From positions 124,001-188,000 of the forward strand of contig NC_014501.1 of assembly GCF_000147335.1 (NCBI RefSeq): a stretch of DNA of 64,000 bases, read 5' to 3'. Made by a program: the position numbers and the translations under genes. The DNA is from Gloeothece verrucosa PCC 7822. Its GTDB lineage: Bacteria; Cyanobacteriota; Cyanobacteriia; Cyanobacteriales; Microcystaceae. Shown piece after piece: positions 1 through 64,000 of this stretch (positions are counted from its first letter, which is position 1; each line of letters begins with the position of its first letter). The notes under the pieces were generated by a model. The model made no database searches and had not been told where the DNA came from. It was given only the letters and a program-made list of their open reading frames with translations.

Positions 1-496
1 AACCCTAGATCAAGTTCCAGGGGCTAAAATGAGCTATCTTGAGGGACTATTAGAAATCATGACTCCTTCTCCTGAACATGAGTATAAAAAAGCAACTATT
101 GGTCGACTTTTAGATATTTACTCTCTAGATAAAGGGATTAGATTGTATCGATGTGGTTCGCCAACTTTAAAACAGGAATTAGCCAAAAGAGGAAAAGAAC
201 CAGATGAGTCTTATAATCTTGAAACAAAAAAAGAGATCCCAGATCTGGCGATAGAAGTGATTATTAGTAGTGGCGGCTTAGATATTTTATCCATTTATCA
301 AGGGTTAGGAGTTCCTGAAGTTTGGTTATGGAAAAACAATAAATTATCTATTTATCGTCTGCGAGAACAAGGTTATGAAGAAATTGCCCGTAGCGAGTTT
401 TTACCAGATTTAGATTTAGAACTTTTAAGCCGCTACATAAATTATTCAGATCAATATGATGCTGTCATTGAATTCCGAAAAGCGATACAAAAATAA
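1..496 (+). CDS. Uma2-family putative endonuclease, 5' truncated
   Basis: The reading frame is open back to the left edge, so the gene starts outside the window. The codons before the first internal ATG (29) read TLDQVPGAK and run into SYLEGLLEIMTPSPEHE, which is typical of the interior of Uma2 (DUF820) proteins. The visible part has the acidic and Lys positions of a PD-(D/E)XK-like fold: EIPDLAIEVIISSGG, then VPEVWLWKNNKLSIYRL. Uma2 proteins are abundant in cyanobacteria. They are predicted restriction-like nucleases, but their role is largely unproven. The missing N-terminus is probably only 25-40 residues. Family confident, function uncertain. Confidence 0.85.
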   Translation, partial: TLDQVPGAKMSYLEGLLEIMTPSPEHEYKKATIGRLLDIYSLDKGIRLYRCGSPTLKQELAKRGKEPDESYNLETKKEIPDLAIEVIISSGGLDILSIYQGLGVPEVWLWKNNKLSIYRLREQGYEEIARSEFLPDLDLELLSRYINYSDQYDAVIEFRKAIQK

Positions 497-559
497 ATGA
501 TTGATGAATGGTACTCAATTTATCCTACAATTTGAGTAAAGAGCTTAGGAAAAGAGTTT

Positions 560-1042
560 ATGGAACTGAAAGCAGTCTCTTTAGAAATTCCTGAAGGGTG
601 TAATATTATTTTCGGTCAAAGTCACTTCATTAAGACAGTAGAAGATTTATATGAGATTATTGTAGGCATTTCAGGACAGGTTAAGTTTGGGTTGGCTTTT
701 TGTGAAGCTTCTGGTCCTTGTTTAATTCGGGTTGCTGGTAATGATGAACAATTACAAGAAGTCGCTACAAAAAATGCTCAAGCTGTAGCCGCCGGCCATA
801 GTTTTATTATTATTCTCAAGAATGCTTTTCCCATTAATTTTTTAAATACGATTAAACAGTGTCAGGAAGTTTGTAATATTTACTGTGCCACCGCTAACCC
901 TGTAGAGGTCATTGTGGCTGAAAGCGAACAAGGACGGGGAGTTTTAGGCGTTATAGATGGCTTTTCTCCTAAAGGGGTGGAAAAACCTGAAGATGTTCAG
1001 GCCCGTCAGGAGTTTTTACGCAAGATCGGTTATAAACTCTAA
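560..1042 (+). CDS. Adenosine-specific kinase family protein (PF04008)
   Basis: This 160-aa protein matches the adenosine-specific kinase family over its whole length. Conserved blocks visible are FGLAFCEASGPCLIRVAGND, AAGHSFIIILKNAFPINFLNTIK and the C-terminal GVIDGFSPKGVE. The family is small, soluble and found in archaea and bacteria. Its name comes from one structural-genomics study, so the reaction in cyanobacteria is not established. A purine-rich stretch (GGAAAAGAG) precedes the ATG. It follows the Uma2 gene by about 60 nt on the same strand but shares no obvious function with it. Confidence 0.85.
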   Translation: MELKAVSLEIPEGCNIIFGQSHFIKTVEDLYEIIVGISGQVKFGLAFCEASGPCLIRVAGNDEQLQEVATKNAQAVAAGHSFIIILKNAFPINFLNTIKQCQEVCNIYCATANPVEVIVAESEQGRGVLGVIDGFSPKGVEKPEDVQARQEFLRKIGYKL

Positions 1043-1093
1043 TTCCCCATTTTGGAGCATATAACGCACAAAACGAGGATAAATGGGGAATAT

Positions 1094-1501
1094 TTAGGGT
1101 CGGAGTTGACTAATTAAAGCCGCTTCATCCCAATAAGATGAAATTTGTTGAATTTTTCCTTGTGGGTTGATTTCAATGACACTAATTCCGTTTGAGGTAG
1201 CTTGACGACCCTGTTTACTGCTAATGTTCATGGTCCACACAATAGCGGCGGAATTACCGGCGATAAAGGTTTGGTCTTGTGAAAGTTCAATTTTGTCATA
1301 AAAACCGGCTAAAAATCCAAAGAATTTATCGGCCATCTCATGGGGGTTAAAAGGCGGTTTTCCTACAGGGTCCTGAATACTCGCATCTTCGGCAAAAATT
1401 TCTCGCCAAATGGAAGCACTCATTTTTTCCATGCTGGCAAAATACTCATCTACTCGTTGAGTGATGATTTCTTGGGAAATTTGCTGATGGCTTTGAACCA
1501 T
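1094..1501 (-). CDS. SnoaL/NTF2-like protein
   Basis: A 135-aa protein with the cone-shaped NTF2/ketosteroid-isomerase-like fold. An N-terminal helix (ITQRVDEYFASMEKMSASIWREIFAEDASIQDPVG) leads into strands ending WTMNISSKQGRQATSNGISVIEINPQGKIQQISSYWD. Such proteins bind small hydrophobic ligands or act as isomerases or cyclases. No substrate can be read from the sequence. It is convergent with the adenosine-kinase-family gene. A small hairpin, TTCCCCATTTT...ATGGGGAA (about 1042-1090), lies between the two stop codons and may end both transcripts. Confidence 0.75.
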   Translation of the reverse strand: MVQSHQQISQEIITQRVDEYFASMEKMSASIWREIFAEDASIQDPVGKPPFNPHEMADKFFGFLAGFYDKIELSQDQTFIAGNSAAIVWTMNISSKQGRQATSNGISVIEINPQGKIQQISSYWDEAALISQLRP

Positions 1502-1636
1502 AATTGATTGTTATTTTATTGTTGAGATTTACTGAGGTGCTTCACTGTGTTCCGCACTGAATTAAAAATCATTGTAAGCGATTTTATAAATTTTCTGCTA
1601 TCATAATGCTAACAACTATACAAATTAATCTATGCT

Positions 1637-1723
1637 ATGAATCAAGAAGATAGAGAAATAGCTATAATAGCTCTGGTGTCCACAGTATTAGCCCTTATGG
1701 CTCAAGTAGCATTTGCATTTTAA
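1637..1723 (+). CDS. Candidate 28-aa membrane peptide
   Basis: This short frame encodes MNQEDREIAIIALVSTVLAL followed by MAQVAFAF: a charged N-terminus and one hydrophobic segment of about 19 residues, the size and shape of small thylakoid or plasma-membrane subunits. A two-step hairpin (arms 1726-1731 AGGAGG / 1754-1759 CCTCCT, inner GGGAA/TTCCC) begins 2 nt after the stop codon. That suggests a discrete transcript end. There is no clear Shine-Dalgarno before the ATG. I do not recognise the peptide as any named photosystem or cytochrome subunit, and a chance ORF cannot be excluded. Confidence 0.3.
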   Translation: MNQEDREIAIIALVSTVLALMAQVAFAF

Positions 1724-1725
1724 AA

Positions 1726-1759
1726 AGGAGGTTTTGGGAATTATTTCCCGCTTCCTCCT
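1726..1759. terminator. Two-step hairpin after small ORF
   Basis: Outer arms AGGAGG (1726-1731) and CCTCCT (1754-1759) enclose inner arms GGGAA (1736-1740) and TTCCC (1745-1749). There is no U-tract, so this may stabilise a 3' end rather than act as a strict intrinsic terminator. Confidence 0.4.
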
Positions 1760-1822
1760 GATAGTAAAGAAACTTTGAGATAAATAATCGATAATTGCTG
1801 CTCTACAATCTATCAATCTTAA

Positions 1823-1996
1823 TCAAAAAGTGATTAATAGTTTAGGCTCAGAGGTTTTAGTTAAGACTTTAATCTGCTGTGGGTGAATTTCTTCGAGTAA
1901 AACATGGATCTGTTGTCGAGATCGCCAAACAACTGCTATGTCACCTTGTTCTTCTTTAATTTGGACAAGGATTTTTTCTAAGTCGCTAATTTTCAT
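1823..1996 (-). CDS. Small conserved-looking protein, 57 aa
   Basis: An ATG at 1996 preceded by AGGAG at the right spacing (CCAAAAGGAGTGGGTT then ATG) opens a 57-aa frame. It begins MKISDLEKILVQIKEEQGDI and continues AVVWRSRQQIHVLLEEIHPQ; the tail is KVLTKTSEPKLLITF. The amphipathic N-terminal helix followed by three short strand-like segments looks like a folded domain. Small cyanobacterial proteins beginning MKxSxLxxxLxxIKxExGD are common in accessory and housekeeping DNA, but I cannot name a function. The good ribosome site and balanced composition make it likely real. Confidence 0.6.
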   Translation of the reverse strand: MKISDLEKILVQIKEEQGDIAVVWRSRQQIHVLLEEIHPQQIKVLTKTSEPKLLITF

Positions 1997-2614
1997 AACC
2001 CACTCCTTTTGGATTTCCCGACAGTCTGTTAATTAATTTGGTGCTTTCCTGTCTAGGAGGTTTCATCTTTATTATACCCAATATTGATTTTAAAAATATC
2101 ACATTAAGACAACAATAATTATAGATTAAAAACTCTAGAAGTGACGGTTGATACAGATTTTAGTTGAGCTTGAGGATTTTTTTGAGATGTGATTTATAAA
2201 ACTCGGTATTTACACCGAAGGAAATCATTGACTTAAATTATTCACTTGCTTTGATGTAAATTTTACATAATTATCTCAAAATATTTCTATTTTTAGACTC
2301 CTTAGAGACTGCTTGAGGGGGATGTGTAGATGAGTTGGTTTCGCTCTATTTAAGCCACTATGCCGCAGTCATAGCCCCAATAGCATTAAACATCAGCACA
2401 AATAGGCGAGTTAAACCGCCTAAATCAATTGCTATTACTCCTTATAGAAGCTTAAGAGGAAAAACGACAAACAATTGAATTACAGTAGGCCATCAACTGG
2501 CTATTAACACAGGATAAATTGTTTGGCAACCTATTAATGTTATGTCATCCGTAAATACTTACAGAGTATAGGCACTTTTTAAAAAATCATGCACTGATGT
2601 AGAACACACCCCAA
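1997..2614. other. 618-nt stretch without a confident gene
   Basis: AT-rich DNA between the 57-aa gene and the dgcN-like gene, which is transcribed leftwards into it. The only structure seen is a minus-strand 23-codon frame at 2358-2429 with a good AGGAG but an ATT start (listed separately). No tRNA, repeat array or strong terminator was seen. Confidence 0.5.
2358..2429 (-). CDS. Speculative 23-codon hydrophobic ORF with ATT start
   Basis: On the minus strand AGGAG (2438-2442) sits 8 nt before ATT (2427-2429). That codon opens a frame reading DLGGLTRLFVLMFNAIGAMT then AA and a TAG stop. The peptide is hydrophobic and Gly/Ala rich like a single membrane helix. No ATG, GTG or TTG start fits the ribosome site. 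ATT initiation is rare (infC is the known bacterial example). It lies downstream of the dgcN-like gene on the same strand. This is more a curiosity than an annotation. Confidence 0.18.
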   Translation of the reverse strand: MDLGGLTRLFVLMFNAIGAMTAA

Positions 2615-3667
2615 TTAATTTAATATTTGGTCGAGTAATAAATCTGCCCCAAATCTCACTACATCAGTGCAAGGAAGTCCGGTTTCTTCTTCAACTTGAG
2701 CAATGGCTTTGTGAGCCGCTTCTAAATCTAAATGAAAGGTATTAAGGGCGATGGCTTTAACTTTCACTTCTCCAAATGTCCCATAAACACTGGCTATCTG
2801 ATTGTATAATTGCACCACTTGTGATAAAGGAGGAATAATAATTTCTGGGACATTATTAATGTGTTTTTGTCCTGCGCGATGGACTAAAATTAAATCGGTG
2901 GGTTGAGTTCCCCGAATTAAAGGTAGAGTGGCGGTTGACCCTGGATGCACTAGAGAGCCTTGTCCTTCTATCCATAATAAATCATAGTCATTGCCCCACT
3001 TTAACACCATCTGCTCTACTGCCCCAGCCGCAAAATCTACCCGTATAGCATCTAAAGCGATACCCTCTCCGGAAATCATAATACCTCCTTGTCCGGTAGC
3101 GAGAAATTTCGATTTTATTCCCCGTTTTTGTGCGGCGCGATCCAATTCAAGGGAGGTAGACATTTTACCGACACTCATATCTGTCCCGACAGTAAGAAGG
3201 CGGCGGCTTGAGAGTGATCTCGCCCTCGCTTTAGCGATCATCAGTCCTGGGGGTTCTTGGCGAATATCCCAGATCCATTGTCCGGGTTTTAAAAAGTCAA
3301 ATTGAGGGGCAATGGGGGTATGTAAGCCATTAACGATGGATACCCCTGCAATAATGGCTTGTTTGACCTCTTCCCACCAGGCTTGCGGTAATACGCCGCC
3401 GGAAGGGGCAATGCCAATTAATAAAACATCGGGATGAAAGCTTAATGCTTCGCTGACATTTTTAACGATGGGGATATCTCGATCTATTTTCGTTAATGCG
3501 GCTAAAGATTGTCCGGCACAGTCGGCATCAATAACAGCTACTACAGGGTTTTTCCCGTAGCGTAGAAAGGCAAGTCCGGTTTTTCCATGAGTGCCGCGAA
3601 TGCCTTCATGGAGGAGAATAGCAACCCGATGTTGTGAAGTTAAAAGCATTTTTTTGTCAATAGTCAT
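2615..3667 (-). CDS. dgcN: DUF1611-family protein, D-glutamate N-acetyltransferase DgcN-like
   Basis: This 350-aa protein has the two-domain DUF1611 layout: an N-terminal Rossmann-like part (residues ~1-120, FLRYGKNPVVAVIDADCAGQ, LLIGIAPSGG) and a C-terminal P-loop part (~155-350, LLTVGTDMSVGKMSTSLEL, LLWIEGQGSLVHPG, HRAGQKHINN). DUF1611 proteins next to an enolase-superfamily epimerase are described as DgcN, which acetylates D-glutamate, with DgcA racemising the product. The dgcA-like gene is immediately upstream on the same strand with a 14-nt gap, so they form an operon. The start codon lies inside a TAATGAC heptamer (see findings). Family sure; the D-Glu reaction is inferred from the pair. 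Confidence 0.8.
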   Translation of the reverse strand: MTIDKKMLLTSQHRVAILLHEGIRGTHGKTGLAFLRYGKNPVVAVIDADCAGQSLAALTKIDRDIPIVKNVSEALSFHPDVLLIGIAPSGGVLPQAWWEEVKQAIIAGVSIVNGLHTPIAPQFDFLKPGQWIWDIRQEPPGLMIAKARARSLSSRRLLTVGTDMSVGKMSTSLELDRAAQKRGIKSKFLATGQGGIMISGEGIALDAIRVDFAAGAVEQMVLKWGNDYDLLWIEGQGSLVHPGSTATLPLIRGTQPTDLILVHRAGQKHINNVPEIIIPPLSQVVQLYNQIASVYGTFGEVKVKAIALNTFHLDLEAAHKAIAQVEEETGLPCTDVVRFGADLLLDQILN

Positions 3668-3681
3668 TAGTCAGTCAAAAC

Positions 3682-4743
3682 TCATAACTTATAACTGTTA
3701 ACTGTTAAAGTTACGCCTAAACCGGGTAAGTCATTGGGGAGTAAACGCCCTTGTTCTAACTTTACCCCAGTAAATGGATCATCGACTAGGTTGAGATGGC
3801 TATCTAAATCGAGGTAATCTGCTAAGGGCGCTAGATGAAACATGGCCGTATTGGCTAAAGTGCTGTCAGAGTAGCAACCGAACATCACCTTTAACCCGCA
3901 GACTTTAGCAAGATGAATCATTTTTATGGCCTCACTTAAGCCGCCAGATTTCATGATTTTGATATTAATGCCATGAACACAAGCGGCTAAGCGGATAATA
4001 TCTTGACTACTAAAACAACTTTCATCGACAAATATGGGAAGGGGTGAGTGCTGATACAAGATGGCTAATTTGTCTTCTTCTCCTACGGGTAAGGGTTGTT
4101 CAATATACTCTACTCCCTGTTGTGCTAACCAATCACCCATTAAAAGAGCATTATCAAGGCTCCATCCGCCATTGGCATCTACTGTTATCCTAGCTTGTGG
4201 GGCTTCTTCTAAGATGGCTAGTAACATGGCTTGATCGGCTTCTATTCCGTTAGGTGAGCCTAATTTGACTTTGATGATCTCTGGTTCTAAGACTTGCCGC
4301 CAGTTTCTCACTCGTTGTTTAGCGGCTTCGGGTGAGGTGATGCCGACGGTTACCGAAATCGGTACAATTTTACGGCGATCGAGTCCCCATAACCGCCATA
4401 AGGGTAAGTTGGCTTTTTTTCCTAGCCAGTCGTATAGGGCTATATCAATTGCTGCCCGCACGGCGCTAGAGGCTTGTTTTTCTGTCAAAATGGCTTCTAT
4501 GGACTGACGATCTAAGGGGGTCAATGATTTTAAACTAGAGGTCAATTGCTCTAATTCTTCGAGTAGGGATGAAGTATTTTTGTATCCTTCTGTTGTGACT
4601 GAAAAGGGCGTGGCTTCTCCCCATCCTTCAATTTCTTGGTCTTTAATGCGTACCCACAGATTAGTATTTTGACTACTGGTTCCTCTGCTGATGGTTAGAG
4701 GAAAGCGTTTGTGAACGGTAAAGGGCTGAACCGACAATTCCAT
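3682..4743 (-). CDS. dgcA: Enolase-superfamily epimerase (N-acetyl-D-Glu racemase DgcA / dipeptide epimerase)
   Basis: A 353-aa muconate-lactonizing-type enolase-superfamily protein. The catalytic frame is complete: KVKLG with the KxK acid/base lysine, metal ligands in ITVDANGGW (Asp), YIEQPLP (Glu) and IFVDESCF (Asp), and the second lysine in NIKIMKSGGLSEA. The family contains L-Ala-D/L-Glu epimerases, and also DgcA when paired with DgcN as here. Substrate would therefore be N-acetyl-D-glutamate or a murein dipeptide; either would recycle cell-wall D-glutamate. The upstream 34 nt are shared with the divergent riboflavin-synthase-like gene. Confidence 0.85.
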   Translation of the reverse strand: MELSVQPFTVHKRFPLTISRGTSSQNTNLWVRIKDQEIEGWGEATPFSVTTEGYKNTSSLLEELEQLTSSLKSLTPLDRQSIEAILTEKQASSAVRAAIDIALYDWLGKKANLPLWRLWGLDRRKIVPISVTVGITSPEAAKQRVRNWRQVLEPEIIKVKLGSPNGIEADQAMLLAILEEAPQARITVDANGGWSLDNALLMGDWLAQQGVEYIEQPLPVGEEDKLAILYQHSPLPIFVDESCFSSQDIIRLAACVHGINIKIMKSGGLSEAIKMIHLAKVCGLKVMFGCYSDSTLANTAMFHLAPLADYLDLDSHLNLVDDPFTGVKLEQGRLLPNDLPGLGVTLTVNSYKL

Positions 4744-4777
4744 ATAAAATAAAGACCTAGACTGATTTTATTTTCCT

Positions 4778-5359
4778 ATGTTTACGGGAATTATTAAAGA
4801 AACTGGATTGATCACACAAGTTAATCAACATGAGCTAATCATTAATGTAGGTTCTGAGCTATTTTCTGACCTTCCTCTTCAATCTTCGGTGGCTTTAAAT
4901 GGTAAGGTTTTAACGCTTGTCGATAAGTTCAGCATCAATGACCAATTCTGTTTGAAGTTTCATCTTCATTCTTTGTCATCTTTTAGGGCAAATACTCGAG
5001 TCAATTTGGAAAGGGCAGTGCGTTTGGGCGAGGAGATTTCTAGCTCTTTATTTTTGGGCATTCCTTCGGGTAGATGTCAATTAATTTCACTGATTCATGA
5101 ATCTGAAACTTCTGTCCTTTTTGAAGTGGTTTGGGAAGATGTTTTGCTTAAATACCTTGACCCTAAAGATTTAGTCTGTTTAGATGGAGTGCTTTTAATG
5201 ATTAATAAAATTGAGGAGAGGGTTTTAAGTTTGGGAATTTATGAAGAAACTTTAAAATTAACGAATTTAGGAGAAAGAAGGGTAGGAGACTGGCTCAATA
5301 TTGAAATGGAACCGATGGTCAAAAAGTTGGCTCAAATTTTAGAGAAAAAATTCATTTAG
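4778..5359 (+). CDS. Riboflavin synthase alpha-like protein with degenerate active site
   Basis: The 193-aa protein starts MFTGIIKETG like every riboflavin synthase alpha chain and keeps the two-barrel plan (barrel 1 ~1-90, barrel 2 ~95-185, VNLERAVRLGEE between them, TNLGERRVGDWLNIE in barrel 2). Residues normally needed are changed. NGVCLTV becomes NGKVLTL (catalytic Cys replaced by Val), and the SGHVDG histidine motif is replaced by LGIPSG. The RTNLG segment of barrel 1 is absent. It probably binds a flavin or lumazine without making riboflavin, as the lumazine proteins do, or serves another role. A functional ribE elsewhere in the genome is expected. Divergent from dgcA. Confidence 0.75.
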   Translation: MFTGIIKETGLITQVNQHELIINVGSELFSDLPLQSSVALNGKVLTLVDKFSINDQFCLKFHLHSLSSFRANTRVNLERAVRLGEEISSSLFLGIPSGRCQLISLIHESETSVLFEVVWEDVLLKYLDPKDLVCLDGVLLMINKIEERVLSLGIYEETLKLTNLGERRVGDWLNIEMEPMVKKLAQILEKKFI

Positions 5360-5402
5360 GGGAAGTATAATTTCTTAAGAGTTAGGAGTGAAATAGATTT
5401 TA

Positions 5403-5954
5403 ATGAGCCGTATTAAAAAATGGAAACTCATTAATTCTCAGTTAGTCTTAAATAATCAATGGTGTCAAGTTAAACAGGATACTGTTCAATTACCCAATGG
5501 TCAAATTGTGGATGATTATTTTGTTAATCTTCGTCCGGAAATTGCCCTAGTTTTCCCCCTGACTCCCGATAACCAGATTGTTTTTGTGCGTCAATATCGT
5601 CATGGTGTTCAAGAGATCTTATTGGAACTACCGGCGGGTAGTTTTAATGCTCAACAAGAAGATAGTTTAATGGCGGCGAGGCGAGAATTAGAAGAAGAAA
5701 CGGGTTATGTTTCTGAGCAATTTATTCAATTAGCAACTCTTTATGATAATCCGGTCAAAGATAACAATAAAATTCATCTGTATCTAGCTCTAAATGCTTC
5801 TCCTCTGGGTAAACAGCACTTAGATTTAACCGAAGATATAGAGCTTGTCTTAGTTCCTATGACAAGAGTTAAATATATGATACAGTGCGGAGAAATTTGT
5901 GTTTGTGGATCGGTAGCGGCTATTTATTTAGCCCTGGACTTTTTAAAATCTTAA
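5403..5954 (+). CDS. Nudix hydrolase, ADP-ribose pyrophosphatase type
   Basis: A 183-aa Nudix protein with an N-terminal strand pair (WKLINSQLVLNNQWCQVKQD), FVRQYRHGVQEILLELPAG and the Nudix helix RELEEETGY, whose glutamates bind Mg2+. The ELPAG lead-in and FVRQYRHG are typical of ADP-ribose/ADP-sugar pyrophosphatases, which clear ADP-ribose. The spacing from the Gly of PAG to the first Glu is six rather than five residues, a one-residue variation in the box. It lies 43 nt after the riboflavin-synthase-like gene on the same strand; cotranscription is possible. Confidence 0.85.
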   Translation: MSRIKKWKLINSQLVLNNQWCQVKQDTVQLPNGQIVDDYFVNLRPEIALVFPLTPDNQIVFVRQYRHGVQEILLELPAGSFNAQQEDSLMAARRELEEETGYVSEQFIQLATLYDNPVKDNNKIHLYLALNASPLGKQHLDLTEDIELVLVPMTRVKYMIQCGEICVCGSVAAIYLALDFLKS

Positions 5955-5961
5955 GGCTTAG

Positions 5962-6255
5962 CTACTCCCTTGCCTTGTAATAAGGACAACCTTCACAAGG
6001 ACCTGAAGGGTTAACTGCACAACGAAGATGAGGAGAACGAGCGTTATATTGACAGCTAATTTCTCCTATAAAGCGATCAGATCTCTCGGTTAGAGGATAA
6101 GGTTCTGAAGATTCGCTCGTTATTGCTTGATGATAAGCTCTATGTCGAATACGTCGCATTCTGGCTTGAAAGCGTCTTTTAGATCTTCGGATTATCCAAA
6201 AACCTAATAATGCTGGTATTGATGCCAGGATAAAAATCAAAATTATCCTTACCAC
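5962..6255 (-). CDS. Membrane-anchored cyanobacterial protein with Cys-rich tail
   Basis: A 97-aa protein: one N-terminal transmembrane helix (MVRIILIFILASIPALLGFW), a strongly basic segment (RRSKRRFQARMRRIRHR), then a tail with CQYNARSPHLRCAVNPSGPC and EGCPYY. The four cysteines suggest a metal- or disulfide-stabilised knot. I believe this is the cyanobacteria-restricted family catalogued as DUF6464, but I am not certain of the number. Function unknown. It is convergent with the Nudix gene, with only 7 nt between stop codons. Confidence 0.7.
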   Translation of the reverse strand: MVRIILIFILASIPALLGFWIIRRSKRRFQARMRRIRHRAYHQAITSESSEPYPLTERSDRFIGEISCQYNARSPHLRCAVNPSGPCEGCPYYKARE

Positions 6256-6385
6256 GATGCCTACCTAGTAGCAATAAAGAGCTTACCTCAATCTTAACAA
6301 AAATATCCGCAGTAGTCGTTACCTCTAACCAACTTTGAGAAGTATCAGAAGCAGGAAGCTCTACTGATTGTCCACTGTCAGAAAA

Positions 6386-6784
6386 TTAAGCAACTGTTTG
6401 ATAGAGAGAGTTTTCTAGATGTTGCTCAATCTCTGAAGAGGCGGGAAACCCTCGCGTAATTTCTTGTACTCTGATTTGCTTAGCTTTAAGTGCCGTTTTC
6501 AGAATTTTCAAGGCTTCTTCTGGTTTACCACTGCCACAGAAAAATAGATCGGCAGCAAAATACCCCAGTTCTGGCCAGGTATGAATGGCTATGTGAGATT
6601 CAGCTAATGTAGCTGTAGCGGTCACCCCATGAGGACTAAACTGATGAACACACAAGTCGATCAGCGTCGCTTCTCCGGCTGCAATCCCCTCAAGTAAAGC
6701 ATGACGAATACGTTCAGGATCGTTAAGAAGGTCTGCTGGTACTTGCCAAGCATCGATAATCAGATGGGTTCCCAATTTTGTCAT
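6386..6784 (-). CDS. speD: S-adenosylmethionine decarboxylase proenzyme
   Basis: This enzyme makes decarboxylated SAM for spermidine synthesis. It is the short prokaryotic class: MTKLGTHLIIDAW at the N-terminus, then LAESHIAIHTWPELGYFAAD. The Glu-Ser bond in ESH is the self-cleavage site producing the pyruvoyl group. From the ATG at 6784 (132 aa) that serine is residue 63, the same position as in the characterised Thermotoga enzyme, which supports this start. A frame extends upstream to a GTG at 6895 (37 extra residues, MESKITSAEKIFSF), but those residues do not look like the family. GGAG lies 12 nt before the chosen ATG. Confidence 0.92.
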   Translation of the reverse strand: MTKLGTHLIIDAWQVPADLLNDPERIRHALLEGIAAGEATLIDLCVHQFSPHGVTATATLAESHIAIHTWPELGYFAADLFFCGSGKPEEALKILKTALKAKQIRVQEITRGFPASSEIEQHLENSLYQTVA

Positions 6785-6934
6785 TCTTACTTCATACTCC
6801 GTGCTATTACCTTCCAAGAAAGCTAGTATAGCATATTTGGCGCTAGTGTTCAAGAAAGAGAAAATTTTTTCAGCAGAGGTTATTTTAGACTCCACCAGGG
6901 CGAGATTGTTGGGTAAAATATTGCTCTCTCTTGC

Positions 6935-7927
6935 CTAATGATAAAGGCTACCGTTGGGTAAAATCGTCTCAGCTAAGGAAGCCGCCATCAAGTTTGTGTG
7001 TACTAGACTGGCTCCGATTAAATTTGCCTGATCCAAATTAGCGCGACGTAGGTTAGTTCCTCTCATATAGGTGAGTAATAAACCGGCGTTAGACAAGTTA
7101 GCCCCTTCTAAATCTGCTTCGGCGAGGTCCGCACTCAGCAAGTTACATCCTCTTAAATTGGCGTAGATTAAGGTTGCCTGTCTCAAGTTGGCTTTTTCGA
7201 GATCTACCCCTTCAAGATTAGCAGCAGACAAGTTGGCTCCGGTTAAGTCGGCTCCGGCTAAGTTGGCTCCTTGCAAATTTGCGCCTTTCAAATTGGTATT
7301 GCGTAAGTTAGCGCGACGTAGATCACTAAAACTCAGGTTGGCTCCTTGTAAATTAGCGTTTTCTAGATTGGCTCCACTTAGATAGGCCCGAATGAGGGTA
7401 GCTTTTTTTAAATTCGCGCTTTTTAAGTTTACTTGGCTGAGAATGGCGCGATTCAGTTGAGCATTACTCAAATTAACTTCGCTCATTACCGCTTTGCTTA
7501 AGCTTGCTCCTGTTAGGTTAGCGGCTTTCAAATTGGCTTTGCTCAGTTCAGCACTGACTAAACTACTGCCGATCAAATATCCATAACTGAGATCGGCTTT
7601 TTTGAGGATTGTCTGACTTAAAATTGCGCCGCTTAAATCAGCTTGGGTCAATATGGCTGCGCTTAAGTCGGCTTGGCTCAAATTACTGTCTATTAGCTGA
7701 GCTTTATACAAATTTGCTTCGGTCAAGTTGACTTTAGTTAAATTGGCACCGATCAATTCTCCTCGACTCAAATCGGCTTTTTGTAGCTCCGCTCCGCTAA
7801 AATTAATTTTATTAAGAGTTTCTTTTTTGAGATTAGCTTTAGAGAGTTTAATCCCTGAAAAATCCCTGACTCCTTGTTGATATTGCTTTAAGAGCAGTTT
7901 TGTGCTTAAAATTTCCTTGCTATTCAT
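6935..7927 (-). CDS. Pentapeptide repeat protein, 330 aa
   Basis: Almost the whole protein is made of A(D/N)LXX pentapeptides (ANLTKVNLTEANLYKAQLID and so on, from about residue 25 to 320). It would fold into a long right-handed quadrilateral beta helix. The first ~25 residues (ILSTKLLLKQYQQGVRDFSG) are the usual cyanobacterial cap. No other domain, signal peptide or membrane helix is visible, so it is probably cytosolic. Functions in this family are diverse (DNA mimicry, scaffolding) and cannot be assigned. The periodic coding makes a false open frame on the other strand. Confidence 0.9.
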   Translation of the reverse strand: MNSKEILSTKLLLKQYQQGVRDFSGIKLSKANLKKETLNKINFSGAELQKADLSRGELIGANLTKVNLTEANLYKAQLIDSNLSQADLSAAILTQADLSGAILSQTILKKADLSYGYLIGSSLVSAELSKANLKAANLTGASLSKAVMSEVNLSNAQLNRAILSQVNLKSANLKKATLIRAYLSGANLENANLQGANLSFSDLRRANLRNTNLKGANLQGANLAGADLTGANLSAANLEGVDLEKANLRQATLIYANLRGCNLLSADLAEADLEGANLSNAGLLLTYMRGTNLRRANLDQANLIGASLVHTNLMAASLAETILPNGSLYH

Positions 7928-8652
7928 AAAAATTACTAAATCCTTCTGGAATTGAACATTCCAGGTTTTTTATCTGTCAATCATCTTTCGCTTCGGCCTG
8001 TTTGAGGACTGTGTTCTAGCGCGGCTCAAAGTTTTATAAAGGTTTTAAAACTGAGGAATGAGAGAATTGCCAACTCTTCATTTTTTAAGGGGGTAAAACT
8101 TATTTCTCCTGAAACCAACTCTTAAAAACGTTGTTTAGGATGATGTCCTCAAAATTCTACCGATTATCTCAATTCAGCTTCCAGCGATCAGCACAAAAGT
8201 GACCGCTACAAATGGCCCCCCCATAACCCTTCACATCCTTTCCAACCAGGTCTGGGCATTAAACTCGAAAAGTCTTTTGTTTCGGATTTTACAACCGATT
8301 TTACTGTTTCTCCGAAGTTTTGGCTCGGTATCATACAGTTTGGGGTTTAAGGACATTGAGGTAGGTTTCTCCAGTAAGGGTTTAGTACAGGACTATCTAG
8401 ACCGGTATTCCCTACTTACTTACTTTTTTAAACATAAAAGTCGCTTAATGTCAACCCTAGAACCGCAGAAATTGACAGCACTAAAAAGTCAGAAAACCTA
8501 CTTGAGTTAATCATAAAGCTTTGGGGCGAGATTTGGCAAAGGATTGTTAATAATTAGTTATCAGAGCTAAGTCAAAAGAAGCCTTTAAACTACGGAACAA
8601 AAAATTTAAACCTGCTAACTTAAATAAATATCCTGGAGTTGAACGGAAACTG
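7928..8652. other. 725-nt gap between divergent pentapeptide and shc genes
   Basis: No recognisable gene. A plus-strand frame at 8199-8510 (103 codons) has no family resemblance, and its composition (many Ser/Leu/Phe) is like translated non-coding DNA. CCTGGAG (8632-8638) lies 14 nt before the shc ATG. The stretch probably holds the divergent promoters. Confidence 0.5.
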
Positions 8653-10584
8653 ATGCAAATACAAGCCCGCAACATATCCACCAAAGTAACCGAAGTATTC
8701 AGCAAGGTCAAAGAGGCGATCGCCGCATCGCAACAGTATCTACTGTCGATTCAGTATCCCGAGGGGTACTGGTGGGCAGAATTAGAGTCTAATGTTACCA
8801 TTACCGCCGAAGCGGTTCTCTTGCACAAAATTTGGGGAACGGATACAACTCGCCCTCTCCATAAAGTAGAAACCTATCTCCGTCGTCAGCAACGAGAACA
8901 TGGCGGATGGGAATTATTTTATGGGGATGGCGGCGATCTCAGTACCTCTGTAGAAGCTTACATGGCTTTACGACTGTTAGGGGTTAGTGCAAGCGATCCG
9001 GCCTTGGTTCGTGCTAAAGCCTTTATCCTCTCTCGGGGAGGCATTAGTAAAAGCCGCATTTTTACGAAAATGCACTTAGCCTTAATTGGTTGCTATGACT
9101 GGCGGGGTGTGCCTTCTATTCCGCCTTGGATCATGCTATTGCCGGAGAATTTCCCTTTTACCATTTATGAGATGTCGAGTTGGGCGCGCGGTAGTACCGT
9201 TCCTCTGTTGATTGTCTTTGATAAAAAGCCGGTTTATCAGTGCGGCATTACCCTAGATGAACTCTATAGCGAAGGGATTAATCATGTTCGCTATGATTTA
9301 CCGCGCAATGGAGATTGGACAGATGTTTTTGTCTGGTTAGATGGGGTGTTTAAGTTTGCTGAGACTAATAATCTTATTCCCTTCCGCAATGAGAGTTTAA
9401 AGGCTGCTGAAAGATGGGTGTTAGAAAGACAGGAAGATACCGGCGACTGGGGCGGTATTATTCCAGCCATGCTAAATTCCCTGTTAGCCCTGCGGGCGTT
9501 AGATTATGAAGTCAATGATCCCATCGTTCATCGGGGCTTTAAATCAGTTGATAATTTTGCCATTGAAACCGAAGAGACTTATCACGTTCAACCCTGTATT
9601 TCACCGGTTTGGGATACCGCTTGGGTGCTGCGTGCCTTGGTAGAATCGGGATTAAAACCCGATGAGCCGGTTTTAGTAAAAGGGGCACAATGGTTATTAG
9701 ATAAACAAATTCTCGACTATGGAGACTGGGCAGTCAAGAATAAAGAAGGAACTCCCGGCGGATGGGCGTTTGAATTTGATAACCGTTGGTATCCTGACTT
9801 AGATGATTCGGCTGTGGTGGTGATGGCCCTCGAACAGGTGAAAATGCCCGATGAACAGCTTAAATATGGGGCGATGCGGCGTTGTGTGCGCTGGATGGCC
9901 ACCATGCAATGTAAGGCTGGCGGCTGGGGGGCTTTTGATGTTAATAATGACCAAAATTGGCTCAATTATTTGCCCTATGCTGATTTAAAGGCGATGATTG
10001 ACCCGAATACCGCCGATGTAACGGCACGAGTGTTAGAAATGTTGGGCACTTGTGAGTTAAGTATGGATCATGACCGGGTAAAAAGAGCGATCGCTTACTT
10101 AGAACAAGAACAAGAAGCGGATGGGAGTTGGTTTGGTCGTTGGGGCGTAAATTATATTTATGGTACCAGTGGGGCTTTATCCGCTTTAGCCGCGATTGCA
10201 CCCGTTACCCATCAAGCACAGATTGAAAAGGGTGCGGCTTGGTTAGTGGGTTGTCAAAATCCTGATGGGGGTTGGGGCGAAACTTGTTTTAGTTATAATA
10301 ATCCTGCCTTGAGAGGAAAAGGAGACAGTACCGCCTCTCAAACCGCCTGGGGCTTAATTGGCTTATTAGCCGCCGGAGAAGCGACCGGAAAATTTGCGAA
10401 AACGGCCCTTGAAAGAGGGGTCAATTATCTGTTGGCGACTCAGCGCCCAGATGGGACATGGGATGAAAGTTATTTTACGGGCACGGGTTTTCCCTGTCAT
10501 TTTTATCTTAAATACCATCTCTATTTGCAATATTTCCCTTTAATTGCTCTTAGTCGTTATCAGAGGTTATTGGGTTTTAATTAA
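8653..10584 (+). CDS. shc: Squalene-hopene cyclase
   Basis: Cyclises squalene to hopene/hopanol, the hopanoid precursor of cyanobacterial membranes; a monotopic membrane enzyme. The 643 aa match the usual family length. The proton-donor motif DxDD is present as DLDD (Asp382, Asp384, Asp385). Several QW repeats are seen (QYPEGYWWAELESN, RQEDTGDWGG, KAGGWGAFDVNN, QEADGSWFGRWG, QNPDGGWGE, QRPDGTWDE). The C-terminal GTGFPCHFYLKYHLYLQYFP is diagnostic. It stands alone, with a large inverted-repeat structure separating it from the convergent rpe gene. Confidence 0.97.
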   Translation: MQIQARNISTKVTEVFSKVKEAIAASQQYLLSIQYPEGYWWAELESNVTITAEAVLLHKIWGTDTTRPLHKVETYLRRQQREHGGWELFYGDGGDLSTSVEAYMALRLLGVSASDPALVRAKAFILSRGGISKSRIFTKMHLALIGCYDWRGVPSIPPWIMLLPENFPFTIYEMSSWARGSTVPLLIVFDKKPVYQCGITLDELYSEGINHVRYDLPRNGDWTDVFVWLDGVFKFAETNNLIPFRNESLKAAERWVLERQEDTGDWGGIIPAMLNSLLALRALDYEVNDPIVHRGFKSVDNFAIETEETYHVQPCISPVWDTAWVLRALVESGLKPDEPVLVKGAQWLLDKQILDYGDWAVKNKEGTPGGWAFEFDNRWYPDLDDSAVVVMALEQVKMPDEQLKYGAMRRCVRWMATMQCKAGGWGAFDVNNDQNWLNYLPYADLKAMIDPNTADVTARVLEMLGTCELSMDHDRVKRAIAYLEQEQEADGSWFGRWGVNYIYGTSGALSALAAIAPVTHQAQIEKGAAWLVGCQNPDGGWGETCFSYNNPALRGKGDSTASQTAWGLIGLLAAGEATGKFAKTALERGVNYLLATQRPDGTWDESYFTGTGFPCHFYLKYHLYLQYFPLIALSRYQRLLGFN

Positions 10585-10589
10585 GTTAA

Positions 10590-10900
10590 GTAGGGTGTGT
10601 TAGGCGGCTACCCTCGTTGAACATCGCCTAGGTTTAACTCATATCTTGCACCAACCGATCTCCGTGTTGAGATCGGTGTCGGGTGTGGGGTGTCGGGGAT
10701 GGGGAATAGGTAAATTAAAGAGATTTTACAATTAGTGAGACATTATTCGGAGTTACATGATTAATACTCTTTCTTTTTATTATTTTTTCGCCCAATATTT
10801 CACTACACCCCACACCCTACCCCCTACACCCTACCCTCACGAATACCATTAGAGACAGGTGCAAGATCTGAGTTTAACAGTCCGTCGTAACACAACTTCC
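10590..10900. repeat. Large nested inverted-repeat element between shc and rpe
   Basis: Outer arms GTGTTAGGCGG (about 10596-10606) and CCGTCGTAACAC (10882-10893). Second arms at 10632-10652 (GTTTAACTCAT...GCACC) and 10858-10878 (GGTGCAAG...GTTTAAC) are 21 nt with two differences. Inner hairpin ACCGATCTC/GAGATCGGT at about 10654-10677, plus GGGTGTGGGGTGT (about 10679-10692) against ACACCCCACACCC (about 10804-10818). The outer arms belong to the GGGTTAGGCG palindrome family also found at 24061, 24753 and 59897. Confidence 0.7.
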
Positions 10901-10913
10901 TAACTCAGAACAA

Positions 10914-10944
10914 AACAGGCGGTACAAAACCTGAACCACCTGTT
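10914..10944 (-). terminator. Likely rpe terminator
   Basis: Read on the minus strand: AACAGGTGGT, an 11-nt loop, ACCGCCTGTT and then TTGTT. The arms pair over 10 bp with one mismatch, and the hairpin lies 26 nt after the rpe stop codon. Confidence 0.6.
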
Positions 10945-10970
10945 ACAAGAGTTAATTTAAGGAGAAATAA

Positions 10971-11678
10971 TTAAACACTAGCTAATTGAGCTTGAGGACG
11001 CTTGCTGTGGCGGATGCCTTCAATGGCTTTAGAATAATCAGAAGCCTTAAATACAGCCGAACCCGCTACGATCGCATTAGCACCCGCTTCTAAAACTTGC
11101 CAAGTGTTATCCGGTTTTAATCCGCCATCAACTTCAATCCAAGGATCTAATCCCCGTTCATCACACATTTGACGCAATTTTTGAATTTTAGGTACAACTT
11201 CAGGAATAAAGCTTTGGCCCCCAAAACCGGGGTTAACGCTCATAATTAATACTAAATCGCATAACTCTAAAACATATTCTATAAAGTCTAAAGGGGTAGA
11301 GGGGTTAAGAACTACACCCGCCTGTTTTCCGCATTCCCGAATTTGGCCGAGAGTACGGTGTAAGTGGGGTGAAGCGTTATGTTCCGCATGAACTGAAATA
11401 ATATCAGCGCCGGCTTTAGCAAAGTCAGCGACATATTTTTCGGGTTCGACGATCATTAAGTGAACGTCTAGAGGCTTTTTGGTATAAGGACGAATAGCTT
11501 CTACGATCAGTGGACCGATGGTGATGTTGGGAACAAAGCGCCCATCCATCACGTCTACGTGTACCCAGTCTGCGCCGGCTTTATCTATGGCTTGTATTTC
11601 TTCTCCGAGGCGGCTAAAGTCAGCCGATAAAATGGAGGGCGCAACGACTATGGATTTGGAATGTCCGTTTTGGGTCAT
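10971..11678 (-). CDS. rpe: Ribulose-phosphate 3-epimerase
   Basis: Interconverts ribulose-5-P and xylulose-5-P in the Calvin cycle and pentose-phosphate pathway. The 235-aa TIM barrel carries the signature [16 protein letters not shown] and the metal/acid-base motif [42 protein letters not shown] and [12 protein letters not shown] follow, with the phosphate-binding end [12 protein letters not shown]. Length and motif order are normal for the cytosolic cyanobacterial enzyme. It is a monocistronic unit with its own terminator. Confidence 0.97.
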
Positions 11679-11943
11679 GATGTGTGTTCTCTTGATGGCT
11701 CACTTTTGGTAACAATCTTAACAAACTCTTTAGCTTTTCTCTATACTTACCCAAAAAAAAGTTAAATTCTTAATCTTCTTGTTTACCTATAGCATAGATT
11801 CACCAACGGACCGCACTCAACATTGTCGGCAGCCATTGCTATGTTTTAGCTTAAATCTGGGCACAATAATCTTTAAGAACTTACATCAACTATATTTTTA
11901 TTATTTTATTTAAATTAACTTAAATTTTTAACCGACTAAGCCC

Positions 11944-12498
11944 ATGAATACTCTGATCGTAACTCTACTGATTTACCGCTATAAGTCGTTAAAGAATTTG
12001 TCAAGCTCATCCTCAAATTCAGGATTTACTCTGTTAGAGATGTTAATTACTGTGATCATTTTGGGGATATTAGCCGCTTTCGCTTTTCCTTCTTATGTGG
12101 CTACGATAGATAAATTTAAATATGGAGACGCAAAAATTCAGATGAGTTGTATGGCTAAAGAACTGAGAATTTTTAGATTAGAAAATGGTTACTATCCTAA
12201 AGATGTTTATCCTAATATAGTTCCGGTGAGTCAACAAGGAACTCCTGCAACTAAATGTTTTTATTTGCAAAGCAGTGGAAAAGTTCCTTTTAATTCTTCC
12301 TATGACTACGAAGCTAGACCCACAACAGTTAACGGAAAATCCTATTGTGCAATTTATGTTGTTTTTTCTGGCAAAGATACCGTCAAAAATACTACAACAT
12401 ACTACACTAATGCCTATAAAGAAACCAATCAATTTTTCCAATATCAGGATGATTTAATCATGAGTATTGATATGAGTGAACAGAGTCTTTGTATGTAG
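11944..12498 (+). CDS. Type IV pilin-like prepilin (minor pilin / general secretion pseudopilin)
   Basis: A 184-aa protein with a 28-residue leader ending NSG, then the prepilin peptidase site G^FTLLEMLITVIILGILAAF. The Glu at +5 and the hydrophobic N-terminal helix are canonical. The globular part has cysteines in TKCFYLQSSG and KSYCAIYVVFSG, plus one at the C-terminus, suiting the usual pilin disulfide loop. It stands alone, without pil genes beside it, so it is more likely an accessory pilin than the main PilA subunit. The leader is longer than average; a later start is possible, but the ATG at 11944 is the only good one. Confidence 0.85.
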   Translation: MNTLIVTLLIYRYKSLKNLSSSSSNSGFTLLEMLITVIILGILAAFAFPSYVATIDKFKYGDAKIQMSCMAKELRIFRLENGYYPKDVYPNIVPVSQQGTPATKCFYLQSSGKVPFNSSYDYEARPTTVNGKSYCAIYVVFSGKDTVKNTTTYYTNAYKETNQFFQYQDDLIMSIDMSEQSLCM

Positions 12499-12501
12499 AT
12501 T

Positions 12502-14190
12502 TTATCTCACACCTAATTTAAAAAAGACTGTGGCGCGGGCAATTCCCTGCTCAGTTCCTTGACTACTCAAGGTCAGAGAGCGCAGATTATTAAATAAAGG
12601 TTTGCCAGCTAATTGTATAACCCGAACAATCGGTAACTTTTGCTCAATAATTGGCTCACTCTTATTCCAGTCTACATAAAAGTATCCGTCATTTTCCCTA
12701 GGCAAAGCCGAAATAGCCTGTTGGAATTTTTCACTGTCAATTAAAGAGGTTTTTTGTGCCGCCAATGCTTGAGACATCGCTTCAACAGAAGAGGCAATTA
12801 TTTCATATTGATCAGTATTTGTATGGACCCCTTTTACCTGAGCATTAAGACGCGCTAAAGAACCTCCTCCTGTTTCTGTAGCCGTGCTTAACTTCGTCCA
12901 AGCGGTGACCGTGCTATCAAACAAGGGCAAACTTCCCACGCTATAGCCCTGCTGTTTGGCTAAATCATCTAAATGGGTGATGGCTGAGGATGTCTCTACC
13001 CCGGGCACTTTCTGAGCGACAAAGATCCAATCGGGTTGATCCCCTTCGGGATTTGGCACTAGAGCCAAGCTATATTCGCCTTTAACCCACTTAAAAATAT
13101 CTTCAGGTAAATTTAAACCTAAAGGAGCTTCTAAACGGCTTATAAGCTGTTTTACTAACTGTTGTAACGGACTATTAGCGGCTAAACCGGTTTCTACCGT
13201 TTGCCAAAATTGGTTGAGATTGGTGCCGGCGGCGGTGACAATGGTATTAGCGGGGACATAATTTAAGGCTCCCACCGGTTGAGATAAAGCGGGAATCCGT
13301 TTGGCGGCTCCTTCTACCCCAAATAAGGCGGTTTGAGCGGCTAAACCTTCGGACTTAATCGAAAATGCTACGGTCAGCATTTGGGCCACTTCTGGGGTTT
13401 CGGGTACAGGTGCATTAGCTATCCAAGCGGATAAGGCGGGTAAATTCCCGTAAACTAGGCCAATGCGAGGGTCTTCAATGGTCTTTAAAGCTTGTTGATA
13501 ATAATTAGCGCCCTTTAAATTGAGTCCAGGAACTTGAACATTATTAATAGCATCGCGTAAGACTTTCGGATCGTTGGCAAATAGCACAAAATCGGCTACA
13601 ACGGCACTAGATCCCAAAGTGACGTTATTTTTATTAGCTGATAGGGGACGTTGAGCAATGAGGTTAACCCCTTTGTACTGTTCAAACACTAAATCTGATG
13701 TACCGGCGATCGCTTCTCGAGAATAAGAGGATTGCAGAAATTCTTTGGCTAACTCCGCATCTTTGGTTTGTACTGCCAGCAGGTATCCGGGTTTAATACC
13801 ATTTTCCGGATTGCGATCAAAATCGAGGGAAGTGACTGCTAGAGTAATTTCATCTCCTAGCCAGGGTTGAATCTCTTTTTGATAGTTTAATCCAGTTTTG
13901 GCCAGTAAGCTTTTTTCCACTTCTCGAATTTCTCTGAGGGAGCGTCGCCGGTTAGCGGGAGCCGCAATGAGTTGACTAAAAGCTTCTATACGCTCTGGAC
14001 TGACTAATAGAGATACCATCACCGGAGCTTGTCGGGGAATGACGATGGCGGCAGCCGGTTGCGCTGTTACCCCTCCTGCGAGGAGATTTAAGGGACTTTG
14101 AGAGAGTATCCAATAAAGGCTACCACCAGCGATGGATAAAAGGAGAACAACACCAACTGCTAGGATTGACAAAAAAGTGCGAAGCTTCAT
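12502..14190 (-). CDS. DUF3352 domain-containing membrane-anchored protein
   Basis: This 562-aa cyanobacterial protein has an N-terminal signal-anchor helix (residues ~7-28, LSILAVGVVLLLSIAGGSLY) followed by a long periplasmic or lumenal region. Recognisable DUF3352 blocks are VIPRQAPVMVSLLVSPERIE, WLGDEITLAVTSLDF and GYLLAVQTKDAELAKEFLQ; later ones are YFYVDWN-like and LTLSSQGTEQGIARATVFFK. The family is almost confined to cyanobacteria and its function is unknown. It converges on the prepilin gene with 3 nt between stop codons. Confidence 0.85.
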   Translation of the reverse strand: MKLRTFLSILAVGVVLLLSIAGGSLYWILSQSPLNLLAGGVTAQPAAAIVIPRQAPVMVSLLVSPERIEAFSQLIAAPANRRRSLREIREVEKSLLAKTGLNYQKEIQPWLGDEITLAVTSLDFDRNPENGIKPGYLLAVQTKDAELAKEFLQSSYSREAIAGTSDLVFEQYKGVNLIAQRPLSANKNNVTLGSSAVVADFVLFANDPKVLRDAINNVQVPGLNLKGANYYQQALKTIEDPRIGLVYGNLPALSAWIANAPVPETPEVAQMLTVAFSIKSEGLAAQTALFGVEGAAKRIPALSQPVGALNYVPANTIVTAAGTNLNQFWQTVETGLAANSPLQQLVKQLISRLEAPLGLNLPEDIFKWVKGEYSLALVPNPEGDQPDWIFVAQKVPGVETSSAITHLDDLAKQQGYSVGSLPLFDSTVTAWTKLSTATETGGGSLARLNAQVKGVHTNTDQYEIIASSVEAMSQALAAQKTSLIDSEKFQQAISALPRENDGYFYVDWNKSEPIIEQKLPIVRVIQLAGKPLFNNLRSLTLSSQGTEQGIARATVFFKLGVR

Positions 14191-14346
14191 GGTTAGTTGT
14201 AGAGACAGTAAATATTGCCCGACAGGGGTAAGCTTCGAGCCTTTTACATTTTACTATACAGGGGTCTAATCACTATCTGTCGTTGTAGGGTGGGCATTGG
14301 CGGCTAAAAACTTAATATTTTTGAACCTAAAAGCATCAACACTAGC

Positions 14347-15006
14347 CTACGGTAACAGAGTTTCTAAAACAGCCGCCACCACGCGATGATCTTGGTCTTG
14401 TTTTAATTGAATTAATGCCGCTTCAACTAATGGGCTATTAAATTTACTTAAGGCGCTGGCAACTCTGGCTCGAACTCGCCATGATTTATGATTCACTAAA
14501 GACAGTAATTGATTAAGAGCCGCTTCACTTTTATCTGTATTAACTAATAGGGTGAACCCATCCACAGCAGTTTCTTGTATAGTCAGGTCTTTATCTTTGA
14601 GTCCTTCTACACAAATCTCGAGTAATTCTGCTGGTGCATTTAAATCTGCCATAGCCGCAAAAATGCTTTTACGAACTAACCAGTTATTATCTTTATGAAA
14701 CAGTGCTACTAAATGAGGAATGGATGGCTCACCATAAAATGAGAGAGAATTAGCCGCTTCAGCGCGAACATTTGGGTCTCGCTCAAATTCAATGAGTTCT
14801 AATAATGCCGCATAAGAATCAGCATTTTGTTTTCTGCCTAACCCCATCGCCACATAGGAACGAACGATAAATTCTTGGTCTTGTATTCGACTGATGAGTA
14901 AGGGGACTGCTATTTCTGAGTCGTATTTGCGTAACTCCACTAAGGCTTTAAGGCGGTTTTGGGAGTCTGAACTCTCGAGATAGGCTTGGAGTTGTTCGAG
15001 TTCCAT
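14347..15006 (-). CDS. HEAT-repeat protein (PBS-lyase type; NblB/CpcE-like)
   Basis: 219 aa made of about six HEAT repeats of the phycobilisome-lyase subclass: AVPLLISRIQDQEFIVRSYV, ADSYAALLELIEFERDPNVR, SIPHLVALFHKDNNWLVRKS and so on. Length and repeat style resemble NblB, which takes part in phycobilisome breakdown, and CpcE/F-type lyases. Without a search the exact subgroup cannot be fixed, so no symbol is given. An nblA gene occurs about 27 kb away in this window but not in the same operon. Confidence 0.8.
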   Translation of the reverse strand: MELEQLQAYLESSDSQNRLKALVELRKYDSEIAVPLLISRIQDQEFIVRSYVAMGLGRKQNADSYAALLELIEFERDPNVRAEAANSLSFYGEPSIPHLVALFHKDNNWLVRKSIFAAMADLNAPAELLEICVEGLKDKDLTIQETAVDGFTLLVNTDKSEAALNQLLSLVNHKSWRVRARVASALSKFNSPLVEAALIQLKQDQDHRVVAAVLETLLP

Positions 15007-15355
15007 GATTCGGTCTGCTCAATATTTGTTCATGTTTATTTACTTTAGTTTACAATGTACTCAGGGAATTGGGGGTAGGGTTTACCGTCTTGGGATGAGG
15101 GTCCACAGATGCGGCGTTGTGCAGGGGCGAAGCTTACACCAATAAACACAGATGAATATATTTAGTTTTGTCGAGAGATTTAGTGAGGGTTGATAATTAG
15201 ATTTAATGCTTGGTTGATAATATTTTCTGGGTTGACGATTTCGGCTAATTCTTCGGGTTTATAACGCCCTTCGTTGAATTAAATAAAGCAAGAGTATGTT
15301 AGCCTATATCCCATAACCTTTTTGTGATTGAACCAGGCATCATCACTCATCAATT
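15007..15355. other. 349-nt divergent intergenic stretch with a coding fossil
   Basis: Mostly promoter-type AT-rich DNA between divergent genes. On the minus strand 15180-15278 reads FNEGRYKPEELAEIVNPENI then INQALNLIINPH and a TAA stop, bounded upstream by an in-frame stop. It looks like the tail of a lost protein-coding gene. Confidence 0.5.
15180..15278 (-). pseudogene. Fragment of a C-terminal coding tail
   Basis: A 32-codon minus-strand frame with protein-like composition (FNEGRYKPEELAEIVNPENI, helical end, TAA stop). There is no start codon and no upstream coding frame. I cannot name the parent family. Confidence 0.35.
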
Positions 15356-18300
15356 ATGAATGATGAATTATCTTCACTCTCAAACCCGCTATCACTATCG
15401 ATAGTTGTCGATGCTTCCAACCCCGCATTGCTGGACGGGTTAGAAGTATGGTTGCGTTTGGGATTAATTAATGACGATTATGTTAAGCAATTCAGTCAGC
15501 TTTATTTAACTTCTCCACTTCCTGAACCGGTAACAGTTGTCTCACCCCAAAAAACCGATTTATCTAATATTCCTGAAACTCCTTTAAAATCAGAGCAAAT
15601 TATACCACAAAAACGTCAACCTAGAAATATTTTTACTCGGATATTGCAGGGGTTAAAAGATGAACTGAGTGTTCGTTGGTTGTTATTTTTAGGCTTATTT
15701 TTAGTCGTCATATCTTCTACCTTGTTAGCGGCTACTCAATGGCAAAGATTTACGAATGTAGGACAATATTTAATTTTATGGAGTTATACCCTGGTTTTTT
15801 GGGGAACGGGTTTTTGGTTAAGCCGCCAGGAAAATTTACAGCTAACTTCTCAAACGCTTCAAAATATTGCTTTTTTACTTATTCCTATTAACTTTTGGGC
15901 GATGGATACTTTTCGGTTATGGGAAAAGCAGTGGGGATGGGAAGTTATTGCGCTCGCTTGTTTTAGTCTTACCCTTGTTTTTTATCAATACAGCAAGTCT
16001 AGGCATCGTTTTCTTATCGCTATTAATTTTTTAGGATTAAGTTATTTACAGTGGGGTTGGCATTTTTCAGAAGTACCGATTATTGCTGTATATTTTGCCC
16101 TAATTGTTACCAGTATCATTTTAAGATTATTTCCCAGTTCAAGACAATTGAGGGAAGTTGAAGGAAGAGGACTGTTAGTTTATGGGCTAAGTATATTGCT
16201 GATACGAGCAATTTTTGTGAATCATCTTCCTATTCAACAATTAGGGTTAGCTATTGGGGTTTCTGGCTGGTTACTACAGGGAAATGGTGGGAAGATTGCC
16301 CCGGATGTTTCTATTGGAAAAGTTTGGGAATTTGTCGGGATAATTTTATTATTTTTAGGGTGGTTATTTTCAGTAGGAGAGAATTTTCCTTGGCAAGCGG
16401 CTCTGGTGAGTTTTCTAGCACTACAATTTTTTGGACAACGATTACGGCGAGATTGGCTACGGTTAGATTTACTCGCTATTTATTTAATTGGCTTGCAAGG
16501 GGTTTTTCTGATAGAGCGTTTAATTCCTCTATCGGTTCGTCAAGATATTCTAGATGTTTGGATTCATTTTACTCACAATCAAAATTATTCTTACTCGCTC
16601 TATAGTTTAATTTTATTTCCCTATCTATTAATTTTTGTCGGGTTAACCGATTGGCTACAGCGTCAAAATAAGCCTAGTTTGGGCAATTTGGGCGAAGGAT
16701 TAAGTTTATTTTTGGCACTTTGCATGACGGCTAATAGTCTTTTGGATTTGACAGCCAGAGCCGTGAATTTATTCCTTTGTACTCTGCTGTTAACTTATTA
16801 TTCTTCTCGTCGTCAACCGGTAAAAATTGCGGCAATTTATTTAAATCATATTACTGCCTTATTGACGATTACTTCGATAGTAGATTGGCAATTCCCTTCT
16901 CTAAGTGTGGCCAGATGGATAAAAATATTATTAGGCTTCATGGTGGGAGAATGGTTAATGAGTACCTTACAAGAATCTCGGGGGAATTTAACTGTTAAAC
17001 AAGTTTGGTATCGTAGTTGTTGGCACTTGGGTTTTTTCTTCGCCTTTCTCAGTTATATTTTATTATCACAGGAGGTTAAACTGTTTCTAGATGCACAAAA
17101 AGTTTACACAGAAGAATTGTGGTGGTTATTAGTGCCATTAACCCTTACTGGAGTGGCTAGTCGGAGTGGGAGAAAACAAAGAAGAGAAGCGGCTTTTTGG
17201 AGTTGCGTGGCGTTAATTGTTGCACAGACTTTAACGCTTTGGTTTCGGGATTATAGGCTCTTTAGTTTAGCTATGGGAGCCGGATTAATGTTATTTAATA
17301 CTTATTATCTTCGTCGTTTAACTGCGGCTAGAATTCAAATCGGTTTTACGCTTGCTTTACAGGCAGTATGGTTAGGGCGGCTACTCACTACTTCTTTTGG
17401 TGAATTTTTTGTTTCATCTCAAGCTATCATTAGTGATGCGATTACTCTTGTGGTGCTATGGCTGCTCAATATAGGGTTAAAACAGCGTCAGGGATTTTTG
17501 GCGAGTTTATATGCTAAGGCGGCTGAAGGTTGGGCAATTTTTTTATGTGTTTTTAATTTATTGAGTCTAACCGTAGACTGTCTTGGTTCCACAGTGGGAT
17601 TGTTTTCTCTGACTTGGCATTCTTTGGTTGCGACTCTTTTAATTGGGGCTATTGTGATTTACCGCTATTGGCAAGAACTTAATTATTGGGTGGTGTATGG
17701 GCTAGTTTGGATCATTGAAATTTTAGTGATTCAAAGTGTTGTCTTAACCGTCAATTTATTGGCTCCTAATTCTCAAGATGTTGCCTCTATAATTGCCACG
17801 AGCAATATTATTTTAGCTCTCTTTACTCTTGGGTTTACCGGTTGGCTATCGGCAAAATTTTCATCTTTGTCTCAATTAACCAGTTTTCAAATTTTTCCCT
17901 TAATTATCGCCATCATGGGCATCGGTTGGCGATGGGGACATTTTACGGCTTATACAGGCTTGCTGACGGTGGGAGCCGGCATTACAGGTGTCATGATAGG
18001 CTATCGTTTAAATCGGGCTAAAATCCTCAGCTATCTGGCTGTCGCTGGCATTTCTCTAGGCATTTATGAATCAGCTATTTATCAAATGAGACAATTCCAG
18101 GGAGAAGCGGCTAATAATATTATGAGCTTAGCTGTGATTACTGGGGTAATTGCGTTAAGTTATCGTCTCTTGGCTTGGTTTTTGCGATGGCGAGGGTTTC
18201 AAAACTATTTAAATCTTAATCTCAGGGAAATTCAAATAATTGCTCATGCTCATTGGGCAATTGCTACTGTTTTAAAGAGTATCTCTATTATGACAGTTGC

Positions 18301-19246
18301 TTCAACGATTACCTTAACATCTCAGCTTAATTTACTGCTTCTGATAGCGAGTTTAATTTTACCGGTTTATTCTCTGATTCAAGGACGGGTTACACCCCCC
18401 TTATCTTCTCAACAAAATTTGACAACGGCTAAAGATATCTGGGTTTATCTGGGCTTATTTGATGTTCTTGCTACTGCTGTTTTTGCTCGAATGATTTGGC
18501 AGCAATTAGCCATTCTTGATCCTTATCGAGCTTTAATTATTTGTGCATTGGCTTTAATTTTATATTATTTACCTTGGCAAACTTGGAAGTGGCCGGTAAC
18601 TCCCTGGCAAAATGTGGCTTTATTGCTTCCTATTTTACAGGCTTTAATCATTCTCCCCAATTTAGCTAATGTTCAGTATTTTAATCTTTTAATTATTGCC
18701 GGTTTTTATCTGCAAATAGCCCTGAAGACAAAAAACTTACGCTGGACTTATATTAGCCTATTTTTGCTTGACTATATGATTTTAAATTGGCGGTTTGAGC
18801 AAGGAAGTAAAGAACCACTATTTGAGGCGTTTGTGTGGGGGTTTTCTCTCCTATATATAGCTCAAATTGATCAAAAATTTCAAGACAATCGAGAGCGCAA
18901 AAATCGTCATTATTTGCGCCTATTAGGAAGTAGTATTATTTGTGTGACGGCTTTACTATTCTACCAAAAAACAGGACTAATTCCCGCTATCATCAGTTTA
19001 TTAACGCTATTGACTGGGTTAGGATTACAAATCAGAGCCTTTTTATTCGTGGGAACTACGACTTTTGTCATGACCGGTATTTATCAAGTAATTATTGTCA
19101 GTTTTCAGTGGAGTTTTATAAAATGGATAATAGGATTAGCTCTTGGTATTATTCTAATTACTGTAGCCGCAAATTTTGAACGCCGGCGAGAACAAATGTT
19201 AAACTTGTGGCAAAATTGGCTAAATAGTTTAAACCAATGGCAATAA
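15356..19246 (+). CDS. Very large polytopic membrane protein, 1296 aa
   Basis: A soluble N-terminal region (~1-105), with a short helical domain ALLDGLEVWLRLGLINDDYV, precedes about 30 or more hydrophobic segments that fill the rest. The first is at ~108-128 (LLFLGLFLVVISSTLLAATQ). Charged loops are short and there is no catalytic motif I can identify. Layout recalls DUF2157-like and other cyanobacterial giant membrane proteins of unknown function. The N-terminal helix may be a protein-interaction module. The next gene starts 31 nt downstream on the same strand, so the two are probably cotranscribed. Confidence 0.8.
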   Translation: MNDELSSLSNPLSLSIVVDASNPALLDGLEVWLRLGLINDDYVKQFSQLYLTSPLPEPVTVVSPQKTDLSNIPETPLKSEQIIPQKRQPRNIFTRILQGLKDELSVRWLLFLGLFLVVISSTLLAATQWQRFTNVGQYLILWSYTLVFWGTGFWLSRQENLQLTSQTLQNIAFLLIPINFWAMDTFRLWEKQWGWEVIALACFSLTLVFYQYSKSRHRFLIAINFLGLSYLQWGWHFSEVPIIAVYFALIVTSIILRLFPSSRQLREVEGRGLLVYGLSILLIRAIFVNHLPIQQLGLAIGVSGWLLQGNGGKIAPDVSIGKVWEFVGIILLFLGWLFSVGENFPWQAALVSFLALQFFGQRLRRDWLRLDLLAIYLIGLQGVFLIERLIPLSVRQDILDVWIHFTHNQNYSYSLYSLILFPYLLIFVGLTDWLQRQNKPSLGNLGEGLSLFLALCMTANSLLDLTARAVNLFLCTLLLTYYSSRRQPVKIAAIYLNHITALLTITSIVDWQFPSLSVARWIKILLGFMVGEWLMSTLQESRGNLTVKQVWYRSCWHLGFFFAFLSYILLSQEVKLFLDAQKVYTEELWWLLVPLTLTGVASRSGRKQRREAAFWSCVALIVAQTLTLWFRDYRLFSLAMGAGLMLFNTYYLRRLTAARIQIGFTLALQAVWLGRLLTTSFGEFFVSSQAIISDAITLVVLWLLNIGLKQRQGFLASLYAKAAEGWAIFLCVFNLLSLTVDCLGSTVGLFSLTWHSLVATLLIGAIVIYRYWQELNYWVVYGLVWIIEILVIQSVVLTVNLLAPNSQDVASIIATSNIILALFTLGFTGWLSAKFSSLSQLTSFQIFPLIIAIMGIGWRWGHFTAYTGLLTVGAGITGVMIGYRLNRAKILSYLAVAGISLGIYESAIYQMRQFQGEAANNIMSLAVITGVIALSYRLLAWFLRWRGFQNYLNLNLREIQIIAHAHWAIATVLKSISIMTVASTITLTSQLNLLLLIASLILPVYSLIQGRVTPPLSSQQNLTTAKDIWVYLGLFDVLATAVFARMIWQQLAILDPYRALIICALALILYYLPWQTWKWPVTPWQNVALLLPILQALIILPNLANVQYFNLLIIAGFYLQIALKTKNLRWTYISLFLLDYMILNWRFEQGSKEPLFEAFVWGFSLLYIAQIDQKFQDNRERKNRHYLRLLGSSIICVTALLFYQKTGLIPAIISLLTLLTGLGLQIRAFLFVGTTTFVMTGIYQVIIVSFQWSFIKWIIGLALGIILITVAANFERRREQMLNLWQNWLNSLNQWQ

Positions 19247-19277
19247 TCAATTAAAGTAATTCGAGTATTAGTTAAGT

Positions 19278-19925
19278 ATGGCAAGAACATCATCAGTGAC
19301 TCATTTTGTAGCTGTTAGTGACCTATCTAAATCTTTATCTGAACAAGAAGGAATACTGATTGAAGTAGAAGGAAAAGGTGGAAATAATCCTCAAAATAGA
19401 GCTAAGGCACTAGAAATTGTGCATCGAATGTGGGAACAGGGAGAAATAGAAGCCGATCAATTTCCTGATGGATTAACGCTGGAAAATCTTGTTTTTGTTC
19501 CGCCTGATAGCCCTCAATTACAAGCTCCAAAAGCACCGAAAAAAGCGGCGAAGATTCCGCCAATTATTCAAGGAGCGCAAGAAATTATCGAATTGACTAG
19601 ACTGCAATTAGAAATTCAAGAAATAGCTGAAGAAGCTGAACCTTATTTGCCCATAATTAAAGCAGTGTTAGAAAAAAATAGACCTTTAACTGCCAAAGAA
19701 AAAGAATTAGTGAAAGATAAAAAATATCCGAAAACATTGGAAAGATTAGGAACGGCAATTGCTACTCAAGAAAACTATCGAGCCAATAGTTCAGGCTATG
19801 CTAATCTCATTCTCAATGCCATCGCTTGGCAGTTGAACAAAGGACTCAAAGAACCCAGTAAAACCACAAAGCCTGAAACAAAAAGAAGACCGCAAACACG
19901 AGTTAGGAAACCGAAGACAGAATAG
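19278..19925 (+). CDS. Hypothetical soluble protein, 215 aa, basic tail
   Basis: No recognised family. Residues ~1-75 form a mixed domain (SDLSKSLSEQEGILIEVEGK, AKALEIVHRMWEQGEIEADQ). A Pro/Ala/Lys linker (~80-95, QAPKAPKKAAKIPP) leads to a helical region (~96-190, IIELTRLQLEIQEIAEEAEP) and a very basic C-terminus (TKRRPQTRVRKPKTE). The tail could bind nucleic acid or acidic lipid. Spacing of 31 nt after the giant membrane protein suggests a functional link, which is inference only. Confidence 0.65.
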   Translation: MARTSSVTHFVAVSDLSKSLSEQEGILIEVEGKGGNNPQNRAKALEIVHRMWEQGEIEADQFPDGLTLENLVFVPPDSPQLQAPKAPKKAAKIPPIIQGAQEIIELTRLQLEIQEIAEEAEPYLPIIKAVLEKNRPLTAKEKELVKDKKYPKTLERLGTAIATQENYRANSSGYANLILNAIAWQLNKGLKEPSKTTKPETKRRPQTRVRKPKTE

Positions 19926-20033
19926 TTAACAATTAGGCACTAGGGCACTCTTGCAATAGAAAATAGGACATGACTAATGATTAATAATTAATGGGTCTTC
20001 TTTAAAACTACCTACAGACTAATAACCATAAAT

Positions 20034-20870
20034 ATGTTTTTGTTTCTTTCTAAATTACTGCCGTTATTTTTGTATCCCGTTGGATTAACTTGTGTCTTGC
20101 TAGTGATAAGTTTAATCTTATGGTGGAAACGTCCTGCTTGGGTTCCTTTTCCAATAACATTAGCGCTCATTATTATTTTAGTCGCTGGTAATGAATGGGT
20201 CAGTAATGGATTAATTCAGTCTTTGGAATGGCAAAATATCCCCCAAAATATCCCCAATGCAGAAGCAATTATTGTACTCGGTGGTGCGACAAAATCAGCC
20301 TCTTTTCCTCGTCCAATGGTAGATTTAAATGAACAAGGGGATCGCGTTGTCTATGCGGCTAAACTTTATCAAGACCACAAAGCGCCTTTAATTATTGCTT
20401 CTGGAGGTCGAATTAAATGGGGTGGCCAACAAGTTACCGACAAATTGAGTGGGGTGGGGAACTCGTTCCGCACTCAGCAACAACCCGAGTCCGCAGATAT
20501 AGCCACACTATTGACTCTGATGGGTGTACCGCCTAGCGCAATTCTTCAAGATTCTACATCCCTTAATACCTATGAAAATGTGGTTAATGTAAAGAAAATT
20601 TTAAATGAAAAAGGTATTAAGCGAGTGTTATTAGTGACTTCGGCCCTTCATATGCCGCGTTCTCTTTTGATTTTCAAAAAACAAGGTATAGATGTCATTC
20701 CTGCCCCCACTGATTTTTTAGTGAGTCAACCCGAGTTAGAACAGAGTGATCTCAGTGTAGAAACTATAATGCTTAATTTAATCCCTGATGCTGGCCGCCT
20801 AGAAGGAACTACTAAAGCTTTAAAAGAGTATATAGGAATGGTTATTTATAGATTAAAAGGTTGGTTATAA
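20034..20870 (+). CDS. YdcF/SanA/ElyC-family protein (DUF218)
   Basis: 278 aa. Two N-terminal membrane helices (~3-22 LLPLFLYPVGLTCVLLVISL, ~35-55) are followed by a DUF218 domain. Visible parts are AEAIIVLGGATKSASF, GDRVVYAAKLYQDHKAPLII, ASGGRIKWGG, TYENVVNVKKIL and RVLLVTSALHMPRSLLIFKK. Relatives ElyC and SanA act in envelope integrity and peptidoglycan/undecaprenol metabolism in E. coli. The active domain would face the periplasm. The substrate in cyanobacteria is unknown. It stands alone between the 215-aa gene and a small membrane gene. Confidence 0.88.
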   Translation: MFLFLSKLLPLFLYPVGLTCVLLVISLILWWKRPAWVPFPITLALIIILVAGNEWVSNGLIQSLEWQNIPQNIPNAEAIIVLGGATKSASFPRPMVDLNEQGDRVVYAAKLYQDHKAPLIIASGGRIKWGGQQVTDKLSGVGNSFRTQQQPESADIATLLTLMGVPPSAILQDSTSLNTYENVVNVKKILNEKGIKRVLLVTSALHMPRSLLIFKKQGIDVIPAPTDFLVSQPELEQSDLSVETIMLNLIPDAGRLEGTTKALKEYIGMVIYRLKGWL

Positions 20871-20944
20871 ATACAGTTTTCACGGGAAAAAATTCTTGTT
20901 AAATTATTAGTACAGACTCGAGCTTTTAAAAAGGGAATAAAGAG

Positions 20945-21202
20945 ATGAAATTTTCTTTACTCAGTAGTAAAACTTTTTTCTCACTCACTATGGTTCTTAG
21001 CATAGTGTTTATTGTCTGGGGTGATGTAATACTTCCTAAACCGCTAAGTCTATATAGTAGGAATACCCGACAAAAGCTAGAGCATACCTTGATCGGGCTA
21101 TTCCCTAATATTGATGCAGAGGCTACAAGGCCTAGTAGGAAACGGGAACAAAAAATCCAAGAATTTGAAAGAGAAGCAGATCCTTCACCGAATCAAAATT
21201 AA
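20945..21202 (+). CDS. Small single-helix membrane protein, 85 aa
   Basis: One membrane segment (~10-27, [17 protein letters not shown]) is followed by a charged, lysine/arginine-rich C-terminus ([19 protein letters not shown]). No family recognised. An AAGGGAATAAAGAG stretch before the ATG may serve as ribosome site. Its stop codon overlaps that of the convergent ilvC gene by 4 nt. Confidence 0.6.
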
Positions 21203-22194
21203 GCCTTTTTTAGCCAACTAAACATAGCTCGTAAATCTTTACCGACTTCTTCAATAGGATGTTCAGCTTCTTGACGACGCATGGCGATAAATCCGGGTTT
21301 TCCTGACTGGTTTTCTAAGACAAATTCCCGAGCAAATTGACCGGATTGAATTTCTTTAAGGATTTTCCGCATTTCTTGCCGGGTTTGATCCGTAACAATA
21401 CGAGGACCTCTAGTATAGTCTCCATATTCTGCCGTATTGGAAATGCTATCGCGCATCTTAGCTAATCCGCCTTCTACCACCAGATCAACGATTAGTTTAA
21501 CTTCGTGGAGACATTCAAAATAAGCCAATTCAGGCTGATATCCGGCTTCGACTAAGGTTTCAAATCCGGCTTTAATTAAAGCACTTAGACCGCCACAGAG
21601 GACTACTTGTTCACCAAATAAATCAGTTTCTGTTTCTTCTCGGAAAGTCGTTTCTAAAACACCGGCACGAGTTCCTCCAATCCCTTTAGCATAAGCCATA
21701 GCGCGATCGCGGGCTTGTCCTGAAGCATCTTGAAAGACTGCAAATAAACAGGGGACTCCTTCGCCTTGGGTGTAGGTACGTCTGACGAGATGTCCTGGAC
21801 CTTTTGGTGCCACCATAACCACATCTACCGTAGAAGGAGGAATTACTTGTCCAAAATGAATATTAAATCCATGAGCAAACAAAAGAACTTTGCCTTCTTT
21901 TAAATGGGGTTCAATTTCATTTTTATAGACGCTTTTTTGTACCTCATCTGGCAGCAAAATCATAATCCAGTCGGCGGCGGCGGCGGCATCGGCTACACTT
22001 TTAACCGTTAAGCCGGCTTCAGTGGCTTTTTGGGCTGACTTACTCCCAGGATACAGCCCCACAATAACATTAACTCCGCTATCTTTAAGATTAAGGGCAT
22101 GGGCATGGCCTTGAGAACCATAGCCGATAATGGCAACCGTTTTATTAGCAAGTAAGTCTAAATTGGCATCTTCATCGTAATACATTCGAGCCAT
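21199..22194 (-). CDS. ilvC: Ketol-acid reductoisomerase (NADP+)
   Basis: Second common enzyme of valine/leucine/isoleucine synthesis. The 331-aa class I form begins [15 protein letters not shown]. The Rossmann motif is [17 protein letters not shown], followed by [13 protein letters not shown], the Mg2+-binding [12 protein letters not shown] and [17 protein letters not shown]. Class I length with the single helical domain is normal. I chose the ATG at 22194 because family members start there and AAGGAGA lies 9-12 nt upstream. An in-frame ATG at 22281 would add 29 residues of unlikely sequence. Cofactor preference (NADPH) is assumed from the class. Confidence 0.97.
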
Positions 22195-22371
22195 GAGGCT
22201 GTCTCCTTCTTCCATTGATCTGCAAACTCTTAATTGTAGCGCAAAATGTCCCCCTGGCCTAGTTGCTGACTTTACACCCATTTTGGGGTGTTGCAGTTTA
22301 CATTAGAAAAAATATAAAACTGTCCGGAATAAGTTCCTGACAAGCGCAAACCTTGAATTGATCTGTGCCTT

Positions 22372-23619
22372 ATGAGAAGACGTTCTGTAGTGGTCACTCT
22401 TTTAGTGAGTTTATGTTTAATTGTTTCGTTGATGGGCTGGACTCCTGCGGCTAATGCGGCAGGTTTTTCACAAGAACAAAAGATTTTATTACAATCCTGG
22501 CGACTGGTTAACCAAGCTTATATAGATGATTCGTTTAATCAGCAAAATTGGTGGCAAATTCGACAAGATTTTTTAAAACGACCCCTTAAAACCCGAGAAG
22601 ATACTTATAAGGCTATTGATGAAATGTTGGCTACTTTGGATGAGCCTTTTACTCGTCTTTTGCGTCCCCAACAATATCACAATCTACAAATGAGTACCGC
22701 CGGCGAATTATCAGGAGTGGGACTGCAAATTAATATTAACCCAGACACCGGCAAGTTAGAAGTGGTTGCTCCTCTAGTGGGTTCTCCGGCTGAAGATGCT
22801 GGCATCGCTCCCCGAGATCGAATTCTGTTTATTGATGGGGTGGATACTGCTACTCTGACGCTAGATGAAGCGGCGGCTAAAATGCGAGGCCCAAAAGGCA
22901 CTAAGGTTTCTTTAACGATTTTGCCGAATGGTCAACAAGAGTCTCAACAACGGACTGTAGATCTGATTCGGGACCGCATCTCTCTGAGTTCAGTTTATGC
23001 CAGTTTAGATCAGCATGGTTCAATTCCCATTGGTTACATCCGCTTGACTCAATTTAGTGCTAATGCGGCTAAAGAAGTGTCTCAAGCGATTAAAGAATTA
23101 GAAAAACAGGGGGCCCAAGCTTATATTTTTGATTTGCGAAATAATCCCGGTGGACTCCTGCAAGCCGGCATTGAAATTGCCCGTTTATGGTTAGATAAAG
23201 GAACCATTGTTTATACGGTTAACCGTCAAGGCGCGTTTGATAGTTTTGCGGCTTCGGGAATGTCTTTGACAGAAGATCCTTTAATTGTTTTGGTTAATGA
23301 GGGAACGGCCAGCGCCAGTGAAATTTTAGCCGGGGCGCTTCAAGATAATGGTCGCGCCCTTTTGCTTGGTGAGAAAACTTTTGGAAAGGGTTTAATTCAA
23401 TCTTTGTTTGAGTTACCCGATGGGGCGGGTTTAGCCATTACTGTTGCTAAGTATGAAACACCGGCTCATAAGGATATTCATAAAGCGGGTATTGTTCCCG
23501 ATCAACTGATTCACGAAGATCCTATTACTTATCAACAAATTGGCACAGAAAAAGACCTTCAATATCAGGAGGCTTTGAAACTTTTGACCGACAATCCGGT
23601 TTTGGCTGATGCCGGTTAA
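22372..23619 (+). CDS. ctpA: Carboxyl-terminal processing protease (S41A, CtpA-type)
   Basis: 415 aa with a signal peptide (~1-30, LLVSLCLIVSLMGWTPAANA), so exported to the lumen or periplasm. A PDZ domain (~95-195, GELSGVGLQININ, PAEDAGIAPRDRILFIDGVD) and a tail-specific protease core follow. The catalytic serine lies in NEGTASASEILAGALQDNGR and the catalytic lysine in GEKTFGKGLIQSLFELP. CtpA cleaves the C-terminal extension of photosystem II D1. Cyanobacteria usually have three paralogues (A, B, C), so the letter is a guess. Divergent from ilvC with about 180 nt between starts. Confidence 0.9.
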   Translation: MRRRSVVVTLLVSLCLIVSLMGWTPAANAAGFSQEQKILLQSWRLVNQAYIDDSFNQQNWWQIRQDFLKRPLKTREDTYKAIDEMLATLDEPFTRLLRPQQYHNLQMSTAGELSGVGLQININPDTGKLEVVAPLVGSPAEDAGIAPRDRILFIDGVDTATLTLDEAAAKMRGPKGTKVSLTILPNGQQESQQRTVDLIRDRISLSSVYASLDQHGSIPIGYIRLTQFSANAAKEVSQAIKELEKQGAQAYIFDLRNNPGGLLQAGIEIARLWLDKGTIVYTVNRQGAFDSFAASGMSLTEDPLIVLVNEGTASASEILAGALQDNGRALLLGEKTFGKGLIQSLFELPDGAGLAITVAKYETPAHKDIHKAGIVPDQLIHEDPITYQQIGTEKDLQYQEALKLLTDNPVLADAG

Positions 23620-24119
23620 CAGTTCAGAGTGGAAAATCACCGCACGACTGAGTGCGTGGGATGAAAAAGAGGCGTGGTATTGACTACGTAGCAAAAACCC
23701 TCTAATATAAAGCATAGCGAGGCAATAACGGTAATAGACCCGCTTGCCACCAGGGATGATAACCTCCTCCGCAGTGCAGTAATGCCGTGAAAGCTACTTA
23801 TCTACCCCAGAACTAGCACAGTTAGTGGCAGTGCTTGGAAAACAGAGATTCCACAGAAGAGTCGATAAATGCTGATCACTCTTTTCTCTTAGGTCGGGTT
23901 TTCCCGATACAGGCGTTAGGAACTAGCGTCTTCAAACGTCGATAGATAACCTCTATGTTCAAAACTATTTTTGTACGTAAGTTGTCTAGGTGAAGCGTCA
24001 GAAACCTCGGACGCAGCAAAGCGAAGTCCGTAGGTAGTTCATTAGCCTTGTGTCTGTAGAGTGGGTTAGGCGGTCATAATCCAACAATCCGTCGTAACCC
24101 ACCAACCTACTTGTAATAC
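23620..24119. other. 500-nt stretch: structured, IS605-type remnant and palindrome
   Basis: No protein gene. From about 23640 to 24040 the sequence is rich in short complementary segments, for example TCGGGTTTTCCCGA (about 23893-23906). It ends in a hairpin with arms CCT-CGGAC (24005-24012) and GTCCG-T-AGG (24026-24034), followed by TAGTTCA. That end resembles right ends and omega-RNA tails of IS200/IS605-type elements. A GTGGGTTAGGCGG...CCGTCGTAACCCAC palindrome follows at 24061-24102. Nature of the RNA, if any, is unknown. Confidence 0.45.
24061..24102. repeat. GGGTTAGGCG palindrome, copy upstream of exonuclease
   Basis: Arms GTGGGTTAGGCGG (24061-24073) and CCGTCGTAACCCAC (24089-24102). 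Same family as 24753-24815 and 59897-59963. Confidence 0.8.
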
Positions 24120-24719
24120 ATGAGCAATTTAAACCAATACGATTATTATTTAGTGCTTGATTTAGAGGCTACTTGTTGTGAACTGCTCCGCAGCACCGAA
24201 GGTGAACGGGGAACGATCAAGCGGCACGAGATGGAAATTATTGAAATAGGTGCTGTTATGGTGGAAAAACAGGATTTAACGATTGTTGCTGAATTTCAAA
24301 CTTTTATTAAACCTGTTCGTTATCCTATCCTGACTAATTTTTGTAAGTCCTTAACTTCTATTACTCAAACGCAAGTGGATCAGGCTCCCTCTTATCCCGA
24401 AGCCGCTATTCTTCTCAAAAAATGGCTATCTAATTATTCTAATGCTGTGTTTGGGTCTTGGGGAGATTATGATCGCCATCAATTTCTACAGGATAGTAAG
24501 TTTCATCAGGTTCCTTTTCCTATTGCTTATCCTCACGTTAATTTAAAGCAGTTATTTAGTGAGCGGCAAGGTTTACCGAAACGTTATGGTATGAAAGAAG
24601 CTCTAGAACTTGCCGGTTTGACGCTTTCTGGTACTCATCATCGGGGGATTGATGATGCTAGAAATATTGCCAAGCTATTGCCTTATATTTTGGGGAGAAA
24701 ACAGTTAAATCCTCTGTAG
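24120..24719 (+). CDS. DEDDh 3'-5' exonuclease (ERI-1/KapD-like)
   Basis: 199 aa of the RNase T/ERI-1 exonuclease group. ExoI is YYLVLDLEATCCE with the D-x-E pair, ExoII lies in FGSWGDYDRHQF, and ExoIII is HHRGIDDARNIAKLLPYI with His and Asp. KapD-type proteins and animal ERI-1 trim RNA 3' ends; the target here is unknown. The gene is bracketed by two copies of the same palindrome (24061-24102 and 24753-24815) and lies next to a TnpB element, so it may have moved as a cassette. Confidence 0.85.
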   Translation: MSNLNQYDYYLVLDLEATCCELLRSTEGERGTIKRHEMEIIEIGAVMVEKQDLTIVAEFQTFIKPVRYPILTNFCKSLTSITQTQVDQAPSYPEAAILLKKWLSNYSNAVFGSWGDYDRHQFLQDSKFHQVPFPIAYPHVNLKQLFSERQGLPKRYGMKEALELAGLTLSGTHHRGIDDARNIAKLLPYILGRKQLNPL

Positions 24720-24752
24720 TTTAAATAATCATCAAATTTTAGATTTCTTAGA

Positions 24753-24815
24753 GTAGGTTAGGCGGTAATAATTTTTAAAACTCAACCACACTTTAACAAT
24801 TCGCCGTAACCCGCC
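24753..24815. repeat. GGGTTAGGCG palindrome, copy downstream of exonuclease
   Basis: Arms GTAGGTTAGGCGG (24753-24765) and CGCCGTAACCCGCC (24802-24815), loop of 36 nt. Confidence 0.75.
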
Positions 24816-24957
24816 ACTAACAGTATGGTATTCTAAATAACCGGCTCTCCTGCGGCTTATAAAGTACCACCGACATCAATCAACCTGGCTAGTTTATTTA
24901 TGCCCTACTAACTTACTGACGATAAGCAAAAAATAAAGCCGCTTCTATATCTTTTAA

Positions 24958-25053
24958 CCTCTTGCTAAGAGGGTTTTACCGAAAATTAAGGGTCTAAAGC
25001 CCCGTCCTTTTAGGCTTGTCCTGAGCGATAGCGAAGGGACGGCTTTTTTGATC
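24958..25053. mobile_element. Left-end region of TnpB element
   Basis: A short hairpin CCTCTT-GCT-AAGAGG (24958-24972) lies about 140 nt before tnpB. Next comes a terminator-like stem AAAGCCCCGTCC...GGGACGGCTTTTTT (about 25005-25049), usual before stand-alone tnpB genes. Its loop contains an extra segment, CTTGTCCTGAGCGATAGCG. The exact left boundary is not fixed. Confidence 0.5.
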
Positions 25054-25113
25054 TAGCTTGCCAACTGAGTATTTATATGCTACGATAGTTTTATACTCAA
25101 GTAAAGAGCGTAA

Positions 25114-26430
25114 ATGTTTGTTTTAGAATTCAAGGTCGAAGCTAAAAAACAACAATATCAAGCGATAGATGATGCTATTCGCACTTCTCAATTTATTCGT
25201 AATAAATGCTTAAGGTATTGGATGGATAATAAAGGAGTGAACAAGTATGATTTGTCAGCGTATTGTAAAATTTTAGCTCATGACTTTAAATTCGCTTCTG
25301 AATTAAATTCTCAAGCAAGGCAAGCAAGCGCCGAAAAAGCCTGGTCATCAATATCACGATTCTTTGATAACTGTAAAAAAAAGATACCAGGAAAGAAAGG
25401 TTATCCTCGCTTTAAAAAGTTTTCTCGTTCAGTTGAGTATAAAACAACAGGATGGAAACTTATTACACCTAAGACTATTAGCTTCAGTGACAAGAAAGGC
25501 ATTGGAACACTCTCTTTAAAAGGGACTTGGGACTTAGCTTATTTCAAAGATTCTGATATTAAACGAGTTAGACTTATTAGACGTGCCGATGGCTATTACT
25601 GTCAGTTCGTTCTTTCTTGTGAGGTTACTGAAGATATTAAACCATCTGGTAAATGTATTGGCTTAGATGTAGGATTAGCTTCTTTCTACACCGACCAACA
25701 GGGTTCGAAAGTTGATAACCCTATATTTTTAAGGAAGTCTGAAAAGCGGTTAAAAAGGCTGCAAAGAAGATTATCGAAGAAGGTCAAAGGGTCTTCTAAT
25801 AGACAAAAAGCCAGACAGAGATTAGCCAAAGTTCATCTTAAAGTAAGTAGGCAGCGTAAAGACTTTGCTGTAAAGTTAGCCAGGTGCGTAGTTCACTCTA
25901 ACGATGTGATTGCTTATGAGGATTTAAGAATAAAAAACTTGGTTAAAAATCACTGTTTAGCTAAGAGTATTAACGATGCTGCGTGGTATCAATTTAGAGA
26001 ATGGATAGAGTATTTTGGGAGCAAGTTTAGTAAAATAACTGTTGCTGTGCCACCTCAATACACAAGTCAGAATTGCTCTAATTGTGGTGAAACTGTTAAG
26101 AAGTCTCTATCAACAAGGACTCATGTTTGCTCATGCGGTGCTTGTTTAGATAGAGATGAAAATGCAGCACTTAATATTTTAAAACTCGGATTAAGTACCG
26201 TAGGGCATACGGGATCTAAAGCTTCTGAAAGTGAAATTCTTTCAGCGTTAGCTACAGCTAATGGGGGAGAAGATACCTCTACTTTGATAGGAGTAATTTT
26301 ATCTAAGCAAGTATCCTCTGTGAACCAAGAATCCTCGACCATGCGCGGGCGAGGAGTGTCAAAAGAGTTAAAATTGGGCGACTCACAATTGATAAAGATA
26401 AGTTATGATTCGACCGATCACACCCGATGA
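25114..26430 (+). CDS. tnpB: RNA-guided endonuclease TnpB (stand-alone IS1341-type)
   Basis: The 438-aa frame encodes a TnpB nuclease with all catalytic parts: an N-terminal helix-turn-helix/wedge region (~1-120), RuvC-I GLDVGLASF (Asp185), RuvC-II AYEDLRIKNL (Glu269), a zinc ribbon CSNCG...CSCG and RuvC-III CLDRDENAALNIL (Asp346/348). It probably cuts DNA guided by an omega-RNA made from the 3' end of the element. No TnpA (Y1 transposase) is present, so mobility would need help in trans. The element's right end lies near 26362, inside this frame. The frame has no stop there and continues 68 nt, 26 of them into the acetyltransferase gene. Confidence 0.9.
   Translation: MFVLEFKVEAKKQQYQAIDDAIRTSQFIRNKCLRYWMDNKGVNKYDLSAYCKILAHDFKFASELNSQARQASAEKAWSSISRFFDNCKKKIPGKKGYPRFKKFSRSVEYKTTGWKLITPKTISFSDKKGIGTLSLKGTWDLAYFKDSDIKRVRLIRRADGYYCQFVLSCEVTEDIKPSGKCIGLDVGLASFYTDQQGSKVDNPIFLRKSEKRLKRLQRRLSKKVKGSSNRQKARQRLAKVHLKVSRQRKDFAVKLARCVVHSNDVIAYEDLRIKNLVKNHCLAKSINDAAWYQFREWIEYFGSKFSKITVAVPPQYTSQNCSNCGETVKKSLSTRTHVCSCGACLDRDENAALNILKLGLSTVGHTGSKASESEILSALATANGGEDTSTLIGVILSKQVSSVNQESSTMRGRGVSKELKLGDSQLIKISYDSTDHTR
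26200..26362 (+). ncRNA. Probable omega-RNA 3' part and right end of TnpB element
   Basis: The right-end hairpin has arms CCTCG (26333-26337) and CGAGG (26350-26354), preceded by GAAT and followed by AGTGTCAA (26355-26362). This is a typical end of cyanobacterial tnpB elements. In known systems the RNA covering this end binds TnpB, and the bases just beyond serve as guide; here the guide would start near 26361. The 5' limit given is arbitrary. Confidence 0.6.
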
Positions 26431-26878
26431 TAAGACCGCGCTGATAATACTAGCCGAAAAAGTCGGACTGTTCGGGCCCAATGAGCTTAAGGTACTTGAC
26501 GAAATGCTAACCGGCTACTTCGGCGACAACAGCGATAGCGACCACTTTTGGCTCATCGACGATGAGGAGGAGCCGGTGGGGGTTGCATATTGCCAAAGCG
26601 AACGTATGACGGTTGGGACATGGAACCTGTTGTTAATCGCCATCCGACCCGACCGTCAGAGGCAAGGACGCGGTGCGGCACTGATACAATATGTTGAGCA
26701 AATGTTGACGGCGCGTAGCGAGCGCTTGCTTCTGGTGGAAACGTCTGGTCTGGAGAGTTTCGAGGGTACGCGGGCGTTCTACCGTAAGTGTGGTTTTAGT
26801 GAGGAGGCCCGAATCCGCGACTTTTATTCTTCGGGCGAGGATAAAATTATTTACCGCAAAATGCTAAGAGAAGCGTAG
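26405..26878 (+). CDS. GNAT-family N-acetyltransferase, GC-rich
   Basis: 157 aa with the GNAT core: IRPITPDDKTALIILAEKVG, WLIDDEEEPVGVAYC, the acetyl-CoA loop IRPDRQRQGRGAALIQYVEQ, and LLLVETSGLESFEGTRAFYRKCGF. Substrate unknown. Base use differs sharply from the surroundings: in 26521-26580, 37 of 60 bases are G or C, against 23 of 60 in 25321-25380 inside tnpB. This suggests recent acquisition. Its ATG lies inside the end of the tnpB frame, just outside the TnpB element's right end. Confidence 0.88.
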   Translation: MIRPITPDDKTALIILAEKVGLFGPNELKVLDEMLTGYFGDNSDSDHFWLIDDEEEPVGVAYCQSERMTVGTWNLLLIAIRPDRQRQGRGAALIQYVEQMLTARSERLLLVETSGLESFEGTRAFYRKCGFSEEARIRDFYSSGEDKIIYRKMLREA

Positions 26879-26987
26879 GGTTGGCCCTTTTATGCTATAG
26901 CCCGCATAAGATTATTTTGTTTGGTTTGCCCCCACCCTTGTTGGGTGAGGGATGAAAAGGGATAATCACGCGCCGCATTAATATTAG

Positions 26988-27428
26988 TTAAACCTTTTGA
27001 CTAACTGCCTTACGGTATAACTTTTGAATAACCTGCAACAGTTTATCAAAAGTCTTGTTAGAAGATTCTTTATTAGCCGGATCGAGGAGTTGCAATTTAT
27101 CTAATAACAAGGCTTCTTGAGTTTGCACCTCTCCATCGCTATAAATTAACCCACTGAGAGATTCTAATAACTTTAAATAATCTTCTTCAGTAGGATTTTC
27201 CCCTAAATATTCCTCTAACCAAACATAACATTCAGCCGGCTTAATCGGTTTCAATTCCGATAAATACTTTTGGATTTCTGGGTCATTAGCGAGAGCATTT
27301 TCTTCGGCCATTCGATGTAAATATTCTCGTTCAGAAGGTTGAATCACACCATCGATCCAAGCCGCACCGATAACAATCTTCATTAATTGTTTAATTCTTG
27401 GTTGATTTAAGTTTTGTTTGCTGTCCAT
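26988..27428 (-). CDS. TerB-family (tellurite-resistance B-like) protein
   Basis: 146 aa, almost all helical. It has the TerB-like pattern: MKIVIGAAWIDGVIQPSERE with the acidic D-G-x-x-x-x-x-E metal-type site, and a second half LSGLIYSDGEVQTQEALLLD. The family is widespread; a direct role in tellurite resistance is not implied. I chose the ATG at 27428. Translation probably follows rsmB, whose stop codon is only 2 nt upstream, and AAGGAT inside the rsmB end serves as ribosome site. A longer frame to 27563 would lie wholly inside rsmB. Confidence 0.8.
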   Translation of the reverse strand: MDSKQNLNQPRIKQLMKIVIGAAWIDGVIQPSEREYLHRMAEENALANDPEIQKYLSELKPIKPAECYVWLEEYLGENPTEEDYLKLLESLSGLIYSDGEVQTQEALLLDKLQLLDPANKESSNKTFDKLLQVIQKLYRKAVSQKV

Positions 27429-27430
27429 TT

Positions 27431-28783
27431 TTAAAATCCTTTGACTAACTTCACCATAAAAAAACCGTCCATAAGATGCAGATGAGGTAAAACCTTGATC
27501 CACCCGGGTGTTGTCGCAAAAGCGGCAGCAGGAGAAGAGGAAAGAGGCGGCTGTATTTGCCAATTCGGATGATGATGGAGAAAGGCTTCTATGAGTTTTT
27601 CATTTTCTAATGGGTTCAGGGTACAAGTGGCATAAACTAATACCCCTTTCGGTTTGATCCAACTAGCCGCTTCTTCTAGGAGTTCTCTCTGTAAAACAGA
27701 AAGTTCCTCGATCTTTTCGGGTGTTTGTCGCCAACGAATATCAGGCCGTTTGTGCAGGGTTCCTAGTCCTGAACAAGGCGCGTCTATGAGTACGCGATCA
27801 GCCGTTTCTCGAAATTGAGTTAATTGACGACTGTCACCGCTACAGATCTTAATAGAGTTTAGTTGGAGACGTTGGGCATTTTGTTGTACTTTCCGAAGTC
27901 GAGAAGCTACGCGATCACAAGCCCAAATTGTTCCTCGATCCTGCATCAGTTCAGCGATGTGAGTGGTTTTTCCTCCAGGGGCGGCACAAGCATCAATAAT
28001 AATTTCTTCAGGTTGTGGATCTAATAGATGAGTCACTAATTGGGCGCTACTATCTTGTACTGTCCACCACCCCTCCTCAAACCCAGGTAATTGAGAAATT
28101 GATCGGCTTCCCCCTATTAATCTTAATGCTTGGGGGAGGTGAGGGACAGGTAAAACTTTTACCCCTGCCTTGGAAAAACCCAACTCGACCTCCTCAACGG
28201 TGGTTTTTAAAAGGTTTACCCTGATATCGATCATAGCGGGTTGGTTAAACCATTCGCAGAGTTTTTCGGTTTCGCCTTCTCCCCATTCTTCTAACCACTG
28301 TTGGACGATCCAATTGGGAAAACTATGTAAGACTCCTAAACGATTAATCCTATCACTGGGTAATTCTAAAGGATCTTTCCCTTGTGCTTGGATACGGTCA
28401 TACTGTCTTAATATTCCATTGACGACTCCGGACAGTTTTCCGAGTTGATTTTTCTTGGCGAGTTCTACGCTGGTATTCACGGCGGCAGAAACCGGAATTT
28501 GATCTAAATAACGCAGTTGATATAATCCTATTTGCAGAATGATGCGTAGGTCCGGGGGTTGCTGAGTGGCTGTTTTTTTACCGAGTTGTGTGATTAATTG
28601 GTCTAGTGTTCGCACTCGGCGTACAATGCCATAAACTAATTCTGTGACTAAGCCGCGATCTAAACTTTTTAGTTGTGCTTGCTTGAGTCCCTGATCTAAG
28701 GCGATATCAGTATAAGCGTCTTTTCGATAAATGTCTCGAAGAATTGTTACCGCTAATTGTCGAGGATCGGTTTCTAATTTCAT
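27431..28783 (-). CDS. rsmB: 16S rRNA (cytosine-967-C5)-methyltransferase RsmB
   Basis: 450 aa. The NusB-like RNA-binding domain (~1-140, LAVTILRDIYRKDAYTDIAL, GIVRRVRTLDQLI) is followed by a Rossmann methyltransferase (~150-450). SAM site IIDACAAPGGKTTHIAELM, motif IV DAPCSGLGTLHKRPDIRW and motif VI YATCTLNPLENE are visible; the cysteines in PCS and TCT are the release and catalytic residues. It modifies C967 of 16S rRNA. A heptamer repeat array lies just upstream of the ATG (28789-28830). It is the first gene of a two-gene unit with the TerB-like protein. Confidence 0.95.
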   Translation of the reverse strand: MKLETDPRQLAVTILRDIYRKDAYTDIALDQGLKQAQLKSLDRGLVTELVYGIVRRVRTLDQLITQLGKKTATQQPPDLRIILQIGLYQLRYLDQIPVSAAVNTSVELAKKNQLGKLSGVVNGILRQYDRIQAQGKDPLELPSDRINRLGVLHSFPNWIVQQWLEEWGEGETEKLCEWFNQPAMIDIRVNLLKTTVEEVELGFSKAGVKVLPVPHLPQALRLIGGSRSISQLPGFEEGWWTVQDSSAQLVTHLLDPQPEEIIIDACAAPGGKTTHIAELMQDRGTIWACDRVASRLRKVQQNAQRLQLNSIKICSGDSRQLTQFRETADRVLIDAPCSGLGTLHKRPDIRWRQTPEKIEELSVLQRELLEEAASWIKPKGVLVYATCTLNPLENEKLIEAFLHHHPNWQIQPPLSSSPAAAFATTPGWIKVLPHLHLMDGFFMVKLVKGF

Positions 28784-28788
28784 TAAAA

Positions 28789-28830
28789 GTCATTAGTTAT
28801 TAGTCATTAGTTATTAGTCATTGGTCATTA
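28789..28830. repeat. Heptamer array (GTCATTA type), 6 units
   Basis: Six head-to-tail 7-mers, GTCATTA or GTTATTA with one variant GTCATTG, immediately upstream of rsmB. It is the complement of the TAATGAC array at 30486-30562. Confidence 0.85.
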
Positions 28831-28938
28831 GAGGATTTAGGAGGTTTGCTGGTCGATTAGTGACGCTTTCAGTCGTGATTGATTTAAGGGTTGACTTTGA
28901 TGCTTAAACTAAGGACTAACGACCACTGACTAATGACT
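28831..28938. repeat. Left arm of ~108-bp inverted repeat flanking midA
   Basis: Inverted and imperfect copy of 30322-30439. A 25-nt core (28863-28887) matches 30374-30398 exactly in reverse complement, and most of the remaining arm is alignable. The arms end in TAATGAC-type heptamers. Confidence 0.8.
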
Positions 28939-28943
28939 AACTA

Positions 28944-30104
28944 TTAATATTGTAATCCTTTGAGAGATAACTGTTTTTCTGATGGGGTTAATCCTTTACA
29001 TTGTATTAATACCCCAAAGCCGCCTAAACCGCTTGGATCGATCAACTGATGTAAAGCGTCTCGGCGTTGAATCACTTCCCCAAAATTATACTGGCCACTG
29101 GAAAGTTCAGCAAGGCGATCTCCTAATCCCAAGGACATTAAAAACATTCCTTGTTTTGTGCTACCTAATTTTTCTAATCCACATAATTCGCCTTGACGTT
29201 CTAGGGCGGTAAAATCTATGTGAGTGGTTATATCTTGAAGTCCAATATTGATATAAGGGTCGTGGTGATGATGATGTTTATAGTAACAGTTTAATGTGCC
29301 GCGATAGCGTTGGGGATGGTAGTATTTATGGGCGGGATACCCATAGTCAATGGTTAATAAGTACCCTCGTTTTAGCTTTTTAGATAGGGTTTCTAACCAA
29401 GATAAGGCGGCTGTATTGACTTCGGTCTGATATCCTTCGCGATAAGCATCAGAAGGTAGTTCTACTCCCACTAACTGAAAATATTGATTGAAGTCTTGTG
29501 TGGGTTTGTCGATTATCTCTTGAAATTGATTATCAGAGTAAGTTACATAAATTTCTTTTAACTCTCCTCCTTGTATGGCTAGTCGATGAACGGGGAAAGC
29601 ATCTACTAATTCATTACTAAAGGCACAGCCAATAATAGATTCATCTGCTATGTCTTGCCAAGTTTTCCACTCGATTTTAATGCCTTGAGCAAGTTCTGAT
29701 TGTAACTGTTCTTTTTGTCTTGCTATCAAGTCTAGGCTTTGTTCTATTATTTGATATTCTAATTTTTCTAATAAATCAGGAGCAGTTTTTCTAAAATAAT
29801 TTAAAATGTCTGATGCCAATAATCCTAACCCGGCTCCCATTTCCAGCAAAATAAAATGAGAGGGCTGCCCTAAAATTTCCCACATTTCTATAAATTGTTT
29901 AGCTAATAATTCCCCAAAATCAGGGCCTAATGAAGAGGAGGTAAAATAATCTCCTGACTTGCCGATTTTCGCTTTTTCCGAGGAATAATAACCGAATTGA
30001 GGATGATAAAGCACTAGCTGCATATACTCAGAAAAACTGATTCTATGTAGAGGAGATTGATGAATTCGTTCAGTAATAGTCTTAATCAGCGTTGATTCAA
30101 TCAT
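28944..30104 (-). CDS. midA: SAM-dependent methyltransferase, MidA/NDUFAF7 family (DUF185)
   Basis: 386 aa. The family signature is clear: RISFSEYMQLVLYHPQFGYY, KIGKSGDYFTSSSLGPDFGE, the SAM loop ILLEMGAGLGLLASDIL, and SNELVDAFPVHRL followed by LLTIDYGYPAHKYYHPQRY. Mitochondrial MidA/NDUFAF7 methylates an arginine of a complex I subunit, so in cyanobacteria an NDH-1 subunit is a reasonable but unproven target. A run of five histidines (YYKHHHHHDP) lies at the usual family variable loop. The gene is bracketed by long inverted repeats (28831-28938 and 30322-30439). Confidence 0.9.
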   Translation of the reverse strand: MIESTLIKTITERIHQSPLHRISFSEYMQLVLYHPQFGYYSSEKAKIGKSGDYFTSSSLGPDFGELLAKQFIEMWEILGQPSHFILLEMGAGLGLLASDILNYFRKTAPDLLEKLEYQIIEQSLDLIARQKEQLQSELAQGIKIEWKTWQDIADESIIGCAFSNELVDAFPVHRLAIQGGELKEIYVTYSDNQFQEIIDKPTQDFNQYFQLVGVELPSDAYREGYQTEVNTAALSWLETLSKKLKRGYLLTIDYGYPAHKYYHPQRYRGTLNCYYKHHHHHDPYINIGLQDITTHIDFTALERQGELCGLEKLGSTKQGMFLMSLGLGDRLAELSSGQYNFGEVIQRRDALHQLIDPSGLGGFGVLIQCKGLTPSEKQLSLKGLQY

Positions 30105-30321
30105 TTTAACCTAAATATTCCTTAAAAGGCTTAAAAAATAGATGAGCTTGTCCTAAAATTATTAGATGAGAAATTGACGTAAAAATTAGGAAGTTTATGA
30201 ACTTAGAAATAGATAACCGGAAAAAACACACAGAACATCATAATCATTCCTGTATTAAGTGTTAAGAAGAAAGGGTAACTACAAAAAGAAATGATAACCT
30301 ATTTTTTCATAAGAGAGTGAT

Positions 30322-30439
30322 TAGTCATTGGTCATCAGTCCTTGGTACTTAGTTTAAGCGTCAAAGTCAACAATTAAATCAATCACGACTGAAAGCGTAA
30401 CGAATCCACAAGCAAACCCTCCGAGTACCTCTAATGACC
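30322..30439. repeat. Right arm of ~110-bp inverted repeat flanking midA
   Basis: Inverted partner of 28831-28938; see that entry. It is followed by more TAATGAC heptamers. Confidence 0.8.
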
Positions 30440-30463
30440 CATGACCCATGACTAACGACTAAT

Positions 30464-30482
30464 GGGCGCAAGCCTTGCGCCC
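30464..30482. repeat. Perfect 9-bp-arm palindrome inside heptamer cluster
   Basis: GGGCGCAAG-C-CTTGCGCCC sits between heptamer units. A similar GC-rich palindrome lies beside the heptamers at 55972-55991. Confidence 0.8.
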
Positions 30483-30485
30483 CTA

Positions 30486-30562
30486 CTAATGACTAATGAC
30501 TAACGACTAATGACTAATGACTAATGGCTAATGGCTAATGACTAATGACTAATGACTAATGA
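30486..30562. repeat. Heptamer array CTAATGA, 11 units
   Basis: Eleven consecutive 7-mers: eight CTAATGA, two CTAATGG and one CTAACGA. It ends 33 nt before the aspS promoter -35. It resembles the short tandemly repeated repetitive (STRR) heptamers described for filamentous cyanobacteria. Confidence 0.9.
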
Positions 30563-30595
30563 CCAAAATGCTAGATAATGGGCAATGCGTCTAAA

Positions 30596-30636
30596 TTGAC
30601 CCCTGTAGCCCAGGAAATATAATACAATTTGTATTA
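30596..30636 (+). promoter_or_regulatory. aspS promoter with overlapping palindrome
   Basis: -35 TTGACC (30596-30601), 16-nt spacer, -10 TATAAT (30618-30623). A 17-nt palindrome TAATACAATTTGTATTA (30620-30636, arms of 8, one central base) overlaps the -10 and likely the transcription start, a good position for a repressor site. Confidence 0.6.
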
Positions 30637-30659
30637 CAGTAGTAACTAGATCAACAACT

Positions 30660-32447
30660 ATGAGAACTCATTATTGTGGCGAATTAAGAGCAAGTGATAT
30701 AGACAAAACCGTGACCCTGTTCGGGTGGGTAGATCGTTATCGGGATCATGGGGGGGTCATCTTTGCCGATCTACGCGATCGCACGGGAGTGGTGCAAATT
30801 GTCAGTGATTCGCAACGGACACCTGAGTCTTATCAAGCCGCCGCAACTCTACGCAACGAATATGTGATTAAAGTAGAAGGGAGAGTGAGCAAACGTCCTC
30901 CAGAATCGCTCAATCCTAAAATTCCTACTGGTGAAGTCGAAATTTATGCCGATAGCATTGAAATTCTTAATGGAGTTAATAAACAACTTCCTTTTGTAGT
31001 GTCCAGTGAAGAGGCCGAATTAGTCCGCGAAGAAGTCCGCCTAAAATATCGCTATTTAGACTTGAGACGTGAACGCATGATGAACAATCTCAAATTGCGT
31101 CACCAAGTGGTTAAGGCGATGCGGCGTTATTTAGAAGATCAACAAAATTTTATTGAGGTAGAGACTCCTATTTTAACCCGTTCCACCCCTGAAGGAGCCA
31201 GAGACTATTTAGTTCCCTCTCGGGCTAACCCCGGCAAATGGTATGCTTTACCTCAGTCTCCCCAATTATTTAAGCAGTTGTTGATGGTATCGGGAGTAGA
31301 TAGATATTATCAAATCGCGCGGTGTTTTCGAGATGAAGATTTAAGGGCCGATAGACAACCCGAATTTACTCAATTAGATATGGAAATGAGTTTTATGTCT
31401 CTTGATGAGATTTTAGAACTCAATGAGGGGTTAATTGCTCATATTTTCAAAAGCACTAAAAATATAGATATTCCTCTGCCTTTACCCCGTCTTACATATA
31501 CTGATGCTATGGGAAAATACGGGACAGATCGCCCGGATACTCGCTTTGGATTAGAGTTAGTTGACGTTTCCGAAATTGTCAAAGATTGTGCGTTTAAAGT
31601 TTTTTCTGGGGCGGTGAGTAGTGGCGGCGTGGTAAAAATTTTACCGATTCCTGAAGCGGCTAACGTTATTTCTAATGTACAGATTAAACCCGGTGGAGAG
31701 TTATTTAAAGAAGCCGCCGAAGCCGGAGCAAAAGGAATTGCTTATATTCGCATTAAAGAAGGCAATGAATTAGATACCATTGCGGCCATTAAAGATAATC
31801 TGAGTGAGGAGCAAAAACAGCAATTAATCGAAAAAACAGGAGCTAAACCCGGTTATTTATTGCTGTTTGGGGCTGGAGATGTAGACACAGTTAATAAATC
31901 TTTAGCTCGGTTACGGTTAGTGGTTGGGGAAAAATTAGGGTTAATTGATAAAAACAAAATTAACCTACTGTGGGTCACAGATTTCCCGATGTTTGAATGG
32001 AATGCCGAGGAGAAGCGTTTAGAAGCGTTACACCATCCATTTACCGCGCCTAAACCCGAAGATTTACATGATTTATCTCATGCTAGAGCTTTGGCTTATG
32101 ATATGGTTTTTAATGGGATAGAAATCGGTGGGGGCAGTCTGCGGATTTATCAGCGAGACATTCAAGAAAAAGTGTTTGCCACCATTGGATTATCGATGGA
32201 AGAAGCTTACAGTAAATTTGGCTTTCTTCTAGAAGCATTTGAGTATGGAACGCCGCCTCATGGGGGTATTGCTTACGGGTTAGATAGATTAGTCATGCTG
32301 TTAGCCGGTGAAGAATCTATTAGAGATGTGATTGCTTTTCCGAAGACTCAACAAGCCAGTTGTTTACTCACAGAAGCCCCTTCTACAGTTGAACCTAAGC
32401 AATTGAAAGAATTGCACATTGCTTCGACTTTTAAACCTAAATCATAA
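30660..32447 (+). CDS. aspS: Aspartyl-tRNA synthetase
   Basis: Charges tRNA-Asp. The 595 aa are the normal bacterial length: OB-fold anticodon domain (~1-105, [20 protein letters not shown]), class II motif 1 around [20 protein letters not shown], motif 2 [20 protein letters not shown], the bacterial GAD insertion (~290-415) and motif 3 in [20 protein letters not shown]. Many cyanobacterial AspRS also charge tRNA-Asn for the GatCAB route, which cannot be judged here. Its own promoter is at 30596-30623. No strong Shine-Dalgarno precedes the ATG. Confidence 0.98.
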
Positions 32448-32514
32448 CTCGGTGGGATGCGTATTAGGCGCATCCTCTCAAAACTGAAAAACCTAGCTGA
32501 CTTTGATTGACTTT

Positions 32515-32874
32515 ATGAAACTGCTAAAAAAATTAACTGTAAACCATGACTCGCGCTCCCTAATAGCAGCAAAAACCCTGTCTGTGGTTGGGGCGCTTGC
32601 ATTATCTGTTGTCTTAATCTCATTGCCAACCCTAGCTAGAGGAATTTCTACCTTAAGGGGGAGCGGACGTATTAATGTACGTACCCAACCAACCATTAAT
32701 TCTCCTGCGCCTCAGTATGGACTAGCAGGCGATCAAGTCAAGGTTCTTGAATGTGTACAGGATCGAGACAAAAAAGGCAGCGATCTTAACTGGTGTAAAG
32801 TCCAGTTTGTTCGCTCAAAAGCCGTCGGTTGGATTCGCAGCGATTTCATTATCTTTGCTGATGGCGGGGAATAG
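32515..32874 (+). CDS. Secreted SH3b-domain protein
   Basis: 119 aa. The signal peptide (~10-42, LSVVGALALSVVLISLPTLA ending ARG) is followed by a bacterial SH3 domain: GSGRINVRTQPTINSPAP, GLAGDQVKVLECVQDRD, WCKVQFVRSKAVGWIRSDFI. Such domains bind peptidoglycan or partner proteins in the periplasm. A TTG 12 nt upstream (32503) could also start the frame. I prefer the ATG. It follows aspS by about 65 nt and may share its transcript. Confidence 0.8.
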   Translation: MKLLKKLTVNHDSRSLIAAKTLSVVGALALSVVLISLPTLARGISTLRGSGRINVRTQPTINSPAPQYGLAGDQVKVLECVQDRDKKGSDLNWCKVQFVRSKAVGWIRSDFIIFADGGE

Positions 32875-32934
32875 AATTTTTAAAATTTGCTGATTTGTGC
32901 TAATAATTAATAAACATCATCCCTAGTGAAATTC

Positions 32935-33462
32935 ATGCAACATAGAACTAGACTCAAGATAAAACCGCTCTTTTTCGCTCTGACTTTGCTTACCGGCTTG
33001 AGCTTTTCGGGGTGGATTCAAGCTCAAACGGCAACTAATGGGGCTTTAATTCAAGCCCTAGAAACTTTCTTGAAAAAAGAAGGGTTGACGCTTCAAGAAA
33101 CTAAGTATCGCTCGGTTGAAATTGACCTTAACGGTGACAAGAAAAAAGATGCTTTAGTTTTGTTTCAAGACATGAATTGGTGTGGTTCTGGCGGCTGTAC
33201 GATGCTGGTATTTCAAGGAATAGAAAAAGGTTTTCGCCCAGTTTCTCAGATTACCTTAGTTCGAGAACCTGTGATAGTTAGCGAAACTCAAACTAAAGGT
33301 TGGCGCGATATTGTGGTTCGGGTTAGTGGCGGAGGTGGAGAGACAAAAAATGTTGCTCTAAAATTTAATGGTTCTACCTATCCCTCTAACCCTTCGAGTG
33401 AAAAAGCTTTATCGCCACAAACTAAAATTGGCGGCGTTGTCGTCTTTGCTGAACCTCGCTAG
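32935..33462 (+). CDS. Secreted protein with a Ca-loop-like Asp motif
   Basis: 175 aa. The N-terminal signal sequence (FFALTLLTGLSFSGWIQAQT) predicts export. The motif EIDLNGDKKKDALVLFQD is like the D-x-N-x-D-x-x-x-D calcium loop of FG-GAP/EF-hand-like repeats, and CGSGGCTML gives a possible disulfide. No enzyme family recognised. A GTG at 32926 would add three residues. It comes 60 nt after the SH3b gene on the same strand, so both may be cell-envelope proteins of one unit. Confidence 0.7.
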   Translation: MQHRTRLKIKPLFFALTLLTGLSFSGWIQAQTATNGALIQALETFLKKEGLTLQETKYRSVEIDLNGDKKKDALVLFQDMNWCGSGGCTMLVFQGIEKGFRPVSQITLVREPVIVSETQTKGWRDIVVRVSGGGGETKNVALKFNGSTYPSNPSSEKALSPQTKIGGVVVFAEPR

Positions 33463-33483
33463 GTAAGTAGTCGGACTCCCAAT

Positions 33484-33530
33484 AAAGTTAACTATGAGAT
33501 TGGGGAATGGGGAAAGGGCAATGGGGCGCA
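33484..33530. repeat. Fragment related to the 47.4-kb MITE-like element
   Basis: AAAGTTAACTATGAGATTGG and the following GGGGAA/GGGAAAGGGCAATGGGG purine run match, with few changes and one gap, the reverse complement of the right part of the element at 47431-47560. Confidence 0.6.
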
Positions 33531-33547
33531 GGCTTGATCCTTTTAAA

Positions 33548-34819
33548 TTATCTATTTTGAGGTGAAGTTGGTGCAGGAGTCGGAATTGGGGCTGGTGTTG
33601 GGGCTGATGTTGGGGCATTCTTTTTTTGGTTAGCCTGATCAATTTTCGTCATAAAATAATTTTCATTATAACTAATGGCTCTTGCTAATTCTAACCCTTG
33701 TTGAAAGGCGGCTATGGCGCTTGAATAATTATTTTTAGATAAATAAATTTCTCCGATTTTATCATAAGCATTCATCAGCCCATAATAATTATAAGACCTT
33801 TGCTCAACTTTAATTAACTCTCCATAAATTTGTAAAGCATAATCATCTTGTTTGTACTTTCGATAGAGGTCTCCTAATTGAGTTAAAGCTTTGCCGGCTG
33901 CGCCATATTGTTGCAGTGCCCAAGCTAAAGAAAAAGCTTCTTGAAAATTTTGACTGGCTTTTTCAGGTTGATTTAAAGTATCATAATCTTGCCCGATCAA
34001 AATTTTTATATCAGGAATAGATTGTATTTGCTGATTTTTTAAATAATTATTGGCTAAATCTTCTTTGATTTTGACAGCATTGGCCGGTTGCAGGGTTTCG
34101 CTATAAATTTCAGCTAATTGTTTTAAATAAATTCCTTCTTGATAAGAATCTTGCTGTGATTGAGCAATTTTTAATAAGTCTTCATAAATCGGAGCGGCTT
34201 TACCATAATCAAAACGAGATAGATATAAGTCGCCGATAGTAGTTAAGGCTTTAGTCTGTGTGGGTAAGTCTCCCTGCTGACGGGCATTAGCGAGAATTTG
34301 TTGCTGAATATTGATAGATTGATCGATTTTACGTAACTGTTGATAAGCAGTAGCAAAAGCGTCTAACAATTGGGGGGTTAAAGGGCCTTTCTGTTGGGCT
34401 TGTTGTTGTACCAGTACGAGGCGGGTACTGATATTTTTAACATCTTGGGTGCGGCTTTTATCCCAAGCGATGGCACCCACTCTTCCTAATGCCTGTATCT
34501 CTTCCAAATTTCCTAAAAATCGTCTTAATCTTAATTCCCGATACCAAATTTCAAAAGCCCCATCGGTGTTACCTGCATCAAGTTGTGCTTTGGCTTGGGT
34601 GTCTAACTCATCTAAGGCTTCGCGCAGTCTACGCACCTCAAAAGGGGTGAGGGGACGTTTCAGACTAGGGATTAAAGGATCTTTAATGGGAATTTCTAGG
34701 GGACTCGGTTCAAAGCTTTGAGCCGCATTGGCTAAGTTCCCCGTTTCTTGGGAGATGGAAATGGTGAAAACAAGGGCAATCACAGGTATTATTTGGCTCA
34801 ATGGTTTTAAATAGCTCAT
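33548..34819 (-). CDS. TPR-repeat exported protein, 423 aa
   Basis: An N-terminal hydrophobic signal (~8-32, IIPVIALVFTISISQETGNL) precedes a linker (PLEIPIKDPLIPSLKRPLTP). An all-helical TPR solenoid follows (~70-395), for example GDLPTQTKALTTIGDLYLSR and QDDYALQIYGELIKVEQRSY. The tail is low complexity (APTPAPIPTPAPTSPQNR), coded by a near-repetitive DNA stretch at 33560-33625. Likely a periplasmic scaffold protein. It is convergent with the Ca-loop protein gene. Function unknown. Confidence 0.8.
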   Translation of the reverse strand: MSYLKPLSQIIPVIALVFTISISQETGNLANAAQSFEPSPLEIPIKDPLIPSLKRPLTPFEVRRLREALDELDTQAKAQLDAGNTDGAFEIWYRELRLRRFLGNLEEIQALGRVGAIAWDKSRTQDVKNISTRLVLVQQQAQQKGPLTPQLLDAFATAYQQLRKIDQSINIQQQILANARQQGDLPTQTKALTTIGDLYLSRFDYGKAAPIYEDLLKIAQSQQDSYQEGIYLKQLAEIYSETLQPANAVKIKEDLANNYLKNQQIQSIPDIKILIGQDYDTLNQPEKASQNFQEAFSLAWALQQYGAAGKALTQLGDLYRKYKQDDYALQIYGELIKVEQRSYNYYGLMNAYDKIGEIYLSKNNYSSAIAAFQQGLELARAISYNENYFMTKIDQANQKKNAPTSAPTPAPIPTPAPTSPQNR

Positions 34820-34980
34820 ATTTCCTCAGTCAGTCCTGTAATTTTTAATCTAGTCTAGAAATCGATATTTGTTAAGATGTTAAAAATTAAATAACTGTGC
34901 CCAGTTTATCTGAAAACTGCTGAGACTATATTGATTTAAAATAGTCCTAGCTCAAGAAGCGAAGTAGATTATTGATAACG

Positions 34981-36144
34981 ATGAAGCTCTCAATACCTTC
35001 TCAACTCTCCAGATGGATATTTTTAATCCTGAATATTGGTCTAATGGTAATAGTAACAGCTTGTAGTGTCTCTGGGCGAGTGATGGCAGAACAACGAATG
35101 TTTCTGGATCTGTCTTTAGAATTTTTAGGCCAATACCAGTTACCGAAACAAAATTATCAAGAAACTCCTGTAGGCGGCTTATCTGATCTGACTTACAATA
35201 ACAAAATTAACCGTTTTTACGTTATCTCTGATGATCGTTCTCTGCTTGCACCGGCTCGATTTTATACTTTTAATCTGAACATTTCCCCAACGGGTATTGA
35301 CAAGGCGACCATTGAAGGGGTGACATTTCTTAAAAACGAGCAAGGACAAACTTATCCGAAAAACAGTATTGATGCTGAAGGGATTGCTTTATCTCCCAGA
35401 GGAACCGTGTTTATTTCCAGTGAAGGCGTGATTTCACAAGGAGTTGCTCCTTTTCTTGAAGAGTATGATCTCACGAACGGACAAGCTAAGTTAAATGTTC
35501 CTCTACCTCAACGTTATCTCCCGAATTCATCGGATGGGCCTCCTCGTGGCATTCAAAATAATTTAGGATTTGAACCGTTAACGATTAGTGCCCCAAGTGT
35601 GATTGCCGATGATCCGTTTCGTTTATTTACGGCTACAGAAGCGGCTTTAATTCAAGACAGTCCCGATCATACAACTGAAGAAAATAGTCACATTCGTTTT
35701 TTGCATTATGTGATTAATCCTTTTGGAAAACCCTTGGTGGTAGCCGAACATATTTATCCTCTGGATACACCGCCTGATGATGCTTTGTATTATGGATTAA
35801 CCGCCCTAACGGCATTGCCAAAAGAGGGATATTTTCTAAGTTTAGAGCGCACTTTAAGCTTAACAGGTTTTGGGGCGAAAATTTTTCAGGTTATTAATAC
35901 TAATGCCAATGATACTTCGAGTTTTGAGACTCTACATGAAATCACACAAATTAATCCTTTGCAGAAAAAATTACTGTTAGATTTAAGTGAATTAAATATT
36001 GAGCTTGATAATTTAGAAGGCATGAGTTTTGGCCCTCATTTACCGGATGGAAGTCCCACTTTAGTATTAGTGAGTGATAACAATTTTAAAGATGAGCAAG
36101 TCACTCAGTTTTTATTGTTTAAATTGGTGCAATCATCCCGTTAG
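34981..36144 (+). CDS. Phytase-like esterase domain lipoprotein (PF13449)
   Basis: 387 aa. The signal peptide ends in VTAC, a plausible lipobox, so it is probably a lipoprotein. The body has the phytase-like beta-propeller: GGLSDLTYNNKINRFYVISD, SIDAEGIALSPRGTVFISSE, ALTALPKEGYFLSLERTLSL and DNLEGMSFGPHLPDGSPTLV. The DAEG and LEGM blocks are typical. Members are thought to cleave phosphoesters or bind Ca2+, but the substrate is unknown. A TTG at 34972 could be an earlier start. The ATG at 34981 is preferred. Confidence 0.85.
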   Translation: MKLSIPSQLSRWIFLILNIGLMVIVTACSVSGRVMAEQRMFLDLSLEFLGQYQLPKQNYQETPVGGLSDLTYNNKINRFYVISDDRSLLAPARFYTFNLNISPTGIDKATIEGVTFLKNEQGQTYPKNSIDAEGIALSPRGTVFISSEGVISQGVAPFLEEYDLTNGQAKLNVPLPQRYLPNSSDGPPRGIQNNLGFEPLTISAPSVIADDPFRLFTATEAALIQDSPDHTTEENSHIRFLHYVINPFGKPLVVAEHIYPLDTPPDDALYYGLTALTALPKEGYFLSLERTLSLTGFGAKIFQVINTNANDTSSFETLHEITQINPLQKKLLLDLSELNIELDNLEGMSFGPHLPDGSPTLVLVSDNNFKDEQVTQFLLFKLVQSSR

Positions 36145-36150
36145 TTAAAT

Positions 36151-36224
36151 AATTGATAATTGAAAATAAAAAATTGAGAATTGAAAATTTTCATGAGTCA
36201 GTTTTTAATAATCAATTATCAATT
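36151..36224. terminator. Inverted repeat between convergent genes
   Basis: A perfect 13-bp inverted repeat, AATTGATAATTGA (36151-36163) and TCAATTATCAATT (36212-36224), lies between the stop codons of the phytase-like and MlaD-like genes. AT-rich, so a weak terminator or a repeat remnant. Confidence 0.45.
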
Positions 36225-36232
36225 ATCATTGC

Positions 36233-37657
36233 TCAATTATTGCCTAGGCGCTGGGAAAGCGGCTCTTTAGGAATTAACAGAGGCCTAACGGGCGATAATT
36301 GAGGGGTATTTTGTCTAGCTCGGTTACACATGGAAATTAATTTGGCTTTTTCGTTCTCATTGGCTGATAAATTATTTCCTCCTAGATTACAATAAATATT
36401 TTCGCTAAGAGGTTGTATTTGCTGAACGACTTGTTGGGTTTGTCCTTGTAATTTTTCAACAGTGGCCATCTGTTTTTGTAACTGTTGGGAAGAGGAGACT
36501 AAATTAGATAGTCCATTAACTAAGCGGCGTAAATTACTTCTAAATTCTGGATCACCCACTAATTCATCTACATCTGAAGTGATTTTTTGAGTATTTTCAA
36601 AAGTCACTCGGGCAGAATCTAAGGTTTGTTGTAATGTTAAAATGACGGTGGGGTCGTTGATTTTTTCTGAGACTTCTCGCAATTCTTTAGAGACGGCAGC
36701 CGCATTAGTTAATAAAGTTTCTAAATCATCAACCATTTTTTCTGTATTAGCAGAGTCTAGGGTTGTATTAATTTTTACGGCTGTTTTGTTCAAATTAGCG
36801 GCCAATAGGGTTAATCTATCACTCATCCGATTGATACTTTCAATGGCCGTTGATATACGTTGACGATTTTCTACCACTAACTGATTGGCATTACTCACCA
36901 GTTGATTAGCATTGTTAATGGCTTGATTAAGCGCTTGCCGATTTTCTAACAGTACGCTATTAGCATTGTTGACAAAATTTGAGGCACTATCGGCTGTGCG
37001 GCTCACTGATGCACTGGTGGTAGCAAAATTGCCGCTCACCTTGCGGATTTCTAGTTGTGCTGTTTTAGATAAGTTGGAAAATTCTTTGGTCAGTCTACTA
37101 ATATCTTTTAAGGTAAGATTGGCATTTTTGGCGGCTTTGTTCAGATTTTGGAAAAATTCTGGATCGCTATAAGTTTGAGCCAGGCGGGTGAGACTTTCTA
37201 TCAGTTGACCCCCTGATTCTCCTTGAATACGAGTATTATCACACAAAATTAACTGTTGATTGCATTGTTTACCAAGGGGACTCATGGATTGAGCTTGAGG
37301 GGATAGTTGAGCGTTTGGGGTAATGTCAATCGCTGGCTCTCCGATGAGTCCATAACGGTTGGTTTGAATGGTTACATTGCGAGGAATGCGTAGATCGGTT
37401 GAACTGATTTCTAGGATAGCTTCTACTTGGTTATCTTTGGGTTTGAGTGCGGTTAATCTTCCTACCTGAACACCTCGATATTGTACAGGAGCGCCGAGTT
37501 GTAAACCAGCAACATTATCAAAATAAACGATAAGTCGATAGGATGTTTGACCCCAGTTACCCCCCCGCAACCAAATGGTTATTCCCCCAAAAATCACTAA
37601 TCCTAAAAGAGCAAATAATCCCACCGCTCCTTCTCGTATAGACCGGGACCTCAGCAT
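36233..37657 (-). CDS. MlaD/MCE-domain lipid transport substrate-binding protein
   Basis: 474 aa. One N-terminal membrane helix (~8-30, AVGLFALLGLVIFGGITIWL) is followed by the MCE domain (~35-120, YFDNVAGLQLGAPVQYRGVQ, LEISSTDLRIPRNVTIQTNRYGLIGEP). A very long coiled-coil region rich in NANQLV/NNAN repeats (~175-420) follows. It would form a hexameric tube for lipids between membranes, as MlaD, and TGD2 in plants, do. I chose the ATG at 37657 with GAGAGAGG about 8 nt upstream. A frame from 37741 overlaps the ABC gene by 14 nt. The ATPase gene is directly upstream. Confidence 0.9.
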   Translation of the reverse strand: MLRSRSIREGAVGLFALLGLVIFGGITIWLRGGNWGQTSYRLIVYFDNVAGLQLGAPVQYRGVQVGRLTALKPKDNQVEAILEISSTDLRIPRNVTIQTNRYGLIGEPAIDITPNAQLSPQAQSMSPLGKQCNQQLILCDNTRIQGESGGQLIESLTRLAQTYSDPEFFQNLNKAAKNANLTLKDISRLTKEFSNLSKTAQLEIRKVSGNFATTSASVSRTADSASNFVNNANSVLLENRQALNQAINNANQLVSNANQLVVENRQRISTAIESINRMSDRLTLLAANLNKTAVKINTTLDSANTEKMVDDLETLLTNAAAVSKELREVSEKINDPTVILTLQQTLDSARVTFENTQKITSDVDELVGDPEFRSNLRRLVNGLSNLVSSSQQLQKQMATVEKLQGQTQQVVQQIQPLSENIYCNLGGNNLSANENEKAKLISMCNRARQNTPQLSPVRPLLIPKEPLSQRLGNN

Positions 37658-37727
37658 GATTGAGCCTCTCTCTGTATAATTACCTGTCGCCTTTCTTTTA
37701 ACATAAGTTTGCCTGACCGTGCATTCG

Positions 37728-38513
37728 CTAATTAATGACACGAATTGGACCGTCTATGCTGGCACTGAAAAATTGCCGCACTAGAAGATTATCAGTGATA
37801 TCAATATCTTGTACCTTACCTTCCCATTGAATCTGACCTTCATAGAGAAATACAACCCGATCGGCTGTGCGGCGGATGGTACTCTCTTGGTGAGATACCA
37901 TAACATAAGTGCCACAAACTTGAGCCGCCTGTTGTAAACGACGTACTAAATCCTCAATTACAGTGGAGGCAATGGGATCTAAGCCGGCAGTGGGTTCATC
38001 ATAAAGGATCACCTCGGGATTGTAGCGTGAATCATCTGGGTTCGACATAATGGCCCGAGCAAAACTGACTCGCTTACGCATCCCTCCGGATAATTCGGCT
38101 GGATATTGATGGCTAATGCCGGGTAATCCTACCATTTCTAGTTTTTCCTCTACCAGTTGCCGAATTTTGCGCTCTGGTAATTTTGAATGTTGATATAAAC
38201 AGAAACCCACATTCTCGGCGACTGTTAAAGAGTCAAACAGGGCCGATTGCTGGAAAACCATACTAATGCCGATGGGGTCTTGTTTATCTTCGATTAGTCC
38301 TTGGCGATTTTGTCCTTTTATATAAATTTCTCCGGTATCGGGGGCTAATAACCCAGCAATTATCCGCAATAGTGTCGATTTTCCCGCCCCAGATGGGCCT
38401 ATAATCACTAAAGCTTCTCCAGGATAAATATTTAACTCAATATCATTGAGAATCATTTTCTCGCCAAAGTTTTTACAGATTCCTTTTAGTTCTATCAAGG
38501 GTTCTACACTCAT
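37728..38513 (-). CDS. ABC transporter ATPase, MlaF-like
   Basis: 261 aa. Walker A IIGPSGAGKSTLLRI, Q-loop MVFQQSALFDSL, signature LSGGMRKRVSFARAI, Walker B VILYDEPTAGLDP and the H-loop VMVSHQ are all present. The SGGMRKR signature is typical of MlaF/TGD3-type ATPases that energise MCE systems. It precedes the MlaD-like gene with about a 70-nt gap (37658-37727), so this is an operon. The MlaE-like permease is not in the window and is expected elsewhere, as is usual in cyanobacteria. Confidence 0.92.
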   Translation of the reverse strand: MSVEPLIELKGICKNFGEKMILNDIELNIYPGEALVIIGPSGAGKSTLLRIIAGLLAPDTGEIYIKGQNRQGLIEDKQDPIGISMVFQQSALFDSLTVAENVGFCLYQHSKLPERKIRQLVEEKLEMVGLPGISHQYPAELSGGMRKRVSFARAIMSNPDDSRYNPEVILYDEPTAGLDPIASTVIEDLVRRLQQAAQVCGTYVMVSHQESTIRRTADRVVFLYEGQIQWEGKVQDIDITDNLLVRQFFSASIDGPIRVIN

Positions 38514-38661
38514 TGGTGATGGCTAAATTGTTATCAGTTGTGAGTTATTGCTCTTTTATTAAACCTAAAAGTTGAGTGAGTGGAACAGGTGAGGAGTGCA
38601 GAGTGTTGTTTTGACTTGCCTTGGCGGCTTGTCTTGTGTAATCTAGCTATATTATATTAAT

Positions 38662-40443
38662 TCAGTTTAGCCGTTTTGGATCACAAAGCCATTTTTGAGT
38701 ATCACCCCTTAATTGATTGCCCCACAGTTGGCTTTTGAGAAAGTCTTGCTCAGCCAAACGCGGCTCTAACTGTAAAGAATCTTGAACTAATTGCCCCAGA
38801 TTATTTTGCGGCTCTTGATGATATAAAGCCACAGCAAGCGCTAGTTTAGCTTGTGGGTTGTGGGGTTCCAGTAAGAGGACTTTATGCCACTGTTCTATAG
38901 CTTCTGTTATCGCTCCTATTTCATATTTGATTAAACCTATTTTTAGATAAATATCTGTCAATTGAGAGTTAAGTAATAAAGCCTTATTATAATCTTCTAG
39001 AGCTAAAAAATATTTTTCCATCTGATGATAACTCAGACCTCGATTCCAGTAAGCATAAATCAATTGCGGATTGAGAGTCAGTGCTTGGTTATAATCTTCG
39101 AGCGCTTGGTCATATTTTTTGAGTTGATAATAGACAAAACCTCGACCATTATAAGCATAGCTAGATTGGGGGTCAAGTTTGAGAGCTTGGTTATAATCTT
39201 CAATGGCTTTGTCATAGTCTTCTAGGTGATAATAAGCCAGACCCCGATTATAATAAGCATTAAGATAGAAAGGATTATGCTTAATGGCTTCGGTTAAGTT
39301 AAGCCGCATTCTCTGATAATCTTTTTGAAGGTAATCATTCATCCCTTGTCGATGGTAATCTTTGGCCAATTGAGCGGCGATTTCGGGCTTAATCTTCAGA
39401 CTAAATTGTTCGAGTTTATTTTCTACCTCGAAAGACATTGAATTTAAGATTTTGCTCAAGGAAGTTTCTTTTAAGATTGTTTCAGGTATTTGAAATTGCT
39501 CTAAGCTCAAAAACATTTCCCTAGAAATTTCTTCGAGCGCTTCTGGGATTCTATTTTCTTTTTCTTGACTTTTTAGGATAAATTCGATAAGATTGGCTGT
39601 CCAAGGTTCTAATGGCTCAAAATGGGTTAATGTTGTCTCTTGCTCAAGAATATCTTTGGCTAAAATGCTAATTTGTGCGACTATTCCTAAAAGCTCTTGG
39701 TCAACAGCCACCACTTGAGTGATTAAATCTTGAAAAGGATTTAAAAATTTGATTAAATGCTGCTCAAAGTTGATCGCGATATCCGATAATTTTTCTATAT
39801 CTTTTTCAATTAAATCGATTTTTTTTTGAAGTTGATAAATTTGATAATATGAGCTTAAATCATCCACAGTATTTTTTAAAATCTGAATTTGTGAATTTTG
39901 ATCGTCAGATATTTTTTGAATACTTTTACTAATTAATTCTAACTTTTTGAGCATTAGTTGAGCCGAACGATAAAGAATCAAGGTGTTTTGAAAAATTTGA
40001 TTTTTTTGATTGCTTAAAATTATTCCTAAAAACTCATCATCCTGAAATTTTTTTTCTAGCTCTAGCCGCTCTCGCTCTGCTTGATATAGTTCAGTAAATT
40101 TTGTAGAAACAATTTTTTTGATATCTTCAGCTAAAACGACAAAGAATTGCTGATAAGCGGCTTGATATTGGTTTAAAATGCTAATAATTTTTTGATAATC
40201 CCCAATTAATTTTTCCAGTTGATTAAATTGTTCATCAAAACTGATACTTTCCACTGAGGAAAAAACCTTCAACCATTGAGGAAAAAATCGGTTGTCTTTT
40301 TTGATTAACTGCTGTCGTGCTTGTATTTTTTCTTGTAGCCGCAAAAATTTTCGATTGACTAAAATAGGTAAGGTGTAAATTTTATCATAAATTTTAAGGG
40401 TTTTATGGGGAAAAACTAGCTGAAACAGATAATTTGTATTCAT
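38662..40443 (-). CDS. Coiled-coil and TPR protein, 593 aa
   Basis: The N-terminal ~330 residues are long helices with heptad character, such as VDDLSSYYQIYQLQKKIDLI and EKDIEKLSDIAINFEQHLIK. A TPR domain follows (~350-520) with typical units: DYDKAIEDYNQALKLDPQSS, KYDQALEDYNQALTLNPQLI and KYFLALEDYNKALLLNSQLT. No signal peptide, so probably cytosolic. The coiled-coil portion has no family I recognise. Likely a scaffolding protein. Divergent from mutL. Confidence 0.8.
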   Translation of the reverse strand: MNTNYLFQLVFPHKTLKIYDKIYTLPILVNRKFLRLQEKIQARQQLIKKDNRFFPQWLKVFSSVESISFDEQFNQLEKLIGDYQKIISILNQYQAAYQQFFVVLAEDIKKIVSTKFTELYQAERERLELEKKFQDDEFLGIILSNQKNQIFQNTLILYRSAQLMLKKLELISKSIQKISDDQNSQIQILKNTVDDLSSYYQIYQLQKKIDLIEKDIEKLSDIAINFEQHLIKFLNPFQDLITQVVAVDQELLGIVAQISILAKDILEQETTLTHFEPLEPWTANLIEFILKSQEKENRIPEALEEISREMFLSLEQFQIPETILKETSLSKILNSMSFEVENKLEQFSLKIKPEIAAQLAKDYHRQGMNDYLQKDYQRMRLNLTEAIKHNPFYLNAYYNRGLAYYHLEDYDKAIEDYNQALKLDPQSSYAYNGRGFVYYQLKKYDQALEDYNQALTLNPQLIYAYWNRGLSYHQMEKYFLALEDYNKALLLNSQLTDIYLKIGLIKYEIGAITEAIEQWHKVLLLEPHNPQAKLALAVALYHQEPQNNLGQLVQDSLQLEPRLAEQDFLKSQLWGNQLRGDTQKWLCDPKRLN

Positions 40444-40573
40444 CAGTTATGAATCTTGACAGTTTTTAATATTTATTGTAAATCACAGACTCAAGCAGAC
40501 TTCTATGCAAAAAGATATAGTTCCCTGAAATGTAGTATTCTAGAACTACCCAGAACTAATACAAGATAGATGA

Positions 40574-42283
40574 GTGAACATAAAATCGTTACCCCCTGAT
40601 GTTATTAACCTGATCGCGGCTGGTGAGGTGATAGACTCATTAGGCGCAGTAGTTCGGGAATTAGTAGAAAACGCGCTTGATGCCGGCGCAACCCGCATTG
40701 TTATTTCTCTGTATCCTGACTTATGGTGGATACAAGTCGCTGATAATGGGCGAGGGATGTCATTAGAGGATTTAAAACGTTGCTCTAATGCTCATAGTAC
40801 CAGTAAAATTCGCTCTCGAGATGATTTATGGAATATTACCAGTTTAGGATTCCGGGGAGAAGCTTTACATAGTATCGCCCAAGTGGCCATTCTAGAAGTC
40901 GCTAGTCGTTTTACCATCGGCCATGATGCCGGCTGGCGTGTTCGTTATAATGCGGTGGGGGAAGCAGAAAGTTTGGAAACGGCGGCCATTGCTCCTGGTA
41001 CTATTGTTACTGTTTCTAATCTATTTGGGAATTTGCCGGTACGCCGCAAGGGTTTACCCCCGATGACACAACAATTAAAAGCGATACAAACCCTCATTCA
41101 TCACATCGCTTTGTGTCATCCTCATGTTACCTGGTGTCTGGAACAAAATGACCGCAATTGGTTTAATATTTCTCCCGGAAAATCTGCCCTACAAATATTA
41201 CCCCAACTGCTGAAACGAGTTCACCAAAATGATTTACATTTACTGATTCAAACAGTGGAGACTCCGGCTTTAAACGATCTACAGACTAATTTACCTCCAA
41301 TGGTAGAGGAATCTAAAGTCGAATTAGTCATCGGATTACCGGATCGATGTCATCGCCGGCGGGCAGATTGGGTTAAAGTGGCTATTAATGGGCGTATGGT
41401 GCGATTGCCTGAGTTAGAACAAAGTATTTTTACGGCTTTTGCTAGGACTTTACCTCGTGATCGTTTTCCGGTGTGTTTTGTTCATGTCAAAACTTGTCCC
41501 TCTCATATTGACTGGAATCGTCACCCGGCGAAAACGGAAATTTATTTACATTCTCTGGCTTTTTGGCAAGAAAAAATTGCCCAATCCATTGATGAAGCTT
41601 TAAAAATGAATGGGGATAGTCTATCAGATAAAGCGAGTAATCATCGAGTGGTGAAGTTACTCAAAGCTTCTGAAGAAAAAAGCCCTTATAAAGTTGATCC
41701 TAAACCCCAGACTCAAACTCGTCATCAAGATTCTATCGGGTTATTAGATTTACAAGCGGTTGCCCAAGTTCGCAATACTTATATTGTGGCTGAACATAGC
41801 AATGGGTTATGGTTAATTGAACAACATATTGCTCATGAACGGGTGTTATATGAACAGTTACAAGATGATTGGAAAATTGTCTTTTTAGATACTCCGATTG
41901 TTTTAAATCAGTTAACGAGTAGTCAGGTAGAACAGTTACAGCGTTTAGGATTAGAAATAGAGCCTTTTGGGGAGGCATTATGGGCCGTTCGCAGTGCCCC
42001 AGAAATGTTATCTAAGCGGCAGGATTGTAGTGAGGCTTTAATAGAATTAAGTTGGGGAGGAGATTTACAAACTGCCCAAGTGGCTACCGCTTGTCGGAGT
42101 GCCATTCGCAATGGGACAACCCTGAGTTTAGCGCAAATGCAGAGTATTTTAGATCAGTGGAAAAGAACCCGAAACCCTCGCACTTGTCCTCATGGGCGAC
42201 CGATTTTTTTATCGTTAGAGGAAACCTCTTTAGCCCGATTTTTTCGCCGCCATTGGGTGATTGGGAAAAGTCATGGGATTTAA
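40574..42283 (+). CDS. mutL: DNA mismatch repair protein MutL
   Basis: 569 aa. The GHKL ATPase N-terminus has LPPDVINLIAAGEVIDSLGA, VRELVENALDAGATRI, VADNGRGM and TSLGFRGEALHSI. The C-terminal dimerisation domain carries EQHIAHERVLYE, a variant of the DQHAxxExxxxE endonuclease motif with Glu for Asp and Ile for Ala. The protein may therefore still nick DNA as in other bacteria without MutH. The start is GTG at 40574; the overlapping ATG at 40570 is out of frame. A perfect palindrome terminator follows. Confidence 0.95.
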   Translation: MNIKSLPPDVINLIAAGEVIDSLGAVVRELVENALDAGATRIVISLYPDLWWIQVADNGRGMSLEDLKRCSNAHSTSKIRSRDDLWNITSLGFRGEALHSIAQVAILEVASRFTIGHDAGWRVRYNAVGEAESLETAAIAPGTIVTVSNLFGNLPVRRKGLPPMTQQLKAIQTLIHHIALCHPHVTWCLEQNDRNWFNISPGKSALQILPQLLKRVHQNDLHLLIQTVETPALNDLQTNLPPMVEESKVELVIGLPDRCHRRRADWVKVAINGRMVRLPELEQSIFTAFARTLPRDRFPVCFVHVKTCPSHIDWNRHPAKTEIYLHSLAFWQEKIAQSIDEALKMNGDSLSDKASNHRVVKLLKASEEKSPYKVDPKPQTQTRHQDSIGLLDLQAVAQVRNTYIVAEHSNGLWLIEQHIAHERVLYEQLQDDWKIVFLDTPIVLNQLTSSQVEQLQRLGLEIEPFGEALWAVRSAPEMLSKRQDCSEALIELSWGGDLQTAQVATACRSAIRNGTTLSLAQMQSILDQWKRTRNPRTCPHGRPIFLSLEETSLARFFRRHWVIGKSHGI

Positions 42284-42319
42284 TTCTGTTTTAACTTAAT
42301 TTAATTATGGGTGAATGAT

Positions 42320-42337
42320 AGCCCGCCTAGGCGGGCT
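42320..42337. terminator. Perfect palindrome after mutL (bidirectional)
   Basis: AGCCCGCC-TA-GGCGGGCT, 8-bp arms, followed on the plus strand by GAGGTTTTAT. It lies between the convergent mutL and nblA genes and could serve either. Confidence 0.65.
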
Positions 42338-42377
42338 GAGGTTTTATAGCTACGAGCGAAAAAAAGAGTTATTAAAA

Positions 42378-42587
42378 TTAAGCCGCCGAGAAAGGAGAAG
42401 AATCTAAACCCCATTCATGTTTTAAAAAATGCTTATAAAAGTTCTCCTTACACATCATGTGTTGATATAATTCCACTAGAAAGGCCTGGGCTTGTTCTCT
42501 AGATAAGTTATTGACGTGATCAGAAAATTGTCTTAAATGAAATTGTTGTTCTAGCGAAAGGTTACCGATTTCTGATGGTTGTAGCAT
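42378..42587 (-). CDS. nblA: Phycobilisome degradation protein NblA
   Basis: 69 aa. The NblA pattern is clear: LSLEQQFHLRQFSDHVNNLS, REQAQAFLVELYQHMMCKEN and FYKHFLKHEW. NblA is the helical adaptor that brings phycobiliproteins to the Clp protease during nitrogen or sulfur starvation. A good ribosome site (GGGAG, 5-8 nt before ATG) is present. I looked for the NtcA site GTA-N8-TAC upstream and found only a poor match near 42654-42667, wrongly spaced from the -10-like TATATT. Confidence 0.92.
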   Translation of the reverse strand: MLQPSEIGNLSLEQQFHLRQFSDHVNNLSREQAQAFLVELYQHMMCKENFYKHFLKHEWGLDSSPFSAA

Positions 42588-43177
42588 AATGGACTCCCGG
42601 GTAAATTTAAATTAATTTTTTAGTAGTTCTAATATAAGCTTGCCAAAATAAATAGTAGAATTGTATCTGCCCAAAGATTTAAATTAGTCTTCTTTCTCGA
42701 GAGATATTTAAGATAAATTTTATACAAAAAAGAGCGGTAAAATTTGCTAAAGAACTATCTAAAGACAAATAAATTTCTAAAAATAGAGCATACTTATTAA
42801 TAATCAATCTACCCAATAATAGATTTTTTAGCACTTAAGATACTTCCAAAGAAGGAAACAAAGATTAATTCGGTTTATTTCTGGGGATTGATGCAAAATT
42901 AAGGCTAAAGCTTCTAAAGTTGCTATAGAACTTGAAAAGTCACACAGGAGCATCGAAAGAGGTTTTATCGTTTTCACTCAGAACCAAACATCAAAAAATC
43001 AGCATTTGGCGATGTGAGGACGATGCTCAAACTATACAACTTAGGGGTTGTGCAGTTTTTATCGCTGCCGCTTACTGCTCGAGAAAAGGTTGAAAAACGA
43101 TAACCATTAAATTTCAAGACAGTAAACCTCTCTGAAAAAAACATCTGCAAAAATTAAGATAGGAAACTTATAAGCTT
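42588..43177. other. 590-nt gap between nblA and the BON gene
   Basis: AT-rich. It should contain the nblA promoter and that of the BON gene. Translation in six frames gives no recognisable protein. No strong hairpin or repeat seen. Confidence 0.5.
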
Positions 43178-43681
43178 ATGATGAATTTAACTGATTTAAT
43201 TGCATTAGGTACGTTAATTTCTGCTACTTTAATTGTAGTACAACTAATTAATAAACCCAAGTATTTATTCAATTTAGGACTCATCGCAGCAGGAGCATCT
43301 TTATTATTTTTTATTAAAACCCTGCCTGCTAGTGCCGCTCCTGAATACCACTTTGCAGCATTAGCGGCTAATGATACCATGAGTCAAGAACAAGCCGACC
43401 TTGAAGAAGACCTTAAAGTCAATCCCGGCGGGGGTCATTACACGGGTTTAGAATATCCCGAAAGGATTAATCCTAATAAATTATTAGGCGATCAAGAGAT
43501 TCAAAATAAAGTGGAATCTATGAGTGATCCAAAAGTCATTGTGGCTGTAACTAATGGTTCAGTTCGCCTGACGGGGAGAGCGAAAGATAAATATGAGGCT
43601 CATGACCTTGTAGAAAACGTTAAAAAAATTCCTGGAGTTCGAGAAGTCACCTTTGATTTTAGCTTAGAAAACATCACCTAG
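43178..43681 (+). CDS. Membrane protein with C-terminal BON domain
   Basis: 167 aa. Two N-terminal hydrophobic segments (~6-22 and ~30-47, then a processing-like ASAAPEY) precede a linker and a single BON domain at ~110-167 (DPKVIVAVTNGSVRLTGRAK, AHDLVENVKKIPGVREVTFD). BON domains bind lipid or polymers in the periplasm or thylakoid. The Gly/Glu-rich linker (SQEQADLEEDLKVNPGGGHY) is poorly conserved-looking. Its own Rho-independent terminator follows at 43704-43741. Confidence 0.8.
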   Translation: MMNLTDLIALGTLISATLIVVQLINKPKYLFNLGLIAAGASLLFFIKTLPASAAPEYHFAALAANDTMSQEQADLEEDLKVNPGGGHYTGLEYPERINPNKLLGDQEIQNKVESMSDPKVIVAVTNGSVRLTGRAKDKYEAHDLVENVKKIPGVREVTFDFSLENIT

Positions 43682-43703
43682 GTGTTCTCATTTAGGTTGG
43701 ATT

Positions 43704-43741
43704 CTACGCGCCAAACAAAAAACTCGCGCGTAGTTTCTTTT
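43704..43741 (+). terminator. Intrinsic terminator of BON gene
   Basis: Perfect 8-bp arms CTACGCGC (43704-43711) and GCGCGTAG (43726-43733), then TTTCTTTT. Confidence 0.85.
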
Positions 43742-44104
43742 ATCTTCCTGTTAAGAGATTTCAACCAGTTCAGGAAGCTTGGAAAGTGCCTGACTCCCCG
43801 ATGTCCACCTAATTTTAGCTTTTACATAAGCTGAAGAAATAATTATAATATGTATTCAAGAGACATAAAGGCTATTAACCTTAATTGGTAAACAGGATAC
43901 AATGATTAGCTCACAGTGAACCGTTAAAAAAAGAAAACTGATCCCTGTGAATCATTAACTGTTAACTGATGTAATACCCTTTGGTTTTCTTACCCATTCC
44001 CCAATCATTTACACTACTGTTCGATGACTCTCTCTAAGAGCATTTTAAAAAGCTTATTGTAAGAGACTCATCAGCAGTAGTCTAATTGAGAAACAAACAA
44101 TATT
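43742..44104. other. 363-nt gap before DUF2294 pair
   Basis: No gene seen. It holds the promoter of the DUF2294 pair, which I could not place confidently. A CATTAACTGTTAACTGATG stretch (about 43953-43971) is partly palindromic around GTTAAC. Confidence 0.4.
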
Positions 44105-44515
44105 ATGGACAATCTAAAAAAACCAACAAGCGGAAAATTAGAACGAGATTTATCTCAACGAATTCAACAATTTTATCGTCAACAATTAGAGCATCAACCC
44201 AGTAAGGTCACTTGTCAAATTTTTGAGCAGAAAATTGCCATTATTCTCGAAGAATCTATCACTCCTACCGAGCAACTTTTATTTCAAGAAGGACAAGTAG
44301 AATTAGCGCAAAAAGTTCGCTCAAGTATTGATGAGATTATGCAGCAACAACTCAAAGAAGTCATTGAGGAAACTTTACAGGTAAGGGTTGAGGATTTACT
44401 GAGTGATTCTACCTTAGAAACCGGCAGAATAGGGATTATTGCGATTCTTTCCGATACTCCTGATGTTCGTAATCCCGATACAATCCCGAAAAATAAACGC
44501 AAAATTTCCTCCTAA
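44105..44515 (+). CDS. DUF2294/MpsC family protein, copy 1
   Basis: 136 aa of PF10057 (DUF2294, also called MpsC): ERDLSQRIQQFYRQQLEHQP, SKVTCQIFEQKIAIILEESI, ELAQKVRSSIDEIMQQQLKE, ETLQVRVEDLLSDSTLETGRI. MpsC is linked to a Na+-translocating membrane-potential system in Staphylococcus. Members often sit next to signalling genes, and their biochemical role is unsettled. The second copy starts 34 nt downstream, so this is a tandem pair in one operon, facing a response regulator. Confidence 0.85.
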   Translation: MDNLKKPTSGKLERDLSQRIQQFYRQQLEHQPSKVTCQIFEQKIAIILEESITPTEQLLFQEGQVELAQKVRSSIDEIMQQQLKEVIEETLQVRVEDLLSDSTLETGRIGIIAILSDTPDVRNPDTIPKNKRKISS

Positions 44516-44549
44516 CTGTCCTTGATTAGCATGATTAAACGATCTCTAA

Positions 44550-44918
44550 ATGAAAACAAAAAAGTTGAACCGAGTCTTTTTAGAAGAGGTTTTGAAACAG
44601 CGAATAGAACAGATTTACTCTCAGCAACTTAAACAGGAACCAAAAGAAATAAAAGTATATTTTTCTGAGCAAAATATAATTGTAATTATCGAGGGAATTG
44701 TGACTAAAACAGAAATTTTTCTCCAGGAAAATTCTCAACACTTTTTAGCTAAACAAGTTCGCTCTGTTCTCAATCGTTTCATTAAATCTGAACTCAAAAT
44801 TCTAATTGAAGAAGCCATGAAAGTTACTGTAGTTGATCTGCTCTTTAAGGCAAAAGTTGACACGGATCGCCTGGGAGCGATCGTCATTTTTGACATCGAA
44901 TCTAATTCTGTTGTTTAG
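44550..44918 (+). CDS. DUF2294/MpsC family protein, copy 2
   Basis: 122 aa, paralogous to the preceding protein: LKQRIEQIYSQQLKQEPKEI, FSEQNIIVIIEGIVTKTEIF, FLAKQVRSVLNRFIKSELKI, EAMKVTVVDLLFKAKVDTDR. It lacks the C-terminal tail of copy 1. Sequence differences are large, so the duplication is old or both copies were acquired. Its 3' end overlaps the convergent response-regulator gene by 17 nt. Confidence 0.85.
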   Translation: MKTKKLNRVFLEEVLKQRIEQIYSQQLKQEPKEIKVYFSEQNIIVIIEGIVTKTEIFLQENSQHFLAKQVRSVLNRFIKSELKILIEEAMKVTVVDLLFKAKVDTDRLGAIVIFDIESNSVV

Positions 44919-45360
44919 CCATTATTAGGGAGGTGCAAAACGAGTATTTTTTATGGATGTAATGACTAATTAAATTTTCTAAATCTCGGATTAAATAGGG
45001 TTTACTCAAATAATCATCACATCCCGCCTCAAGAATACGCTGTTTATCTTCAGGAAACGCTAACCCCGTTACAGCAATAATGGGAATATCTTTTGTCTTG
45101 GGATTATGTTTGAGATGATGAATAATTTCAAACCCATCAATTCCCGGTAAAAGAATATCTAACAAAATTAGAGAGGGAGTAGTGGTTTGAGCCAGTATTA
45201 ACCCTTCATCACCACTGGTGGTTGTGGTAAAGGCATATCCCATCGTACTTAAAATGTAACTAATGATGATTAAATTATCATCATCATCATCTATGGCTAA
45301 TATGTAAGGCTGCTCAGATAACGTTGATTGAATTATAGGAGTTACAAAATTCAAGTCCAT
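44902..45360 (-). CDS. Single-domain response regulator (REC only)
   Basis: 152 aa. A canonical receiver: acidic cluster AIDDDDDNL, phospho-acceptor Asp in LILLDILLPGIDGFE, conserved Thr in IIAVTG and Lys in DDYLSKPY. There is no output domain, so it acts through protein contact. I chose the ATG at 45360, with GGAG about 10 nt upstream. An upstream ATG (45399) would add 13 residues. It is convergent with and overlaps the second DUF2294 gene, an arrangement that may link their expression. Confidence 0.88.
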   Translation of the reverse strand: MDLNFVTPIIQSTLSEQPYILAIDDDDDNLIIISYILSTMGYAFTTTTSGDEGLILAQTTTPSLILLDILLPGIDGFEIIHHLKHNPKTKDIPIIAVTGLAFPEDKQRILEAGCDDYLSKPYLIRDLENLISHYIHKKYSFCTSLIMAKQQN

Positions 45361-45865
45361 CCTCTTTACTCTCCAGTCCATATAGAATGGACGAGACATT
45401 CCTTAAAGTGGCGTAATGGCACTTATCGTTGGATTGACTCGTAACGACGGCTTCCAAGTTAATTGCTTTTGCTTGGTTGCTTGTTATCCAGCTAAGGAAA
45501 AGCTTAGATCAAGTTGAAAACCGTAACTTTTTCTAATCATAATACACTTATTCAAAAAATTTTTAAAATTTTATAAAGTTCCAATTTTTGAGGTTTTTCG
45601 ATTTTTAAGGCAATTAATAGAGCTAATATAGGTCGTTTATCGATTTTCTATCTGGCTCATTCAAAAAAACTTTTAATATGTCTGGTTATCTCTTAAAATT
45701 ATGAAACATTTTTTCTCTCTTTTCGCCGTTGATGAGTAATTTTTCTTAGTTAATATTAATTAACCTTAATTAGTCATGATTCTTTAACAAATTATCTTGA
45801 ACTCCTTTTGAACCGAAGACAGTCGCTTCTGATGAGCGGCTGCCTTGAAGTAAAGAACTTATAGT
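45361..45865. other. ~500-nt gap with no recognised gene
   Basis: AT-rich. Its left part is upstream of the response regulator and its right part is downstream of the sigma factor gene. A weak imperfect hairpin (AGTCGCT...AGCGGCT near 45822-45842) lies close to the sigma factor stop. Confidence 0.4.
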
Positions 45866-46762
45866 TTACAATACCGCTTGTTCTCCGATCCGAAAAGCTT
45901 TTTGTTTTAGCGTTCTCATCGCTCGATTAAGTAACTGTCGTGCCCGCTCATGGCTAATGCCGCATTGTCGGCCAATTTCTTTATAGCTCATGCGTTTGCC
46001 AGTAAGTAAACCAAAACGTAGAGTAATAATTTCCCGTTGGCGTGGGGGTAAATCTTCCAGTAAGTCGTCAACTTTAGTCATTAACTCTCGTTCAGAAACA
46101 AAATCAATGGGTAAAGAAGTCTCATCTGGTAAAACTTCCCCTAATTCTGTCTGATTATCATCTAAAGTGATATTTAAACTTTTAGCATCAGTTCTATAAA
46201 CAGCATGGCGAATTTCTTGAAGTTTTTCTAGGGGGATTTCCATCCGTTGAGCAACTTCTTGCTCAGTGGGTTTTCTGCCTAATTCACCCGTTAACTCCCG
46301 TACACTTTTTTTAAGATGGTTTAAATTCTCCGTCATGTGAATAGGGAGACGAATGGTGCGGCTTTTTTCTGCCAGTGCCCGAGTAATAGCTTGACGAACC
46401 CACCAATAGGCATAGGTAGAAAATTTATAGCCTTTAGATGGGTCAAATTTTTCGACAGCGCGAATTAAGCCTAAACTTCCTTCTTGAATTAAATCTAGTA
46501 AGGATAAACCGCGTCTTTGGTATCTTTTAGCAATAGAAACCACTAAACGTAAATTGGCTTGAATCATTTGCTGTTTGGCGCGTTGTCCTTGTTCTATAAT
46601 CTTCTGTTCTGCTGCCGCCAGGTTGTCTTTTTTTAATTCTAATAAGGACAACATTTTTTGCACTTTTGTAGCTAGTTGAATTTCTTCCTCGGAATTTAAT
46701 AAGGGTATTCTGCCAATTTCTTGAAGATAGGAGCGAACTGGGTCAAGTTTTGGTGTAGCCAT
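45866..46762 (-). CDS. Group 2 sigma-70 factor
   Basis: 298 aa. Region 1.2 ([16 protein letters not shown]), region 2 ([52 protein letters not shown]), region 3 and region 4 ([34 protein letters not shown]) are all present. Region 1.1 is absent, as usual for cyanobacterial group 2 sigmas (SigB to SigE), which serve stress, carbon/nitrogen and light responses. The exact letter cannot be decided without alignment. The gene has a long, structured-looking upstream region, suitable for complex regulation. Confidence 0.92.
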
Positions 46763-47430
46763 AGAAAATTGTTTCTCTTAATCTACGTCAAGGTTAATTA
46801 ACGGTACTTTGGGAGTGCTGTTTGCGTGAAAAGTTTATTGCTCAAGAAAGCTTAATGAAATTAATTCTCCCCCATTGAATTGTTCAGCCTGTTGTTTTTT
46901 TAATTATCTATCCCTAAAAATGTTATTAGCTATCTAGTTCCTTAGTTCCTACCTGTGTTCTATTTTAAGTTTATTCGGTAGTTAGTTAGCCTATACAAAG
47001 ACATAAATATAATTCATAATCATTTTTTTTTGCTCTCTCTAATGAAGTATAGCTTTTCTGAGGGCTTCGGGGTTAAATATTAATTTAAATTGTTAAATAT
47101 TTAGCATTTTTATTTAAATTATGAACCCGTTCAGTGCCTTACTGCCTTGTCTAGGGGAGGGTTTAAGAGAATTTAAAAATTTTAGATATATCTTAAGATA
47201 GATGAAAAAAAACTTTAAATAAATTTATAATTAAATTAGTGAATAAAAAACTCAATAAAAAGTTATTCTTAAGCAAAAGCTGATCTAGCAATCCTAGAGA
47301 AGTTTTAATAAGTCGTCTTTAGAAAAGTAGAGAAGTTGACGGCAACTTCCCCATTCAATAATCTAGAATCAGTTTCAACCTAGACTAACTAATGGTTTTT
47401 TCCCTCATCAATGAACTAGAATAGCTATAG
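46763..47430. other. 668-nt upstream region of sigma factor
   Basis: AT-rich DNA with no recognised gene. Homopolymer A and T runs are frequent. It probably holds the sigma factor's promoter(s). I could not place a -10/-35 pair with confidence. Confidence 0.4.
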
Positions 47431-47560
47431 TAAGTACCTGGACATAAATAAAGCACACTATGTTAAGAAATGTAAAACTCTCCTAACTCTTACCCATTGC
47501 CCTTTCCCCCTTCCCCTTTCCCCAATCTCACTGTTAACTTTAATTTTGTCCAGGTACTTA
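47431..47560. mobile_element. 130-bp MITE-like element with 14-bp terminal inverted repeats
   Basis: Perfect ends TAAGTACCTGGACA (47431-47444) and TGTCCAGGTACTTA (47547-47560). The outermost TA could be the target-site duplication of IS630/Tc1-mariner-type transposition. The inner flanks continue with weaker complementarity (AAATAAAG against CTTTAATTT). There is no coding capacity. A related fragment lies at 33484-33530. Confidence 0.7.
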
Positions 47561-47578
47561 GTGCCCTCCTAAATTTGC

Positions 47579-48220
47579 TCATCCTGAAGTCATTTGCGAT
47601 ACACAAGTATTCAATCCTTTGAGAACGAGATGAGGATATTTCTGTAAAAAGAAAGCCTCTACTTCGAAAGCTTGATCGGCTTTTTCATAGTTATGTAAAA
47701 TGTTCTCTACTTGGGCAGGAGATAAACCATTGAGAATGGTGGTTAATAGCTCAGGATCTTGAGTTAAAAAGGCAGTGGTATCAGGATTATCTAAGCCATC
47801 AATGCAGTCTTGTACGGCGTGCCAACTTTCATGAACTAAGGTTTCAACATACTCTTGATAGTGTTTCATAGCATCTTTGCAAATAACCATTAAATTATCT
47901 ATGCGATCATAATAGCCATACAGAATTAATCCCGGCTGTTGTTCGCATTGTTCATCGGAGAGGGAAATTTTCACGAGAGCGAGAATTTCTTGATACTGAT
48001 GCACTAAATTTTCTTGCTCTAAGGAAAACATAGGCGTAGGTGTTTCTATTTCACTTTGATGGGGTGGGTTAAGGCATTTCCCATCTTCGGCTAACCCTTG
48101 AGAATTGACAGCAGGGCAGGTGTAATGGAGATTTTGGCTAGGTAACTGTTTTGCAGTGGCAGGTGCTGTTAATAATAAAATTCCAGCAATTAATAAAACG
48201 AACAGAAGCAGTTTTTTCAC
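47579..48220 (-). CDS. Secreted putative zinc metalloprotease-like protein (HExxH)
   Basis: 213 aa. The N-terminal signal peptide (LLLFVLLIAGILLLTAPATA) indicates export. The central helix VETLVHESWHAVQDCIDG contains HExxH, the zinc-binding and catalytic motif of gluzincin/metzincin proteases. Several cysteines (YTCPAVNSQG, DEQCEQQPG, LMVICKDAMKH, NTCVSQM) could form disulfides. The third zinc ligand is not obvious. A later Glu (AFEVEAFFLQKYPHL) is a candidate. I know no named family. Function unknown. Confidence 0.7.
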   Translation of the reverse strand: MKKLLLFVLLIAGILLLTAPATAKQLPSQNLHYTCPAVNSQGLAEDGKCLNPPHQSEIETPTPMFSLEQENLVHQYQEILALVKISLSDEQCEQQPGLILYGYYDRIDNLMVICKDAMKHYQEYVETLVHESWHAVQDCIDGLDNPDTTAFLTQDPELLTTILNGLSPAQVENILHNYEKADQAFEVEAFFLQKYPHLVLKGLNTCVSQMTSG

Positions 48221-48392
48221 TCTTTGCTATTTAAGAAAATTGATTCCTACTAGCATCTAACCAAACTCTTCTGTTTTCTGTGATTTAGTTATCATTTTAA
48301 TGTGATCTTGATCACAGTGCTGTTACAAATCTTTACAGTGTAATTAAGATTTTAATTTTTATCAAACATCATACACTGTTCCTATAGTAATA

Positions 48393-49349
48393 TTATTGAC
48401 TATCTTGACCAAACCTTTCTATTAACTCCTCCTTTGACAACTCTAACAACAGACGAGTGTATTGTTGAGTCGATAACTGTAGCAAAGCATCAACAACCCT
48501 CTCTAAAGAACGATCCAACTCTCCAAACTTAGCGGTAAGTAAACTTTCAATCGTTTCCCGTCGTCCTTGTTGTCGTCCCTGCTGTAAACCCTGCTGTAAA
48601 CCCTGCTGTAAACCTAATTGTAAACCTTCTTCCAACCCTTCTTTTAGAGTTGCTTGCCGCCATTCCATATAAGCTTGTCGAAAATTCATAATTATCTCCT
48701 GATCATCTTCACTCAAAGGTTGCTTAATGTCCATTGTTACACGCCATCCGATTAATAATTGTTCTACATTTTCTCGTAACAAATCACCTTCGGGCATTTC
48801 TAATATTTCTCTGGCCGCTTGGCGCTGGATTTCTCCTCTGCCTAAAAGCCTCAACCAGAGAGTTTCTCGAGTAACCGGTAATTGATTAATCGCTATTATC
48901 GCAGTCCTCAGAGACTTCGAGAGAAAATAAACCCCATTGGCCCAATTCTCTAGATCTAATTTAGCATCAAAACTTTCTAGTAAAGCGGCACTCGCAGAAG
49001 TCGCCAAAATCCACAAACGAGGTAAATCATCTTCAGATAAACTTTTATTTTCCCGCTTCCCTTTGCGCCCTAAATCAGCACAGACAGACAATAACTTTAA
49101 CACACAATTACGGATTTCGGTTCTTGTAGGAGCATTCCGAAAAGGCTCAATTAACACAGTAGTCGCCGCCATTCTCCCCAATAACCCCAACCTTTCTGAA
49201 ATCTCATTAGACCCAGAACTCGGCGAAAAAAACACATCAACTTGGCGAGTTTCATCACTCACCTCCTTACTAATTTCAACCGTACCTAAAGGCGAAAGTA
49301 ACTCCTCTAAATACTGTTTCGCAAACTGGTCATGAAATTGCCGAGTCAA
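48393..49349 (-). CDS. DUF4351-domain protein, cyanobacterial nuclease-like family
   Basis: 318 aa from a TTG start. The N-terminal part, LTRQFHDQFAKQYLEELLSP, TVEISKEVSDETRQVDVFFS, matches the common cyanobacterial family whose members usually begin MTRxxHDQFAKDYLEELL, a PD-(D/E)XK/Rpn-type region. A Gln/Gly-rich linker (GLQLGLQQGLQQGLQQGRQQ) precedes the DUF4351 helix pair at the C-terminus (ESLLTAKFGELDRSLERVVD). The TTG at 49349 has AGGAGG about 10 nt upstream. An ATG at 49409 would add 20 unlikely residues. It is convergent with nothing close; the sir gene ends 20 nt upstream of the longer frame. Confidence 0.75.
   Translation of the reverse strand: MTRQFHDQFAKQYLEELLSPLGTVEISKEVSDETRQVDVFFSPSSGSNEISERLGLLGRMAATTVLIEPFRNAPTRTEIRNCVLKLLSVCADLGRKGKRENKSLSEDDLPRLWILATSASAALLESFDAKLDLENWANGVYFLSKSLRTAIIAINQLPVTRETLWLRLLGRGEIQRQAAREILEMPEGDLLRENVEQLLIGWRVTMDIKQPLSEDDQEIIMNFRQAYMEWRQATLKEGLEEGLQLGLQQGLQQGLQQGRQQGRRETIESLLTAKFGELDRSLERVVDALLQLSTQQYTRLLLELSKEELIERFGQDSQ
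48577..48612. repeat. Three perfect 12-bp tandem repeats inside the DUF4351 gene
   Basis: CCCTGCTGTAAA three times (48577-48588, 48589-48600, 48601-48612), with degenerate units on both sides. They encode LQQG-type repeats and could expand or contract in frame. Confidence 0.85.
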
Positions 49350-49428
49350 ACCCTTACCCCTCCTCTCTGTGCCAAATAAAAAGGGTTTAATCAAATTAAA
49401 CCCCCTCAACTATCAATCATCAAATTAA

Positions 49429-51369
49429 CTAAGACTTCCCAGACAAATAAGCCTCCAAAGCTTCAGTAACAATTTGATTCATCGGTCGTCCCTCATCTTG
49501 AGAAGCCTGTTTAAGACGAATAAACATATCATCTGGGACACTAACCCGATTTTGATTTTTCCGAACACGCCGAGGTTTTGTAGTCTTTTTATTCATCTTT
49601 TGATAGCTTCCTAACTGATAAGATTCAGAAAACTCTCTTAAAGCATCAAACCCTACCCGTCTACAGAATGTACCAAAACTTTCGCCGCTAGTTTTATTTT
49701 CTTTAAAATAAACAAAAATCGGTTCTAAAAAAGTTTCAATTTGGTCAAAAGGCAACTTATCAATATAAGTTTGAGCGAGTACGGTTTGATTGGGATCTCC
49801 TCCTAACCAAATTTGATAAGTCCCCGGATTACTGCCCACAAAGCCTAATTCTGCCATATAAGGTCTAGCACAGCCATTAGGACACCCAGTCATACGAATG
49901 ACAAATTGTTCGTCCGCCATTCCCAACTGTTCTAGAAGAGTGCGAATACGATCAATAATGCCAGGTAATGCTCTTTCGGACTCGGTAATGGCTAACCCAC
50001 AGGTAGGAAAGGCGGGACAGGCCATTGAATAACGTATTAAAGGGTCAATTTCTTCGGGATTAGTGATGATGCCATGCTCATGTAGAATGCTGTTAATCGC
50101 TTCTTGGTGAGCGGGGTCAATTTCATACAAAATAATATTGTGGTTGGGGGTTAGCCGCATGGGTAAGTCGAACTGTTCCACCACTTTTTTTAAAGCGGTT
50201 TTTAGTTGAAAACTTCCCTCATCTTTAACCCGGCCATTTTCAACGGAGATGCCTAAAAATAGCTTTCCGTCTCCTTGTTCACACCATCCCAGAAAGTCTT
50301 GATATTTCCAGTCGGGTAAGGGTTTAAATGGTTGTATCGACTTGCCAAAATACTCCTCTACTTTAGCGCGGAATTTTTCGACTCCCCAATCTTCCACAAG
50401 ATACTTCATTCTCGCATGACGACGGTCCGTGCGGTCACCGTAGTCTCTTTGAGTGGCGACGATGGCTTTCATTAACTCATAGATATCGTCTTTGTCTACA
50501 TAACCAATAGGATCGGCCATTCTGGGAAAGGTTTCTTCTTTGTTGTGGGTACGGCCTAACCCTCCGCCGGCGAGGATATTAAACCCTTCTAAGTCTCCGG
50601 ACTCATTGGTCATTACCACTAAACCGACATCATTGGTATAAATATCGAGACAGTTATCACCCGGAACCGTGACAGCACATTTGAATTTACGGGGCATATA
50701 ATGTTCCCCATAAATGGGTTCTTCTTTATCGACAAAAATCGTCCCATTGTGATTGTTTTGTCTAGCCGCTTTTACTTCGGGTGCAACTTCTGCGCTGATC
50801 ACTTTTTCGCCATCTAACCAAATTTCGTAGTAAGCGCCGGTTTGAGGTTTGAGCAGATCAGCTATCTTATTGGCATATTCCCAAGCATATAGATATTCTG
50901 GGCGGTTTTTAAACGGAGCAGGCGGGGCCATGACATTGCGGTTGAGGTCTCCACAAGCTCCCAAGGTAGAACCCATATTTTTGACAATGGCTGAAATGGC
51001 GGCTTTTAGATTTTTTTTGAGAACTCCATGAAGTTGAAACCCTTGACGAGTGGTCACTCTGAGAGTTTTATTGCCGTATTCGTCACTGAGGCGATCTAAG
51101 GTAAGATACAATTGGGCTGGAATAAATCCCCCGGGGTTGCGGGTACGCAACATCATCTGATAATCTTTTTCTTGTCCTTTAGCCCGGTTATCCCGATTAT
51201 CCTGTTGGTATGAACCATGATACTTAAGAAGTTGCACTGCATCATTACTAAAATGAGTGGTATCTTCTAAGACTTCAGTTGCCAGAGGTTCTCGTAAGTA
51301 GTTACTTTTTTCTTTTAAGCCTTCTACTTTAGACAATTTACCGGTTGAGGGAATTGGTGTTTTGACCAT
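49429..51369 (-). CDS. sir: Ferredoxin-sulfite reductase with C-terminal ribbon-helix-helix extension
   Basis: 646 aa. Reduces sulfite to sulfide using ferredoxin in sulfate assimilation. Siroheme/4Fe-4S cysteines are in ACPAFPTC (Cys451, 457) and TGCPNGC (Cys496, 500), with [16 protein letters not shown] and [18 protein letters not shown] typical. The canonical enzyme appears to end near residue 590. A further 55 residues follow, [20 protein letters not shown] then [20 protein letters not shown] and [15 protein letters not shown], which look like a CopG/Arc-type ribbon-helix-helix DNA-binding domain with a basic leader. An internal ATG (49596) could also give this domain alone. Confidence 0.95.
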
Positions 51370-51718
51370 TGGAATTTAGAAATTAATCGCTCTTACTAAC
51401 TTTGTATAAAGGGTAAATATGCTCGATTTTCATCTTCGCTAGTGCTTCGTCCTTTATAACCCCGATTATCAAACTGGAGGGGTGTCTGGCTGATGTTTTT
51501 GTTGAATGTTAATTCAGCTTATGAAGACCCAAGGACAATAAACAAATGACGATTTTGCCATTATTTCCATCTTAGCGTTAATAATCTGCTTCGATTCTTT
51601 AAAAATTGTGACAGCCTCGTTACTCTACAGAAAAATATTCTACCCTTTAAGAGAATATCAAGTTCACTATTATACATAATAAGCAATTTTTAAACGTGCA
51701 GTTGGCTTCTTTTTTAAC
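51370..51718. other. 349-nt divergent promoter region
   Basis: Between the divergent sir and FHA-ABC genes. No gene seen. The AT-rich stretch TTCACTATTATACATAATAAG (51663-51683) contains a plausible -10 (TATACA or TAATAA) for the ABC gene. Confidence 0.4.
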
Positions 51719-54130
51719 ATGAGTAACCCATCAGGTAGCAAAACAGTTCTCAGTAGCAATCCATATATTATTCTCAACAATCAAGGAGAAATTTTACCCT
51801 CTCTAAATTTGACTCGTCCCTATCATAGCTTAGGGAGAGATCCTCAGCAAGTGGACCTCCTTGTTCCTCCTTCTTGGACTGTGGTGAGTCGTTTTCAAGC
51901 CTGCTTTCGCAAGATAGGAAACCATTATTATATTTATGATGGTGATGGAAGTAAAGCCAGTGCTAACAAGTTATTTATCAATAATACTGTTATTACTCCT
52001 ACTGAAGGCTATCATTTACAAAATGGAGATGAAATTAAGGTGGGGCAAAACCCTCAAAATTGGGTCATCATTACTTATTTTGATCCCAATAGTGCCCAGC
52101 CGGCTAAACAGCCAACTCAATATTCTATTTCCCTTAAAAATCGTTCTGTGGTTTTAGGACGAGAACCCAGTGCTACTCTACAGCTTGATGCGCCTACTGT
52201 GTCTCGTCAACACGCTACCATCGATCAGGATGCTCAGGGAAAATATATCATCCATGACTATAGCACTAATGGTGTATTTGTTAATGGGCAAAAAGTCAAC
52301 GGAGCGGCTTTTTTACCTCCAGGGGCTACCGTGCGAATTGGGCCTTATACTTTAGTGTTACAAGGGGATGATTTAGTTTTAGTCGATCAAGGGGACAATA
52401 TTCGGCTTGATGCTGAAAATCTGGTGAGAGTTGTACAAGATAAGAAAAAGCGAAAAATTACTATTTTAAATGATATTTCTCTTCCCATTGAGCCTGGACA
52501 ATTTGTCACCTTAGTCGGGGGAAGTGGTGCCGGTAAATCGACTTTATTAAAAACATTGTTGGGCATCGAACCCACTACGTCAGGAACGGTTTATTTGAAT
52601 GGGGAAAATTTAAGAAATAATTTCAATATTTATCGGACTCAAATCGGCTATGTTCCGCAATTCGATATTGTCCATAAAGATTTAACGGTGGCTGAAGTTC
52701 TTTTTTATGCGGCTAAATTACGTCTTCCTCCTGATATTTATGTAGAAGAAGTTATTGAAAAAACTTTAAAACAAGTTGAACTTTCTGAGCGACGGGATAC
52801 TCTGGTTAAAGACCTCAGTGGCGGACAGTTAAAACGAGTGAGTATAGCAGTAGAGTTATTAGCTGATCCGAAATTATTCTTCTTGGATGAACCTACCTCG
52901 GGACTCGATCCGGGGTTAGATAAAAAGATGATGGAATTGTTGGCTAAATTGGCAAAAGAAGGACGAACTGTTATTCTTGTTACTCATGCCACAGCGAATA
53001 TTACTTTATGTGAGCGGTTAGTTTTCCTCGGCAAAGGAGGGAACCTTTGTTACTTTGGCACTCCTGAAGATGCCATTCGGTTTTTTAGGGTTAATACTGA
53101 TGGTTTTGCTGATATTTATATTAAATTAGAAAACAAAGACTCAGTGGAGCAAGAGGCACAGCGATTTCGTCAATCTCAATTTTATCAGGAATATATTGAA
53201 AAACGTCTCAGTCAAGCTACGCCTCAGATTGCCTCTAAGCCAGCTAAAGTTATTCATCCATTTTTCCAACAACTATTCATTTTAACTGAACGCTATTTTA
53301 AGCTAATTACTAGAGATAGATTAAGTTTGATTTTATCTTTATTAACCGCTCCCATAGGCATTGGTTTAATTACCTTAGCCATTCGCAATCAAGACCCTCT
53401 AATTATTACTAATCCTAAAGAATTTGAGCTAGTTTCAAAAGCGGCTCCTTTAGCTTTAAAAGTGCTATTTGTTTTTACCTGTGCTTCTTTATGGGTAGGA
53501 CTCTCCAGTTCTTTACAAGAAATCGTCAAAGAAGCGGAAATTTATACTAGAGAGCGGCTAGTTAATTTAAGATTAGTGGCTTATTTAGGCTCTAAATTAT
53601 TGATTTTAGGCGGATTAGCTTTGCTGCAAACTTTATTAATTGCTCTGGTGATTTTAATCGGGTTTAAAGACCCAGAACCCGATACAATTCCTTGGGTTGT
53701 CGGTATGGGAATTACCACTTATTTGACCTTATTAGCTTCTATGAGTTTAGGTTTAATGATATCGGCGGGAGTCAAAAATAGTACCCAAGCGAATAATGCT
53801 TTACCGATTTTACTCTTACCTCAAATTATTTTTTCAGGGGTCTTATTTGAAATTAAAGGAACTCTGACTAAGTTAGTTTCTTGGTTAATGTTAAGCCGTT
53901 GGTCAATTGGGGCTTATGGGGTCTTAGTAGAAATTCAAGGAATGATTAAAACCGCCCAAGAAAGTGATGAAGTAAAAGTCTTGAAAATGGCCTTACCTTT
54001 TGAAGACCCTAATAATGTTTATCGGGAAACTTGGGAAAATTTAAGCTTAAATTGGGGAATGTTATTACTCCATACTATTATTTATTTATCGGTTACATTC
54101 TGGTTACAAAAACGTAAAGATATTTTATAA
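51719..54130 (+). CDS. FHA-FHA-ABC transporter fusion (ABCG-like)
   Basis: 803 aa. Two N-terminal FHA domains (~20-125 and ~140-230; the second has VVLGREPSATLQLD, VSRQHATI and STNGVFVNG) would bind phosphothreonine peptides. The first lacks the usual His after Ser-Arg (SRFQACF). The ABC ATPase follows (~240-470): Walker A LVGGSGAGKSTLL, LSGGQLKRVSIA, Walker B LFFLDEPTSGLDPG. Six-helix ABC2 membrane domain (~515-800). Homologous cyanobacterial proteins are known but their cargo is not. FHA domains suggest control by Ser/Thr kinases; a kinase gene lies about 7 kb downstream. Confidence 0.92.
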   Translation: MSNPSGSKTVLSSNPYIILNNQGEILPSLNLTRPYHSLGRDPQQVDLLVPPSWTVVSRFQACFRKIGNHYYIYDGDGSKASANKLFINNTVITPTEGYHLQNGDEIKVGQNPQNWVIITYFDPNSAQPAKQPTQYSISLKNRSVVLGREPSATLQLDAPTVSRQHATIDQDAQGKYIIHDYSTNGVFVNGQKVNGAAFLPPGATVRIGPYTLVLQGDDLVLVDQGDNIRLDAENLVRVVQDKKKRKITILNDISLPIEPGQFVTLVGGSGAGKSTLLKTLLGIEPTTSGTVYLNGENLRNNFNIYRTQIGYVPQFDIVHKDLTVAEVLFYAAKLRLPPDIYVEEVIEKTLKQVELSERRDTLVKDLSGGQLKRVSIAVELLADPKLFFLDEPTSGLDPGLDKKMMELLAKLAKEGRTVILVTHATANITLCERLVFLGKGGNLCYFGTPEDAIRFFRVNTDGFADIYIKLENKDSVEQEAQRFRQSQFYQEYIEKRLSQATPQIASKPAKVIHPFFQQLFILTERYFKLITRDRLSLILSLLTAPIGIGLITLAIRNQDPLIITNPKEFELVSKAAPLALKVLFVFTCASLWVGLSSSLQEIVKEAEIYTRERLVNLRLVAYLGSKLLILGGLALLQTLLIALVILIGFKDPEPDTIPWVVGMGITTYLTLLASMSLGLMISAGVKNSTQANNALPILLLPQIIFSGVLFEIKGTLTKLVSWLMLSRWSIGAYGVLVEIQGMIKTAQESDEVKVLKMALPFEDPNNVYRETWENLSLNWGMLLLHTIIYLSVTFWLQKRKDIL

Positions 54131-54132
54131 AT

Positions 54133-54160
54133 TAGTCATTAGTTATTAGTTATTGGTTTT
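54133..54160. repeat. Heptamer repeats after FHA-ABC gene
   Basis: TTAGTCATTAGTTATTAGTT and further heptamer-like units directly after the stop codon. Confidence 0.7.
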
Positions 54161-54285
54161 TTACCTTTACCCTTTATCCTTTCCCTGTTACCCTTTACGG
54201 TACTTTCTAGAGAATTCCTTAACAAGCAAGCAATCAGAGCAAGAATGCCTAACAATAGATTCGTCTGTATATTAGATCAAATTGT

Positions 54286-55368
54286 ATGGGCGCTACCAAA
54301 AGAATTGGAATTCTCACCAGTGGGGGTGACTGTGCTGGTTTAAATCCTGTCATTCGTGCTGTTGTGCATCATGCTAATGGTAATTATGGTTGGGATGTCT
54401 TAGGAATTTGTCAAGCAACCAACGGGTTGATGAGTCGTCCTCCCCAAGCGATTCATCTAGACTTGAATGAGGTTGATCGCCTTTTAACCCTTGGAGGAAC
54501 GATGTTAGGGACAACCAACAAAGGTGATCCCTTTGCTTTCCCGATGGGTGATGGAACCGTCCTAGACCGCTCCAATGAAATTATAGAAGGGTATCATAGT
54601 TTAGGATTAGATGCCCTAATAGGCATTGGGGGTGATGGAAGTTTAGCCATTTTGCGGCGCTTGGCCCAACAAGGCGGCATGAATCTAGTGGGTATTCCCA
54701 AAACCATTGATAATGATGTGGGACTAACAGAACGTTCTATCGGGTTTGATACTGCCGTTAATATCGCCACAGAAGCCTTAGATCGACTTCATTTTACCGC
54801 AGCCAGTCATAATCGAGTGCTGATTTTAGAAGTCATGGGGCGTGATGCTGGACATATTGCGCTTAATGCCGGTATTGCTGGCGGAGCAGATATTATTTTA
54901 ATACCAGAAATTCCCTATAAATTAGAAAATGTTTGTGCCCAAATTAAGAAACGTCAAGATAGAGGCAAACATTTCTGTTTAGTCATGGTGTCAGAAGCCG
55001 TTTGTACTGAAGGGGGAGAACAAGTCACCCAGATGCAACAATTTGGCGAATGTCGTTTCGGCGGTATTGGTCAATATATTGCCAGTCAAATTGCTGAGTA
55101 TACAGGGGCAGAAACCCGAGTAACCGTATTAGGACACCTACAACGAGGGGGGATACCTTCGCCAGGCGATCGCCTATTAGCCTCAGCTTTTGGAGTAGCG
55201 GCAGTGGATTTAATTGCTCAAGAAAAATTTGATCAGATGGTCACTTGGCAAAAGCGTCAAGTGGTTAGTGTTCCTATTGCTGAAGCGATTCAAAATTATA
55301 GAAATGTTGATCCCCAAGGAACAATGGTCAAAACTGCCAGAGGTTTAGGAATTTGTCTAGGAGATTAG
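54286..55368 (+). CDS. pfkA: ATP-dependent 6-phosphofructokinase, group III type
   Basis: 360 aa. Phosphorylates fructose-6-phosphate. N-terminal GILTSGGDCAGLNPVIRAVV, GGTMLGTTNKGDPF and FDTAVNIATEALDRLHFTA are typical. The donor-site residues are GGDGS (115-119), where Gly (not Asp) at the third glycine position points to ATP, and PKTIDND (138-144), where Lys is the form usually found in PPi-type and mixed-substrate enzymes. This combination defines the group III 'mixed' clade. The C-terminal RVTVLGHLQRGGIPSPGDRL binds the sugar phosphate. The stop codon is embedded in heptamer repeats. Confidence 0.95.
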   Translation: MGATKRIGILTSGGDCAGLNPVIRAVVHHANGNYGWDVLGICQATNGLMSRPPQAIHLDLNEVDRLLTLGGTMLGTTNKGDPFAFPMGDGTVLDRSNEIIEGYHSLGLDALIGIGGDGSLAILRRLAQQGGMNLVGIPKTIDNDVGLTERSIGFDTAVNIATEALDRLHFTAASHNRVLILEVMGRDAGHIALNAGIAGGADIILIPEIPYKLENVCAQIKKRQDRGKHFCLVMVSEAVCTEGGEQVTQMQQFGECRFGGIGQYIASQIAEYTGAETRVTVLGHLQRGGIPSPGDRLLASAFGVAAVDLIAQEKFDQMVTWQKRQVVSVPIAEAIQNYRNVDPQGTMVKTARGLGICLGD

Positions 55369-55424
55369 TCATTAGTTATTTAGTCATTAGTCATTAGTCG
55401 TTGGTCATTAGTTGTCTATTACTT
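55366..55424. repeat. Heptamer array between pfkA and moaB
   Basis: TTAGTCATTAGTTATTTAGT and following units, interrupted by a variant (TCGTTGG). It starts at the pfkA stop codon and ends just before the moaB stop. Confidence 0.85.
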
Positions 55425-55425
55425 A

Positions 55426-55941
55426 TTAATCTTTTAATCCTTGTCGTAATTGCCCCGTGAGATGGACAACTTCAGGGATGATTAGTTTTTCTAAAGCTAA
55501 TTTAACTGCGTTGGTAGAACCCGGCAGAGAAAAAATCAGTTTTTGACGATAAATGCCAGCAATTGCCCTAGACGCTATGGCTCTTGAGCCAATTTCTTGA
55601 TAACTCAGCCAACGAAATAGTTCTCCAAATCCGGGTAAAGTTTTCTCTAATAATTGAACCAGTGCATCATAGGTGGTATCCCTTGGCGCAATTCCGGTTC
55701 CTCCGTTAAAAATAACCACTTCTATTTCAGGACGAGTGCTTAAAAGTGTTAACTGTGCCTGAATTTGTTGAGGTTCATCGGGAATTAAACTATAAAATTC
55801 GATCTGATGTCCCGCTTGTTGTAGTAATTGCTCGATCAGTTGTCCACTACGATCGCTCTCGCGGGTACGAGTATCACTAACTGTAATTACAGCACATTTA
55901 AGCGATACCTTCTCTTGGTCTTGATGGGGAATTCGAGTCAT
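55426..55941 (-). CDS. moaB: Molybdenum cofactor biosynthesis protein B
   Basis: 171 aa. MPT-binding fold: CAVITVSDTRTRESDRSGQL, VIFNGGTGIAPRDTTYDALV and IFSLPGSTNAVKLAL are the MoaB/MogA signatures. MoaB/MogA adenylylates molybdopterin before Mo insertion. The first codon (55941) lies inside a TAATGAC heptamer: the upstream bases are CTAATGACTAATGACTA then ATGACT. Homologues begin at the same place. No clear Shine-Dalgarno is left upstream, so initiation may be weak or leaderless. Confidence 0.92.
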   Translation of the reverse strand: MTRIPHQDQEKVSLKCAVITVSDTRTRESDRSGQLIEQLLQQAGHQIEFYSLIPDEPQQIQAQLTLLSTRPEIEVVIFNGGTGIAPRDTTYDALVQLLEKTLPGFGELFRWLSYQEIGSRAIASRAIAGIYRQKLIFSLPGSTNAVKLALEKLIIPEVVHLTGQLRQGLKD

Positions 55942-55958
55942 TAGTCATTAGTCATTAG
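55936..55958. repeat. Heptamer array overlapping moaB start codon
   Basis: GAGTCATTAGTCATTAGTCA and TTA: three heptamers of the GTCATTA type whose complement contains the moaB start codon. Confidence 0.85.
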
Positions 55959-55971
55959 CTGCCGTCTGTAC

Positions 55972-55991
55972 GGGCGAACACCAGTTCGCCC
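55972..55991. terminator. Hairpin downstream of psb28
   Basis: Perfect arms GGGCGAAC (55972-55979) and GTTCGCCC (55984-55991), loop ACCA. It lies 18 nt after the psb28 stop on the minus strand. No U-tract. Confidence 0.55.
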
Positions 55992-56008
55992 CAAAAACCC
56001 TTTAGGCT

Positions 56009-56347
56009 TTATTTGGCTTTGGTAAATTCTAATCCGTTTTCTTTACCGTAGCGTTCCATAAAACGCATAAAACGCTCCCACTCACTCGCAGAATTCATAA
56101 TCAGTAAAGCTTCGATCGCCTGGGGTTTACCGTTGATAAATTTCCCTTTTACTTCGCGGGTAACGATTTCTCCTTCGGAGTCAATTAAATACATTCCCGT
56201 AACTTCTTGTGTCTGATCGTCAGCAAAAATGTTGGGGGAGTCAAAATAAAATGTCGCTGTAGCACTATCTCCAGTACGTGACCGCGTTACTTTAATGGTG
56301 GGAACTGCGTCTTCTTTTAAACCTCTTGCAAATTGGATTTGTGCCAT
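56009..56347 (-). CDS. psb28: Photosystem II assembly protein Psb28
   Basis: 112 aa. Clear Psb28: [80 protein letters not shown]. It binds the cytoplasmic side of PSII assembly intermediates (RC47) and helps biogenesis and recovery under stress. It is upstream of moaB on the same strand, with a hairpin in the 67-nt gap, so probably a separate unit. Confidence 0.96.
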
Positions 56348-56479
56348 TCTGTTTCCTTATCAATTTAATACATATTTCTTAATCATCTCATAAAAAATTT
56401 ATACCTGAATAGCCCGGCATCGGAAATTTATCTCGGGGAGTGTCAGAATTGAGTAGTATGTCTTGGAGAAACCAGTACA

Positions 56480-57991
56480 ATGATATTACTGGAAGCCGAA
56501 GTTCATTCTTCACTGCTTGGTTATTTAAGGAAGCATCAGCGCCCAAGTTGGATTCATCATCTGACGATGGCGCGAATGGTTTCGCGTGCTATACGCACTC
56601 AACGGAGTGCCCTGATTCAAACGGGCAGTACAGCATCACGTTACAGTGTAAGTTATCTCACTCCGGCCTTATTAACTCGTGATCCTGTAATTTTGGTGGT
56701 TTCTCACAAAATGCGAGAGAGATTATTAAAGGTAGAAATTCCCCAACTCCAGCAATGGTTAGAATCGGATAAAGAAATTGACATTGGTGAATGCTGGCCT
56801 AACTCGGAATTTTGCGGACTGCTGCTAACTTCTCCTCAAGCTTGGTTAGGGGATCGTCTTGAGCAAAAAGGGGTTTTTCCCCCTAATATTCCCACTCTCA
56901 TCGAAGGAGCAAACGAATTAGAAGAATGGGCAAGAGATTATTTAACAGTGTCTATTACTCCCCAAGACTGGGATTGTCTTTTAGCGCAATGTTCTCATCA
57001 AGCTGAGTTAATTCGCAATCTACGAGTTAAACTCACTAAAGAAATTTTCAATCATCCTAAAAATCCCTATGAATGTTATTTAATTGAACAACCAGAACAA
57101 GACGACTTACAAAATCTTTGCCAACTGCTGGCGGCTGATCTTGATGAGAATTCTCCTTTGAGCCGATTTTGCCGTCAAATGGCTCTAGAAGCTCAGATCC
57201 TCTGGACATCTATTGATCGAGAGCGAGGACAATTTACTTTACATAGTAGTCCCATTCAAGTCGCTCCTAATTTAAGTTCAATATGGCAGCAACAGCCCAT
57301 TGTCTTAATGGGAGGATTTTTAGATAATGATAAAGAGGCTACTATTTATCGTCAAAAATTAGGATTAGGAGAATTACTGTCTCTTAAATTTCATCCTAAC
57401 CGCAGCAGTGAATTTATTAATTTATATTTGCCGGACCGTCTGCCGTTGCCCAATACGCCTGAATTTCAAGCTGTATTAATGAAACAAGCTTATAACTTAG
57501 TAAGTCTCTGTAGTCAGGTAGAAAAGCCTGTGGTTATTTTGGTAGAAGATGTCCCTTTAAAAGCACAAGTTGGGACAATTTTAGCCGCCGAATTTGGCTC
57601 GAGAGTTGTGGTAGAAAAACCCGAATTATCTGAGGATATAATTTTAGTTTGTGGTTGGGATTTTTGGCATCAAAATCAAGAGTTATTTCCGACCCCTCAA
57701 TTATTAATTATAGCGACTTTGCCGATTCCCTCTTTAGAAAATCCTTTAGTAGCCGCACAAGTGGCTTATTATAAACAGAAAAAACAAGATTGGTTTCGCG
57801 TTTATTTATTACCTACCGCTTTAAAAGAAATTCAACGGGCAGTTATGCCTTTACGAGAAGCTCAGGGCGTAGTCGCTTTATTAGATAATCGGGTTAATTC
57901 TCGAAGTTATGGCACTCAAATTTTAGCGGCTCTTGAACCTTATGCTCGAATTAATTATATTGATATGGGTTGGTTTTCTAACTCTAATTAA
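56480..57991 (+). CDS. DinG/XPD-like helicase-family protein with degenerate ATPase motifs
   Basis: 503 aa. Overall order and several blocks are those of DinG-type helicases in cyanobacteria: HHLTMARMVSRAIRTQRSAL, the A-motif place LIQTGSTASRYSVSYLTPAL, GLLLTSPQAWLG, the B-motif place NIPTLIEGANELEEWARD, PVVILVEDV and LPIPSLENPLVAAQVAYYKQ. The Walker A lysine is absent (GSTASRYS instead of GTGTGKS), and DEAH is replaced by EGAN. The iron-sulfur cysteines of DinG are not seen. A structural or regulatory role is more likely than an active helicase. Some residual motifs make a wrong assignment unlikely. Confidence 0.75.
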   Translation: MILLEAEVHSSLLGYLRKHQRPSWIHHLTMARMVSRAIRTQRSALIQTGSTASRYSVSYLTPALLTRDPVILVVSHKMRERLLKVEIPQLQQWLESDKEIDIGECWPNSEFCGLLLTSPQAWLGDRLEQKGVFPPNIPTLIEGANELEEWARDYLTVSITPQDWDCLLAQCSHQAELIRNLRVKLTKEIFNHPKNPYECYLIEQPEQDDLQNLCQLLAADLDENSPLSRFCRQMALEAQILWTSIDRERGQFTLHSSPIQVAPNLSSIWQQQPIVLMGGFLDNDKEATIYRQKLGLGELLSLKFHPNRSSEFINLYLPDRLPLPNTPEFQAVLMKQAYNLVSLCSQVEKPVVILVEDVPLKAQVGTILAAEFGSRVVVEKPELSEDIILVCGWDFWHQNQELFPTPQLLIIATLPIPSLENPLVAAQVAYYKQKKQDWFRVYLLPTALKEIQRAVMPLREAQGVVALLDNRVNSRSYGTQILAALEPYARINYIDMGWFSNSN

Positions 57992-58176
57992 ACTCTTCTA
58001 AACTCGGATTAGAATCCTTGAATGATAACTCTGATTGATTGACGACCTTAACTGAGATTTTCCTGATTAAATAATCATTCTTACTTAATGACGACTATAA
58101 TTAACCCGACTATAATTGATCGGTAAGATAGCACCAATCAGAGTCTATCAAACAATCATTCTAATCATAATCAAAA

Positions 58177-59793
58177 ATGAGCGTCGATCCCCTAGCAGTT
58201 TGTACCTCAATTTTAACACCCCTATCTTTGTTGGAACGCACCCACAAAGTTTACCCGCATAAAACAGCCCTCATCTATGACTCAACAAGCTGGACTTATG
58301 CACAGTTTGCCCAACGAGTTAATCAATTAGCGCATCGCCTTCGACAAGAAGGACTTCAAAAAGGAGACCGGGTAGCTTTTTTGTGTCCCAATATTCCACC
58401 CATGTTAGAGGCTCATTTTGGGGTTCCCTTAGCTGGTGGTATATTAGTCTGTATTAATATTCGTCTTTCTCCTCAAGAAATCCTTTATATTCTTAATCAC
58501 AGTGGTGCGAAATTTCTCTTTGTCGATACAGAATGGACAAATAACATCAAACAAATACAATCCCAACTGGAAACGGTAGAAAAAATTATTCATATTTCCG
58601 ATCAAGAAAATTTGGCACCTCTTGAGGGGGAAGAGTATCAAGGGTTTTTAGATAAGGCCAATTCAAAATCTGTCCCTTGGTTAATTTCTGATGAGATGGA
58701 AACCATTTCTATCAATTATACCAGTGGAACAACCGGCAAGCCTAAAGGGGTAATGTATTCCCATCGGGGAGCTTATCTTAATAGCTTAGGAGAAATTCTT
58801 GAAACCCGTTTAACTCCAGAATCAGTTTATTTGTGGACTCTGCCCATGTTTCATTGTAATGGCTGGTGCTTTCCTTGGGCAGTAACAGCTATTGGAGCAA
58901 CTCATCTCTGTTTGAGAAAATTTAATGCGGCTCTTATTTGGCAACTGATTCATGAGCAAAAAGTGAGTCATTTATGTGCCGCTCCCATTGTCTTAATTTC
59001 TTTATTAAATGATGCTAATTGCCCTCAAAAATTAGAGGTTCCACTACGGATAACCACCGCCGGCGCGCCTCCTTCTCCCACCTTAATTGAAAAAATTACC
59101 GCCATTGGGGCAAAAATTACTCATGTCTATGGGTTAACTGAAGTCTACGGACCTTATAGTGTCTGTGAGGAACAACCGCAATGGCAAGAATTGAACTTAC
59201 CAGAACGAGCAAAACGCTTAGCGCGTCAGGGAGTACCCTATATTGGTGCCGAGGGTTTGCGGGTAGTGGATGAGCAAATGCAGGATGTTCCCGCAGATGG
59301 AGAAACCATAGGGGAAGTGATTATGCGTGGCAATATGGTGATGAAAGGCTATTATAATGACCCCCAAGCGACAGAAAATGCGTTTAGTGGCGGCTGGTTT
59401 CATAGTGGCGATATCGGGGTTATGTATCCGGATGGTTATATGGAATTACGTGATCGCATTAAGGATATTATTATTACTGGCGGCGAGACAGTATCGAGTA
59501 TCGAAGTAGAACAATGCTTGTATGCTCATGAAGGTGTGTTAGAGTGTGCTGTGATCGGAGTTCCTCATGAAAAATGGGGAGAAACACCCAAAGCTTTTGT
59601 AACTTTAAAAGAAGATTTTACTGTCACCGAACAAGATTTAATTGAGTTTTGCCGCTCTAAGATTGCTCATTATAAATGCCCTACGGCTATTGAATTTATT
59701 GTTTTACCGAAAACTAGCACCGGTAAGATTCAAAAGTATCTTTTACGGCAAAAAGAATGGAAAGGATTTGACAAAAAAATACTAGGCTCTTAA
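58177..59793 (+). CDS. Acyl-CoA synthetase (AMP-binding)
   Basis: 538 aa of the ANL adenylating superfamily: P-loop YTSGTTGKPKGVMYSH (~177-192), A5 HVYGLTEVYGPYSV, GYYNDPQATENAFSGGWFHSGDI, A8 ELRDRIKDIIITGGETVSS and the catalytic Lys in TSTGKIQKYLL. It resembles the plant AAE1-type and bacterial medium/long-chain acyl-CoA ligases, so likely activates a fatty acid as acyl-CoA. Substrate length cannot be predicted. Stand-alone gene. Another possibility is a role in recycling membrane fatty acids. Confidence 0.92.
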   Translation: MSVDPLAVCTSILTPLSLLERTHKVYPHKTALIYDSTSWTYAQFAQRVNQLAHRLRQEGLQKGDRVAFLCPNIPPMLEAHFGVPLAGGILVCINIRLSPQEILYILNHSGAKFLFVDTEWTNNIKQIQSQLETVEKIIHISDQENLAPLEGEEYQGFLDKANSKSVPWLISDEMETISINYTSGTTGKPKGVMYSHRGAYLNSLGEILETRLTPESVYLWTLPMFHCNGWCFPWAVTAIGATHLCLRKFNAALIWQLIHEQKVSHLCAAPIVLISLLNDANCPQKLEVPLRITTAGAPPSPTLIEKITAIGAKITHVYGLTEVYGPYSVCEEQPQWQELNLPERAKRLARQGVPYIGAEGLRVVDEQMQDVPADGETIGEVIMRGNMVMKGYYNDPQATENAFSGGWFHSGDIGVMYPDGYMELRDRIKDIIITGGETVSSIEVEQCLYAHEGVLECAVIGVPHEKWGETPKAFVTLKEDFTVTEQDLIEFCRSKIAHYKCPTAIEFIVLPKTSTGKIQKYLLRQKEWKGFDKKILGS

Positions 59794-59896
59794 ACCTTGT
59801 GATCAATTGCAATATTTAAGATAGATTCAGTTATACGAGAATGATTGCTTTGGCTCTCCTGTACTTAGGGTGATCAGAAAAAATTATCAATCGTAG

Positions 59897-59963
59897 GGTG
59901 GGTTAGGCGTGGGGATCATTTTGATAAAAAACCGATAATATTTGATCCACGCCGTAACCCACC
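59897..59963. terminator. Long palindrome between convergent genes
   Basis: Arms GGTGGGTTAGGCGTGGGGAT then CA (59897-59918) and TGATCCACGCCGTAACCCAC then C (59943-59963), 21-22 bp with few mismatches. It is the best-preserved copy of the GGGTTAGGCG family and probably ends both convergent transcripts. Confidence 0.75.
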
Positions 59964-60023
59964 AAAAATACTTTTGTAACACACTATACAATTCTCCCCA
60001 AGATGCAAGGAGAGCCATTGCTT

Positions 60024-61196
60024 TTAACTACTCTTTCTCGTTCTTGTTTTTTTCAAATAATTAGATAAAACTTCAGCTAAATATTGATATTGTTCAATAG
60101 TATTGTAAACTTGGGCGGAAATTCTGACATATTGCTGCCCGGAAAACCAAGGAATAATCGGCACTTCTATGTTAAATTCTTTCAGTAATTTATTATACAA
60201 ATCTTGACCCAATAAAGAGAGATTTTCTAAACTAATGCAAGCCATTGCGCCGATCATCTCATCTGGACAAGGAAGCGGGACTTCTAAAGCTTGAGCAACT
60301 ATTTTTCTAGCTTCTAAAACCCGTTGATGATTGTGTTCCCATAACTCTGCCCAACCGCCAGGCAATAATGATTCTATAAATTGAATCGCTTTAGGAACCG
60401 ATAAATAAGCTGTTGGGTCATCAGTGCCCATCCAATCAAATTCTAAACGAAAACGTGATTGATCCGTTCGAGGAGAATTAGCCCCATGACTAATGACTAA
60501 AGGGCGAATTTGAGCTTGTTTATCTGGCCTAACCTGAAGAAAACCCGCCCCCTTGGGAGCGAATAACCATTTATGACAATTCCCTGTGTAGTAAGCGGCT
60601 CCAATCTTATTAATATTTAAAGGAATAAACCCAGGAGCATGAGCGCCATCTACTAGAGTATCTACGCCTCGGTTAGCTAATTCTTTTACTAACGTTTCAA
60701 TGGGAAAAATTAAAGCCGTCGCACTGGTAACATGATCTAAAAGTGCCAATTTAGTTTGAGGAGAAACCCTGGCTAAAATTGCCTCTGTTACCTGTTCAAA
60801 AGACTCAACCGGAAAAGGAACCTCAGCCACAACTACTTTAGCACCAGTTCGGTTAGCGATGAATTCTACCGCATTGCGACAGGCGTTATAAGTATGATTG
60901 GTAATTAAGATTTCCTCGCCGGGTTTAAAGGTAAGAGAACGTAAAATAGTATTGACTCCAAAAGTGGCATTAGGAATAAAAGCCAAATCCTCAGCATCAG
61001 CACCTATAAAAGCCGCTAATTCTACTCTAGCCGCCTTATTTAGCCCTTCTAAATCTCTAGCTACAAATTCCAGGGGTTGCCGTTCTAATCTTTCTCTTAG
61101 AGACTGTTGGTATTCTAAAACGGGTATAGGTGCGGCTCCATAAGAGCCATGATTGAGGAAATAAATATTTTTGTCAAGTAACCAGTAGTGTTGCAA
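60024..61196 (-). CDS. Class V aminotransferase-fold PLP enzyme (isopenicillin N epimerase-like)
   Basis: 390 aa. Fold-type I PLP enzyme: FLNHGSYGAAPIPVLEYQQS, FIPNATFGVNTILRSLTFKP, the PLP-binding Lys in YYTGNCHKWLFAPKGAGFLQ, DGAHAPG upstream and WMGTDDPTAYLSVPKAIQFI. It is closest in style to isopenicillin-N-epimerase/cysteine-desulfurase-like proteins. These have many substrates, so neither racemase nor desulfurase activity is shown. The gene is transcribed toward the palindromic terminator at 59.9 kb. Confidence 0.85.
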   Translation of the reverse strand: MQHYWLLDKNIYFLNHGSYGAAPIPVLEYQQSLRERLERQPLEFVARDLEGLNKAARVELAAFIGADAEDLAFIPNATFGVNTILRSLTFKPGEEILITNHTYNACRNAVEFIANRTGAKVVVAEVPFPVESFEQVTEAILARVSPQTKLALLDHVTSATALIFPIETLVKELANRGVDTLVDGAHAPGFIPLNINKIGAAYYTGNCHKWLFAPKGAGFLQVRPDKQAQIRPLVISHGANSPRTDQSRFRLEFDWMGTDDPTAYLSVPKAIQFIESLLPGGWAELWEHNHQRVLEARKIVAQALEVPLPCPDEMIGAMACISLENLSLLGQDLYNKLLKEFNIEVPIIPWFSGQQYVRISAQVYNTIEQYQYLAEVLSNYLKKTRTRKSS

Positions 61197-61351
61197 GGTT
61201 AAAGATTTAATGAGTTTTCTGCTTACAATAATAATATTTTGCTAAAATTTAATCAATTCATCTAGCCATATTTTTTTCTTTACAAAGTTAAGACAGAAAT
61301 CGATAAAAAAATAGAAAAAATATTTGTATTTTGAAAAGAGGTTTAGGAAGG

Positions 61352-62926
61352 GTGTCAGATATTTTACTTAGCCGCTACAAAATCAACCGAAGCCTGGCCA
61401 GTGGAGGTTTTGGAGATACTTATTTAGCTCAAGACCTGGCTTTACCGGGCAACCCTTTATGTGTGGTCAAACATTTAAAACCTAAAGTTCTCAGTTCTCA
61501 AGCGTTACCCATTGCGAAAACTCTGTTCGAGCGAGAAGCAGAATACCTGTACCAATTGGGTGAACATTCTCAAATTCCCCGTCTATATGCTCATTTCCAA
61601 CAAGAGGGAGAATTTTATTTAGTGCAGGAATTTATTGAGGGAAATGAACTCACTCAAGAATTAATAGAAGGACAACTTTGGAGTGAATCAAAAACCATTG
61701 AGCTTTTACGGTCCATTTTAGAAGTGTTAGCCGTTGTTCATCAAAAAAATGTCATTCATCGAGACATTAAACCCTCTAATATTATGCGCCGCAAAGCAGA
61801 TGGAAAATTAGTCTTAATTGATTTTGGCGCAGTTAAAGAATTTAGCTCATTAACCGTTACTTCTGGAGGACAAACCAGTTTGACAGTTGCCATAGGGACT
61901 CCTGGTTATATGCCTCCTGAACAAGCGCACGGAAAGCCCACATTAGCCAGTGATATCTATGCAGTAGGAATGATAGCAATTCAAGCTTTAACCGGCGTTA
62001 ATCCCTCTTTACTTCCTACTGAACCGCAAACTGGCGAAATTATTTGGCGTGACCATGCTAGGGTTAGCGATCAATTTGCAACAATTTTAAATAAGATGAT
62101 TCATGAATATCATCGCTTACGCTATCAAAATGCCAGGGAGGCCTTAGAAGATTTAAACTCGTTGAATTTTTCCAACCCTACTGTTTATTCTACAGAGGCT
62201 AACAGTTCAAATCCTACTCTAGTGGTTTCTCCTGGATCTAATGATAATTCTCCAAGGACATTAAATTCCCCTAAAATTTTCCCTTGGGTTTTCGGGCTAA
62301 TGGGGGGATTAGTTTTAGCGGCAACAGGAACTATTATTTTTAATCGTTTTATCTCTAATTCCTCTACAGTGGTAACGGTTTCTCCTACTCCTGATGCCTC
62401 TGCCTCAGAACCGCCGCCAACCACTTTCACCCCTTCTGTTGCTCCTGATGCCTCTACCTCAGAACCGCCGCCAACCACCTTAACTCCTTATCCTACTCCT
62501 GATGCCTCTGCCTCAGAACCGCCGCCAACCACTTTAACCCCTTCTCCTACTCCTGATGCCTCTCCCTCAGTATCATTAAATCCTGCTACTTGGCTTTCTG
62601 CTAGTGGTAAGACCACTATTCCTCAACTAGATAGTATCTGTTGGGGGAATAATCAAATTAACTCAGCACAAACTGTTTTTAGTAGTCCTCCTTATCAAGG
62701 GAGTTTACGCTTTAATAATCCAAAAACAGGCGGCTGTTTTCCGGGAGACACTTTAACAGGAACTTTTGAACTTTCTAGTCAGGGAAATTACTGCACAGGT
62801 CAAATAACAGTCACTTGGTATGAAAATAATCAGGCTCATCTACAATGGTTAATCAATAATTTGGGTACTGATTGTCCAGTGAGTAGCGATAGATGGGAAA
62901 TAGATACTCATCCCGTGCGAGGTTAA
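61352..62926 (+). CDS. Membrane Ser/Thr protein kinase with repeat linker and extracytoplasmic domain
   Basis: 524 aa from a GTG at 61352 (SDILLSRYKINRSLASGGFG), with GAGG 10 nt upstream. A TTG at 61331 would add 7 residues. Kinase domain ~1-265: glycine loop LASGGFGDTYLAQD, Lys in CVVKHLKP, HRDIKPSNIM, LIDFGAVKEF and GTPGYMPPEQ, all Hanks-type residues present. One membrane helix (~308-330, FPWVFGLMGGLVLAATGTII). Then a linker of three 18-residue repeats (PDASxSEPPPTTxTPxx) and an outer domain of ~110 residues with paired cysteines (SICWG, GGCFPGD, NYCTGQ, TDCPV). It may sense an envelope signal. Confidence 0.92.
   Translation: MSDILLSRYKINRSLASGGFGDTYLAQDLALPGNPLCVVKHLKPKVLSSQALPIAKTLFEREAEYLYQLGEHSQIPRLYAHFQQEGEFYLVQEFIEGNELTQELIEGQLWSESKTIELLRSILEVLAVVHQKNVIHRDIKPSNIMRRKADGKLVLIDFGAVKEFSSLTVTSGGQTSLTVAIGTPGYMPPEQAHGKPTLASDIYAVGMIAIQALTGVNPSLLPTEPQTGEIIWRDHARVSDQFATILNKMIHEYHRLRYQNAREALEDLNSLNFSNPTVYSTEANSSNPTLVVSPGSNDNSPRTLNSPKIFPWVFGLMGGLVLAATGTIIFNRFISNSSTVVTVSPTPDASASEPPPTTFTPSVAPDASTSEPPPTTLTPYPTPDASASEPPPTTLTPSPTPDASPSVSLNPATWLSASGKTTIPQLDSICWGNNQINSAQTVFSSPPYQGSLRFNNPKTGGCFPGDTLTGTFELSSQGNYCTGQITVTWYENNQAHLQWLINNLGTDCPVSSDRWEIDTHPVRG
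62390..62551. repeat. Three 54-bp tandem repeats in kinase linker
   Basis: Units 62390-62443, 62444-62497 and 62498-62551, each starting CCTGATGCCTCT and encoding 18 residues; a partial fourth begins at 62552. Confidence 0.9.
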
Positions 62927-62940
62927 TAATAACAAGCCGC

Positions 62941-64000
62941 TCAACCATTTAATAAAGCTTCTACAAACTCATAACTCGAAAACGGACGTAAATCCTCAAT
63001 TCCTTCACCCGCACCAATAAACCGAATGGGTAAATCTAATTGCTGTGCTACTGCTAAAGCGACACCTCCTTTAGCTGTCCCATCTAACTTAGTCAAGACA
63101 ACCCCACTTAATTTAGCCGCTTCTGAAAACACTTGAGCTTGACGCAGGCCGTTTTGTCCTAAAGTGGCATCTAAAACGAGTAAAGATTCTACTTTAGCCT
63201 TGGGGGCTTTTTTATCAATAATGCGACGAATTTTTGCCAATTCATCCATCAAATTTTTCTTATTTTGTAAACGTCCCGCCGTATCCACTAATAATAAATT
63301 GACATTGCGCGACTGTGCCGCATTAATCCCATCAAATACTACCGCCGCCGGGTCAGTATTTTTGCCGGGGTTAGCAATCACTTCTGTTCCACTGCGTTCG
63401 CCCCAAATTTTCACCTGTTCGACGGCTGCCGCGCGAAAAGTATCAGCCGCCACAATCAGACAGCTATAACCAGATTTATTGGCCATGTGAGCCAATTTTC
63501 CAATGGTTGTGGTTTTTCCTGCTCCATTTACCCCAGTTAAAAGCCAAATATTGAGAACGTCTTTTTCTGGCTCAAAGGCGGTATCCTCAAAATGTTTGAA
63601 AGGGCGATCGAGAATTTCTCGTATAATTTCCTTAAGATACTCAATGGCTTGTTCTGGGGGTAAAGATTCCTCCCGCAATTTTTCCTGTAGTGCTTCAATA
63701 ATATAATCGGTGGCTTCAATCCCTACATCTGCCTGTAATAAGAGTGCTTCTATTTCTGTTACTGCATCTTGATTAAGAGGCCCTTGACCCACAATAGCTT
63801 TAAGCTGGTTAACCAAACTGCGGCGAGTTTTACCGAGACCTTCTCGAAGCCGCTTTAACCAATTAATTTCTTCTTCGGTTACGTCCTCGGCGGCGCGTCC
63901 TTGTTTGGCTAAAACCTGTGCTGACCAGACAAAATCATCATCAAAGCTGAGAGATTTGAATTGCTCTTGCACCAGTGGGGTGTCTGTGGCGGTTTCTTTG
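62941..64000 (-). CDS. ftsY: Signal recognition particle receptor FtsY, 5' truncated
   Basis: The frame is open to the right edge (last codons read KETATDTPLVQEQF), so the acidic N-terminal A domain is cut off. The visible part is the NG GTPase: a helical N domain (WLKRLREGLGKTRRSLVNQL), G1 LTGVNGAGKTTTIGKLAH, the insertion-box DTFRAAAVEQVKIWGER, G3 LLLVDTAGRLQ, G4 VVLTKLDGTAKGG and the closing GAGEGIEDLRPFSSYEFVEA. It targets ribosomes with SRP to the Sec translocon. The stop is close to, and convergent with, the kinase gene. Confidence 0.96.
   Translation of the reverse strand, partial: KETATDTPLVQEQFKSLSFDDDFVWSAQVLAKQGRAAEDVTEEEINWLKRLREGLGKTRRSLVNQLKAIVGQGPLNQDAVTEIEALLLQADVGIEATDYIIEALQEKLREESLPPEQAIEYLKEIIREILDRPFKHFEDTAFEPEKDVLNIWLLTGVNGAGKTTTIGKLAHMANKSGYSCLIVAADTFRAAAVEQVKIWGERSGTEVIANPGKNTDPAAVVFDGINAAQSRNVNLLLVDTAGRLQNKKNLMDELAKIRRIIDKKAPKAKVESLLVLDATLGQNGLRQAQVFSEAAKLSGVVLTKLDGTAKGGVALAVAQQLDLPIRFIGAGEGIEDLRPFSSYEFVEALLNG

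Follow-up and report, generated by a model that had tools for sequence, protein, structure and literature searches.

The gene midA of Gloeothece verrucosa PCC 7822 is flanked by two inverted arms, which are probably two copies of one low-copy, heptamer-bounded, non-coding intergenic unit, the second copy having been made by ectopic copying. The inverted repeat is real and for the most part reflects ordinary repeat biology; nothing at the locus points to a gene that moved or flipped. The analysis covered a window of 64,000 nucleotides (the whole stretch of DNA under study; contig C1, positions 124001–188000) and the complete source genome of 7.84 Mb in 7 contigs.

Structure of the inverted repeat around midA

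The gene midA lies between rsmB (−) and aspS (+). The left arm is located after midA and before rsmB, and the right arm between two divergent starts. The features of the locus are as follows.

27434–28783, −: rsmB, 16S rRNA methyltransferase with NusB domain
28788–28831, −: (TAATGAC)n array of ~6 units, toward the rsmB start codon (Tandem Repeats Finder; heptamer scan)
28799–28940, +: left arm, whole homologous stretch; hairpin
28832–28908, +: core copy 1 (two copies in the genome)
28909–28941, +: degenerate heptamer array, extending to the midA stop codon
28944–30104, −: midA, SAM-dependent methyltransferase (PF02636), 386 aa, intact
30317–30352, −: degenerate heptamer array of the right arm, midA side (heptamer scan)
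30321–30463, −: right arm (by alignment to the left arm); hairpin
30349–30418, −: core copy 2 (BLAST, 90% identity to copy 1 over the best 70 nt)
30430–30563, +: heptamer array on the outer side of the right arm, broken up by a palindrome (Tandem Repeats Finder; heptamer scan)
30464–30482, no strand: GGGCGCAAGCCTTGCGCCC palindrome, lying within that outer array
30660–32447, +: aspS, aspartyl-tRNA synthetase

An IS605 OrfB/TnpB-like open reading frame is present at 25114–26430 (PF01385, PF07282), beside a GNAT gene.

The initial annotation had described the sequences around midA as imperfect reverse complements, and this was borne out by alignment of 28799–28940 with the reverse complement of 30321–30463 (83% identity over 143 aligned positions, with a single 1-nt gap). 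The longest identity is the 25-nt core already reported, which is exact at 28863–28887 (+) and 30374–30398 (−), does not occur elsewhere in the window and gave 0 matches in 100 shuffles. The length of ~110 bp given for the arms was too short; the homologous stretch is ~143 nt (142–143 nt per arm) and is non-coding. Each arm has two components, heptamer arrays (TAATGAC)n on the outside and a ~75-nt core inside. The heptamers had been placed at one end of each arm only, but they are found on both sides of each core and in opposed orientation (AGTCATT...core...AATGACT), so that each arm is an imperfect palindrome with mutually inverted arrays on either side of the core. The identity by position is 85% in the core and 80% in the heptamer flanks; the divergence of the arms is about 15–20% overall and ~15% in the core. 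The non-heptamer core aligned with a score of 98, whereas none of 2000 shuffles scored above 26, and a search of the whole genome with the 73-nt core returned the second copy at E = 7e-21 and nothing else below E = 0.49. Chance is excluded as the source of the homology by these shuffles and by the genome-wide E-value.

An inversion switch, in which recombination between the arms would flip midA and thereby alter its expression, was one of the explanations put forward initially. The two arms do stand in inverted orientation around exactly one gene, and their perfect stretch of 25 nt is close to the shortest length on which RecA-type recombination acts. However, a scan of 17 proteins encoded between 15356 and 42283 revealed one IS605 OrfB/TnpB-like protein but no invertase or other site-specific recombinase, and the arms are neither long nor near-identical: with identity running for at most 25 nt and the divergence given above, they lack the uniformity that frequent exchange would be expected to produce. 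Moreover, midA is a housekeeping-type gene, and the single assembly holds one orientation of it. A switch at this locus is therefore very improbable.

Both arms are predicted to form stable hairpins, with z-scores of −4.1 for the left (28781–28945) and −4.4 for the right (30316–30463), and each folds better than all of its 200 shuffles. Such hairpins would be expected if the arms were a conserved regulatory RNA or a terminator used twice, but neither an Rfam match nor a terminator-like site (terminator scan) was found in them, the arms are not conserved in any of 49 other genomes of the family, and their two positions are not equivalent, one following midA ahead of rsmB and the other separating divergent starts. 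We consider a regulatory RNA or terminator extremely unlikely.

Copy number of the core and of the heptamers

The two components of the arms differ in their distribution. The ~75-nt core occurs exactly twice in the genome, on the two sides of midA and 1.4 kb apart, and it gave only chance matches in the 49 other family genomes. A partial match in family genome G047 was rejected, as it is located inside a trmD-like coding sequence, and with two genome copies and only chance matches elsewhere the core was rejected as a dispersed family. In contrast, the exact TAATGAC 14-mer was found in 263 places in the genome, compared to 1 for the reversed control, and the exact 21-mers numbered 113 here versus 0–3 in each of the 49 other genomes. 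The ~75-nt core alone is thus specific to the midA locus, the heptamer part being a genome-wide repeat. The initial annotation had suggested that many unrelated single copies of an arm, together with no strain in which midA is inverted or absent, would speak against a unit linked to midA; a BLASTN search with a whole arm does yield many matches, but all except two are heptamers, which occur in hundreds of places, and the core occurs in two only.

STRR repeats are characterized by 7-bp units arrayed in tandem at many intergenic sites of a single genome, and this is what is found here. The core is not heptameric, and the arm is thus not an STRR repeat over its whole length. The outer array of the right arm contains 11 clean heptamer units at 30487–30563, and a further heptamer array is present in the window at 55937–55957. 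The motif class of the GGGCGCAAGCCTTGCGCCC palindrome has two other copies in a 2.06-Mb sample of the chromosome (L213:13203–13221 and L233:17546–17564); near 1320 kb (L292), a related palindrome is nested in a different heptamer array. The reversed heptamer used as control, (CAGTAAT)n, is abundant in genus g7 (G006, G014, G022 and G048–G056), with 57 forward in G052, and its exact 21-mer is absent from the genome of Gloeothece verrucosa PCC 7822. The heptamer in use differs from genus to genus.

Inverted repeats over short distances are no rarity in this genome. Self-comparison of 1.66 Mb yielded about seven other inverted pairs of 60–253 nt within 6 kb, most of which belong to heptamers, to dispersed repeats or to probable paralogous coding sequences. 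At chromosome positions 4524662–4528944 (L271), three repeats of 110–212 nt, two direct and one inverted, form a GGTTGATCC-rich local cluster that has no counterpart in the rest of the 1.66 Mb sampled.

Orientation of the heptamer arrays

The 2.06-Mb sample contains 79 arrays of at least 3 units, and these follow a strict layout relative to open reading frames (mechanical calls of at least 90 aa, not annotated genes). The arrays adjoin the ends of the reading frames, 41 of the 42 distances to a 3' end being 24 nt or less. TAATGAC reads toward the nearest reading frame in 66 of the 79 arrays (p 1e-9), at 5' and 3' ends alike; the calls at 5' ends are biased, because TAATGAC supplies ATG codons. 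The count for the 3' ends alone (34 of 42 arrays pointing to the reading frame, p 7e-5) should be free of such bias, because both orientations supply stop codons. Selection on start and stop codons or a mutational mechanism are candidate causes of this orientation.

Opposed pairs of arrays within 250 nt were encountered 15 times in the '-+' arrangement, (AGTCATT)n-core-(AATGACT)n, and 0 times as '+-' in the 2.06 Mb. When the whole genome was searched for the exact pattern, the numbers were 16 loci and 0 loci, respectively, and the exact paired pattern was absent in either orientation from the other 49 family genomes. The cores of these heptamer-bounded units are mostly unrelated to each other, and most have no second copy in the sample. 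The exception is one core family at three dispersed heptamer-bounded loci, near 657, 1129 and 1320 kb (L291, L290 and L292), in which the homology continues through the heptamers; its copies have diverged, the 1320-kb member being noted as such.

The main rival to ectopic copying is a pair of independent insertions, one on each side of midA, of a non-autonomous, MITE-like element that has a very low copy number and whose terminal inverted repeats are the heptamer arrays. The form of the unit agrees with this: both arms carry opposed heptamer arrays at their ends, and the units are intergenic and hairpin-forming with a core of ~80–150 nt, while the second unit family has three dispersed copies. 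However, the members of a MITE family would share their core, whereas the units here mostly have cores without relation to one another, and the midA core lacks the multiple dispersed copies with a common internal sequence that are typical of MITEs, having only its two neighbouring ones. Since single arrays point toward genes, any two that share an intergenic region will face each other without the need for a transposon, and the opposed pairs follow simply from arrays that point at the genes on either side. No transposase lies next to the arms, whose ends merge into heptamer arrays that would mask any target-site duplication. The notion of a single mobile family that has the heptamer pairs as its terminal inverted repeats is weakened by the mostly unrelated cores and by the single arrays obeying the same orientation rule. 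Two separate insertions are on balance unlikely, even if not implausible. Two independent insertions of one repeat had been one of three options offered at the outset, and it came nearest: there are two copies of one heptamer-bounded unit and another such unit is dispersed, but local copying is the likelier origin.

midA and its neighbourhood in relatives

The gene midA was found in 38 of the 39 genomes searched, the sole miss being a genome that is 78% complete. The closest matches of midA are in genus g10 (64% identity), and the same genus holds the closest matches of rsmB (72–73%). A search of the genome contigs with midA gave distant relatives only. The surroundings of midA differ between genera, with no neighbourhood conserved across genera, and the aspS–rsmB adjacency was absent from all 29 relatives' loci examined.

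These data bear on the first of the initial options, that a composite element brought midA into the rsmB–aspS interval. In favor of this, the gene is enclosed by inverted repeats, and relatives conserve neither the neighbours of midA nor the adjacency of rsmB and aspS; however, the neighbourhood of midA differs between genera everywhere, and its non-conservation therefore carries no weight for a mobile composite. For the same reason, the differences in gene order, there is no empty site for comparison. The near-universal presence of midA and the closest genus it shares with rsmB argue against a transfer, and the arms encode nothing, have no other copies and are not transposase-encoding IS copies of the kind that flank a composite transposon. 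Movement of midA by such a unit is hardly credible.

Comparison with known repeats

STRR heptamers of cyanobacteria are 7-bp units in intergenic, hairpin-capable tandem arrays, described at hoxW, hupS-hupL and other loci (PMC2670836). The arrays studied here share all of these properties, but the unit is TAATGAC, inverted array pairs enclose unique cores, and one core is duplicated in inverted orientation around a gene. Direct repeats of the heptamer TAACTGA are found genome-wide in intergenic regions of Beggiatoaceae and Cyanobacteria, often directly before a start codon and oriented toward it; one array in Cyanothece PCC 8801/8802 is reversed close to the upstream ORF (PMC4679880). The genome-wide intergenic arrays and the start-codon half of the orientation rule are alike in both cases, whereas TAATGAC is no rotation of TAACTGA or of its complement, and its arrays point at stop-codon ends as well (34/42). 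With MITEs and REPIN-like elements (PMC3116915) the units have in common that they are small, palindromic, intergenic and non-coding; unlike these elements, they mostly have no common internal sequence, the midA core is limited to two copies, and no transposase has been identified for them.

Likely history of the locus

The history that we favor begins with a unit composed of a heptamer array, a ~75-nt core and an inverted heptamer array. This unit would have been copied ectopically from one flank of midA to the opposite flank. The adjoining heptamer arrays, present around midA in both orientations, may have primed the event, either through gene conversion or through template switching. The event would be old enough to account for ~15–20% divergence, and midA would be a bystander. 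Putative effects on midA, rsmB or aspS would be those that any extragenic hairpin or UTR-located heptamer repeat may have. As most cores have no second copy, either such copying is rare or old copies decay; a core with two copies fits a very low-copy transposable unit as well as recombination. A broader proposal is that heptamer arrays act as exchangeable ends, such that the sequence between inward-facing arrays may be copied locally in inverted orientation or to distant loci. We regard this as speculative and rather improbable; if true, simple heptamer repeats would drive the spread of intergenic cassettes.

Taken alone, the arrangement around midA is an oddity in the evolution of repeats, but it led to the strict genome-wide layout of the heptamer arrays. 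This layout bears on the origin and the tolerance of STRR repeats, a long-standing question in cyanobacteria.
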